64,000 nucleotides of DNA from contig NC_135246.1 of NCBI RefSeq assembly GCF_947623445.1, positions 19,526,288-19,590,287 on the forward strand, given 5' to 3'. Position numbers and translations under genes: made by a program. The notes under the pieces were generated by a model. That model was not told where the DNA came from, searched no databases, and saw only the letters and a list, made by a program, of their open reading frames with translations. Numbering within the stretch: the first letter of the stretch is position 1; the number at the start of each line of letters is the position of its first letter. This DNA comes from Clavelina lepadiformis. Lineage: Eukaryota > Chordata > Ascidiacea > Aplousobranchia > Clavelinidae. This document shows positions 1 through 64,000 of this stretch, piece by piece.

Positions 1-290
1 AGGTTTGTTTCCGGAGACAGTTTTTGTAATTTTTTATTTAATGGTTGGTTTTAATGTGAATGGAATAGAATTGTTTTGCTCTTGAATGTGTGGGTCATGC
101 AAGCTTCAGTTTGCAGAGTTGTCTGTTCATTGCATTAGAGTGTGAGCATTTTTTTATGTGATTCAAATACCATCGTCGCTAGAATCACAAGAATGCTTAG
201 GCTTAGTGCACGAACTGCCTGTAATTTGCAATTCTATTTAAACAAGTAGTTACTTCAATCTGCCCCAGCTATAAATCATTTTGTCTGCAG
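1..290 (+). other. Intron sequence upstream of the first visible HECA exon
   Basis: AT-rich, no coding exon seen. It ends in a good polypyrimidine/acceptor (ttgtctgcag, to 290) leading into the in-frame headcase exon, so it is the 3' part of an intron. Confidence 0.6.
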
Positions 291-3200
291 GAGCATGTTC
301 AAGCAGTAGCTCGGGATCACTGGGTAGTGACAGTGGGGATACCCTTATGAGAACCTGCTGCTTCCCTATGGGATGCCCTTTTGGGGAAGACGCTGAGGCC
401 CCCGAACATTTGGTGAGTTTTCCCTAAATGCACCTGAATTTTGAAATGTGTGAATGTTGATTGCAGCATTAGGTGCTTTTGGAGACCAAAACAGTCTACA
501 TTAAATGTCATTGATTGTCTCAAAATTCCGCGGCTACAGCAGAAAAGTAGCCGCTTTTAAAAGTTCTGGTCTCCTAAATTTTTTAACAGTCGCTAAAGCC
601 AAGCTTTAAAAATGGCCAGTTGCATTGATGAAATGGTAATATATTTTCGCAATTAGGGCGTCGTGATGTTTGTTGACACAACAATTGTGTGAACTGGTTC
701 AACAATTGGCTGAGCTACTTTGTACAGAAGTTGTGACATCAAAATATGCGTTTAGTCCTGTGGGAATGTGTTCTTATTTATATTGTTGTGTATGTAGTAT
801 CAATGATAAAGGCACCAAAATTTAACAAGCTTTAAATTTTTCAGATGGTGAAAGTGATATGCACTTACGATGCATGTCCTACAAGCCAGTACATGCATGC
901 AGAGTGCTTCACACACTGGGAGGACGGACTACTAAGCTACCTCCGATCTCACGGTAAGCTTCTTAGATTAGACTTGAAATGAAAGTTAAAACCACACGAT
1001 TCCACTGAATAACACTTGCAAAAGTGGATTATGATATTACAGTTGGAAATGCAGAAATGAATTCCAAGTTTACATTTGTGAATAGTTAATTGCTGGGTGT
1101 GCCTATGGATAAGTGTATGTTGCAATGACTGATTGTCACAGCAAAGCGTCTTATTAAGGCGTTTAAAGTTATTTCTATGCCATATAAGGCAACAAATTTA
1201 GCTTGTCTTTGCGGCAATCGAATGGCCTTTAATCGTCTTATTATATTTTTGATATATGTCAGTGGTGGGCACAATAACAAGTGTATGGCGTACGTGGGCG
1301 TCGCTCAAGTTTTAAATGGCTACTGGCGTAAAAATTTCTGGGATAATTTATTGGCGTCTTGTAGCTACGTGATCATGTGCACACTGTGCGACGGCTATTG
1401 CATCATTCCCAGTAAGCTCGCCGAACAATTAATTATGATGTCATAGAGACGCTGTCGATTCAGGAAGGGAACAGTTTGTTAGCGCAATCTGTGTTCGCTG
1501 CGAACGACAAATTCGATAGCAATCAATTACTTTTGTTAATGTGTTCGTGTTGCTTTGATTTTCCCGGAACACGTTGTAGTAACCGAATACCTGTCGTAAC
1601 GTACAGAACGGCGAGTCCACCAAGTATTACATCATAGTTACGTAATGAGCATCGTGAGATAAGCTAGCTTGGTATGCCGGGCACGTGTCGGGCGTCCAGT
1701 TGTAGAATCCGCGATAGTCGTGGCAGGCAACGAAAACGAGTTTAAATTCAACGTATCAGGAAATTTTAACGACATTTTGACGACGGGAGCATCAATTTTC
1801 GTTTAAGTAGCTTCGTTGTGAGTGGACCTTTGAAAGGTCAGTATATGTCCGTTGCAATTGCATTCAGAATATATGAGGCATCGTTAAAACTTGTTGTTTC
1901 AATCGCGCTTCTGGTTTAAGGCTGGCATCTGAACTTGATTGAACTCGATGTTTTCGACGTCAGCTTAATAGTTTCAAATCTTTTAAAACAAAAGTATTAA
2001 GTTTGAGATGAACGCGACCATCGAAATAACCCGTCCACTCTCTAAGACAGTTCCCATTAAAACCGGAGTTCAAATGAGGATAAAACTGGGCGGGATTCAG
2101 GAACTTTTAAGTTGATTCCACTCGCGACCTAATCCAAGATGAGCCGACCAACAGGTAACGTCCGACGTCCGTAGATTGAAGCTTCAAAATCTGAACAGTT
2201 TGGGCAGTAAAGCTTAGTTACGATGATATGAAGCAGTCTAAAATACTTTCGGTGTTGGAGAATTGGTCGCAAATGCTTATAAGTGAGTCGCGTTGAGTCT
2301 CTGTCCACCACTGGTCAGTTGGTGATTGTTTGCACGTCACTTCAGTGGTGAACCCGCGTGGTCCTTGAAGCGAAAAGTTTGTTTCGCAATACCGTTCGTG
2401 TTTGTTTCAATCTGAGCTGGATTATGTTGAAATAATTGGCTTCTTAATTGTACCGCGCTTGGCAAACGTTGGCGACCGCTTGTTCGGCGAAGCAATGGCG
2501 TTGAAGTGAACACAAAACGATGATGTCATCAATGCTTAATAGGACTTAGTTACGTGTCACATCGTTTAGACATATTCATTCCTACGAACGCGCTACTGTG
2601 ACTGTTACAGCCAGTAGCGCACTTGCGGTTCGACTCTAATGCAATGGCTAACAGTGGTAATGGCAGCGTCATAGGCTCATGAAGTCATCTTTGATCGATT
2701 TTGTTCCAGGTCGGGCACGGAGCTGGTCTGACAAGCAACGACGTCAGAACTTGTGGACAAAGAAAGGCTACGACCTCGCCTACAGAGCGTGCGTGTGCAA
2801 GTGTAAGCATGGACACCTTAGGAAAGATCTAGACTGGAACCCACAATCTCCATCTGGTGGTGAGTTAATAGTGATGATTTTTTTTATATTGAGATGTCGA
2901 TGTAAAAAGTGATCTTCGTTCCGCAGCGTCCGAGCAAGATCTGAACAACAAGAAGAAAAACAGGAAGAAACACAAAGATCTTCCAAGTCTGGGAAGTGGA
3001 GTCGGTCTGAACGGGAACTTCAACAGGACCAAGTCCAAACCAATCCCTAACAGGTCAGATCAGGTTGTTTTTAATAGTTCGGCTTCGGCGACTGCTGAGA
3101 AATTTTAAGAGACCGCGACTGTCAAAGACCAACTGCTATTTTTCTTCTGTGGTCGCAAAAGTATAAATTTTGAGAGGAATTTTAGACACTGTTCGGGGTC

Positions 3201-5764
3201 ACCAGAAACACTGGGTCGGAGGTTGATTTAAGTTATTTGTTGGATTTTCTCCTTTTTTACCTTGTTGGTGGGGTCATGCCAACTACGTGACAAGAATCGA
3301 ATCCACGCAATGGTCACGATTGATTGAAGTTTAACAATTTTAATCCCCGAACTCTTAAGAATATGATAAAATTTTGGAATTTTAGGGAAGTTTATTGTCT
3401 TGAGCAGTCGGGTGAAATCTCATGAACTAGCCGTCTGTTGACTAAACTGGTTCCATGTCGATTCAACCCACCAGAAATCTTGGCCCGGAAAATTCAACCC
3501 AAACACGATTGACATACGTCCTCGGGTTGAATTGTCATGGGTTTAACCATCTTTTGGTTGAGTTGACCGACCACCTACTGAACGTGCTTCTAACTTGCTG
3601 CTTTTTTTTCCAGCAAAGACGCCCGCATGCGTCACAGTTCGACAAGTTCCACCCCATCTGTGGATCAAGGATATCTCAGCGCCTCCCCCAACACAACGGA
3701 GATGGGTCCCGCCGTGTTTTCGCCCCCTTCCACTCAACGGTCTGTGTTCCCGTTTCACAATTTTCCCCAGTCTCGTACATCAAATGGGTTGCATCTACCA
3801 TCCACTTCACCCCTGCTCGAAATCCCCGATGACGGGAGTTCCCCACAAAGCCAACTTTCTCCCACATCGATGGATCCTCCGTTCACCTCCCCACTTTCTG
3901 GGTTCACACCCCCCACGTCACCCGACGAAGGCCTTGTGCAGAAACCCATGGAGAGGCGCAACAACCAGTTATCTGATGTCTATGAGAACGAGATCCGCCG
4001 ATTATTTCCCAGTGCGGGGGACGTACCCTCCCACCCCGCCAGTGACATCCAAGCCATGACCACCCTCATTGACAACCTGCGCCGCCGCACTCGCTCCACG
4101 CCAGGCCACTCACCCTACAACGAAACCTTCGCCAGCGACCAATACGTAACAAACGGAATGGCCCAACTCAATCTGTGCCCGGATGCCCCCAACACCCCCT
4201 ACAGTGAGCCCCACCCCCTCACTTACTCTATGAGCTTTCCACCGTCAGCTCCGCGTAATGCAATGACCGCGTTCGGTAACCAGGGCAACCAGAACCTCTC
4301 CAGCTTGGGCAACGGAATGACGTCTTCGTACGCTGACATCATCAATCAGGAGCAACGTAACGCGCAGTTGATGCTGGCATTACGTCAGAAGGAGCAGCGA
4401 GAGATAGAAAAACGAGAATTGAACAAATACATCTTGAGCATGATGACGTCAGAGGAAAACAAACCGCAGGTAATTTCAGCGACCTATTTCATGTACGATA
4501 GCGCAGAAATCTTTCTTATTATGACGTCATTGTCACGCAGGTGATTAAGATCCCGCACGAGAACGGTCGTCAGAGGAGCCACACCGAGATACGGTTGGTG
4601 CCGATGCGCTCCACCGCATTCAGCAAAAGATACGACTTCTCGCTCTTCGAGGTAAGATTGACGCAAAGCTCGCTTTCACTGCTTTTTGTTACGTCATCAC
4701 GACGTCAACGTATTGTGTTCAGGGAGTCTTGTCGCGATCTCACGTCAACCCATACCACATCAAGATGGAGGGCGAAGGCTACGGGAGCGACGATCTTCGC
4801 AACTTCATCTTGGCCAGCTTGAGCAAGGCGAAGTGCTCACAGGTGCGCGCTATGACGATGAATTCTAGAACATCTGACCAAAGAGAGTCGACATTCGGCT
4901 AATTACGTAATAATTAACGAGAAGTTTACGAAATTTTTTTTCGCAGATGAACTGCGTCATGTGCGGAGTCGACTTGCCGGTTTACGACCATTTCCCGCTG
5001 GTCGACGGCACGATGTTCCTCAGCACCGAAAGAAACGAGAGAAGCACCAGGAATTGTTTCAAGGTAATTATGACGTGACAATGTTGCATTGTTGTGCAAG
5101 ACATTACGTGATCGATTAAGATCTGAGGGCACATCATGTTGGTAGCGTCAATGCAGTAGGTCACGTTGTTTGGATTCGATGCAAATTTTAGAACACGATT
5201 TACCGAAATTTCGCTTTTTTGCTGCAATTTGCTGAATATAAATAGCATGTTTTGTGACGCGATAATCGAAGAGTCGTTTTTGCAGATAAAAGTCGACTCG
5301 AAGTGCGAATACGTACACGCTGTCTGCATGCGTTGTCTGGAAGGGCTCCACAACATCGTGTGCAGGTTGTGCAATACCAGATGGGAAGGACTGCATCATC
5401 AGTTGGGTGAGTTCGATTCCCGGCCAGGTCAGTTTTTCTTTGCTGCATTTTACTGAACAGACTTTCTACTGAACAGGGACCCTGTACATGTACGACATCT
5501 TTGCCGCTTCCCCGTGTTGCCAGCATCGACTGTGCTGCAAGCATTGTGGTGGGTACAGTTCATACAATCTGGAATGTTGTGATAACAATCGCGCTAATAC
5601 ATCTTCGAACAATTACAGGAGGGGTCATCGTCAACATCAGGCGCGGTCTCACCTACTTCAGCGACTACAGCAGCCAGAAGACTTGCCCCCATTGTAGCGC
5701 GCGTGATTACCACTTCGTCCGTCCCGCCTCTACTTTCCAGCTCATGGGCCTCGTCTTCTCATAA
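291..5764 (+). CDS. HECA: Headcase homologue (HECA), 3' eleven exons, 5' partial
   Basis: Exons: 291-412, 845-953, 2710-2859, 2927-3053, 3614-4469, 4541-4651, 4723-4842, 4947-5063, 5286-5406, 5477-5548, 5619-5764; all phases agree and give 682 residues plus stop. The N-terminal headcase core is clear: a Cys-rich start (TCCFPMGCPFGED), then YMHAECFTHWED, then GRARSWSDKQRRQNLWTKKG followed by a Cys/His segment (CVCKCKHGHLRKDLDW). A long Ser/Pro/Thr-rich linker is encoded by the 856-nt exon. The C-terminal part is Cys/His-rich with paired CxxC motifs and ends DYHFVRPASTFQLMGLVFS, as headcase proteins do. In flies headcase is a cytoplasmic regulator of progenitor growth and acts with Unkempt in nutrient/TOR responses; that role is family knowledge. 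The sequence upstream of 291 ends in a normal acceptor, so the start codon lies left of the window. Identity is near certain; fine exon borders are by eye. Confidence 0.93.
954..2709 (+). other. HECA: Large HECA intron (1.76 kb)
   Basis: The donor follows the codons for YLRSH and the acceptor is ttgttccag before 2710. Open frames inside are short, have no family resemblance and no matching splice phases. I see nothing else in it. Confidence 0.7.
3442..3577 (-). repeat. Divergent MITE copy in HECA intron, related to 24256-24396
   Basis: Read on the minus strand this stretch begins with a 20-mer (AGGTGGTCGGTCAACTCAAC) nearly identical to one at about 24276 on the plus strand. It ends with a segment matching TCGACxTxGAACCAGTT of the same element, with similar spacing and several GGGTTGAA-type motifs between. 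The terminal inverted repeats have decayed in this copy. It is a dispersed repeat pair within the window in opposite orientation. Confidence 0.6.
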
Positions 5765-6924
5765 AAAGCTGCTCTTCGTATCTGCATGGTGGCGCTGTTT
5801 GCTTATGACGACGTCACATCGAGCTTTGTACATGATCTGCGGCGTCTGTGACGTCGTAATGTTTAACAATAGCGTGTGAAAGTGTAAAAATGCTCTGCGA
5901 GGTGCTCACGCTCTTACGTCATTAGTTTTCTTTTCTCTTATGACGTCACCATTTCGTAATTATTTGTAAAGTTCAACGTTTATTACTAAGTTCCGACTGG
6001 TCGATTTGTAAAGCTTGGTGTCGCCTACGTCATAATTGTATATCGCGATTTTTAGCGATCATAAAAGCTCGAAGGTGACGTCTATTATTATGTAAATAGA
6101 TCGGGGCTAAGGTGTTGTATATTCCGCCCTATTGCAGTACATGATGCCTTCTCACCGCTAGATGTCTTTAATGTGCCATGTTATTGTTCGGTCGTTGACA
6201 TTTATGACATCACAAAACCTTCATCGATTTCTACCTAAACTATTCGTTATAGGAAATGAACTTTAGTGTAATTTTTCTTTACACGGGAGTTAGAATTATG
6301 TGAAATGCAGTTTTAGTTCTAGTGATCAAGAGCTTGCTTTGCCGACAAAGAAAAAGTTCGTTTCTGTGCCTTTATTTCATTTCTCGTCTCCGTTAAGTTT
6401 CGTTTGTTTTGTTCTTTCGCCCGTTTCTTATTTCAATGTTCGCATTCCGGCTATTTAGTTAAATTTCCACCATTCTAGTATTCAACTTGTTTCAATTGAT
6501 ATAAATCAGTTCCTTATTTTAAACAGTAAATTCGATAGAAATCTTACAATTTTTCGTGACGGTGAAAACAATGATGTCACAACTTACGTCAGAATAGCGT
6601 TTATGCTCGTCTTTGCTTGTTGCGTATTATTAGGTAATAATGAAAATATACGAAAGCGTAGACGATGTGGTTTATTGCAATGACCAGTCAGAAAAAATGG
6701 AAATTTCTTCCAAAAATTGCAGAATTGGGAAGTTGTTTAGAGCCGATTAGCTGCGCAAGTTGGTGATCAATAACCCCCGATGTCAGGCGGACACAAAGGA
6801 GCAAGGAAACAGTCTCATGCGTATACAGTACTGTAGAAAATAGGATACTAACTTTGTCTTGAAATACTTGGCAGCAAGTAGATATTGATGTGTGCAGAAG
6901 TGCTTTGGTTCATTGACGACGAAT

Positions 6925-6930
6925 AATAAA
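6925..6930 (+). terminator. HECA: Candidate HECA polyadenylation signal AATAAA
   Basis: Canonical hexamer in the plus strand about 1.16 kb after the HECA stop codon. It is the first clear one seen there, so the 3' UTR would be long. No transcript evidence. Confidence 0.35.
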
Positions 6931-8347
6931 GATCGTGGAAAATATGTCAACACCGATATCCATTTTCTGCGGATTGGTCAAATTTAGGCCTAAGATCGTG
7001 TGGAAATCTTTAGGCAAAGAAAACTATATAGACGAGCGGTCATTGACTGTAGATTATTATTGCTTCATAAACTTATTGCAGAATAACAAGAAATGTACTA
7101 AGAATTTGATAAAACAAGGAAGTTATAACAGTTTAAGTATCTTAAAAAGTCATTAAGTGGATTCAATTATAATGACAAAATGAACAACCCTACTGTTATC
7201 TAAGGCTACAAAAGTTTTGCTCGAGTTGAGTATTTCACTTGAGTAAAGTAACGCTACTTTTCCAAAAGTAGAATCCTGGTGGTTTTTTGCTCCAATAAAT
7301 GAGGAAAATTGTTGCATAGCTGTTACGAAACAAACCGCTTCGCACGATTCTAAAATGCCCCAAGCGCGCCAGCTTGTGGCTAGCAATCGAAAAAAATGTT
7401 TACCAAGTTTAAGCTTCAAAGGATATCACAGCAAGCTGGAGCTTTGGAGATGCAAATTTTTTGCCCACTGATAAAGTGCGCAATTTTGAAATTTCATAAG
7501 AAGAAGGAGGCAATAAAATATGAGGCTACACGACACGACATAATCATATCACAAATTGCTGGCTATCACCTTTGCTTAACCTCCCTTTCGATGCAAAACT
7601 TCATGATGTTCGTTCACAGCAAGCAAGTTTCATGTTGCTACGGACTTTTAATGTTTCTATATGATGTCACAATATCCGCCAAGCGTGTCATAATGAAGGT
7701 AGTACCAGCCACAAAATATAGGCAATATTGTAATTACATAACCGCTAAAAGTTACCTTAAATTCTTTCACAATATTATACAGCGAAGAGTGCTCTTTGAT
7801 ATGTGACCATAAGTTGGCAACTTGTGTTTAGAATTTACCGCTTGATGGCGAAAAGGGTAAGTAACATTGCATTGAAAGGCTTTAACTCGCAGCTCAACCT
7901 TTGAGTTCTACAGCTCCGTCAAATCTTTGCGCAGAGAGTTTAAGAAAAATGAAAATGTAGCCTACGTCTGCTCATGTGAGACGTTTCTCGAAAATCAAGC
8001 CCTGTCTGTGTTTACATCACATAGGCCTATTGTTAACCAATAAAGCGATTCAATTGAGCCGAAATTGTGTTTCATGAACAATGCAATGACATAACCTATA
8101 GCACGGTCTTATCACTTGTCTTATGCGCATGAGGTGATTTAGCTTTTGAAGTAACAGGTTATGTGCGCCAAATTTTCTGCGAATGGCTAATTTTGGAAGA
8201 GAATGCTGGAATGCAAATATGCAATAGCACGGGCACATTTGGTTTATTTGGACCATATACATCACTATTGGCCGCTGAGCACTAAAACCCATGAGCGGTC
8301 AGAATAAAACAGCTGTCATTGGCAACCATTTGCAGTTAACTTCAAAC

Positions 8348-8353
8348 TTTATT
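8348..8353 (-). terminator. Candidate IRF-gene polyadenylation signal
   Basis: Minus-strand AATAAA (plus strand tttatt) about 0.78 kb beyond the IRF stop codon at 9132. Position and orientation fit; an earlier non-canonical signal is possible. Confidence 0.3.
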
Positions 8354-9131
8354 TGTCATATTTTAGAATTCATCCACAGCCTTATCTACAAAATATTTGT
8401 CAAGTTTTGAAAAATCTATTTTCCTAAAAGTTGAATCTCAGGTTTCATCAATTGCAAATTCTAGAACATGCTTATACAATCGATATCTCATGTTTCCAAT
8501 CTTTTGTTGAACAGAGTCTGGTCGACGTGGCATAACCCACAGCTTTCTCATCTCTGCCGCAGTGTTAAATGAGGAGTTGATTCAAATTTGGATATGATTA
8601 AACTTGAACAGGTTATGTCTTCTTGGACAAATTCATTTTACAAGAAGCAGGAGAGTCAATTGTTGAAATCAAATCGAAAAGAATAGAATGAATGATCTAA
8701 TGAGACTGTGTGTCTAATGTAACCCACGAAGCCAACACATGTTTCTATGGCATAAAATTTATCATCTTTTCGTTGTGTTATGATTGGTCAAAGCGAAGCA
8801 GCAAAGCGAGCGAGGACGTTAGACAAAGCAATATGTTAAGGCGACAACAACAGTTATAACTTTTGTAAAATATTTCGCACATTCTTGATTAAAGTGGATT
8901 TGGCACAAATTTTGACAAATGGAACAGAAAATTCAAATAACTCGTTCAACAACTTACAAATTGGATTGCACCAACACGAATCAGTAATTATTTTATGAGG
9001 CAATAATCAGTCTAATCTTTAAATCGAGTACGTCATTTGGCTTTGTACGTCTTAATTAGGCTTAGTACGTCACCCGGCCAAGTACGTTATTAGTCATGTA
9101 CATAACTTTGGCTGTGGGGCTGTTCTTTTAG

Positions 9132-12100
9132 TCAACTGACTTGAATAGTCCCCTGGTGGTGGTTTTGCAGTAATCCACCGGCTCGGTGGGGCGGCGACAA
9201 AGAGCTGCTACGTAGGTCAGTGCTTCTTGGTTTTCTGTTGCTTGTGACGTAATCAGATGATTCGCTTGAAGCCGAGAGCGGTGACGTCGGACTTCGTTTT
9301 TCGTCAGATGAATGGCAAGGTGATAGTGACGTCAACCTCCCGGCACTGAATGATGACCTCACAGACTTTGATGGAATTCCCCAATAGGTGTCGCTGTCTT
9401 CGGTGGAAGTCCTTTTTCTCTTAGTCGGTGACGTCACTATATCAAAGGTGAGATGTTCAGTTCACATCAAAAACTTTTTAGGAAATTCTAATCTATCAAA
9501 ATAGAATGAAAATGTTCCACAAATGGTCGCCACTCACCGCTCAGGTCCAACGGCGACGGCGATAATCGCTTCGATGACGCATCTTTCGATAGATGGCGCT
9601 CTAGAGTGGGACTTTGCGACGCCACGAAACGATTTGGTTCCACTTGAAAGTAACGCGTGTGTGGCCTCATAATTGCGGCTTGTGTGACGTCACTAAACGC
9701 CGTTGTTGTTGTCTGAGTTGAGTGGAGTTCGCTTTCCTTCTGGAATCTGGACACGTCATTGGAGTTCTGGAAAGATGAATACGTCACATTCGGTACTTTC
9801 CCATTAAAGTTTTATTCAAAGCGGATTAGAACTCACCTTAATTGGTTGGATCGCTGTCTGTCGCGAAAATGCGCTCAACATTTCCTCATCCCGCGGATGA
9901 ATACGCACAGCAAGACTTCTTATACCATCTCCCATCTGCTCCAAGACTACTTTCGTTTTCTCGCGCTCGATTTCCAGCTTTTCTCGTGCTTCCCTTTCAC
10001 GCGCATGCGCAGTACGACTTTCGGCAAGGTCTCGCTCCAAAACTTTGATTCTTTTCTCCGCTTCATCGAGTCTCATACGCGATGTCGACCTCTGATGTAA
10101 TAATCGTTATTAGAACAAAATAACCTGTCAGAAACATCGACACCGATTAAGCAGAATCGATCACGATTTGATGACGTCGGTGTTTACGCACCTCCGGTTG
10201 TTCCGACGAATTTTGCCCGAGTAGCAATTTCAAGCTTGCCAAAACTTCTTCTAATTCTGCCGCTTTACGATGCAGCATGAAAGGCTGGAATAAAACGACA
10301 ACGTTTCGTTAATTGCGTTTCAGAGTTGGGCGTGAACTTAACTATCATATTAAAACCACTTTTGCTGGCTTTGATCTTAATGAGCCCATACCAGGTTCGA
10401 AAGTGGGAATTCCCTATCTCAACGGCAATAACAATTAAAAACGCGACTGGGTAATAAACATAACACTACACAGCGGTCAGGCGTCTTGGTTTAATTAAAT
10501 CGGCTTAAGGCGTTAATCAACTGTTTTCAAGTCTCGGAATTCGAGCACTTACGTTGTGGCCTATGTCGTCTGTCCCTTCGGCTAGTTTAGACAGCCTATG
10601 CCGGATAACGTCTTCCTTTTCTAACTTGACGCTCTCCAGCGATTTCTTGGCGTTGACCTTTACAAGAACAAACACAGGTCTTAGCTTAGTCTGACAACAC
10701 GGGGTTTTCCAACATGAATTTACTATGTTAGTATTTGCAGCGACCTTTTACAAGATTTCAATTCGGCGAAAATCCGGTTAAGCAGCATATTGCGCATATG
10801 AATCATCTCACGCATGCACTGGCCAAATCATCGTAACAACTCACCTGTTCAAGTGATACGTTTCTGGATAATGCGAAAGCTATATCCGCCTCTTTTCTTT
10901 GCCCCGGTGCCAGTGCTTGACCAGCAAGTGTGAGTTGTTGTCGGAAAGCTTCAAAACACGGAGCAGCAGCTGTCAAAAGTTGCGGAATGGTGGAAGGCGG
11001 AAAAGTGAAGGGCGTTGGAAAAGGAGGAAGTAACGGATAAGCGGAATGTCCGACGGAAGTTGCCGCTGTATCTAGAGGAACCGGATTAGGACGGGAAAGG
11101 TGCATCGTTGATAGGACTGGAGAGATTGACGATTTCAACGGTATCTGCGCGGGAGGACTGAACCAAAATCGCGGCGAAGATAATGCCTGCGCCTCGAGCA
11201 ATTGCGGCGATGTTTTTCCAGCATAGCCTGCAGTCTAACATCACAATATGGAGAATCAACGAAAATGGCGCCATGAGACAAAGTTTTTTTAGTAAGCCTT
11301 GCTGATTACAAGAAGTGACTCAATAAAAGTTATAGCGTCTTTATGGACAAACAATAGAAGCTTTATGTTGCACATAATGCTGCTAATTTTATCACTTCCA
11401 ATTGCAGCACGATCGTCAACTTACGTCGATTGAGCTGTTTCTTCTCTGAGCGGAAATCGGCTTGGTCCAGTTTTCTCCGTTCACCTCAAAAGCTCCGCTC
11501 TTAAATATTTGACCTTGACCAACTTCGCCAAAGCCGTGACCGTGGTCCGGTTCCTGACTTTGACTCCTTTTGTATAATCTTCGTCGAATTTGGGAGGCTG
11601 CAGAAAATCCAAATCAATTTTGATCATTTCTACAGAAAATTTCTGGTTTTGGCACAACAAAATATATTTGGAATTTTAGAAAAGCAAATATTCAAATGTT
11701 TTTATTTTCCGTCATTACTTAATCGCTAGACTTTTCAATCGCTTGAATGAAGTAATTTATGATAATTTTGTTTCAAGTAGATTGCGCTAATCACCATAAT
11801 TTGCCATAACACTTTTAATGTTAAACACATCGATATTGGCCTAAGTACTTTAATAAGGTTAAAACAGACTTAATGAAAATCAAGTTGGAAGTATTTTGAA
11901 GATGTTCATTTTTTTCAAGTAGGATATGTATTGAGTCGAGATTACATACGTGTAACTATAACTGTATACATACATAGCAGCTACATAGTTTAGATAAAGA
12001 AAAAGTTAAATCAAAAACTCATCTTTGCAGTTAAGTTACGCGTACAACGAAACACCAACAACATTTGTGTCGCTCCTCTTACCTTTGTGTACGGGCGGAA

Positions 12101-13222
12101 GGAGCTGATAGACCCTGTAAGGTTCACTGATGTCCAACCTGCTGCGATCGGGCAATTCTCGAATGTCTGGCATCTTGTTGAGCGCACAACGGAGCCTTGT
12201 CTTCCAAACAATCGGTTCCGGTTTATCGACCCCTTCCCTGTATCTTCCGCTGTGTTTCGCCCACGCCTGCATAAAACAAATTTGTTGTTTTCTGTGAAAA
12301 GTGATAAAAGTCGGATTTTGGTTTTTCGCGGAAAAAGATTTGTCGAAAGCGATACAAAATGGCGACGTTTTTAGGCCGACTGGAAATTTGGGCTGTACAA
12401 TTATTTCAGCCTACAAATTGTTTCGAAATTGTTTAGAAAGTTAATTTAGATCTTCTTCTGTTTAATTTGCAAAATTTAAAAAAAATTTTATCTCTTTGTG
12501 GAGGAAAATAATTGAAAGACAATTTTTTTAAAATATTTGCTTTTTTTATAAAGAATGCAACAGATTAAAGAATAAACGAAAGAATGGTTAAATATTAACA
12601 AACAAGCACCACTAAAAAGTGCTTTGTGATGTCATAAAGTAAACTAACCATAAAAATCTTTGAATCCTCCTCTAAGTTGTAATCTTGTCTTCCCGCGTGT
12701 TTCCATGGCATCCGAAATATCGTTTTCTCATCGTTCTCCCACCTCAGGCCTGGAATCGTCTCACTAAGCAGACACAAAGTGAGATTTTGTATAAACAGCT
12801 TATTATGGATGATTTTACTTTTGCTTTCAAGCTCCTTTGTCTCCGACGTTTGCTTTGTTTACAACAATAAGAACGTTCTTTTACTGGTAAATTCTAAGCT
12901 ATACGGTTGTGTTCCTGTTTTTAACAACATTTCAGATGCTTCATGGACAGAAGCGTCACTTTAAGTTCGATTTGATTTTAACGTGAGGAACATTTGATTT
13001 TCTGTTAACATGCTTGCTACGCTTTGGTATATTTCTTGGCACATACTTTTCTTTGTTATTCGCTCTATGGGTTCGATTTACTACTTGAAATTTTCTACAA
13101 AAAACATCAAATTTTTCTCACCTGTGTATCATCTTAATCAGCCAAGTTCTTAGCCTGTCTCGGTACTCCGGTGCAAAATTGTCGCTTTCTGAAGAGTTAA
13201 GTTCGTTGCTTTTGGCATCCAT
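9132..13222 (-). CDS. Interferon regulatory factor (IRF) family transcription factor with coiled-coil C-terminal half
   Basis: Exons (5' to 3'): 13222-13122, 12763-12649, 12266-12083, 11597-11425, 11234-10845, 10657-10553, 10284-10192, 10091-9837, 9766-9538, 9436-9132; 1950 nt, 649 residues, all phases consistent. Residues about 22-130 are a complete IRF DNA-binding domain with five spaced tryptophans (W27, W42, W54, W74, W93) and the recognition helix region VWKTRLRCALNK, then RSRLDISEPYRVYQLLP. IRFs bind GAAA-type ISRE sites and drive innate-immune and differentiation genes (family knowledge). After the domain come a basic/Gln stretch, a Pro-rich segment (PPFPTPFTFPPS), and about residues 322-450 of helical, charged sequence with heptad-like pattern (EAEKRIKVLERDLAESR). 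The tail is Ser/Thr-rich with a basic KRKRTS patch. I do not recognise the usual IRF association domain. Exon five uses the acceptor ttag before 11234; the nearer ctgcag would break the frame. Confidence 0.92.
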
Positions 13223-16200
13223 TATAGTGTATACACCTATACTGGTTATAACCTACAATCTAAAGCAGAAAGACTGATTGGTTACTATGCTATACTCTAA
13301 CATCTTTTTTTAACAAACAAACAGCACAGTAGCTAAAGAGAAATAAATGCTTACAGCACCCATGGTTTAACCTGAACACCGTAAAAACACTTCTGCTAAG
13401 TGAAGTTCTCCGAAAACATTTATCAACTATTAAAGGCGGGAAAAAAGCCACTGAAACCGCGAGCGTACTCTGCCAAACTGGAAAATTTGGTTAAATATTT
13501 TTCCTGTTAATCTGTATTGGATGCAAAGGAAAATTAAGCCACTTCGCGCGTCGTATCTCTTGTTACCATCGGCTACCGGCGAATCTGAAGCGTAAATTCT
13601 CCCGCCGTCGTCTATATGATTGGCCACCGCAGCTAAATATGGGTTGTGCTGAACGTAAGTCTATGTTCAAGGTTGCAATCCCAAATGTCAAGGCTAACGT
13701 AGGCTTTGTGTATATTTAGAATAGAAGATTTTTGAGTGGGATATCGTTTGGCAAAACAATAAAAATTTAGCAGGTAAAGCAACTCTAAGAATGGAAAACG
13801 TTTTCAAATCAAACGGCTTTTCAGTCCAATTTGTTGCAATTTTAATTAATTTGGTGAAAAACATTGCATTAAAATTATATCATCATCGTTCGGTTTTATG
13901 TTAAACAATTGAACATTTACTTTGTTTAAGCTGTAGTAATTAATGTAGAAATATGGCCTTAGGATAATTAAAATCAAGCTAGTAGTTTTATTTATATAAA
14001 TAAATAGTAATCTTCAAGTATGAAACGAAAATTAAAAAATTACAAAAATTACATTATAGTCTACGTACTTCTCCAAGAAGTACGTAGACTATAATGTAGA
14101 TGGAGCATACAGCATAAAACAATATGAGACAACACCTGCCATGGCTGTTCCAATGCGTAGGCGTATAACGCGCAAAGAATTTGAAAGTGAAGGTTAAAAA
14201 ATGACATTTGATTTGATCGAAACTTTTCTCCAAAGCTGCTCAGCAAAATTCATTTCTTTAAGAACTAAGCTTCGATTGTCACGCGAAGCGCGTACAAAGC
14301 GTCACGATTCGTGCGTAGAAAACATATCAGGTGGTTAAAAATACGCAACATGGCCAGAAGCAACGATTTTGACATTGTTTCGATAAAGTGCAAGAGATAT
14401 TTTAAACTGGCAACGAGATTTCCTGATAGAAAGAGGTTCGATTTTTAGTTTTGCGCCAAAAACAAGGTGCAAAGTTCTTTTTCTAAGCGTCATGAATTTA
14501 GTAAAAATATCTCAACAGTAACCCGGCTGCCTGGATTATGGATTTTGTAAATGTTGCAAACCACTTACTGGTATTTAGCCTTGAACTTTGGCTTAATCGA
14601 CTTTGATTTATTTTGCTATATCACGTTATAAGAAGCTTATAAGCAGATTCTGACATCTTTGCTATATCAAATCTAATTTTAACAATTTTTTAGCTTAAAA
14701 GTAATCTTTTACTTAAAATAAAAAATCGTTTGCTAGACCAGATATGGGCAGCACTAACATACTAGAATACCGCGGTTTTTCGCGCTTTCGTTTTCGCAAA
14801 TCAGTTTCCTTGTTTGTAGCGAAGCCGCGAGGTCGCAAAAGCCGATTTAAGCGATTAAGCGAAAAAAGCGATTTCTGTGAAAAATTCCTCCACCACATTT
14901 TGCAAAACATAATTTGAGGCTAACTTTCTCACTTTCTGTTGCGAAACGTATGAAATTTTGGTTTTTCCGATAAATGTTTTTGCCGACTTTGCAACAGAAG
15001 GAGATTTACAAAGTGTGCGAAGGCATCACCAAAAATTAAGAGCTTTGACATTTTAAATGTCGCTTTTGTCGTGTGTTTCTATAATCCGCTATTTTTGGCA
15101 ATTTAGCCGCTTATTTCAAACAATCTTGACAAATTTTAACTAAATTTACTTATTTGGTTCATGTTGGTGATTTTCCGCTACGCAATAATTATCTCTGTCG
15201 ATCTGCAGAAACCTGTTTATGACATTTTTACTCCTGACCAATCGCATTTGAGCAAGTTCATTTAGAAAAATATCTCCACAAAACTTTTTCTACAATAATC
15301 CAACTTTTTATGCATCCGTCTCACTTTGCACTTTAAACCTGTTCCTTGGAGTTTTAACTCAAGCGGACATAGAATGAAAGTCCGACCCGATGTGGCAAAT
15401 TTCACGACTAAAACTGCGGTAAAATGACGGGCAGGTTTATATAACGCGCAAAATATATATTTAGTCGGGCCAATGTAAAGGCGTGCTCATAAAACGTGCA
15501 CAATATGCCGCATTTAGATTGAAGACCTGCAAATAACACGACAGGCTATTAATGTTACCACGTGACTTGGACCTGCTATTAACGGGGAAAATAAAATTTC
15601 TCAAAATCCGAACGATTTTGCGAAAATTGAAAAACATGAAAAAAATCCAAGTTTTCTACCGTTCTGCTTAAATGGTTCGTTTTGGTAAAATCTTTCTAAA
15701 TCGACACGGTTGGTTGCACATCCTGACGAATTTGCTTTTGTCATTATGACATCACGACCACAGGATCACGTCATATTATTTATGAAAGTCGTTATTATAA
15801 CTACGTATATGGAGGTGCACATCGCACACCTCGCTGGTGATAAGTTTTGGTTCAACCTCCTTGAACGTACATGGCGGTGTAAGGTTTAAGACCAGGATGC
15901 AGACAAAGACCTATTTCCCGGACAATCTACCGGCCGACAAACGGCGCGCATAACACAAAAAGGCGCGCAATAATAAAGCGTGGTTCCCAGGCATAGGCTA
16001 CTGTAGAAGTCATGGTGTTATGCAGGCGATTAGTCAGCAGCGACGCATAGGCTGCAAATGTGCACGCCGATTCGCTAATCGTGTTCATTTCTGGCAACTT
16101 TTAGTAATTAGCGCTTTACTAGTCGCTTATAGAGTCAGGGGATAAAATACCAACGTATTTCGGGACTTTTTGGTTTAAAATTCTGAAAAATTTTGTGGGC

Positions 16201-19200
16201 GTTTCCAAAATAGATGAAAAGATCCGTCATTGTTTCCGTTTTTTCCAAATTAACCACCAACCGGAAAAACGCTGGCAATAAAATTTATTTTTGTTTCCTG
16301 GTATAATGGCACACACTGCACGAATATAAGTCACGACGTCTACGCTGAGTAAGAAAGCAAATAGATACGATTGAAAGGTAATGTTTTGTGCTATTGTTAA
16401 ATGCATTGTGACGTGTTTGCTGACTTACTGCATGCATGCCAATAGACAAACCGGAAGTTAAAATAACGTCACATTATTTTATCGTTGCCAGAAAATGACG
16501 ACGCTTCCTGTTTAGGCTAATTTTGTTTTAGACAATTTAATCTTTTATATTTGACAGATTTTGCAAACAGAGTATTTTGACAGATCACAGATTTCGTTTT
16601 AAAATTTATAAAAATATGCAGCAAAATGGTTAACAGCAAAAATACTTTTAAAAATTATCTTACCACAAAGGTTATTTGAAAACTCACGCCTGTTGGAAAG
16701 TATTCTTAAGAAATAGTCAATCAATTTTATTATGACTTCATACCTATAAAATTTTTAACGTTTTCACATAAAAGCAAAAGCGATTTCGACTCTTCTCTCT
16801 TTCGAGAATTGACCTAACTTTTTAACAAGCCCTTTTGCGAACGTTGTTTTCAAATTGAGGAAAAAGCATAGCATTAAAATACTGACCGTCATTGACGATA
16901 AATTTGCAGACAGCAGCCATATATGATTCAGAATTTACTCAAAGTCAAGAAAAATAAACGCATTGTCACGTGGAAACGTCACCTGAAAGTGAGCCGTCAA
17001 ATTTAGAAGTCAAAGATCGTAATTTATTCACGTATAGTTAACTTTAGATTTGTAAATTATTGATTCGAGTTAACTGGCTTAGGCGAGGTTCGCGCTTAAT
17101 CTATTTACAGCCACCAGCGCCAGAACGATTTTGAACCCGGGACTTTCTGTTACATCTCAACTGTAATCTGTTTATCGGTGGGCAATGGTAAAGGTGCAGG
17201 GATGTGTTGTCGTATTAGTATTGGTCTCTATAATATTGCAGTTGCTAATTATAAGTTAATTTTTTGCACGTTTTTTTGTTAAATTTGGGATGTTGCCACT
17301 TCTCAATTCTCAATTCGCCCTGGAGCGGAATTATTTGATAAAACTGACTTGAAAGTTCACAAAAATAGGATCTGAGGCTTCCGTTTGAAGTCCATCGCGT
17401 CTGCCTAGCACATCACCTTCAAAACACATTGTTACTGCAACGTCAGCATCAAATTCTCGAACCATCTCTTACTTTTGACAGAATTTGGTCCGGTTATGAT
17501 TTTTGCAATGCCAATATGATGACGTCAAATCTTAATTAGTATCTATCAGAGAGGAACATTTAGAATTTCTGCTTCGGTCGGAGAATAAGGCGAAAAACAA
17601 AGTGACCATATAGTGCCCCAAGCAATAACAAGCCGGGCCTAACCCCTCACGATTCAAGAAAACTTGAATATTTTTCAACATTTTACAGTAGTGTTTATGT
17701 TGAGATTGTGGCGTAATAATGAAGATAACTGGTTGAGTAAAGTTTAGGAGTTTGAGTCAGAGTCCGCGAAACAGTTTAAAATAACAAACAGCAACAACGA
17801 CAAATGATGGAAAAACATTGTGACTCCACACACGACAAAAAACGTCACAGAACCCGATTGTTACTTGGAAAATGGAAGGTGTGAACAAACAAGTGACGTT
17901 TATTTGCAAAAATCCAGTGACGTGGTAAGTTAAGAAAACTGACTTATAAGGATTTTGCACGTGATATTTCCCGCCAAAGTTTTTAATAGTTTTACTCGGA
18001 GTTAATCATGCTACGAAAATCACATGACTTTCAAATTGAGTCGATTATAACGTCATAATGACAAGCAAAAAATACAGAGATATCCATTTATGACCAAAGA
18101 GTATATTGTAGGGAAATTTTTACCACAAATTTACTCGAACGCATTCAGATGTAAATAGTGATTACAAAATATCCAAAAGTGACAAAATTATTATTCGACA
18201 ACTCACCAAAATATGTTTCAGCTTAGACAAGGCAGCTTCTTAAACTAATCATCACGACGCACTGTTTCTTTCTAACAATTCTCAACTTATACTCATCGGC
18301 TCCAATCTTATCCCGAAAATCTCTCCTTTTTTTGCCGAAACCTCGCCTCCAAAACACGGCAGAGGTTTCAATTTGAGCACGATGTGTCAATCAAGCTCAG
18401 CGACGTGTAACAGGGCTCGGGCGCGCTCTGCGTTTTAAACTAGAACTGTCGAGATTATGTGTCGCGGTTGTCTTTTGAGCCGGTTTTGTTTGACCAAAGC
18501 TATTCAAGCATCTCCTTTTCAAACCTTCTTATCTCGTCCATGCACTTTCGTTACCGACTGCACAGGTTAACTACAACGATTGTGACGTCACAATGATCAT
18601 TTTGTACAGCTTTCGGTCAAATGCATTTTCACCTTTAGCCTGACTATGAGTTGTGGTCTGAGGAAAACTGGCTTCGTTCTTTCTGATATTTTCTTACCAC
18701 GTCATAATGAAAATGCTTATGACGAAATAGTCGAATCCGAGCTCTTTTCATTTCAGTTCGTTCATAAAATAAATGAATTGAAAATCGCTTATACCTGGCT
18801 GCGTCACAATGCCCTTTATTCGCTCGTAGTCTGTGATTATGAACTTCCAGCGACGCCCATTTAGCAAATACGGGCGCGAATTAACCATTAAACGCCTCGC
18901 GCTGTTTAACCTCGCGATGATTCCGATATTGGAAAGCTTTCTGCTCTAAGAAGCTCTCTAAGGTTGACTTCGGTGTCACAATGCATTATTACTTATTAGT
19001 CACGTAATAAGTGACGCATTATTATGCAACAATGCTTTGTTTGGCCCTAATCGCCAATCAAATCACCTCTATTCATAATCACACGATTTCTTTACGTAAT
19101 AACCAACCTGGGCTTCCTTTAAAAAAACCTGCCTTGCAAAAACAACCATTGTGACGTTAACCTGTCGTCACAAAACCCTGCATCCAGGCTTTGCCATGGA

Positions 19201-22200
19201 GAGGAAAACCGAAACAAAAATGGTCTTTTGTTTGCACTAAACGTCACAATGGGCAGGAAAGCTCTCTGTCTGTTGACTGCAAACGTCAACAGGTCGTTCA
19301 ACCTTCTATCTGATGCTCGCTGTCGTTGCTGTCCTCATTTTGTGACCATAAGAGCATTGTTACGTCAGAATTGCATAGGCTCCCGGTATTTTCGGTTTCA
19401 TATTTTCTCTTCAGACAAATTTGGCTTCAACCGATATTTCCTGTATTCTAGAGTGACGTCATAACGAGAATAACTTTTCCCCTAATAATTGTTAAACAAA
19501 CGTCACAAAATTTAAGAATACTTTCGATTGTTGGAAATAATTTATCGATTCTGTGCGTTTGTTTGTCGATTTTAGCCGCGCATTCGAATTAGCAACACGA
19601 TAAAGTGTCGCTTCTAAACATAGAACTTCCACGCACGCAGTCGCTCCAAATCCGAACAATTTCAGATAAAATTATACCCGCGACTGCTACGCCCTGTCTT
19701 TTGCGTCAAATCTGACGCAAACGCCGTGCGTGGTAACGTAGCGCATGACAGATGCGTCAGAAATAGAAAACCAGATTGGTTACTGCTTCTTGAAAGTCTG
19801 CGGTTGTCATGGTTATATTGTTACGTATCACTGGTTTGTTTATCGCTTTATGAGGTCATATGATCGATGCAAAAGAGCGTCCGTATTAATTTCAACAACA
19901 AAGATCTCTACAGGGAAAGAAAATCTAAAATGTTGCAAAAACACATCAAAAAATAAAATTATATCAAGACCATATTTGGTTAAGTTTGGAAAAGACACAA
20001 AAACTTGTATAGCTTTGTTGGAATTAATCAGGCCACTTTAAATTAATTTTGTTCGTACTATAAAAGCAACGTTATCACTGAAATTTCTCACAAAATATGA
20101 CATTTGACGCTTTCCCTCTGTTCGAAAACGAATCGCTTTTTGCAACGCGGCGATTTTCGTTTTATTTTGCCATTCCTTGAACATTCTTTCTTCATTTTTT
20201 TGCCCCGGGCGTAGCGACTCAAATCGATACCGATACCAAATATGGTCGTGGCTGTCGGAGTGTTTTTGCTTTCGGATTATTCCAATATCGCTGCATATTG
20301 TGACGTCACAAGACGAGCCGCTATTTCAATAATTAACTGAGGCTTAATGGTGAGAAATATTGATTGAAGTAGACCGAGAAATTTTTAATTTTATGACACC
20401 GTGAAGCTGAAAGGAAAATCATGAAATGATGAATTATAAAACGCATTGTGACATCACAATGTTCGGTAGGATATGTTATTTGTTCAACAGCGGAAAAACC
20501 GAAAGTTAACGTATAGTAAATGATTAATTATTTCATCATAAAAAACTTCCTGACGACGAAGTGTTTGCTGAAACAGGGTTTCGTTTGTTATATCACAATG
20601 CACAATTGTTTGCTGCCGCGATTATTACTTCACAACGAGCTCATTTACGACATAAAACGAATATAACGAGTTTGGACTGACCCCATGGAAACGGCATCTA
20701 CGTGACAAGTTTATTTATTTTAGCCAAAACATGGAGCTATAAATAATTTGATAGGATTTCTGCCCGTTTTAAGTTTCCATTTCAATTCTTATTTGCTTAA
20801 TTTTATTACGTCAATGATAGGATTGTTACGTATTTTTAGCGGCCGATAGTTGCGGAACCCGTAATACATGCTTTTGCTACCTCGATCGGCATACAACGCA
20901 AAAGCTAATTTTCGAAAAGAACTCGGCGTAATTTATGGCAGAACGAGCACAAACGCAATCAAAATCGAACTAAGTTGACAAGTTTCGAAGTAATTTATCA
21001 CCGATGCGGTCGCGTTAATAAGCGATGCTTTCGACAAACAAAACATAAAACTTCGATTTCAGCCAACTTCCCGGAGCTATAAATCAAACTCTGTCTTGTA
21101 CCAATTAGCTTTCCTGTCGCCTGCCCCTGTCGTAAAGCGAGGCCGTAAAAGCGAAATGAGCAGATCCGGTGCAGGATTATCAGCAATTAATGCCCTTTTG
21201 TACGCTAGCTTGTTGTGTGCTAACTTATTGTGTGCTAACTTGTGTGCACAAGGCTTCAGCATTTGCAGTCTTTGACAGAGCTCGCATGAAAATAATTCTG
21301 TCTGAACAGCAATTGTTGCGGCGTGCGCCGACAATTTGTTTCCTTGCTTGCGAACGAACACATTTTCGTCAGAGAAACTTCTATAGTTTTAAAACTTTTC
21401 AGAAAGATTTGTGACGAAACAATCTCGCCTTTTTCACGTCACACTTCGGGACGTCTGCTGTGACTGGAGTCCCATATCGACAACCTACTGGATCACATTT
21501 TAAAAGAAATTTGGGCTGGTTCCATTTTTTCCCGCAATGTTGTAAAGATGTACATTAGGTTGCTATGGTTACAGTGATATGTGGTAGTTTTGTGCCAAAT
21601 CATGGTTATTAATTGCGGCTGGGTCACGGTTGGTCTTTTTGCTTCATTTATGGTGTAATAGACACCGATTGTGACGCAGATGCTTTCACTACATATGCGC
21701 TAGAAATTTGGTTTGAACCGGGATATTTGAACATAACAAGATATATCGATGTAGTGTTGCACATACTGGCTTCAGTACCTTCCTTAGCACCGATAACGCG
21801 ATCGATAAGTAGAAAGAAACGTGATCTCTGTTAAGTATTACATCACAATAATGGAAAAGCCCGAACTTGTTGAAATATTCCAGAAATGTTCTTTCGTTTT
21901 CAATTGTTTATTGTAGCGTGTGGACGCTCTTTGCTCTTTCAGGTTCTGTAAACATTTCAATCAATGGTTTTTCTTCGTCCTGTGTAGATTTGATAAACAC
22001 TGTTTTAAGTCTTGTTGCCATTAGCAACGCCATAAAAAGAACTGACATTGGCGTGGGCAGAATGAGGGGTGGGGCCTCATATTTTAGCGACGTTTTTTTC
22101 CTGAATCTTGTTTCGTGGCGAAAGGGTCTGTTTGAGTTGAAGTGAACCTCGTAGCTGGTTGTCAAAACTTTTGATAAAGTTTGTGGAGCGCTGGAAATTG

Positions 22201-24011
22201 GTGAATACCTACAGTCATTGTGTAATGAATGGCTGTGTGTTACGTCATAAAGACAAACACCTGCAGTCTCACTTTCGGAAATTCTCTTCAATAACTGTGA
22301 ACTATTATTATGACATCGCATTACTTTATTATGACATCACACTTACGCCCTTAAGCTAAAAATTTAGCGTTAAGTGCAACACGTGGTGTGGAGTTGAAAC
22401 GATGTTTTTTGCTCTCTTCGTCAATGCAACCTGAGAACCAACACAAACAAACAAACAACACCTCCTTGTCCCGCTAATTGACGTTTCGTTTTCAATGAAA
22501 TCGCGCTCGTAACGAGAATTATTGCTTCTTCCGTTCACAAAACCGGTAGTGATCACGACACAATCAATTGGTTTCGTTCAGACTATCAGGTTGCGTTCTA
22601 TACAGAGCATGAACCGCTCCCTTGATTAGCTTTTTATAAACTTTGATTGACGTCTCTAATGTTTTTATAAAAACTCAACTGTTTGTTTGTCAACATCTTT
22701 GTCAATTTCTTACGTCACAAAGCGATCGATTAGTTGTTAAAAGGTTGTGGCTGGAAAAGCGCGAACTGCAGAAAGTTTGAAACCGGCAGTGAAATCCCTT
22801 CACAAGGTTTCACTTTTTCCTCAATTATGATCTCAAACGTCATACTCGACGCCTCCCCCAAATAACGATGATATTACAAATATGATGACGTCATTAGCTA
22901 TAATTGCACCCGGATGGAACCAACCAATCAAAATTCATTCGAAATCAAACGTTACAACAGAGCAAATTGTGATCACGTGGTTATTACAAACGTTTCCTTT
23001 TGTGAGAGAGACGGCGTCCGTGGGAACCAAAACGAAGACAAACCGTCTAGTTGGACGAGGGCCAAGCCGAAAGAGTCCACAAAACAATGTTGATTGTGAT
23101 GTCATTGATGATTCTAAAGCCATGTTTATAAAACGTCGAAAGCTATCAAGTTCTACTCAGTTTAATCTGATTGGTTGATACAATATTAGGGTGAGAGGAT
23201 AATTTCAACGACACACTGAAGCAGAGGTAAGTACTTTTTACGTCACAATCAGAAAGCAAGTCTGTACTTTCGAAAATATAGATATAAGAAGTTGCTTGTT
23301 CCTGCCATCTTGTGGTTATAATTAAAGAAGCACCAAGCGCAATGAGCGTCGTTTTCACATTTTTAATTATGACATCACACTGATGAGCAGACACGGTTAA
23401 TCGTTAAAATCATGACGTCAATACAATGTCGTCATTAACTCGTACAATATCATCACAGGTTGTAGAGACATCCAGTTTCCTTTTTATGCGCAAAATATCT
23501 TGCCAATGTCTTTGAGCTGATTGAGCGGTTTAAGCAAAAATACACGATTGTCTCAATAACAAACACATCAAATCTTTCACACAAGGGCTCTTCATTATTT
23601 GCTCGCTTATTATCAATGGACACTTCACAAAACCATCTATGACGTAATAAAAGAAAGCACTTTCGCTAAAGGCTTCAAACTACTCTGAAGAATTTCGCTG
23701 ATGCCATATTGGAAGTTTGTAAAATGAGTGGGCAGGTTACAGCTTAACTTGTTTCAATATTCTGTGCTCACTTCAGCTTGGTGACGTAAGCGTGAAGAAG
23801 TTGTGACGTCATAGCACAAAACTGTTGCAGCCGTCGGGGCAACGTTCTAGAACAGAGATGGGAGTTTGCGACGAACAATGCACGAGTTGCAGGATCTTCT
23901 ACTTGAAGTGGATGAGACCAGGCGACTCTGTACCGTTCAAAATACCTCGATTTGTTCTGGAGCTCGGAGTCACTGAGATAATACTTGGTTTGTGACGGAT
24001 GATCTGTTTTT
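13223..24011. other. Gene-poor 10.8-kb region
   Basis: Read on both strands, no set of exons with matching phases or a known family was found. Open frames are short and isolated (for example 18646-18864 plus, 19745-20041 plus, 21908-22321 minus, 23768-24040 minus). The region has many TGACGTCA-like and ATTGTGACG motifs, a perfect hairpin at 14051-14097 and a short 15-bp tandem motif near 21210-21250. It may hold regulatory DNA for IRF (upstream of its start) or genes with exons too short to spot. Confidence 0.5.
14051..14097. repeat. Perfect 22-bp inverted repeat with 3-nt loop
   Basis: Arm one is 14051-14072, the loop is cca, and arm two at 14076-14097 is its exact reverse complement (arm ends ACATTATAG... 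and ...CTATAATGT). No mismatch was seen. Confidence 0.9.
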
Positions 24012-25435
24012 ATGACGTATAAGCTAAAGTTTAACGTCACAAAGAGATTTTATGTTACAGCCATTCTCGTCATCGTTCTTGCGAGCTTGGCGCTTTTTGA
24101 CCAATCACAAGGCAACACATCACCAGCCCCGTCTTTCATTGGTCGACCAGGGGCGTTTTTGTGGATTTCATTTTGGGTGAGTTTGCAAATAGAAATCTTA
24201 TATCATTTTGTAGGAAATAATTTCATCAAAATTAAATAACGATCCAGATTTTGGCTTCAACTGGTTCGAATTGAAATGGTGGTCGGTCAACTCGACCAAT
24301 ATACAAATAAACTCAGGGTAGTTCAACCCACAGGAACTGGCCGGTTCGTCCTGGGTTGGGTTGTGCGTTGGTTAAATCGACCTCGAACCAGTTGAAACTC
24401 CTGGGTTTGGAAAATTTACTCACCAAGCTTTCATTGTTTAGTTTCTCGTGGATGGATTCGCGAAAGTTTCAGTTTTCAAGAGAAAGACAAGATACTCCGT
24501 AAGTTAGCCAGACGAAAAAATTATCAAATGTGGGCTGTACCGCGGTGCTGTGCTACCTAAATACTGTACCGCGGTATAAATTATCAGCTTCAACAACACA
24601 CAACAAGTCGCAGATATTTCAGGGTAATTTTTTTTCAGGCGGCCTTGGCTCTTGCTTCGTCGTGTTTCGCTACTCTGCTTCTGATTGGCTTGCTGGCCTG
24701 CGTTACCATGGCAATTTCTCAAGAAGTAAGCGAGTATATCATAGTAGCGAATGCAAAGGATTTCTAAATCATAGCGTGCATTTTTCTTTTTAGGTAAAAT
24801 TTCAAAGCAACACTGGTAATGCAACTGGAACGGCCATTTCTTCTGTGACGTGTGCGCTGATCACAATGCTGCTTATTGTGACGCTGTCATCTTCCCTTAT
24901 GCTCTACATGTCTGTGACGTCACACGACAATAGATGGTTCACAGATAGGGTGAGTTTTGAAAAGTTCAAATTTCTAAATTTCAAATAATTTTGTGGCGTT
25001 GACTTCATGACCTCTACGCAACGCAGGGTATTCAACACGACTCATTAGTGCCGTCTAGCGGAGATAGGACAAGCTTGTCTGTGCCGAGCTCGCAGCCTGC
25101 TCTCATCTTCTATGCGCCTTCTACCGACGGTCTAAAGTATTCGTCCGCCTTCGAAAATATCATGAAAGATTTTGAAGAAGGTAAAAATGATATCTGGTGA
25201 ATTTCGACGACGGAAATAAAGATCTTAACCCCCTTTCTTGCCAACAGACGACAAACTGCGAATTGTTAAGAAGGCGAGCGACAAAATTCGAAACAAACGG
25301 AAAACGTCAGGTAAGTCCGATTGAGTTGGACCTCCATGGACTGAACAGATCGTCTTCATCTTTGTTCCAGAGTTCAGCGACGACGCGTTTCTTGAAGCCA
25401 CCGAAGCTTATACGAACGCTTCACACGACCACTGA
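24012..25435 (+). CDS. Unrecognised multi-pass membrane protein (about 248 residues)
   Basis: Exons: 24012-24176, 24442-24498, 24639-24725, 24794-24949, 25027-25180, 25248-25310, 25371-25435; 747 nt, phases consistent. The start ATG at 24012 is the first after an in-frame stop. Hydrophobic segments: residues about 13-29 (YVTAILVIVLASLALF); a weaker one near GAFLWISFWFLVDGF; then two strong ones (SSCFATLLLIGLLACVTMAI and CALITMLLIVTLSSSLMLYM). This suggests a four-pass topology, with an N-glycosylation-like NATG between the last two. The last about 100 residues are hydrophilic, acidic and basic by turns, and probably cytosolic. I do not recognise the family, and claudin, MARVEL or TMEM-type assignment would be a guess. 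Brachyury follows 2 kb downstream on the same strand. Exon set confidence is good; function unknown. Confidence 0.72.
24256..24396. mobile_element. MITE with 14-bp terminal inverted repeats
   Basis: 141 bp between exact inverted repeats TTCAACTGGTTCGA (24256-24269) and TCGAACCAGTTGAA (24383-24396). It lies in intron one of the membrane-protein gene. A decayed relative in inverse orientation lies at 3442-3577. No target-site duplication could be fixed and no coding capacity is present. Confidence 0.7.
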
Positions 25436-25676
25436 GCTTGTCGTGGAAAAATATGACGTCATGCTATTGTCTGATGACGTCATTGTAAAAATGATGATTC
25501 TTGCTGAAGCAGCAACTACTTTGCAGTTTCAACGAAGAAATTGAAACTAATTAATAACTTTGCAACAAGTTAATTCGTTTAATTGGTGATTTTGGCCACG
25601 GTTGACTGATTTTACTGTGAGACCGTGTACTTTTGTCCACGTTGGAATAATGTCGCTGCACATAAGATAACGCAAA

Positions 25677-25682
25677 AATAAA
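25677..25682 (+). terminator. Candidate polyadenylation signal of the membrane-protein gene
   Basis: AATAAA about 240 bases after the stop codon at 25433-25435, correct strand. Confidence 0.55.
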
Positions 25683-27103
25683 TTCTTTCCATGTTTTAAA
25701 TACTTTTAAAAGCGGCATTTTTGAAAGTTTTGGTTTAGTTTAGAGATTTGTACAGGATTAATTTTAAGAAGTCATCAAGACATCAAAGGACCGCATCACG
25801 CCGCACTTACCAAAAGATACAGATGTTTCTTATCGATATTTTTGGAACAAAAAAGCAGCAGACGATGAAATATTGAGCGTGGAACATCAAGGTGCAACGT
25901 GGTAGCACAAATATATTGTGACGCAACAAGTGGCTTTATTTAGTTGTCGGTACCATAACTCTTATTTTTGGGCGTCACGGCATCTCTAACCAAGTGCCAC
26001 TAAACACATAAATGGTATTGAATTTTATTCTGTTAAGCATTGTTTTACCAATTTAGCTTTTTCAGAAAATCGCGAGGCAACGCTTAGACACGCTCGCTTG
26101 TCGTGGTGAATATTTTGCCAAAAGTGAAGTAGAAATATATAAGAAATAATCTTAAGTATACCACTATCACAGTGCCAGGTTAAATAGCACATAACAATGC
26201 TTGTCTTATGACGGAACAATGGCTTATCGGAAATATTTCAGAAAACGTCTTCACTTAAACATTGCTTTGACTTTCTGAATTGCTTTTAGTTCATCAGCCG
26301 CTCCTTTTATGACGTATTTAGAATTTAGCGAGAACGTGCAAAAGCGGGCGATTGTGAGACAATAAAAGGTCATTGTTTGCTCAGCAAATATTGCATTGGG
26401 AAGCGAAGAGTCAACAGACAATCAAAAGTTGTCAACTGTAGAGTTGAGTTAAGTTTAAAGCTGCACGTTTGAATATTTTTCCACTGTTACCAGCCCACGT
26501 TGAATCAGTCGCGAACTTTCTCATGAAGCTTTTCGCTTATGACAGTCGACGCCAAATCAAATTAATTCTTGTGACGTCATAAACTTAACCTGATATTCGG
26601 AAGGTCGTGCAAAAGTTAATTAAGGTTATGACGTAATAATGAGATCAAAACTGACAAAGAAAGAATTCTGAAACTTTTAAAGTAACTTGAAAGCTGTCAA
26701 CAATCTGCAGGTTTTAACTCGATCACCAACTTCTGTGACCAATTTTTACTCAACGAGTTAATTGATTTTTCAGGTCATTAAAACGAAGTTTAGCCATAAT
26801 TCCACAAAAACCAACAACAAATCATCTTCCGCTGCAGACAATCAACTTTATCGTTACGTCACAATCAAAAAGGATGTTTTATAATCAAGTAAATCAACAC
26901 AAGGTATCAATTCTTTGTGAGATAACAAACAAACTTGCTTGTGTAAGAAAAAAAAACAAAAATGCCACGTGCGGCGACTACCTGCTGTGAAACATGACCA
27001 CCTGCGGCGCTTGTCTGAGTCACACGATATCAACTTTCCCCGCTCTCCAATCTGCACCGAACGAAGATTGTGATGGCAAAAAAACGCATTGTGACGTAGT
27101 GGG

Positions 27104-27109
27104 TATAAA
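27104..27109 (+). promoter_or_regulatory. Bra: TATA-like core promoter candidate for Brachyury
   Basis: TATAAA 378 bases before the ATG. An acceptor-like tattatttcag ends at 27461, 25 bases before the ATG. A start near 27130 would therefore imply a 5' UTR intron, or the acceptor could receive a spliced leader. Confidence 0.3.
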
Positions 27110-27311
27110 CTTTGCACCAAAGTGCCAGCCGAGGCAGTCCAAGATTGGTAGCGGCTGACAGCGGCTCGCGATTTTTCGCCGGCACGTGACAATCGCAAGG
27201 GGCTAGATATGCCTAAGGTGGAAAGTTGTCAATTTGGCGAACAAATGTTAACGCATGTTTATTAGCAGCTGTGGTATTATGATAAGTTTATGTGAATCGC
27301 AGTGAGGTGTA

Positions 27312-27323
27312 AGGTCAAGGTCA
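27312..27323 (+). promoter_or_regulatory. Tandem AGGTCA (DR0) with perfect TCAAGGTCA site
   Basis: AGGTCAAGGTCA at 27312-27323. It includes TCAAGGTCA (27315-27323), the extended half-site preferred by ERR and NR5A/FTZ-F1 receptors, and abuts an AGGTGTAA T-box-like half-site at 27305-27312. It lies about 165 bases upstream of the Brachyury ATG. Confidence 0.5.
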
Positions 27324-27486
27324 AGGTTTAGTTTCGATCCCAATTTTAAATCTTTCGTAAATTTTCAGTTTTCTGTTCTTTTTTTGAAATTGAGTTTCAA
27401 TTAATTTTGAAATTTTTGTTTGTATGAGAAACATAACAATAAATATTTTCTATTATTTCAGATTTTGACCTGTTAACTCGCCTACT

Positions 27487-30074
27487 ATGGAATCAGCTAA
27501 CACAAAAAACTTAAAAGATGCCCTAAACTCGTCTGTGATGTCACAAGCAGATCATAGTGACAAAAACAATGGTGTTAAGGTAAAGATAATGTTGTTCTAC
27601 CAATGCATCATTTAGTATAGACCGCTAGACTTTATAGATTTTATTTTATATTTTATATTTTATAGATTTTATTTTATATATTATATTTCGATAGACCCTG
27701 AGTCAGATTTTATTTAGATGTCGTTACTTGAGCAGTCTCTGTGGATAAAATTCAACAAGTTCGTCAACGAGATGATTGTGACGAAGAATGGACGACGAAT
27801 GTTCCCAGTTTTAAAAGCGACAGTGACGGGACTTGAACCCGGCTCTATGTATTCTATAATGCTCGACTTTGTTCCGGTGGATAACAACAGGTGAGCCGAA
27901 AACCCATGACTCACTGTAAGTTATTGTTCCTTGTAAATTATCGTTTATTACGTCACAATGTCCTGCTCTAAGGTGGAAATATGTGAATGGTGAGTGGATA
28001 CCTGGGGGAAAACCCGAACCCCACGTGTCATCGTGCCCTTATGTTCACCCCGATTCACCAAACTTCGGTTCTCATTGGATGAAGCAGCCAATCGGGTTCA
28101 GCCGCGTCAAACTTACCAACAAAGCGACCGCCAACTCCCAGGTAAGAAATCGCGAAATGACAGTAGATGACTTATGACGTCATAAAACTTAACTTGCTTG
28201 CTCGTGATTTTCACAAATAATTCCGATTTTTCAGCAAATTATGTTGAACTCTCTCCATAAGTACGAGCCCCGCATCCACGTGATAAAAGTGGGGGGCGCG
28301 GACTCGCAGAAGATGATCTCGACTCATTCCTTTCCCGAGACGCGATTTATCGCGGTCACAGCTTACCAGAACGAGGATGTGAGTGGAAAATTATCTGCGC
28401 AGTCGCAACAAAATGTGTAAAAGTTTTTCAAAATAAAACGTTCGTTTTGTTCGTTAGGTGACGTCATTGAAGATTAAATACAACCCGTTCGCGAAGGCGT
28501 TTTTAGACGCAAAAGAAAGGTGAGAAAAGTTTCCAATTTGTTTCATAAAACTTTCCTGTTCTTTTATGTTCCTAATAATTTCAAGTAATAACAAACTAAC
28601 TAACTAACGTTTTTAGCAATTTCTTCAAATTTGTTGGGTACTTGCGTCAACCCAAATTCTGAAATATCTAAAAATGCTAGAAATATGGACAAATTATAAC
28701 TTCTACGCTGCTGTCCCTTGCGTAGTGAGATCACACCGGTGGCGTAGTTACTTGGCTCCTTTACATCTACTCGACTTTTTAAATTTCGCTTTTTAACAAA
28801 TTAATTTCTTTTCTCAGCCGAGCAGGTTGCGAACAATACTTTGATGCTCAGAAGCAAATGCCACAGAAATACCCGCAAAGTAAGTTTTTTTGTTTTCCTA
28901 CGATGAAAAACGTTTTAGTTGTCGGCAAATATTATGCATTTGCGACAATATTTCTCACTTTTATGTTGATTTAGACTTTAGAGAACAAGCCTTAAACACT
29001 TATTTGCACTTACTACATAACCCAAGCTAACAGTCAATCAACCGATAAATTACTCATCTTATTCCGCCATTTTGTGACTGTACAAGAGCTCTCGGTGCTT
29101 GGTGTAAGTCTCAAATCAATTATTTGCTTCAAACATTCAAAATAATTCGAGTTAAAACTTTCAGTCAACGCCTGGATGATTCCTGGCACTGAATCAACAT
29201 CAAGCGTGGCAGCCCCAGGGAATTTCCCTAACTGTTCTTTCCCCAACCCATCGATGGGACCCATGAGCCCCCATAACCCTCCATGCTACGGGAAGCAAAC
29301 ACAAACCGGGTCAAAAACCCATCGGTACGCCCCGTATTCGGTCAACCGTGACGTGTACCAAAGAATGTCGCCAGGTATGCAGCAGCTCGCGTGCCCGTGC
29401 CCGTGCATTATTCTTATGTAATAATCTCCTTTTTTTCTTCCTTTCAGCACAATTTCAGTTCCCCCAGGAACAAACGGGGTACCCCGTTCACTGCCCCAAC
29501 GCTCCCGATCCGGGCACCGCTTACTTCAACCCCTCCGAGTGGAACGAGGTCCAAGATCCCATCCCCGTTCAAACCTCAGACCCTTTCGTAACCGACCAGT
29601 TTTACTCCGAAGATGTCTTCCCATCGTTCGACTTTAACCCACAACTTCAGTCCGGAGAAATGCCCCATGACGTGGCTATGACGTCACATGGTTATGACGT
29701 CACGCAGTTTTCAACTACCTGGAACTATGGTCATGCGAACGCGATATATCCCGGAAATGGAACAACGCATGATGTCGTAGCGGAGCAAAATAACGGGTAT
29801 TTCACAAAGTTTTTTCAGGTTTTCTGTTTAAAATGAGAAGTTCTGATTTTTACGGCAGTTCCTTTACAGCAGTTTCATGGCAACTCAACCGCCTAACGCA
29901 GCTTGCGTCACTACTGCGTCATCATCGGCGAGCAGTGTTACGTCACTACCGTACGAAACGCCTTCCCCTACCATTGTTGACTTCAACGTGCACAATCACT
30001 CGCCACTCTCTGATCATTATGACATCACAGATCTCGGTCAAGTTTGGACTCCAATAACCCCGCCCAGTTTGTAA
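27487..30074 (+). CDS. Bra: Brachyury (T-box transcription factor)
   Basis: Exons: 27487-27579, 27718-27890, 27973-28141, 28235-28378, 28458-28519, 28818-28879, 29165-29374, 29448-29796, 29870-30074; 1467 nt, 488 residues, phases consistent. The T-box runs from about residue 34 to 214: [20 protein letters not shown], then [81 protein letters not shown] and [11 protein letters not shown]. These segments match Brachyury more closely than Tbx2 or Tbx6 types. The protein ends WTPITPPSL, the counterpart of the vertebrate C-terminal WTPVSPPSM. Brachyury is a nuclear factor that binds AGGTGTGA-type sites and specifies notochord in ascidians. The last intron is only 73 nt and has two in-frame acceptors three bases apart (before 29870 or 29873). 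A tandem AT-rich repeat fills part of intron one. Confidence 0.96.
27631..27687 (+). repeat. Two-copy 28-bp AT-rich tandem repeat in Brachyury intron 1
   Basis: The unit starting TTTATAGATTTTATTTTATA at 27631 recurs at 27659. It sits just upstream of the exon-two acceptor. Confidence 0.75.
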
Positions 30075-30154
30075 ACAATCCTGCCGCTTTTCAAAGTTGG
30101 ATTATACTTCGCCTCAGTTTGGCTGCCGATTATTTTGTCTTTCACTTTTTTGAC

Positions 30155-30160
30155 AATAAA
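30155..30160 (+). terminator. Bra: Brachyury polyadenylation signal
   Basis: AATAAA about 80 bases after the Brachyury stop codon, followed by T-rich sequence. Close and on the right strand. Confidence 0.65.
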
Positions 30161-32366
30161 AATCTCTTCACAAGCGTCTGCTTTCGGTTTTTCTTTTTCA
30201 TCCATTTTATTTCCGTCATTAACGGAAGCGAAAACGGTGCATGTAGAATAAATCACATCTCAACTTAAATGCAAAGATCATTAAGCGAAGGGAAAAAAGG
30301 GAAAAGTTATCGTTAAACTTGGAAAATCACATTTGCAAGGCCGAGGAAAGACCGCAAAAAAATTCCAATATTTTTGAGATAAAATTGAAAAAGAGACACG
30401 TTCTTTTACTTTTTCTCAATTCAAATTTTTCGAATGAACATTCGGGTATGATTGGCTGAATCCAATGCATGAGACAATTACGCATTTACGTCATAGCCAC
30501 CCAGTTAAAGCGACTTGTTATTTTCGTCAAACTATAACTGTTTCTCCTATAATTTAATGTACGTAACAGTAAGGTAGCTCGTTACACAAAATTCCGATAA
30601 ACCGTTTTAGTAGGGGATACTGCATATCGCGCGCACAATCACGCAAGCGCAATCACGATAAACGATTCTGCATTTTTTGAGGTTTTTGTTTTTTGATCTT
30701 TGCACGCTTTTGCAAGATTTATACGAGTAAGATCTCATGTGACATTTGCAGTGAAAGTTACGACGACCAAAATTTAAGTCATTTTATCAAAATGCTTGCA
30801 AGTTTAAAATAATTTTTACGCAATGCGGGAGACATCGCCGCTCATTTACAAAAACGCGATCAGATAATATCATGTTGCTAAATTCAACAGCATAAAAATA
30901 TTATTTTCTACGATGACTCATCGTCAAATAAACTGGTGTGGCTTGTCTTCGTCGCTTTTACAAGATTTTGCGCAAGATTAGACAGACATGCATGTCCGTG
31001 GCACCGTTTTAAACCGCCAAAAATGGGCGGACGATAAAATGTGAACTTTTTACGGAATAGTTTGTTCAAAATCTTGTGATGTTGTAAGTATATGTGCAGG
31101 AGATAACAGCTTGCAGGGTTTAAAACCTTCTTTAACTATTTTCTTTTATCTCCATTTTATCAAAGATATTCTTGAACCGCATAAGAATGCACTTAAAAAA
31201 TTTTGCAAACAAATTTCCCTTAAATCATGAAGAAAAATGAAACAGAAGCATCAGTTATATTTAATGTACCGGCAGCAAAGATTTTTGCTGTTACTTTTGC
31301 GACTTGTCTGGGTTGAATGTGTAACGGAAGGTTCTGATCATCAAATAAATTAACGCTTTTAGATTCGAATAAATGCTTTATAAAATATATGATACGAAAC
31401 AACACACATATTGCACAATAACAATAACACATAAATATTAACATATTTTCGTCACATATGTAATCATCAAAAGCAAGCGGTGCATGTACCAATACTAGGT
31501 ACATAAACACGATGAATGGAAACTGGTACATTGACAGTTAGCAGGTAGATTAAAATTATCGGTCGAAGCTGTAAATGCCTTCGGTAGTCATTTTTCTATT
31601 CTGTCGCGTCCGACATTTTGATAAAAATTCACTGGAAGTCAATAATAATAACAACTTTTAAGACGCCTATAAAGGGCAGCAGAGAATATATAGTTTGTCT
31701 GAATTTGTTAATCTTAAAAGATATAAAACGAAATTATATAATACAATCATGGTCCAATGGCTTGTTATTCACGCTTCAATAACTTAAGAAAATTTTTCCT
31801 GTAAACCAAAGTTTTTACTGGCGGTGCATTTTATCGATACGTTAAAATAAATTCATGAGTTTCTTAAAATTAAATTTTGTTGGCGGTGAAGTAATCGTTA
31901 GTTCTGTGATGTTGAGAAGTATAAAGTTGCACGCCGGTGACAATTACGTCAAAATGTGCCATTCTTTCAACTATCACATCGCGATCAAGGAAAAGGAACC
32001 GCCATTTTTCCCATCAGTAATTTTCTTCAGACGTCACAGAATTATATGATGCTTAACTTTAAAATGTTTTCTGTCATCATTGCGACAACTAAAATTTTGA
32101 AAGCTATAACTCGGTTTTAAAATCACTGTTGTTGTTTTTAGTTAAAAACTAAAACGGAGCAATAATCTAGCAGCATATCTGTTCACTTTAGGCAAAATTT
32201 TATCAAAAAAAGCTTTTGTTAGCAAAGATGAATTATTTTTGAACCACATGATGCGCAATGGCTGAGAGTATTGCATACCAACGTTTTCGTTATTTCCTCA
32301 TTAAAATTGTAACCAAGTTTCTAAAATTATTCTTATAAATTTGATAACCACTAATCGGTTCTAAAT
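30161..32366. other. Intergenic between convergent Brachyury and the cytokine-like gene
   Basis: AT-rich. The open frame at 31220-31531 (minus) begins with a hydrophobic, signal-like stretch but has no splice context or family resemblance. Nothing else was identified. Confidence 0.5.
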
Positions 32367-32372
32367 TTTATT
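32367..32372 (-). terminator. Candidate polyadenylation signal of the cytokine-like gene
   Basis: Minus-strand AATAAA about 260 bases after the stop codon at 32631. The intervening 3' UTR contains an ATTTA pentamer (minus strand ATATATTTATTTTAC near 32450). Confidence 0.5.
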
Positions 32373-32630
32373 ATAAAAGAACAATAAGTTACGTGACAAG
32401 CAAGTAAAACACGAAAAAGTTGGAAACCTGTAAAACAATGGTTGTAAAATAAATATATGATATTTTAACTAGTAATTTTTAGAACAAAAGTATTTTTATA
32501 AAATAAGTTTAACAAAATTAATCATTTTCAGCGATTCAAAACAATATTCTATCGCAAAACACTTCAGTCATGTTTCAAGACAAAAATGTAAAGCGTACGT
32601 GCAAAATAATTGCGTAAACACGGTTTGGTT

Positions 32631-34631
32631 TCATCTTCTGCATTTGGTGAGGTATCTTCTGTATAAATCTCTGCCGGTGATTGCATTTCTTTTTGAATTG
32701 AAAGCTGCGTTGCTTTTTCTCAAAACTTCATGAATATAATCGTGAATGTTCGTCACACAAAGATGAGAGAAGGAAGTTCTTCTGTGTGAATTACTCACTT
32801 TATTCGAGAAAGAGATTTGTGCGGGATGCTTTGAAAAAATGTCATAAGATTCGGTTGTAACTTTTTTATACAATGAAAAAGCGGCAATTGGCATTTTCTG
32901 CTTCTATTGTGCCGTCTGCGATCATTATTTGACAAAGTACCAGGCAAACAATAATCAGGGATTTAAAAGTATTTGACATAATTATTAAAAAAGAGAACTG
33001 TAACTCACGGTGGGAGATTTTCTTCTGATATATTCCCGCAAATGATCAAGAAATTGAGAGAATCTAGAAAGCGAATTGGGCTCGAGCGGACAAAATCGTA
33101 GAAATTGATCAAAAATTGTCAAACCGGTTGTCAGATGCAGAATGGCGTCATTACTGGAGGCAAAATCGGCGAGCGACTGGAAAAATTCAAACAGTAACAA
33201 TATCGTTGTGTTTTTAAATCACCCAAATGAATACAATTCCGGTACATTTTGAGCATAACAGGCCGAATACTTCTAGGCTACGCGTTTAACTTTAACAACT
33301 CAGGCTGGACAAATATCTTTCAAAAAAACTGACATTGACCAGAATAAAAAGACAGGTGTGGACACGGTCTCGATCAATCTCATACAGGTTGGTCAGTCGG
33401 GGACCGTTCTTGGTTGCTGAAGTGTTAAAGTCAATAAAGTTGTATTTATTGCATTTTGATTATCAAGGCAAAGCTTCAAAACCGATGTTTAGAACAAACT
33501 AAAGCGTCCTCTGTTTTGCTACATAAAAAATGGTTTTGACCCGTGTAACCACGTTGTATGCCTCACCCCGTGATTAAACGTTATGCAACGGAGATCAAGC
33601 AAAATTGATGATTTTTCGGGTCAAGATCAAATTTAGATGCGAAGTTATCACTTTTGGAGAAACTCTGCGATAAAGTCATATTTTATCTGTGATATTTTTA
33701 GGCAAAGCATTTCTACGTTTATGGCGAATTTCGTAACCGTCCTGTGACCTATCGCTGACGATAAGCACAGTAGCAAGTTTCGTGCAACTGTGGTTATTGA
33801 TTGCAGCAAATATTTTTAATCACTAAACCAACTTCTTACCGTTCCCCAGGGAACTTGAAATCTGCATTCGTCGTCGCCGTTGTCCTACGAGAGAAACAAA
33901 AGGAAGTTCGTTTAAATTGCTGAGTCAACCGTTCATGTAACAGAAAATTTTGTGGCCTAGTGGGCGGATTTATTGAGTCATGGCGAGCTGGTTATTGTGG
34001 TTTTCGACAATCTTTCGTGTTTCACTTATGCAGAAACTTTCAGGGCATCATAAACAGGAGGAGTGCATCAACTAGCTCTGCCATGCTATACAGGCTGGCA
34101 ACGTTTAGAGAGTTATACAAGGTGTCTGCCTTCAAGTTTATGTCAAAAATCATTCAAGAGTTCTATTTAGTTCAGTTTCGTAAAAAACAAGATCTTTGAC
34201 AAATAAAACATGATCTTATTCAGCTCTATTATCTTGGTGAAATATCATGCCGATGACGTCATCGTTGAATGAACCTCTCAAGACTCGGTAGCAATGACAC
34301 GTCATTACCACATCTGTTGAGTTCACATCGCGTCAGGGGACGTGTTCTTTGATTTAGTTATTTCAGTTTCTAACCTCAGCGATAGCGCTATTCTGCTCGC
34401 AAACCAATAATGACATCACAATGACTTCACCTTCCATGCGTGCAAGATCCCACGTAATTGGCGAGCTCGCCTCAGAAGTTGCAATCTCATGTTTTCCGTG
34501 CTGACGTCATTGACTGCGGCATACCTTCGAACGCGATGTTCGATTTCATTGTGACGTAAAGGAACTGCCTTCAGACGATGTGGAATAAAAACTAAACACA
34601 TCATCAGTGATAACGTAATTGATGACATCAT
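32631..34631 (-). CDS. Putative secreted four-helix cytokine, IL-6/G-CSF-like
   Basis: Exons (5' to 3'): 34631-34431, 33884-33840, 33176-33009, 32897-32631; 226 residues. All three introns are phase 0, as in vertebrate class I cytokine genes, and exon two is only 45 nt and falls between the first two helices. Residues 1-22 form a signal peptide (MMSSITLSLMMCLVFIPHRLKA). Predicted helix A is STENMRLQLLRRARQLRGIL. The AB loop contains DDECRFQVPWGT. Helix B ends with TGLTIFDQFLRFC, which fits G-L-x2-[FY]-x3-L, the second half of the IL-6/G-CSF signature. Helix C is SLSRFSQFLDHLREYIRRK. Helix D is about NIHDYIHEVLRKSNAAFNSK near the C-terminus. The mature chain has four cysteines. Ligands of this class signal through gp130-like receptors and JAK/STAT; that function is inference. 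An upstream ATG at 34691 would add 20 residues and bury the signal peptide. The last-exon acceptor could also be 3 or 6 bases upstream. Confidence 0.55.
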
Positions 34632-37600
34632 ATAAAGTGCTGTCTCATATCTTTGACGATAACCCTGACCGACTACAATGACGTCAATCACTACAGCAGC
34701 AATATCGCCACTACAAGGTCAATGCCTACAGCCTGAAAGAAATGATCCAAGACTAAGTTTTTGCTTAGGTTCAAGTCACTTTCAAAAAGTTACATTGGTA
34801 CAGTTTAAGCAGCTCACCACCCAACTGCCTGGGCTGAAATTGAACTCAACAGAAAAGTGCTGAAACAAGTCAACCTGACATGCCAGCCGGCTTACTGATT
34901 AGTGATTACGTTTGCCGGCTTTTATCGCTTATACGCCAAATTCAACTATTTGGTCATAGACGCATGCCCCCAGGGGTCACGAAATTACTTTACATATCAT
35001 CGGGTGTCATGTTGTGAACGCAAGCTGAAAAAGATTCAGAGGATTCATAGGATTCAGATCCAAGGGAGGAAAATCTGATGACCAAAAAACTTTCTTGGAG
35101 TATTAGAAACAATTATTTCAGATTTAACAGAAACAGATCGACCAAGAGACGTTGAAAATTCGAGCAATGAAAACGACAGATCATATCAGTTTATTTTCGT
35201 TAAATCGATTCGATAGAAGCTAATCATATTTTTTCAACTGGAGTTTTTTGACTACCAGCTGTAGCTTATTGCGACTTAGTGTTTAAATGTCAGGGCTTAG
35301 TAATCTACTGATATAGCCTGTTGGGACATGAAAAGTTTCTTGAAAGCGTATACTTGTGCAATTTTGACTACTCGTAAACTTTTGAAAAAACGGCTTCTCA
35401 AATTTTTCTACTTTTTCTATTTGTTTTAAAAACTTTTCAAAATATTTATTCACCAAATTTTCGCAGAAACCACGTCATCATGCCAGAAATAATTTGACGT
35501 ATTTGGTATGACGACGCTATGACGCAGAACGTTTCACGCTCTTGTCGTGGCATGCGTCATTACGCATCACGCTTTCGATAGTTCTAATCTAAAAGTATTT
35601 CTGAAAATTGCCGCGCTAAGCAAGCCAATCTTTTATATAGAAGTTGTTTAACATGGAATGTGACCGTATCACTTAATCCATTACTTGCTTACCTCTTCAT
35701 ATCCGACACATACATTCATAGACCCGCTGCTCAACAAAAGGTCAGGTTTGGCAGCAGTGGCACTTAGCCTGGTTCGGCAGGTTAACGTTTGGGCGAAATT
35801 CTATTAAAACCAAAATAAACAGAGGTTTCATAGCTTTTGATGGGCCTGACTTGGCCTAGAGCAAAGTTGCAAAAACGAGTTATGAAGCAAAAGTTGGGCT
35901 AGCCCAAACCCAAGCGCTGTGAATAATAATCGAACTTTAAGACCGGAACGCAGACGTTCTGAGCTCCAAAATGTTACTCGTCTAAGCTGATAATAATCGC
36001 CTGTGCTAATCCTCGTAAAGCATGAGTCATTATTCGAATAAATTACTATGAAATCCACTATCGATGACTCAACGTCAATGCCAATGCCACACCGTGCAAT
36101 CGCGAACAACAGGATGTGACATTTTACAGCTTGTCACGTGTCAAGAAGCAGATTTCACAACCAAACCTATTATTACGTCAATAACAGGTCTAAAATGATG
36201 ACGTCATACACAAAACTGTGACCCATGAATTGCTGTAATTCAAGTTAGTAGAATAGAAACTTACTGCAGATGGTTCAGTTAGTCCGACCTACTGCATGTA
36301 GGCCTAAGTTGGTGAAGCAAAATTATGCTCTACAGAAAAGCGACGGCGTTTTTCCACAAGCACCAGATTGGCCTAAACCAACGCACGTGGAAAAATGTGA
36401 TTCTGGGCCGGCAAAGGGCAAAAGGCAAAAGGCAACGACTCCTGCAGAACAAACACGAACCAAAATGGAGAAAAACAACTTGCATTGATTGTTAAAAGTA
36501 GTTGTAGCACAGACGACGATATCGAGCGAATCGCTCGCCATAAAATATGTTTTCTATTGTTTTAGTTTTGGTTTATTTTGGGTCGTAACTTCTCGTTCCC
36601 GTTCATTCAACAACACAAGAGAAGTAAAAATGCGGGTTATGCAGCAGGTGACGGGAAAAGTTGAAGGAAAAATCCAAAAATAAAGAATTTGTAAATTCAC
36701 CAGATGGAGCAATAGACTAGAAAGCATTTTTAATATCCTCGATATCGCCGAAATTTTCGATGATTGCATAAACGTTGGAAATCTGATGACAGAATGCGGT
36801 GGCGATATTGTTGAGTCATGCAATGAAATCTGAATTAACCCTTTGTCAACACCGAGTGGTCAGCAATGTAAAATCATGAACTGCAGTTGCAAATTCATAG
36901 ACTTGTCATTACAAACATTCAAAGGCTTATTTCTCGATTTACAACGCTGTGAATGTTGATCGTGATAATTAACCGATCATAAGCTTTAACGTATATTGTC
37001 AAAACTTGAAATCATTGTGGATTATTCCAGAATAAATTTGAAAAAAAGCTTTTAATTGCACAATTGATCGATAAGTGCAAAGTATCAAATAAAGCGAAAT
37101 TCACCTTCTTACACTTTAATGCCAGTTCCTCGTGCGTTAATTTCTTGAAGTGTTGAACTTCGGTTGAAAATATTTCAATCATATTTTCGTGTATAACTGA
37201 TCGTTTTCATCTGCTTTCTGTGAAGCGCCTTTGAGCGGTTTTGATCTGGTGTTGAGCGCCATAGAAATGCTCAGGACTATTTAAGGTATTTATAATTTGG
37301 TAACTTGATTTCTTAAGCAACCTAAGCTAGTTATTATTATCGTTGTGTGGTTGACTAAGAAAGCATTGTAGATATGACAAAATCTCCAATAACTATCCTA
37401 AGAGTTATACAGATCAGACAAGCTATACACTTCGACGCTCAATTGCCGCGTGCTCACTTTTGGTTCTGGATTTCCGCCACTGTAGGGCAGTATTCCTTGC
37501 GTGCCGCGCAAACTAAACTTGCAAAACATATTCCGAAGCTAATCAAAGCTTATCTTGCCAATGTCTCAACCACGCGACAAGACGCGGCACAGACATTATG

Positions 37601-37872
37601 TCCATGGGCAAGGTATGTGGTATGAGAGAAAATGCACTAGAACTAGCTCAGTGACCGAGACTCGAGCGATGTGGAATCATCGTGGAGTTTCGTGTAAAGA
37701 CTTTTTTAGTGCGACGCCACACCGTAGAACAGCAAATGGTCGAGCTGTCGTCAGCAATACGTCACGTGCGAAGCGCTTGTAGATTGGTCGATCCACGGCT
37801 ATCAAATCAAACGGTTTCAAAAATATTTCAACTTAAAAATAAAATTACTGCCACATGTACTGCCATTACACG
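34632..37872. other. Intergenic, upstream of the cytokine-like gene and downstream of CNK
   Basis: No convincing exons. Short open frames (35828-36109 minus, 36270-36488 plus, 37374-37625 plus) lack splice context. Several CRE octamers occur close to the cytokine-like gene start (34503, 34680, 34251). Confidence 0.5.
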
Positions 37873-37878
37873 TTTATT
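37873..37878 (-). terminator. CNK polyadenylation signal
   Basis: Minus-strand AATAAA about 200 bases beyond the CNK stop codon at 38072. Confidence 0.55.
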
Positions 37879-38071
37879 AGCCTGGAGTCAGGCAAAAGGA
37901 CAGTGTTAGTTCCTAGCAACGAGATTGCACTGTTGTATGGCTCGAAACGATTATTGCATAACAATGCATCAACGAAAATCCCCTAACATGAAACCAAGCT
38001 TGAAACAATGAAGAAATTCGAAACACTTGCGGTGAAAAATGTTACTGCAGGTAACGACGTCATACATGGCG

Positions 38072-41000
38072 TCACAGGTCTGTTTCAAGGTAGGGGGTGG
38101 CGGATTTGACGCGGGAAACCACAGACCGGTTTGGAACGACCTTCCTGCGGCGTGGCACGGACGCTGACGGTCGTGGCGCAGACGCCACAGCAGTTGAAGT
38201 TTTACGGAGATCTTTATAATTAAAATCGACGTCGGTAAGCGCGCGAGATCGCGGTCGCTGTCCACCGCTCGCATTGTTGCTATTGTTCTGGTTGGCACTC
38301 TCTGTGACGTCATCGCTGAATACTTCCTTGTCCTGGGAATTCACGTGATCTGACGCAACTGACAAACGACTTCCGTCTTCAGACGTTACAGTCGACAGGC
38401 GATTCATACTGCCCATTTGTGACGATTCCATAGTGTTTGCGACAGGCACTCGGTGGCGCTGACGCTTAGACATCCTCCTGATGGTTCCGATCTCGGCGAC
38501 GAGAGACGGATGTTGATTGATCCAGTCGTGGAGCTCGGATTTGCTGATCTCCTTTCTCGAAGTGAGTTTATCAAAATAGGCCAGCTCAAGTTCCTTTGCC
38601 TGAAAGACAAAAAAATAGCAAAAACACAGATTTAACGATTTTCCAACATAACTAAAACCTCCAAGAAATATTTGCATCGTGACGTCATGATCGTTTACCT
38701 TGAGTTCGCGCTCTAGCGCCCTCCTACGTAGCATTTTTTCATTTATATTCGGATCGCGCGACAGTATGGTCATTTTTCGACGAAGAGTGACTCTTCGACT
38801 GACACCGCGCAGATCGACCTCGGAATGTTTAATGTTCTTGCACAGATCGTCCATCGGGTCTTGCTGCAGCTGCTGGCTCAGCTGGTCTGCTTTCTGCTTC
38901 GTGCTCAGTGCGTCGTTGCTCGGATCTGTCACATCAATGCATTAAACATGACTCCAGAAAGATTTTAAGCGACTCGCTCAAATCGTGACTTGAAAGGTTT
39001 TTGCCGAGTAACAATGCTCAGAAAACTGAGGGCGCTGATTAATTCGAGCAACATCCCAAATCCTCTCAACTCACCGTGGGATGATGATGGGGAAGCGGGG
39101 AGCTCGCCATCGCTGAGTTTCGGTCTCCCAGCCGCATCCCGTCGAGAATTGCTTCCCGGTTGTGCCCAGGATGCTCTGGTCGGGGACAGAAGCGATGGAG
39201 AAGAGGAGTGCGACGGACTGGTTCTATCATAAGCAATCGACTTGCTACGGAGGAATGAGAAGATGTTGATGTTTAGAATAAAAACGTAAGATAAACTAAT
39301 AAGTAACAAAATTGTTCTGCAGTGAAAAGAATGACCTTGTAACCATGCGCTAATAAATTAAACAATAAACTTATTAACTAATAACATTATTATTAATGAT
39401 AAGGCAGATAGTGAAAAAATGCGGCAAGACTTACTTCAGCTCCTCTGAAGATTGAACTCGAAAAATATTTGGAGCAGAGTTCCTTGTCCCAAATGTATTC
39501 TTTGGAGATGACAGGGAGGAGAGTGATTGAACCGACGGACTCCTATTCTCAGCTGGATCAGGAAAACTTGATGAAATCCGACGCATTCTCATCACTTCAG
39601 CCTGAGGTCAAAAGAACAAGAAATGACGAGACTCGCATCAACTTTCGTGCATAGCTAGTCGGTGCTTACTTTTTTGGCCGCCATTTCTTGAGATTTCTGA
39701 CGCTTTGAAGAATTGTCGTTAAGATGAGAACCAGGTAGTGATTCCAGGCTCCGCGACAGAGTTCTTTCCACACCTTTCTTGCCACGATGACGACGTTGCT
39801 CTGATGTCACAATGGGCTTCCTCCTCGATGGCGACGGGGGAAGAGCGAGGAGTTTGTTTCTCTCCTCTGTTGAAGAAACTGACGCCTCAGCATCCTCGTC
39901 GATGCGTTTAATCGACTCCGATTTCGACCTGTCCCGCATGTTCCCATTGCTCAGAGAGAATGTGGAAGAGTCCATTGTACTGCTGTGCACGGACGCTCGA
40001 AAATCGTCAACTTTCTCGTCCAGCGCTTCATTCGACGCTTGTTTAGCCGGACTATCATCCGAGCTTTCCTTGGTGTCGTTGTCACTCTCACTGTAATAAT
40101 CCTCGTCAGCTGCATAAATTAAAATGATAAATCATGATTACTTGAATATGCACTCATAGGGCACAAGATTATCACAATCCCAGATGGAGCAAAATAATTA
40201 CACAGGTTTACGCCAGATTAATCCCACAACACGGACAATAGCAGCCCTAAAGTTAAAATTTTTCAATATTTCTAACATTTTTGGACAATTTTGAAAATAA
40301 TTTGTTAGACCAATGGCACTGATAAAAGTTGGAAGATTAGCAAAATTTCGTGGCTAGGATTCTATTTGTCTGGTTTGGACTATTCCAGCGTTTGGATTGA
40401 GATGGGAACCATCACACGTTGTACCAGTATAACACCCAATGAAAAGTAGCTGCATTACTTAAAGTAACTAGGACCCTGCCTAGACTGGGCGGCACTTGCG
40501 TGACTTCGACTAAGTCGGATTCTGTTCAAATTATTCAATATTTTTCAAACTTGGGAGGTGACAACAGACTTGGTGAATGACTTGTTTATATTTTCTTGTA
40601 GTTCAAGGTCATGCGTTTTTAAAAGTTCAAGTTTATTTCATTTTTTTCTCATCTACTGTCAATTGAAACACTCAGCAACAATGCAAAATGCTGAGAATGC
40701 TCAAATTAGTTCTCACAGACATCTCACTTCGTGTATCACTGCATCACCAATCAGACTTACTCAATTCTAATCATCAAGCTGTTGTCAACATATGCTGGGA
40801 TAACTCACAACATTCTAGCATTGCCAGCACACAACCTGCTAAAGTGGAAATGTCTTTTTGATGAACACCAACACACGTCAGAAGACCACACAGCAACCCT
40901 TCTACGTCATTTTCTCAGTAGGGAAGCTACGGCCTTAATAATGATGTTCTGCCTTAACTTAACTGTTTTTATTCCATTTTCCTTCTAAAAAGTCACACGT

Positions 41001-44000
41001 GCTGCGTTAAACAAATCCAGACAGGACATTTTTTCGCACCTTTGGTTTTTCCATCCGTTTTGTCTTCCTCGAACTTGTACTCGATGGATGCGAGACCCAT
41101 CTTGTTCATCCAGCGAGACATGTCCATCTGGCGCTCGGCGGCAAAGAAGAAGGTTTTCCTCTTTGGATGCGAGATGCGAAACGCCAACCTCCTTTTGCAC
41201 TCCGGAGCAGGAGCAATCTGTTGGATCAGCGGAGCTTAGAAATATCGAACTAACTTTAAAAAGCGGAAGTGACATATTTTAACAAAGCGTTCGTAAAATT
41301 TACTAGTTAGATCAACAAGACCATAAATTGCGACGAACAAGCAAGTAGGCGCAGCAGGTAACAGTGCCCGCTTCATACGACTGATTTCACGATAAATACC
41401 TGATATCCAGGAAGGCTTATGTAGCACTCTGCTCGCTGTTCATCGTCATCCGAATTACTTCGATAACAGTAGACTGCCCCGTTCTTTATGATGACCCATC
41501 TTTTCGCCCACTTTTGGGACAGGGGGCCGGGCCCACTTGTGTTGACCCCACTTTTCTTCTTCCACAGCCAACCCTCACAGTCCCCGTGGCCCAGGTCCCG
41601 ACAAGAAACCCTTCGTTGTGCTTTCATCTCCGCTAAATAGAGAAACTGATACATTGCAGCGATTCATGAATCTACGCTTTAAACGATGCGCACAATAGAC
41701 ATATTATAATCCTGGCCCATGGAATTGTACCACTACCACAGCCACTACCACTCAACATACAACACGACATTATTTGTACCATATGTATTCAGATGTCTTA
41801 GAACAGGGGTCGGGAACCTTTTGGCTAAAGTGAGCCATAAAAGCTACATATTTTTAATTGTATTTCCGTGAGAGCCATATGATATTTTTCTAAACTTAAG
41901 GCAATTAACATGTACATTTTAAAGCAAAACCAACAATTGTAGACAACAGTAAAAGTGTGAATTTACTCTTTATTCTTCAGTAACACGCTTTTTACAGTTA
42001 ATGCGTCTTCTGGTGTTGCATGGTATTACTGATGGCTTTGTAGTCTGATTGATACTTGGTGAGGTTAAGCTTCATACTGTAAGCGTTAAGACTTCCATCA
42101 GTTAAACGAAATCGTAGGTTGGTCTTGATGTTTTTTAAGTGCGAGAACGACTGCTCACATGCGTACGTGGAGCCAAACATGGTCATTACAGCAGTACACA
42201 CTCTCTGCAGTGTGTGATACGTGACAGGCAGCTCATTCCAGACTTTGACAATCAACTGGTCTACGGGTTGAAGTTTTTTCATTTCTGTCCACTTGTGGTT
42301 GCTAGCAAGCTCTGCTTGCTGTCGTGCAAGTTTTTCCAAATCATCATTCAGTGACTTGAACTTGTTCACCCAAATCTCGGAAGCTTTCAGATCAGCAACT
42401 TCTAACTCAAAATCTCTGACGGAAACACCAGGGATGTAACTCAAGTCGACTTCGTCCACAGCACACTCATGCGGATGAGTGATGAACTTAAAAAGAGAAG
42501 TGCGCTCCCGAAATTCTTCAGAGCGTTCTTTGAATGACTGCAGAAGATTAGTTGTGAAGCCTACCAGCTGCTGGATATTAAATTGTTGAGTAGGGTTGCT
42601 TACTATGAATGCATCTTTAAATGCTTTCAATGTTTCAAAATGTAACAGACGACCTGTTTCAATATCCGTAATAAATAACTCATCTACTGCAATAGCAAAA
42701 CTCTGTTCAATAAAATAATCTCTCAAAAAACAACTCGATTTACTGAAATACTTTGCTAAAGAAGTTCAAGGTTTCAAGTTACCGAAATATGGCTGACAAT
42801 CTGGCATTAGCGCAATTGTTACGAATCCATCTATTGTTTTGCATAATTGTTACGAAAGGATTGTTACGTTATGGAAAGTTACAAAAAAAGTTGCAGCAAT
42901 ATTGATAATTAAGATGCTAATTAAGAAGTGCCAGCTTAGATTATATCGGAGAGCCAGATGCCATCATCAAAAGAGCCATATATGGCTCGCGAGCCATAGG
43001 TTCCCGACCTCTGTCTTAGAACATTCTGTTCTACTCATATACGACTGAAATTGAACATCTTCTTGTAACTACTGTGTACTGTTGCATGTGGTGCTAGCAA
43101 ATAACCTCACCTGTGACTGAAGGGTTCAAAGCGGTTCTGCTTCTCTCAGGAGAGCCCTGAATATAAATAATTTAGAAGATGAGTTGGTTGGACTCAACTC
43201 AGAAACGTGATAGAAAAAGTACAGAGATTAAGAGATTGATGTAGAATTTTAAATTCACCTTGGATTGTGCAGCTGCGCCAAGTCTTGATAAACTCTAAAG
43301 AAACAAAAAAATGTTTTTGCTTTCTGCGTTACTTCATGGCACTGTGCTAGTGTTGCACTTGCTTTATTACATCACAATGTTTTTTTACCTTTCTCAAGCG
43401 AACAGGAACACCGGCAATGATCTTCAGTTCATAACTGCATAAAATAACAAGGAGTGAACAAACGAACAAAATTGATAAGTTATGCGTGATCATGATGAAA
43501 CTGGCAAAAACTTTGCTTTGTTATGTTTCCACAATATTCAATTTAAAAAGAAACTTGCTCTAATGATTAACTTTCCACTCAATACATTTGAAGGAGCAGC
43601 ACGGAATCAAACCTATATGTGTACTTTCACTTTACCTTAAACGGACTGTGCTGTTTACTTTAACAGGAACAATATGATTCAATTTTCTAATTCAATGCTA
43701 TTTTAATATGTGCATTGTGCATTGTCTACGCCTAGTTAAGTCTGTACTTTGATGGCGATTTATCATATTTCGTTCCTGGCACTAGAGCAGACCGTACACA
43801 AAATCCTATGGCTTAGTATAAATAAATGCATGCAAGCTACATTGGCGGTGTAAAGAGTGTGAGTTGTTATAAGCTGAAGGTCCATATCACAAAGAGCTTT
43901 TCCACTCATCAGCACAGCCACCAGGAAATAGCATTTGCACGATGCGCCCGTCATATCTGCTTACTGCTGTGCATAGCAGTCAGCTACACGCGAACGTTTG

Positions 44001-47000
44001 TCTGGTTAAGCTGTGTTATACCGCCTTATCGTTAAATTCAAAATTTAATCAAGTTTTCCAAGAAATATTCTGGCCAATCATTTTTAAACTCCACAACACA
44101 TAGCCTTGATTACACTTGAGATTGATAAATGTCTCCTTGAAGAACTATTTTCAAGACATACTCGGCAGACAAAAAAACAATCAAAATAGAGAGAAACGAC
44201 GTCGCGGTCAACTTCAAGTGAAAAGGGACCAGAACATAACTGAACAACACAAAGTTCCAGCAACTTAATACAATTGTTTAACCCACCTGCCAAATCCGGC
44301 CATTTTCCAAACATCAAATTACAAAATCGCCGGCAACACCTAGCTTTAAAAACGACAACTAGTAGGTTAAACTGAAACCAGCTACGTCTGATATACATGA
44401 AATTTCAGTGTTGATCAGGAGTTTGCTAAGCTTAATCATTAAACTTGCAGTATACCTAGCATGCCCACCGATGGTTATGCAAACAACTCCACTATCAACT
44501 ATTCATGATAAGTTCGTTATAAACACCGCAAAAGTTCGTTTGAACGTCGCTGGCTCGCTGCCCATTCTGTAGATATGCATAATCTACTTCCTAATAGATG
44601 AATTGACGTTTCCTTACCATGCAACTACCGTTGTGCTGTGTTACATCACAACTAACTCACTCAAGCAACCACAGACAACGAGCCTAGTTTGCAAAAAAAC
44701 AACAGACAAAGCTTTGTGGTACCGGATCACAAAGTACATTGTTGTTTCTATAATTACGCAAAACGCGCAGGAATCGAGGCTAAATTTACCAGGCCAGCAA
44801 CACGACTGATAACTCACACTTTAAGTGGGTATTCGTGGCAGAAAACACAAGAATGTAGCCGTGTACAATGACGCCTTGATCCGACCTTCAGACAAATTTC
44901 TGCAAGATTTACCAGACATATTTCCAAAAAAAGTAACTACATAAAACTTACCTTTAATTTACGCCTGGCTACTTGAGCAGTCGGTCTGTGAAATGGAGCG
45001 TGTTAGAGAATTGGCAAAACGATGGTGAAAGGCTTCAGGCAAAAGTGAGCAACCTACGTCACTTATTGTAAACTTAACTACCTAGCGCTGGCCAAACAAA
45101 TCCATGAAATTGATGAGCGAAGTAAATGTCCCGCAAACGTGACAACTAGCAAATTCGGTGGCTTCAACGCACGGTATGCGATACGTTTTTGAAACCACGT
45201 ATTACCATTTGAATAATTGTCACTTAGTATAACAGACGCAAATTTAGCAACAAACAGACGCGGTGTTGCAGTATTTCATCATGTTTATGGCTTCGACTGA
45301 ATCGACTTCTAAAAACCTACAATGCGCGTGACTCGCCTCACTATGATAAATGACGACACTATACCACGCCTTCCTGCCACGGAAGATGGTGGTTTTTGAA
45401 CAATCGTTCACTTATCAACCAGTGCTATTCTTCAACCTTTTTGTCATTGTTGTATACTTCATACAAACTCGTATAGAAAGTTCCTATGTTATGAAAACAT
45501 CCTACGCGACTACCAAGTGAATACGACGACGATTGTGCTGGCTTTTCAACAATGGATCTCACCTTCCGTCATATGCCAGCACAAGACTTCGATCAGGTCG
45601 CACCAACTACCGCTTTGCTACAACAGACTTAACAATTACGTCAGCCCACTACATTCCTCCGTGTATAAAGTTTCAGCATGCACGAGTGTCGAAATACTAG
45701 TTGGCGCGAAACTTTTGCCACATTGCTGGCTTGCACGATGCTTTATAACCCGAAGACATTGGTTAATAAGTAACCAACGAATAAATGTCGTAGGCAAATA
45801 GTAAGACAAAACCATTTCAGGCAGTTTTAACTGAGCTAGTTGAAACCGGATCCCTGTATATGCTGTAAAGAAATGACTGCCGGATAACGACAGCTAACAT
45901 CGAGGCAAAGTTATTTCCATAAAGAGCAGCTCGATAAACTCAACGAATGCCCTCATATGTGCATGAAAGTAAGAGATTAAGCTTTAAGAGTTGTAATTAA
46001 TGGCGTGTGTGTAAAAATAGGGCAAGTGAAACCAATTAACACGTAATCATCGCCAGCGTAAATGTATCTGTCAAACTTGTCCAAGCGCTAGACTAGAGCG
46101 ACGGTCACCTCACCACAAAGCACGGGCACAGGCAACAAGCATTACGTATTAGCCACACAACCATAAATGAATCGCTAAAAAAGCGGTTTAAGGACTATGA
46201 CAAATTGCGGAAGAATTTCCAAAAACTCGCAGCAGAATTAACAATATTTTTCAAAAAGTTATCCAAGTAATTACAGCAATATTATTACAGTAGGTAGTTG
46301 TGATCGAAACCACAGCCACAGCGACTCGGCGATAAAGTTAAGCGAAACATTTTGAGAGGCACAGGCCAAAATAAATTAACACACCGCCACAAAATACGAT
46401 CAAAAACAAAGCTGTCAGAAGTGCACGTTGACCTTTCATAAATAACACAAAAGACTTGACCCACTTACATCTGTGAGCATTTTAAATTTTCAAAACGCAA
46501 GTCCAAGCTTTATGACACAACAATAGTATTTTATGACACGATAGCGTACAGTACCTGTCACTAGGCTGAGGTATGTCGTCAGGGAACAGAACGTCTCCGT
46601 AATCCTGGTATTTATCTGGGAGAATGTGACGTATTGTTAATAATGACGTAACGTCCAACCATATCAGAGACAACCTTGAACTTTAATGACAATGAAAGAG
46701 TTCTAATTGTTGAAATCGATGTTTTATGATGGTTAAATGCCCAGACGTTTTCAAAGTTAAACCGCAAAAGACAATCGAAACACTGACGTCATCAACAATG
46801 ACGTCAGAATAGCTCACAGTCAATGGCGGCGTTGTAAGATATTCTGGCAGTGGGAGGGGTATTGCCAGGCGACCGCCTCCAAGGTACCTCAATGGACCCG
46901 TCTGACCCTTCGTGACTCTGAACATGGAGTGAAGGGGTTAATGACGTCATGAAGCATGCGATGTCGTGAATGACGTTACCTTGACGATGACGTTATAATC

Positions 47001-50000
47001 ATGGACAAAGAGAAGAACTTACATCGTTCCGGAGTGATTCGAGAATGTGGTCGATCTTGTTCTTCTGGGGAACAGGGTCAGCGCTCCTCCTCCTGTTTGC
47101 GGGGACAGGTGGAATGAGGAGTCTTGAGTTCTTGCTTCCCTGCGAACTCGAACGACCCCGCTTTTCTGGATCTGGAAGCACAGAAAAGAAACCAAATTTT
47201 AATGAATCAGAAAACTAAACCAAAATTTAAAATCTTTGCTCGCTTATTGAATAAATTTTGATTTTCCGCCATTTTTTATCAAGCGCTTGTTACTGACAAG
47301 CGAAAGAAAAAAATTAAAACCAAAAATTTTACCGAGTTCATTTTTCTTCAATTTGTTTCGTGGTTTTGGCACTGGCTTCTCCTTGCTCGCTGTATCCTGG
47401 TTGCTACTTGGGGGATTGACCTCCTCTAAGGAGCAGCTTTCCTTCTTGGAGGATGATCCAAGGCTGCTCATCTTCTGAAAGAGATGATCCAAACTCGAAC
47501 GACTTCCCAATTTCACTTTCCTCCCATGCTTGGGTGATGATTTATTCTCTGATTGCTTCCCGGTGCTGAGTTGGTCGGAGATCTGAAGTGTGGTGATGAG
47601 GTGTGGGGTGCTGGAGCTCCGAAGACGTTTTGCCAATTTCTTCCGCGAACTCTTCAGCGACAGGCTTCCGCTCTCACCAGTTCCACCCTCCAATGGATTC
47701 CCAGCGTAAGAAGAGTCCAGGCTAAAGGGAAATCATCAAATTTCAAAAATCAGCAGTAAAATGTTGTTTTTGTTTGTCCACTTGACATTAAAAACCAGTG
47801 AAAATTAACAGCAGCAAAAGCAGGAAAACAAACTACGAGAGAATCATCTTAGCCCTGAAATATTTCAGATGGATGTAAATGTTAGTGCTGTGATTATTGT
47901 TTTACAACTTTTCATTCTACATCTGCCAACAAAGAAACCATCTACAACTGTTCTTACTCAGGTTTGCTATCCAGTGTTGAGGAAACCGATTTCGACTGTG
48001 GTGAATTATCCAGATGATTCGTTCTGCTCAAATCCAACGAGTTCCTGCTCAGTTTCGTCACAGAGGACGTTCTCGGAGGTGGTTTAGGAGGATTTTTCGA
48101 TCTGTTCGATGAAGTGGATTGTGGGCTATTCCTGCCTGAACTTAGATGATCCAGCGACTTGTTGCTCACGTTGTTGTGATTGTTTGAGTTGTGTCGTCCG
48201 AACCGGGGATTATATCGGCTGTTTGGAAGATTTTGATGATCCCGTGCTTGGTTTGACAACAGTAATCTTTGGCTTTGAATTTCATAGAATTAAAATTAAA
48301 ACGAGATTCAATCATCACCAGCAATTGAAAATACCCGAATAGCAAAGTGTGCACAATTGATAACTTTAAATGAACAACGAGACTTTGAAATAAAGCAGCA
48401 TCAGAAGAACAGATTTCAAAGCGCTTGACCAACCTTTGGTATTGAAACTTGCCGGATCTGTTGTCACGGTAACCATGCAAACCACGAGGGGTCGACGTGT
48501 TTCTAGTTTGTTGGGCGATGTTCAAGTTCGTGTGGTAATTTGGGGGCATTGACATTGGCCGAAAACCGGGCACATTCCTCGATTGTATTCTGAAAAGAAA
48601 AAAAGAAAATCAATGGCAACACTTACAGGATATAATTAACTTTGAAACGATCTGAATCATACGACAGAAGTAAACCACAACAGGAATTAACACTTTATAA
48701 GAATTTGGGTGCATTTTTAACAATTTGGTTTACTCACACGTGGAATGCAAAACAAAATTTAACGAAAAACAAACAAATATATCGTACATTCTACCACTCT
48801 TGCCACGATAGAATGCAGATGAGTAAGCTTTAGGAGGAGTTGCGAAAACCTCCTCCGTGGATGAGATTGGGTCCTGAGATGTTCCAACACTAGATGTCGC
48901 ACATTCACACTTATTAAGCTGAGCGAGGAAATCCTCGTACCTAGAAAAATATTTCAAGTTCTGAATAAAATTCATTGGAAACTTTTTCCAATTCTCAAGG
49001 AATCTGACAAATAATTAATCTGACGGCTCCGATTAACTTCTATTTATGCTCACATATATATCGTCAACATACAGACATATCTAGCAACTGGCTGGGAAAT
49101 TCTTGACTGGGATTATCAGATAACTAGATTATTAACTCAGACCGTTATGACGGTGATTACAATAATTTGAACTTTATTAGATTACATAATTTTAAGCACT
49201 TTAAATGCTTCACTAAAGGATTCAATCTCATTGAGCTCCACAATCCCAAAAACATGGAAGAATCTGTTCCCCTGGCATCTACACCAAGCTCACTAGTGAC
49301 CAGAAAAAGCCTTGTACAGCACCACCCCAATACACTGGCTGTTCATAGGCAAACAAGATATATGCAAGGGATGAAATCATCGCGACAAATCATTTCCTAT
49401 CTTTGACAGCTATTGTTATAACAGCGCCACGCACAGCTTGCTAATATCTGTAAACTATTTTGATTGGCAAATATTAAAGCGATGCTGCAGCATCAGTGCG
49501 TGACGTCGTGAACTCAAACACAACACAAAGTGATTCAAAACCTTGTTATTTTTCAATCAAGGCAAACAACAAGGTTTCATCAATCTTTCAAGATTAAGGT
49601 TTCCAGTAAACAATAAATTAAGCAAAAATAATTGAATCATAGCGTTGGCCTGGAATAAGTGTTACCATATTTGGTCGACATTTGAATCACCGATGACTGT
49701 ATAGCGCCTCCGGTGTTCAATATCGAGCATAGAATTGGGTGAAGCTGCCCGTGGGTTCCGTTCAGGCTGCTCCCCCCTGTAAAAGAAAATACAAAAAAAT
49801 TAAAACTAATTATTCGATCCTTTGTTGGCGCTCAAGTTGAGTTGGTCATGTCTAAAGCTCCAGGCGGTGTTTGGAGCAACTGGCACAAACTACATCACAC
49901 TCGAGCATCAATGTTCTTGAAATGATGGAATAAATAGCGGCAAGTTCAAAATCAATTAATTATTTATCGTCAAGAGTTTGACTGAAATATTCATGGATGT

Positions 50001-53000
50001 AATCTACTTGCGAAAACAAGATAAACTTGTAATGTGGAAGTCAGCATAAGATAAATTAAATGTCACGGTAGACTCACATAGGTGAGTATGGTACGTTAGG
50101 TGGTGGCGGAATTTTCAAAAGATCGATGGGACTTGAAGGTTCGTCGGGAGCAGCATGTCTGCTAGGAGCCGGTAAGACTCCTGAAGAAAAAAGTGATGAA
50201 TTTTAAAGGGAAGAGTTTTTTAGGGCAGCTCATGAAATATGGATAGAAACAAAAAGTTTTAATAAAATTACTTCTTGATCGCTGTGAAGCTTCTCTCTTT
50301 TCTTGTTTTGTTGAAAACTGGAACTTTCCATGCAAGCTGCCGGAATCAATGGAGCTGGAAAAAACATAGTAAAAGTAGAACAGACCCGAAACAAGACACA
50401 GAGCTTAACAAGCTTTTTAAACGAAACTCTTTGATATAAACTCGATTCGTAATATTTTCATGGGAGCTCACTTTGTCTCCGAGCCGTTCCGCGATGAAAT
50501 TGTTTCAGACGGAGGATTGTTAAAACTTTTCTGGGATCTGTTTGACGAAGACGTCCCATTCGAGCTGTGCGAAGATCTTCGCTGCGAACTCGATTTTTCT
50601 TGCGCTGGAAGATTTATGCGTTTGACAGGAGCAGGCGCAAACACTTGGCTCGGTCTGTAAAGTTTTCAACAGCGTAAACTTTTACTCATATTCATTTTGT
50701 TAAATCTCGCCACACATGCACTGACGTAACAGCATATGCACATTAGCCACTGAAAGCAAAATAAGTGATAACCAAAAAGTCGAACAGTAGCTAATTCTTG
50801 CAACAGCGACATTCAATTATCATGAAGATATTTTGACAAATATTCTGCTCTCACCTTTCATTTCGTTGAACCAGGAGATTTGTTGCAACGGAGCTGACGA
50901 TGTGAGGTCGCTTTTTAATCAATAATCTCACACTGGTCACTTTCTCTTTGAGCACGGCCACCAATGAACTGAGCGTCCATCCGACCTGGGTAAAAATGAA
51001 ACGTTTTAACGAAAAATAAAGACACAAACATTAAAAAAATTTTTCTTAGTATAGAAAGAATAACATGGGCAAAATCGATTTTGTAAAAAACTCAATAATT
51101 AATCAATAAAGCAGAAGCAAGTCCCAAGCTATAACTAAACCCTTGTTAGACAATAAGATATTGAATAAGCCAATAAACGAAAGCTTTTAAGGTACTTTTC
51201 AGTTATTAGAATATTCGTCGAACAAGAACAATAAGACAGCACAAAAATCAATAAAATTATAAACAAACTTACAACAGCTTTCCCGTTCACCGCAACAACC
51301 TCATCCCCGGATGTTAATTTTCTCGCTTTTGAAGCGACTGATCCGATCCTGGTGCCCGTCACAACGTGATAGCCTTCGAATGTGGCTTTGATGAAAAGTC
51401 CGAGACCCTCGTTCGGGTTGATGTCTTCAAGACTGATTTGCTCCAGTGAAACAGGATGGACTGTAATTGAGTCATTTGATTGGACGATTCTGAGAACAAT
51501 TTAAGACAACTTTTGAAACGGGGACTCAAAATTAAACCGATGGTCAACAAAACAAGTGATAAGTTGGTTCACCACATTAATCTGGCGCTGGATCTCAATG
51601 TTAAAATTAAGATTTGATATTGCAAAGTTTTTTAGGGCAAATAAGTCAGATGTTAAATCCTTAACTAGAAAACCGAGATGTTTTGCAGCGACTCTCCATT
51701 GAAGTAAACACCATTTTAAAATGCTTAAAACTTTTATTTGAGTTGGAATTTAAGTCAAAGCTCAATGTATTATTGATATATTCACACCCGTCTGCGCAGT
51801 TCTCCAACTCCGTGCAAATGTTCAAAGCCGCATCTTCAATGACACAAGCAAACACACTCTGCAAAACGAACCAAAGCGAAACATGCAAAATAAAATGATT
51901 CGTAGGCTAAACAAAAAGATAGTATAACTTAAGTAAAGTTGAAGTGCACGATGAACAGAAAGATTTGAAAATGGAAAAGTTAGTGAGTGTGGACCTTATC
52001 AAATCAAATCAAAAAATCACTAAAAGTAAAAAAATGTAAATCAAATCATAGCTTAATGGCTGTAAATAATTTATAGTATTACCTGTTGCATAGTGACACT
52101 TAATTCGTAGCATAGCTGCACTAATTTGTCCCGAGTTGAACCAAAATCCTTCTTTGTGTTAAACGGAGCTCTAATTAAAATACAATAAACTTTTATGTGA
52201 GATTTCCACAACTTACAAACTTACACAGCGTAGTGTGATAGCACACTGCAGTCTGGACATTAAACATATGCAAGGGGAGCAGACAAGACAATGCAATGTC
52301 CTATACTCGTAACTTAGCCTGGTGGTACTTCACCTTCTATACCAGTGGTTCCCAATCTTTTTTGGTGTCGGGGCCGAATTTCAAACTTAAGTGTACGTAT
52401 GGAGCCGCATGAAAACACTCAAGTAATTATAATGAAATTTTTAAAGCATGAAATCATGTACCAACGAATAGCAACACTAACAAGAAAAATAACACAAATT
52501 TTGACTAACTTTTGACAAAAAATAATCGCCCTAATTATGATAAATAGATTTTTTATATTTTTGTGGGATTTTCAGGGGTCAATGAGAGCCGCAAGAAGGC
52601 TACCTTGGAGCCGCGGTTGGGAATCACTGTTCTATACATTGCTAAAATGGAAAGTAGAATACATTATGGATATGGATAGCTCCACGCAATACAATTAATA
52701 ACATAGACATCTTTATCTTTCACCTGTCTAACCACAAGACCAGTTGCTTCCCCTCGTCCAGGACATCTGCTGCAAGATGGAGGAGTTGGTTAGGAGCTCC
52801 TCTCTGCAATGAGGCTCCGCCGTCATATTCATACTCTTCCGCTTCACGACGTCGGGTGACGATGCTGGATCGTAACCCCCGGCAACGACATTTTAAGCAC
52901 AGCGCCCTCGACTGAAGCGTTTCAGTCTCGAGGCCGTAATCCTGGAGTGAATGTGTTAAATGTTAACGAGACTAAAATGCTTGACTTCACAATTAAACAG

Positions 53001-56000
53001 GGACCTCACCAACTGCTGCAGCAGAGCAACGGCTTCCAAGATCAATTCCTGGTGACCCACGAGATGGATCTGCAATTTATGAAGATCTTCGTGACTTAAG
53101 GATAATAACTGGGCTCCGGATACATCTGCGACTCGTAGATGGGATTCGTATCTTTGAATGTTCTCATCAAGACCTGAACAAGATCAACAAAACGTGAGTA
53201 GGTGTCTGATGTAATTAGGTGGTCGGTAACTTGATCTCACTTATGCCAAAAGTGGCACTCTTACATAGTACCACAAACTAAAGAACCAATCACACCTTCA
53301 ATAACTTTCTGGAAAGAAGTGTAACAGACCGTTTGCAACCCTGCTATGCCTAATCTAATTTAGTTCATTGCTTGCATTAATTGGTTGAGAATAGAGCTAT
53401 TGACTAAGGAATCACAAAATGCTCAGTTGCAAGTTTGCAACAGTTGTTAGCCAAAATGGAAAGAAGTTTACAGCGTACTCTGTAACAAGTGTCACCTGCC
53501 CGTCTCAAATATACAAACCGTGACCACCCAGTAGCAAATTACAATGACAAATGATGGATGACCACCGAAGCCACGAGAAATCGAGGCCACGCCATGTAAT
53601 TGCTTCGCTAGGTCGCCAATGATTGAGCAGAATTAGAAATGACATAAAAAGATGAGTGAAGTCCCCAATCATTGCTTACGATAGTATGGAGCATGGACAT
53701 GTCCTACATTCTCTTCAAAGCACGATCGCGGGGATCTCTTGTAAGCTCACAATTACTGGAAGTCGTCCTCGTAATAGACCAAAACAGCGTTGACGGCGGC
53801 CTTGTATGTAATCATATGGCTTTCATGTTGCGCGTTACCGTTATATGAGAACAGTCGGCAGAGAAAGGAAAATTATGTTCTTGTTTGTCAGCTCGTTACA
53901 GTCTTATTGCCAGAAACACAGGAAGTGTTATTAGAAGGCGCTCTATCAGCCGTCTGGGTCGTGTTTAAGATCATGTTCGATCGGAAAACTCAAACTTGAG
54001 CAATAACGTTACGTATCATTTAAACAAGTCACTGAATTTCATAAATAATTTAACAGGACGTCGACAATGTCCCTTGTTTTAAGAAAGAAATTTACAGGCG
54101 CCGGAAAAACAGAAACGTATTTCGTTACTGACCGAAGCTCACTTATTTCACTACAAACGCGCGTTGCATAGAACGAGTGTAAAGAGAAATGGATCTTAAC
54201 AATTACGTATCGGACACTTCTGCGCAGCATAGATAATGACGTCACCATTTAATAGTAAACACAGCGACGATGGAAGGTGTCAGGTGACACAAGAGTCGGT
54301 CATGTGGAACGTTAGTTTTGAGGTTCGCTTAAGAACAACAAAGAAAAATGTTGAAACTTTGTCGCTGTGAGTGCGGAACAGTAAATGCGGCCACAATCGA
54401 AGCTCGGTTGTGTTCTCTGTGTCAATCAATTCTTGATACAAAACGCAGTTTGGTGAATTTTAACGCTACCTCGAAACAGATCGACAACACACACGGCGTG
54501 AAAAGAGACAAGTCGACTTCGTTTTCCTTAAAACAGAAATTAAATCATCCGGACAAACCGCGAATTCATGTTTGATATAAATATTACGTCGTGTTTGGGC
54601 CATGACGAATTGTGAATGGCTCACGCACGTCAGACTGAGATCGGCCTATCATCTAACTTCATAGTGGTTAAACGCAGACATTCCAATCGCAAAACCAACA
54701 CCAATCCAAACTTGATAATGGGTGTAAGAAAATACAATCGGTTTCAAAAACGACGGGACATGATGACACCATTTATTACGAGCGTCTTGACGCTTTTAAA
54801 TCACAAAATGGTTTCAGTGGTTACATGCAGACCGGCGCGCCTAGTGAAAATTTAATTACAAAAGCGCTTACATCACTCTAGGTCAAGTGTATACTGTAGG
54901 TATAGTATGACGAGAGGTGTGGTACACTATTTGATGATGTTATGTCAATTAAATATATTACAAATGATGATAAATGGAATGTGATACACTCTAATGACGT
55001 TGACAAAATAAAACTCATGCCTTGTGTACCTGACTGTGTGTTTACTCAGCCATTGATCAAACATCAGTTTGATAAAAAAGAGAAGATTAACCATAGTAGC
55101 ACAACGTCTAAGAAAATGTCAGTTGGAAAGAGGAACATATGGTGGAACAACTCTACGGCAGAATTGTAGAACATTGAAAAATCAATGTTTCTTGTTGCCA
55201 AAGCACAAAGATCACCCAAGATTTTGTAGATCAATATGACACGGCTCAAGATGCTCAGAATGAACACCGACTTAAGCCAACATTTACTGAAACATATTTT
55301 CCTTGCGTTGAGCGTTTAAAATAAGGTTGAGCAAAAACACTAAGTATTATGAATTGTGTCAATGAATATACTGTAATTTAACAGAATTGGAAAACAATCA
55401 ATCAATCAATCATTATTAAACTTGATTAATATTTAAAAGTTTTAACTTCATACCATGCTTTCTATTACATAGTTATTCAGTTTGATAAATAATAATTAAC
55501 ATGCCTATTCTTCCATCAGCCTAACAAAGCAGAAATTATATATGATCTATACTTGAGATTAATTACAGTGAAGGAGATTTCTTTCACAAACCTGCACGAA
55601 AACATTTCTTAACTATTAATCAGTGAAAGTGTGTTTCTGGAACCAAACATTGTGAATTTGCTTGCAATAAATAGCTTTAAGCTTTAAATTACCTCCTAAG
55701 TTGTGTGCTTAAAATTAAGCATAATCCATTTAAATAATCTTTAGGTTGTGATACGCAGAACAATCACTTTTTACATCATTAATGGAAGATTGATTTAAAC
55801 AAACCAATGATCAAAAAAAGAACGATCAGTATAAAAAATGACGCAAAGGGCAAAAATATGATTCTCACTCAAAAATGGGGAAATGCTCATTCTCTTCTAC
55901 AATAATAACTGGCAGCTAATATATATATAATTTCAAAACAGCAGCTGTGAAAACACAGTCATTGCAGTATGCATATAAAATGGGTTAGTTGAGGTTTGCC

Positions 56001-57248
56001 CAAATTATACTTGAGATTGAGCAACCAACAAAAGAGCGACAACAACATTTTGTAAGGTGCGGCAGAACGACCACCTTTATCACATTTGTGATGTGTGGTT
56101 TTGAAATGGGAGTCATCTGTGCTGTGGAATGGCAGGAATTGCTAAACAAAGCAGAATTTTCTTTAAGTCTCAATGACTCATAAGAGTGGGCACTGCAATA
56201 TTAACATATACTTATACTAAGTATGGTAGAACATTAATGTATGCATGGAACATGGAATTGTTTGTAAGATTTGCATGTAGAAGACAAAGTGCCTTACTAA
56301 TGCTTCACAAAACAGAATGGGTCTATACAATTACAATTATAAGATATCAATGTGGTCCTCTGGAGGCATTGCATCCTTGATCAATGTTATTTTCTCATAA
56401 CATAACATGATGACATCACAATCCTAGAAACAGAACTACTAGCATGGTCCAAAGTTAAAAATAGAAACATTGTAAAGCAATGTTTCCAAGTTAACAAAAA
56501 TATTATCAATAAAGCAGACGGTGCGAAACAATCGATGACAAATATATAAGTAGATAATGGGATTGAACTTGAACTTGATTTTAACATGGATATGCGCCAA
56601 ATACAAAAAATTAAAACACACTGAATTTCCTCAGTTTGGTTTGGTCTAAGGAACTGAAATGAGCAGCAGGAGAATCATGTGGAGACTACGCCATCACGAA
56701 GGAAAAAAGAAATCTGTTTTATATGATCGACAGAAGAATATTATCACTGGAATAAGTTCAAAATGACCTGAATAATTCCACCGAAGCAAAAGGTTGTTGT
56801 ATCTTTATGTACATCATATTATGTTCTGTGATGGTCAAAATTTTTGATTTTGTTTCCGTGTTGATTTCATTCTTTTGACAAAATTAATAAGGGCCTTGCC
56901 CATAGTTTTCCAATTAAATCTGAACTTAAATACAACATCACCATCTCACTACCTTAAGGTTAATTCAAAAGTGAAAAGTTTTTGTCTTGTTTGTTACTTC
57001 GGGCAATGTTTAAAAACAGTTCTGAAGTCAGTCAGTAAAATCCGTACTCACAAGAACACATTTTTACAATTTATAAATGACACACTCAATATTCACAAAT
57101 CTTAACCAATTCAGATAACCATATAATGCATAGGCTATGTACATATCAAGTACCTAATTTTGAAGTTTCAGCAAACAAACAAAGATTTACCTTTAAACCA
57201 TTGAATAACTTGTTGATTGTTCCAGTTGTGAATGTTGATAATGTCCAT
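38072..57248 (-). CDS. CNKSR: Connector enhancer of KSR (CNK/CNKSR) scaffold protein, 28 exons
   Basis: Exons 5' to 3': 57248-57191, 53173-53010, 52941-52724, 52170-52083, 51858-51788, 51489-51273, 50985-50855, 50654-50472, 50354-50272, 50180-50078, 49776-49666, 48940-48788, 48589-48434, 48272(or 48266)-47958, 47721-47333, 47171-47023, 46917-46818, 46615-46555, 43434-43389, 43294-43259, 43156-43111, 41632-41400, 41217-41040, 40109-39670, 39601-39435, 39244-39075, 38925-38699, 38599-38072. Phases close to about 1604 residues. Domains: SAM 1-74 (start MDIINIHNWNNQQVIQWFKG, later GHQELILEAVALL); CRIC about 75-199; PDZ about 215-305 (NEGLGLFIKATFEGYHVVTG, GDEVVAVNGKAVVGW); PH about 975-1085 ([40 protein letters not shown]). 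A Ser/Asn/Arg-rich linker of about 650 residues carries PPKPPPR-type SH3 ligands. The C-terminal block DPMDDLCKNIKHSEVDLRGV is CNK-like. CNKs scaffold Raf/KSR and Rho-pathway signalling at the membrane. The donor at 48788 (GTACGA) is weak, but only it keeps phase. Confidence 0.92.
41804..43013 (-). mobile_element. hAT-family transposon remnant with C-terminal transposase
   Basis: 1210 bp bounded by TIRs CAGGGGTCGGGAACC and GGTTCCCGACCTCTG and by a perfect 8-bp target-site duplication TCTTAGAA (41796-41803 and 43014-43021). A minus-strand open frame at 41998-42726 (242 residues) encodes the C-terminal part of a hAT transposase: the dimerisation region has WNELP, then TMFGSTYACEQSFSHLKNIK and RFRLTD. 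The N-terminal zinc finger and most catalytic sequence are missing, so it is non-autonomous. It lies in the CNK intron between exons 43111-43156 and 41400-41632 and makes up about 82% of that intron. The TIR sequence resembles the Charlie8/GTF2IRD2-type group; that subgroup call is tentative. Confidence 0.9.
43435..46554 (-). other. Large CNK intron (3.1 kb)
   Basis: Between exons 46555-46615 and 43389-43434. Short open frames only (for example 45517-45801 plus, 44084-44398 minus), without splice context. Nothing else identified. Confidence 0.6.
52343..52629. mobile_element. hAT-type MITE, 287 bp
   Basis: TIRs CAGTGGTTCCCAATC and GATTCCCAACCGCGG-like (ending ...TTGGGAATCACTG), flanked by a perfect 8-bp duplication TTCTATAC (52335-52342 and 52630-52637). 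No coding capacity. It sits in the CNK intron between exons 52724-52941 and 52083-52170. Confidence 0.88.
53174..57190 (-). other. First CNK intron (4.0 kb)
   Basis: Separates the 58-nt first coding exon from the rest of the SAM domain. Contains isolated open frames at 54348-54575 and 54942-55169 on the opposite strand with no family resemblance. Being the first intron it may carry regulatory DNA, but no specific element was identified. Confidence 0.6.
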
Positions 57249-58639
57249 GGGTGCTCATTATTCTTCAATCATTTATCATGACCTATTGCTGTTATGAAAC
57301 GGTTTAATTAGCAAACAATTAATTCCAGCGTAAATTTATGTAAATATTTGCATATCTATGTGATAACTCTTTGTGAGAGTTGCATGAATAAAATTACTTT
57401 ACAACGTAGGTTAGAATTTGACAAGGCAAAAATAAAAACCAATTTTTTAATATGCTAAAAACGAGACATTTAATATAGTAACAGTTTAAGCTAGTTGAGA
57501 CAAAGCAATATTCCTGCACATTAGTTTACCGGGTCTAGTGCAGAAGTGCACAACCAAATGATGTCACAATTTGAGTAGTTGGGGTCTAGTATAAATACAA
57601 AATATGTCCTATAAACAGCAGGTATGTATCATAGATAAGTTCTACAAGTTTCGAGCATGTAGCGCGTGCACTTTAAACGTTCTGCGCGTTCAAATTTGGT
57701 CACGGCAATTTTGTGCGCTGCTGACAGAAAGCTTAAGTAATCTGAGCGCAAATCATCTCTGAGGCTTGAATTGTACGCTAATGACTCTGGAATTAGAGAG
57801 CTGCTTGGACTGTCAAGTTATGAGTTCTTACTCTTATTTCACACCTATTTATCAACGTTTTATGAGTTTGCTCGGACAGTTCCGTAAAGTACTGGCTGTA
57901 CAGTAGACATCTGGTAAACACAGAAAGTTCCACCGGTGCAACATCTTGAATACAGCTGGGCCAAAACGTTAATTCGCCAAATTACTGTACCAGACTGATC
58001 TATAGATATCTTGTACATGTAAATAATATCTGTACATTGCACATAGGCAATTCCCCAGAAAATTAAAGTAATAAAAAATCAAGAATTTTAGCACTGGTGG
58101 TCCGAAAGAGGTAAAATATTTTCATTTTAAAGATGTAGAAGTTTAAAAAATTTTGATTTCAAAAACAATTTTAAAGTTCAACTTTTCTTGAAGCGTAATA
58201 TTTTGTTAGGAATTTTGAAAGATTTATTTAGCCAAGTTTTGCTAAGTTTGAATTCGTTCAAGTTTGTTGTAAACTTGTAGTTACGTCTAATTACAAACGT
58301 GAGCCGACTTAAAGACACAGTTTTGTCATGTATTTCATATTCCGCTGTAAATATATTCTTTACCAAACACGCTTCATGCTTCATGCAACACTTTATTAGA
58401 GGCTTGCACCAAGTTAAAGGAAATTCTTTTTGGTGTAGCATATGTTAGGTGTAGGCTATGTAATGTAGGCCTACGTATTATATATCTAAGTTACCATGTC
58501 TGCAAGTTGACATGCCAAGCTCAAAACGTTTTCCTCTGTTACCCTTCATTTCAAAAATATTCTTTATAACCATTTCTATGAATTTTCTGTAATCAAAGTT
58601 CAAGAGTGGAGAAATCATACGATTAAGTATTGCCTAACG
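57249..58639. other. Upstream region of CNK
   Basis: AT-rich, no exons seen. Any CNK promoter should lie here; I could not place it. Confidence 0.45.
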
Positions 58640-59213
58640 CAGGGGCGGGCAACTTACCCAGACGGCGGTCCCGATAAATATAAAGTACTTGGCGGAAAAT
58701 AAAGTACTTGGCGGGTCAGATTCCTGAATTGATACATTGCTCGCGTATTTATCCACCTATACAAGGAATAAATCGTATTTAATATAAACTTTAAGTTTAA
58801 AGCATAGAGACCAAAAACAGTATTTAATGAATTTATTAACGTAATGTTCTTCAATAGTTGCTGAGGTCATGTCTTCCGCTTTTAATTATTACACTAAAAA
58901 GCCCAATTTCACTTTGGTCTATTTTTCCGGCTTGAGACTGAAGGAGATTCAAGCAAAAGACAAAGAAAAAGATGGAAAGGCCCTTTATGACGAAATGCTT
59001 GTCACTTGGCTAAAAACCGAAAACAAAGAATCAAAGAACACAAAAAAAAACAAAGAACTAAAGAAAAACTAACAATCACTATTATTTGACGTAGTAAGCA
59101 AGTAGTGAGGGATTGCGGCAGAGTGTGGCCGCGGGCCACATTATCATGTAAGAACGGAAACTGTCTGCGGGCCGCTCAAAATCCCGTCGCGGGCCGTATG
59201 TTGCCCGCCCCTG
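58640..59213. mobile_element. Non-autonomous hAT-type element, 574 bp
   Basis: TIRs CAGGGGCGGGCAAC and GTTGCCCGCCCCTG, flanked by 8-bp duplications GCCTAACG (58632-58639) and GCCTAATG (59214-59221), which differ by one C-to-T change. Inside, a short open frame at 58869-59072 could be a transposase remnant but is not diagnostic. Confidence 0.85.
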
Positions 59214-59773
59214 GCCTAATGGTATAAACTGTCGGCAAAGGGACATTCAAATATTTGGCCTTTTGCGATTTCACCCGGGTTGGTTAGATTTGAAAGTTCA
59301 AGATTTTGTAGGTAAATAAATGGAACATAAAACTTATGAGGTTGCTTAGAATAGGCTCATGCTGACTTCTCTTGGTAAGACCAGTGGTTACGTACAAAGG
59401 TAAGGGCAAATGAAGAACGCCAAAATATTGAAAATCTTTCATTTTATTGCAGCAAACTTTAGTTAAAAATCCACTGAAAACTACAAGTTTACAAAAGTGC
59501 GTATTGTTTGCAAGTTACTTTGATCTTGTTGCAAGCAATTGTAAATTTAAGAGATGTAACTTGACTGTAAGTTTCAGGTAAAAAAATTTTATAGCTTCAA
59601 TTAAATCTTTTAAACAACATTTGCGACTTTGATTACAGCCAATTGCTGCAGTGGGCTCATGTTGTAACCAAAAGACGAAAAATATGCAAAACGAGCCAGA
59701 GGAAGTGGATTTTCCTTTGAAAGTTACTTGGCCGAAATAATGGTCAATGTACGATTTGGGAAAGTTTGTTTGG

Positions 59774-60245
59774 AAATTGAGGAAAATGAAAACAAGAGAA
59801 AGAAAGAGGAGAGCGACAGAAAAAAGTCAGGACTCTGAAAAAAATATCACTAGAAAGATGCAGAAACACAGAGAGATAGATAGATAAAGTAAGAGAGAGA
59901 TACAAAACAGAGAAAGAGAGAGTGGGAGATAGAGGGAGGGCGCGAGAGTAAGAAAATGAACGACTGAAGAAAGAAAAATTAAGAAAAGGAAGAAAGAGAA
60001 GAGAAGAGACGGAGTAAAGGAAAAGGGAAATGATGACGAATTTCAAACGTTAGCTGAAAGCTTTTAACAATGGAAAATGAGAAAAAAAGCTCACCTTAAT
60101 TTGAAAACAATCAGACGCCTCGAAGTGAAAATGACGTAAAAGGAAGTTAAAGGAAAAACCGATGTAAATCTTATTTTAAGGTTTCATGAGAAAAGGAGAG
60201 AAGAAAAAACAGAAACAAAACAAGAAAACAGAAAGAAATCGTTGC
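59774..60245 (+). repeat. Purine-rich (GA) low-complexity tract
   Basis: About 470 bases with strongly A/G-biased plus strand: runs of agag, gaaag and gatagata, interrupted near 60040-60180 by more ordinary sequence. It lies just 3' of the actin pseudogene. Confidence 0.8.
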
Positions 60246-60319
60246 CTGATTATTTAAAGATATTTCCGAAAATCTGTTCAAATACAAATGACTGTAAATG
60301 CGTATAAATGTACATTTGA

Positions 60320-61872
<1,553 letters not shown>

Positions 61873-62477
61873 TTTTGCTTCTTTGCTGTACTGAATGAAC
61901 TGATTATTATTCTGAATCTAAGCAACCAACTTTATATTCTGCTTGCATCGTGTCATCTGTCGTCACAGTTGTTCGCGCCCCCACTGAATGGCGATGTTCG
62001 TCTGCAATTGTAATCACGAAGCGCTCTTTGCGTCCCGATTAACAAATATGGTATTAGACGGTGCTATGACGTATGTTGCCACGTGAAGCCGCTACACGAA
62101 CAATTGGATCCCTGAGTTTTCTATTTACGAGCTTTTTGCTTGCTACAAGTCAGTGTAAATAAAATCGTAAAACTGGCGATAGTGCTGCGAAGATTTCCCC
62201 AACATTGAAACCTAACGTTGAGATGTGGTACAACATAGTCTCGCTAAAAAGCGCCTGTGTTTCGAGAAGAGATGTAATCTGGGTTTACGTTTTTACATTG
62301 TCAAATAAAACAAGCCTTATTGTTATGGTATATTAGAAACAAGCAGGACATGAAATAACCCGAACAAACGTAAGACGCACATATAAGCACATGATGACAC
62401 TCAGAACATTTATAACACTCGTGTGGGTCCGTAGTTGCTCAAGCAACAAAGCATCTCCGTAGTGGTATAAAATGTTT
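61873..62477. other. Intergenic between SLC22-like gene and actin pseudogene
   Basis: Contains what was probably the actin copy's promoter side, and the 3' UTR of the SLC22-like gene. No clear AATAAA on the minus strand and no coding exon seen. Confidence 0.5.
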
Positions 62478-63913
62478 TCAGCAACCTTTCTCGTCCTCTT
62501 CTGACTTTTCACCTCTGTAGAAACGCTCTGCTTCATCTAGTGACGTCAGCATGGGTTTATTGAGTGTCTCCGGTAACCATAGCGACGAAAATGCAGCAAT
62601 TAAGCTCAAAATTCCAAATATTGTCTAAACAGAATGTCAAAAATTATCATTATTGTCAAAAATTCCGAATATTGCCGGAAAAGGATCAATTTGTGCAAAG
62701 TTTATCAGAGTGACGTCATCTCCTGTGACGCATGTGATGTTGATAGATCTAAAACTTCACCGCTATCCAGTCTATATACTTACCCCACTAATCCAGGGCT
62801 CAATTACTCGAAGTTCCAACGTAAAAGGGGCAATAGCAGCCCCTAATCTCGCCCCCATGATGGTCAATCCGGAGGCAGTGGACCTTTCAACGTTATGTCA
62901 AACGTTACAAGTACACAATTATCAATTAATAGTAGAAAATTTTAACGAGACGACAACACTACTTGCCGGTCGTATACAGTCTATTCTATAGGGTCAAAAC
63001 TATATAAATTCTAGATAGACCAAAGGCCACAGTTATAGGCTAGTACTGCACAGTGATGTAGATCGAATGCAATTTGAGTTCAGAACACATCGACCAACAA
63101 TCCAATATTTACCTGACAACTGTCGGGTAAAGCTCCACTGTATAATTTGCGAGTACGGCGAACGCACCGGCAACACACATTTTCCCGATCAAGCTCATTG
63201 CTGTGACGAGCGTCCCGACGCCTGGATCGAAATAAAGTAAATTTTTGAGGCTGGTTCATGTTAGGGGAATCACCCACTTGTAATTGCTTGTTGTGATTAG
63301 ACGTATAGTGAGAGCAATTTAGCGTATTGAAAAGCAAGGAGATGGTAGACATGTTAAAACTTTGCAAGCAAGTTTTAAATATTTTTACTCGCAGAAAAAA
63401 ATTCTCTTACCGACTGTTGGCTTCGCAAAGTTGTTTACAAAAGTCGAAATCAAACACGCGACTCCACCAATCAGGAGCGGGCTGAAGATCACCGCTTTTC
63501 GTCCGACACGGTCCATTAGTGGAATTATTATGACGTAACCAATTGGTTCAACCAACGACATCAGGATATTGTTCACAAATAAACTGCCTTTATGACGTAA
63601 AACATATTGTTGATGAGATTTAAACCATAGGTGTTGGTATTCCAACCGAAAGAAATTGGCTTTCACTTTCAACTTAGTTTAAAAAACCAAACCCAGCCCA
63701 CACAAAAGAAAAGCGACTGAAGTATTTTGAAAGTGTTCTCTTGAAAGAAAACAGTTGTACCGGTACCTGATAATGTACCCACGCTGTAGCTGAGACCGTA
63801 ATAGACCAGAGTGCAGACGAACCACAGAAATATAAGCTCTATGGTGATTTTGCGCATGCGCACTCTTGTAAATATTTCGACGACGCCAACAGAGCCGGCC
63901 TTCGTTTCCTTCG
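62478..63913 (-). CDS. SLC22-like major facilitator transporter, 3' part
   Basis: Exons (5' to 3'): about 63913-63767, 63587-63411, 63221-63113, 62883-62784, 62624-62478; phases agree. The chain reads RMRKITIELIFLWFVCTLVY (membrane segment 7 region of SLC22 carriers), LFVNNILMSLVEPIGYVIII, then PLMDRVGRKA, the family's conserved D-R-x-G-R-[KR] loop. Next come GTLVTAMSLIGKMCVAGAFA, NYTVELYPTVVR (typical E-L-[YF]-P-T-x-x-R), then GLTIMGARLGAAIAPFTLEL and SLWLPETLNKPM. The stop is at 62478. These are plasma-membrane organic ion carriers; the substrate cannot be told from sequence. The segment NVGVG, usual after PTVVR, is replaced by STASG. The 5' exons are outside the window, and the 5' border of the first visible exon is uncertain by several bases. 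Confidence 0.88.
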
Positions 63914-64000
63914 CGTCAATATAAAATTTAGTATTAATTATGCAATTTCGATGAAGTTAATTTTAATAATTTCATTATTTTAATGTGTACGTTTCGTTTA

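Follow-up and report, generated by a model that had tools for sequence, protein, structure and literature searches.

Four-helical cytokine genes are described in section 7 of PMC12327624 with a characteristic exon layout, in which helix A, the AB loop, helices B and C, and helix D follow one another on successive exons. Genes of the short-chain class I IL-4/IL-13 type have four exons and three phase-0 introns with these same borders (excerpts of PMC12327624 and PMC5440397), and the latter source, in its available text, reports that the three IL-4/13 genes of sea bass each have four exons and that the introns of teleost IL-4/13 genes are of phase 0. On the invertebrate side, the Unpaired ligands of Domeless in Drosophila share with the gene analyzed here only a proposed role, that of a secreted ligand acting through a gp130-like receptor on JAK/STAT (passages of PMC13203501 and PMC8226699). 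In the tunicate Ciona, a gp130-like receptor and a CLF-3-like receptor have been described (PMC1963337, in extract), as the original prediction had assumed for tunicates, together with one JAK and two STATs (PMC3296744, in extract). As for ligands, the available text of a 2026 metazoan survey reports IL-6 in vertebrates only, at BLAST limits of E 1e-5 and 30% identity (PMC13203501), limits that would miss a protein like the one described below. Similarly, in its available passages PMC8226699 could not find IL-6 superfamily members in invertebrates, and cites IL-6-like reports from Drosophila (Unpaired-3) and Asterias.

Clavelina lepadiformis, the light-bulb sea squirt, is an ascidian of the order Aplousobranchia with a published genome of 210 Mb (PMC10884593, in extract). 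We analyzed a window, meaning the whole 64-kb stretch of DNA, on contig C7 of a 209-Mb genome. On its minus strand a gene runs from an ATG at 34631 to a stop codon ending at 32631, with four exons separated by GT-AG introns that are all of phase 0, as originally predicted. The gene is single copy, and its product is the 203-aa Clavelina lepadiformis protein LOC143464428, which NCBI labels "uncharacterized protein". Its parts are as follows.

34431..34631, minus strand: exon 1 of 201 nt, with the start codon, a putative signal peptide over roughly the first 22 residues, the furin-type site RVRR (33-36) and, by prediction, helix A (46-68); ends in phase 0; identical in the NCBI protein
33885..34430, minus strand: intron 1, 546 nt, phase 0, gtgaag...cgtag
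33840..33884, minus strand: exon 2 of 45 nt, coding for residues 68-82; holds the AB loop, including Cys74; both flanking introns are of phase 0; present in the NCBI protein
33177..33839, minus strand: intron 2, 663 nt, phase 0, gtaaga...tccag
33009..33176, minus strand: exon 3 of 168 nt, coding for residues 83-138; holds Cys111 and, by prediction, helices B (91-110, containing GLTIFDQFL) and C (115-135); ends in phase 0
32829..33008, minus strand: intron 3, 180 nt, phase 0, gtgagt...aaag
32829..32903, minus strand: 75 nt formerly assigned to exon 4; absent from the NCBI protein, hence part of intron 3
32631..32828, minus strand: exon 4 of 198 nt, stop included, coding for residues 139-203; holds the CD loop, Cys162, Cys201 and, by prediction, helix D (160-181) and a C-terminal helix (190-201)

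The original prediction placed the exons at 34631-34431, 33884-33840, 33176-33009 and 32903-32631 (minus strand), which sum to 228 aa. Its first three exons equal the LOC143464428 protein letter for letter, and the NCBI protein was made independently of it. Exon 4 must begin at 32828, after tttttcaaag, for the translation of the window to equal that protein; we derived this start by fitting the translation to the NCBI protein sequence, not from NCBI coordinates. The acceptor at 32828 is preceded by a longer T-rich tract than that at 32903, and the 75 nt between them are part of intron 3, since they are absent from the protein. With this start the precursor is 203 aa long, not 228, and about 181 residues follow a signal peptide ending near residue 22, in place of the roughly 204 mature residues first proposed.

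Could the locus be non-coding or mis-annotated, its spliced transcript being spurious or non-coding and its open reading frame due to chance? This would be consistent with the flat GC content by codon position in the candidate gene (0.44, 0.42 and 0.42), unlike that of the JAK-like and ATG7-like frames discussed below (0.45-0.48, 0.36-0.39 and 0.33-0.35), with the lack of any cross-species conservation seen, and with the disagreement between the original prediction and NCBI over the exon 4 acceptor. However, some known or likely neighboring genes show similarly unusual GC patterns and codon scores that are just as poor, so that the codon-usage test, in which known genes are not separable from noncoding frames, says nothing about coding status; NCBI lists the protein, and the introns are GT-AG and preserve the frame. 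We consider this explanation unlikely.

Besides the NCBI protein (P0001), the searches returned a 162-aa ENA "protein" (P0002) on a 952-base contig, which corresponds to window positions 34308-34793 (minus strand) and covers exon 1 and a stretch of intron 1. Five stop codons of the window, all of them TGA, are W in P0002, which points to one and the same locus, taken from a different source and read through exon 1 into intron 1 with TGA as W. Judged by its sequence, it is apparently a mis-called ORF of animal DNA and not a relative of different structure. Leaving the five TGA positions aside, its mismatches to the window number 9 in 51 positions upstream, 2 in 22 over residues 1-22, 1 in 45 over residues 23-67 and none in 39 within the intron. 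These counts do not clearly point to selection on the coding portion.

LOC143464428 probably encodes a small, secreted, all-helical protein that evolves fast; we infer its secretion, fold, receptor, signaling and evolutionary rate. The putative signal peptide has a hydrophobic core at residues 5-16 (mean Kyte-Doolittle 2.68) and charged residues directly before Ala22. One furin-type site, RVRR, lies directly before a helical stretch, the four cysteines claimed after the signal region are present (74, 111, 162 and 201), and the protein sequence has no N-glycosylation site. From the single sequence, AlphaFold predicts with low confidence (mean pLDDT 40.1, pTM 0.38) helices at residues 29-40, 46-68, 91-110, 115-135, 160-181 and 190-201, along with a turn of four residues (84-87). 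At face value, this low-confidence model consists of helix A, a loop of 15-22 residues, helix B, a 4-residue turn, helix C, a 24-residue loop, helix D and an extra short helix, and its helices and loop lengths would fit an up-up-down-down four-helix bundle. Of the four amphipathic helices originally proposed, C and D stand above shuffled sequences (p 0.04 and 0.02), while A and B do not (0.32 and 0.47). When 27 of the 120 IL-6/G-CSF sequences listed were supplied to AlphaFold as seeds, pLDDT rose from 40 to 65 (A 42-68, B 90-110, C 117-135, D 152-202); because the input alignment itself carries the cytokine fold, this model is circular and is not used as evidence. Nor did we use the IL-11 and IL-6 chains among the 38 Foldseek matches to the low-confidence model (E 6.5 and 6.8, probability 0.02). 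A VIA-align search with the same model has no cytokine among the best 40 matches listed, which shows nothing either way.

The three phase-0 introns divide this protein into the signal region with helix A, a 45-nt AB-loop exon, helices B and C, and the CD loop with helix D, with borders taken from the low-confidence model. This is the A / AB / B+C / D map described for four-helical, IL-4-type genes, and to that extent the class I cytokine layout claimed for the gene is upheld; for the long-chain genes named in that claim, the layout is general background. IL6 and CSF3 have phase-0 introns around helices B and C, as the candidate does, and an extra intron in the signal peptide, which the candidate does not have. 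The exon-map match is the strongest argument for a cytokine, its helix borders coming from a weak model and phase 0 alone being common: roughly 45-50% of introns are phase 0, so that about one in ten three-intron genes would have all three in this phase. The comparison was not blind, as the original prediction likewise had a cytokine layout in mind. Compared with the IL-4/IL-13 type, the candidate has no sequence match, its precursor is 203 aa long where that of viral IL-4 has 147 aa (PMC12327624, in extract), and its fold is predicted only.

LOC143464428 is best taken, tentatively, as a plausible ligand of the helical-cytokine type and not as IL-6/G-CSF proper. We call it a candidate, not a proven cytokine, because it has no significant sequence match to any vertebrate cytokine. 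It matches 0 Pfam families up to E 10, cytokine and peptide hormone families included; a PDB sequence search found no cytokine; and protein and other sequence searches gave no relative outside the gene's own locus. In viral contigs, 31 stretches match the pattern of the exon 3 frame, and none encodes a relative. This lack of a homologue or family match also favors a secreted helical protein other than a cytokine and restricted to this lineage, such as a mucosal or tunic effector, or a propeptide releasing a helical peptide hormone at RVRR, whose likeness to cytokines would be coincidental. The place of RVRR before a helical stretch and the frequency of genes with three phase-0 introns speak for it too, and we hold it to be a serious possibility, if below even chances. 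Against it, the A / short AB exon / B+C / D map is a more particular feature than intron phase by itself, provided that the low-confidence helix borders are right, and the hormone version finds no Pfam family either.

Support for the helical-cytokine reading does not extend to an orthologue of the vertebrate long-chain cytokines. With IL-6 and G-CSF the candidate shares its precursor length (203 aa, against 204 and 212 aa in human), a short B-C link, and GLxx[FY]xxxL in the second main helix: as predicted, TGLTIFDQFL in exon 3 fits G-L-x2-[FY]-x3-L (residues 100-108), the second half of the IL-6/G-CSF signature. When the mature sequence was shuffled 20,000 times, 0.4% of the shuffles contained this half-motif; among the six-frame ORFs of at least 60 aa in the window (25,068 residues) it is found once, in the candidate gene. 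On its own it is weak evidence. The whole signature is the PROSITE pattern C-x9-C-x6-G-L-x2-[FY]-x3-L, and the candidate does not match it, having Ala and Ser in place of the two cysteines, 7 and 17 residues before the Gly. Its AB loop, at 15-22 residues, is short by comparison. In hhalign, the candidate reaches a probability of 0.36% (score 15.4) against the IL-6 profile and 0.32% (15.0) against the G-CSF profile, which is the level of 60 plain shuffles (mean 13.2, sd 2.2, and 12.4, sd 1.7) and of 60 class-preserving shuffles (13.1, sd 2.0, and 13.5, sd 2.8), in a test of limited power, since IL-6 alone reaches only 2.4% against the G-CSF profile (G-CSF alone reaches 60.6% against that of IL-6). 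On an IL-6 helix-B profile the candidate scores 24.8; shuffles average 4.7 (sd 4.6), and none of 400 plain or 400 class-preserving ones reaches the candidate's score. We rejected this match as significant: another ORF in the window scores 25.8, so the resemblance of helix B to IL-6 originally noted does not exceed that of the top-scoring other ORF, and two random sets of 20 million residues contain 140 and 285 matches. Pfam IL6 has no match in the Clavelina lepadiformis genome, though the control genomes are likewise without a match. Membership in IL-6/G-CSF is thus not supported, given the missing cysteines, the profile scores and the better-scoring ORF, and we rate it as quite improbable. 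What survives of the original prediction is its broader part, a secreted tunicate protein of four-helix, cytokine-type layout, as a candidate; the IL-6/G-CSF identity is not supported.

If LOC143464428 is a ligand of the helical-cytokine type, its precursor would lose the signal peptide and perhaps be trimmed after RVRR. The mature protein would fold as an up-up-down-down bundle (A, a crossover loop with Cys74, B, a short turn, C, a long loop, D) and bind a class I (gp130/Domeless-like) receptor on neighboring cells, which would signal through JAK and STAT. Of this mechanism, the exon map, the phases, the annotation, and JAK-like and STAT matches in the same genome are directly observed. The genome search found two JAK-like loci, with open frames of 1113 and 1138 codons.

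C5:14070794-14074174: JAK-like gene L012, FERM and kinase domains found on the 752 aa examined
C1:20701620-20704958: JAK-like gene L013, FERM and kinase domains found on the 748 aa examined

Both appear to be intronless in that part, as FERM and kinase lie in one open frame each. Compared with the single JAK reported for Ciona, they are possibly a retroposed or duplicated pair. STAT_bind has five matches in the genome, four over the cut-off, on three contigs. The receptor families PF09240, PF06328 and PF09067 have none over the cut-off in the exon-by-exon genome search, and the control genomes also have none; this result does not show that such receptors are absent. PF09240 has no match at all. 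We rejected a PF06328 match (E 0.28) in a short frame adjoining frames that by eye resemble a cyclic-nucleotide-dependent kinase, and a PF09067 match (E 2) in a frame that by eye resembles ATG7.

It is rather doubtful that an invertebrate chordate has here yielded its first helical cytokine ligand of class I type, with an A / AB / B+C / D map from the tunicate-vertebrate ancestor, and the missing ligand of the tunicate gp130-like receptor. If true, the cytokine gene layout would predate the vertebrate radiation. A tunicate ligand whose exon map is that of vertebrate cytokines would suggest the presence of both ligand and receptor before vertebrates, and the exon map plus helices, not sequence, would be the method for finding such ligands in other invertebrates. 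We found no report of LOC143464428 or of a tunicate helical cytokine ligand in the published open-access literature (subscription journals and preprints lie outside this scope).

The remainder of the window holds the following features.

about 4.7-4.9 kb, plus strand: Headcase exon
29267-29836, plus strand: long open frame, by eye D/F/P/Y-rich, without a Pfam match at E 0.01 or below; may be an exon of a protein that is not annotated
41998-42765, minus strand: hAT transposase dimerisation domain fragment (Pfam PF05699, E 6.3e-6)
52083-52226 and 52711-52920, minus strand: CRIC exons of a CNK (connector-enhancer-of-KSR) type gene, two CRIC matches in the genome search; weak PDZ match at 51135-51500
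about 60-62 kb, minus strand: actin

We know of no neighbor in the window that points to a vertebrate cytokine locus (IL6, CSF3). The CNK-type gene and Headcase could serve as synteny anchors.
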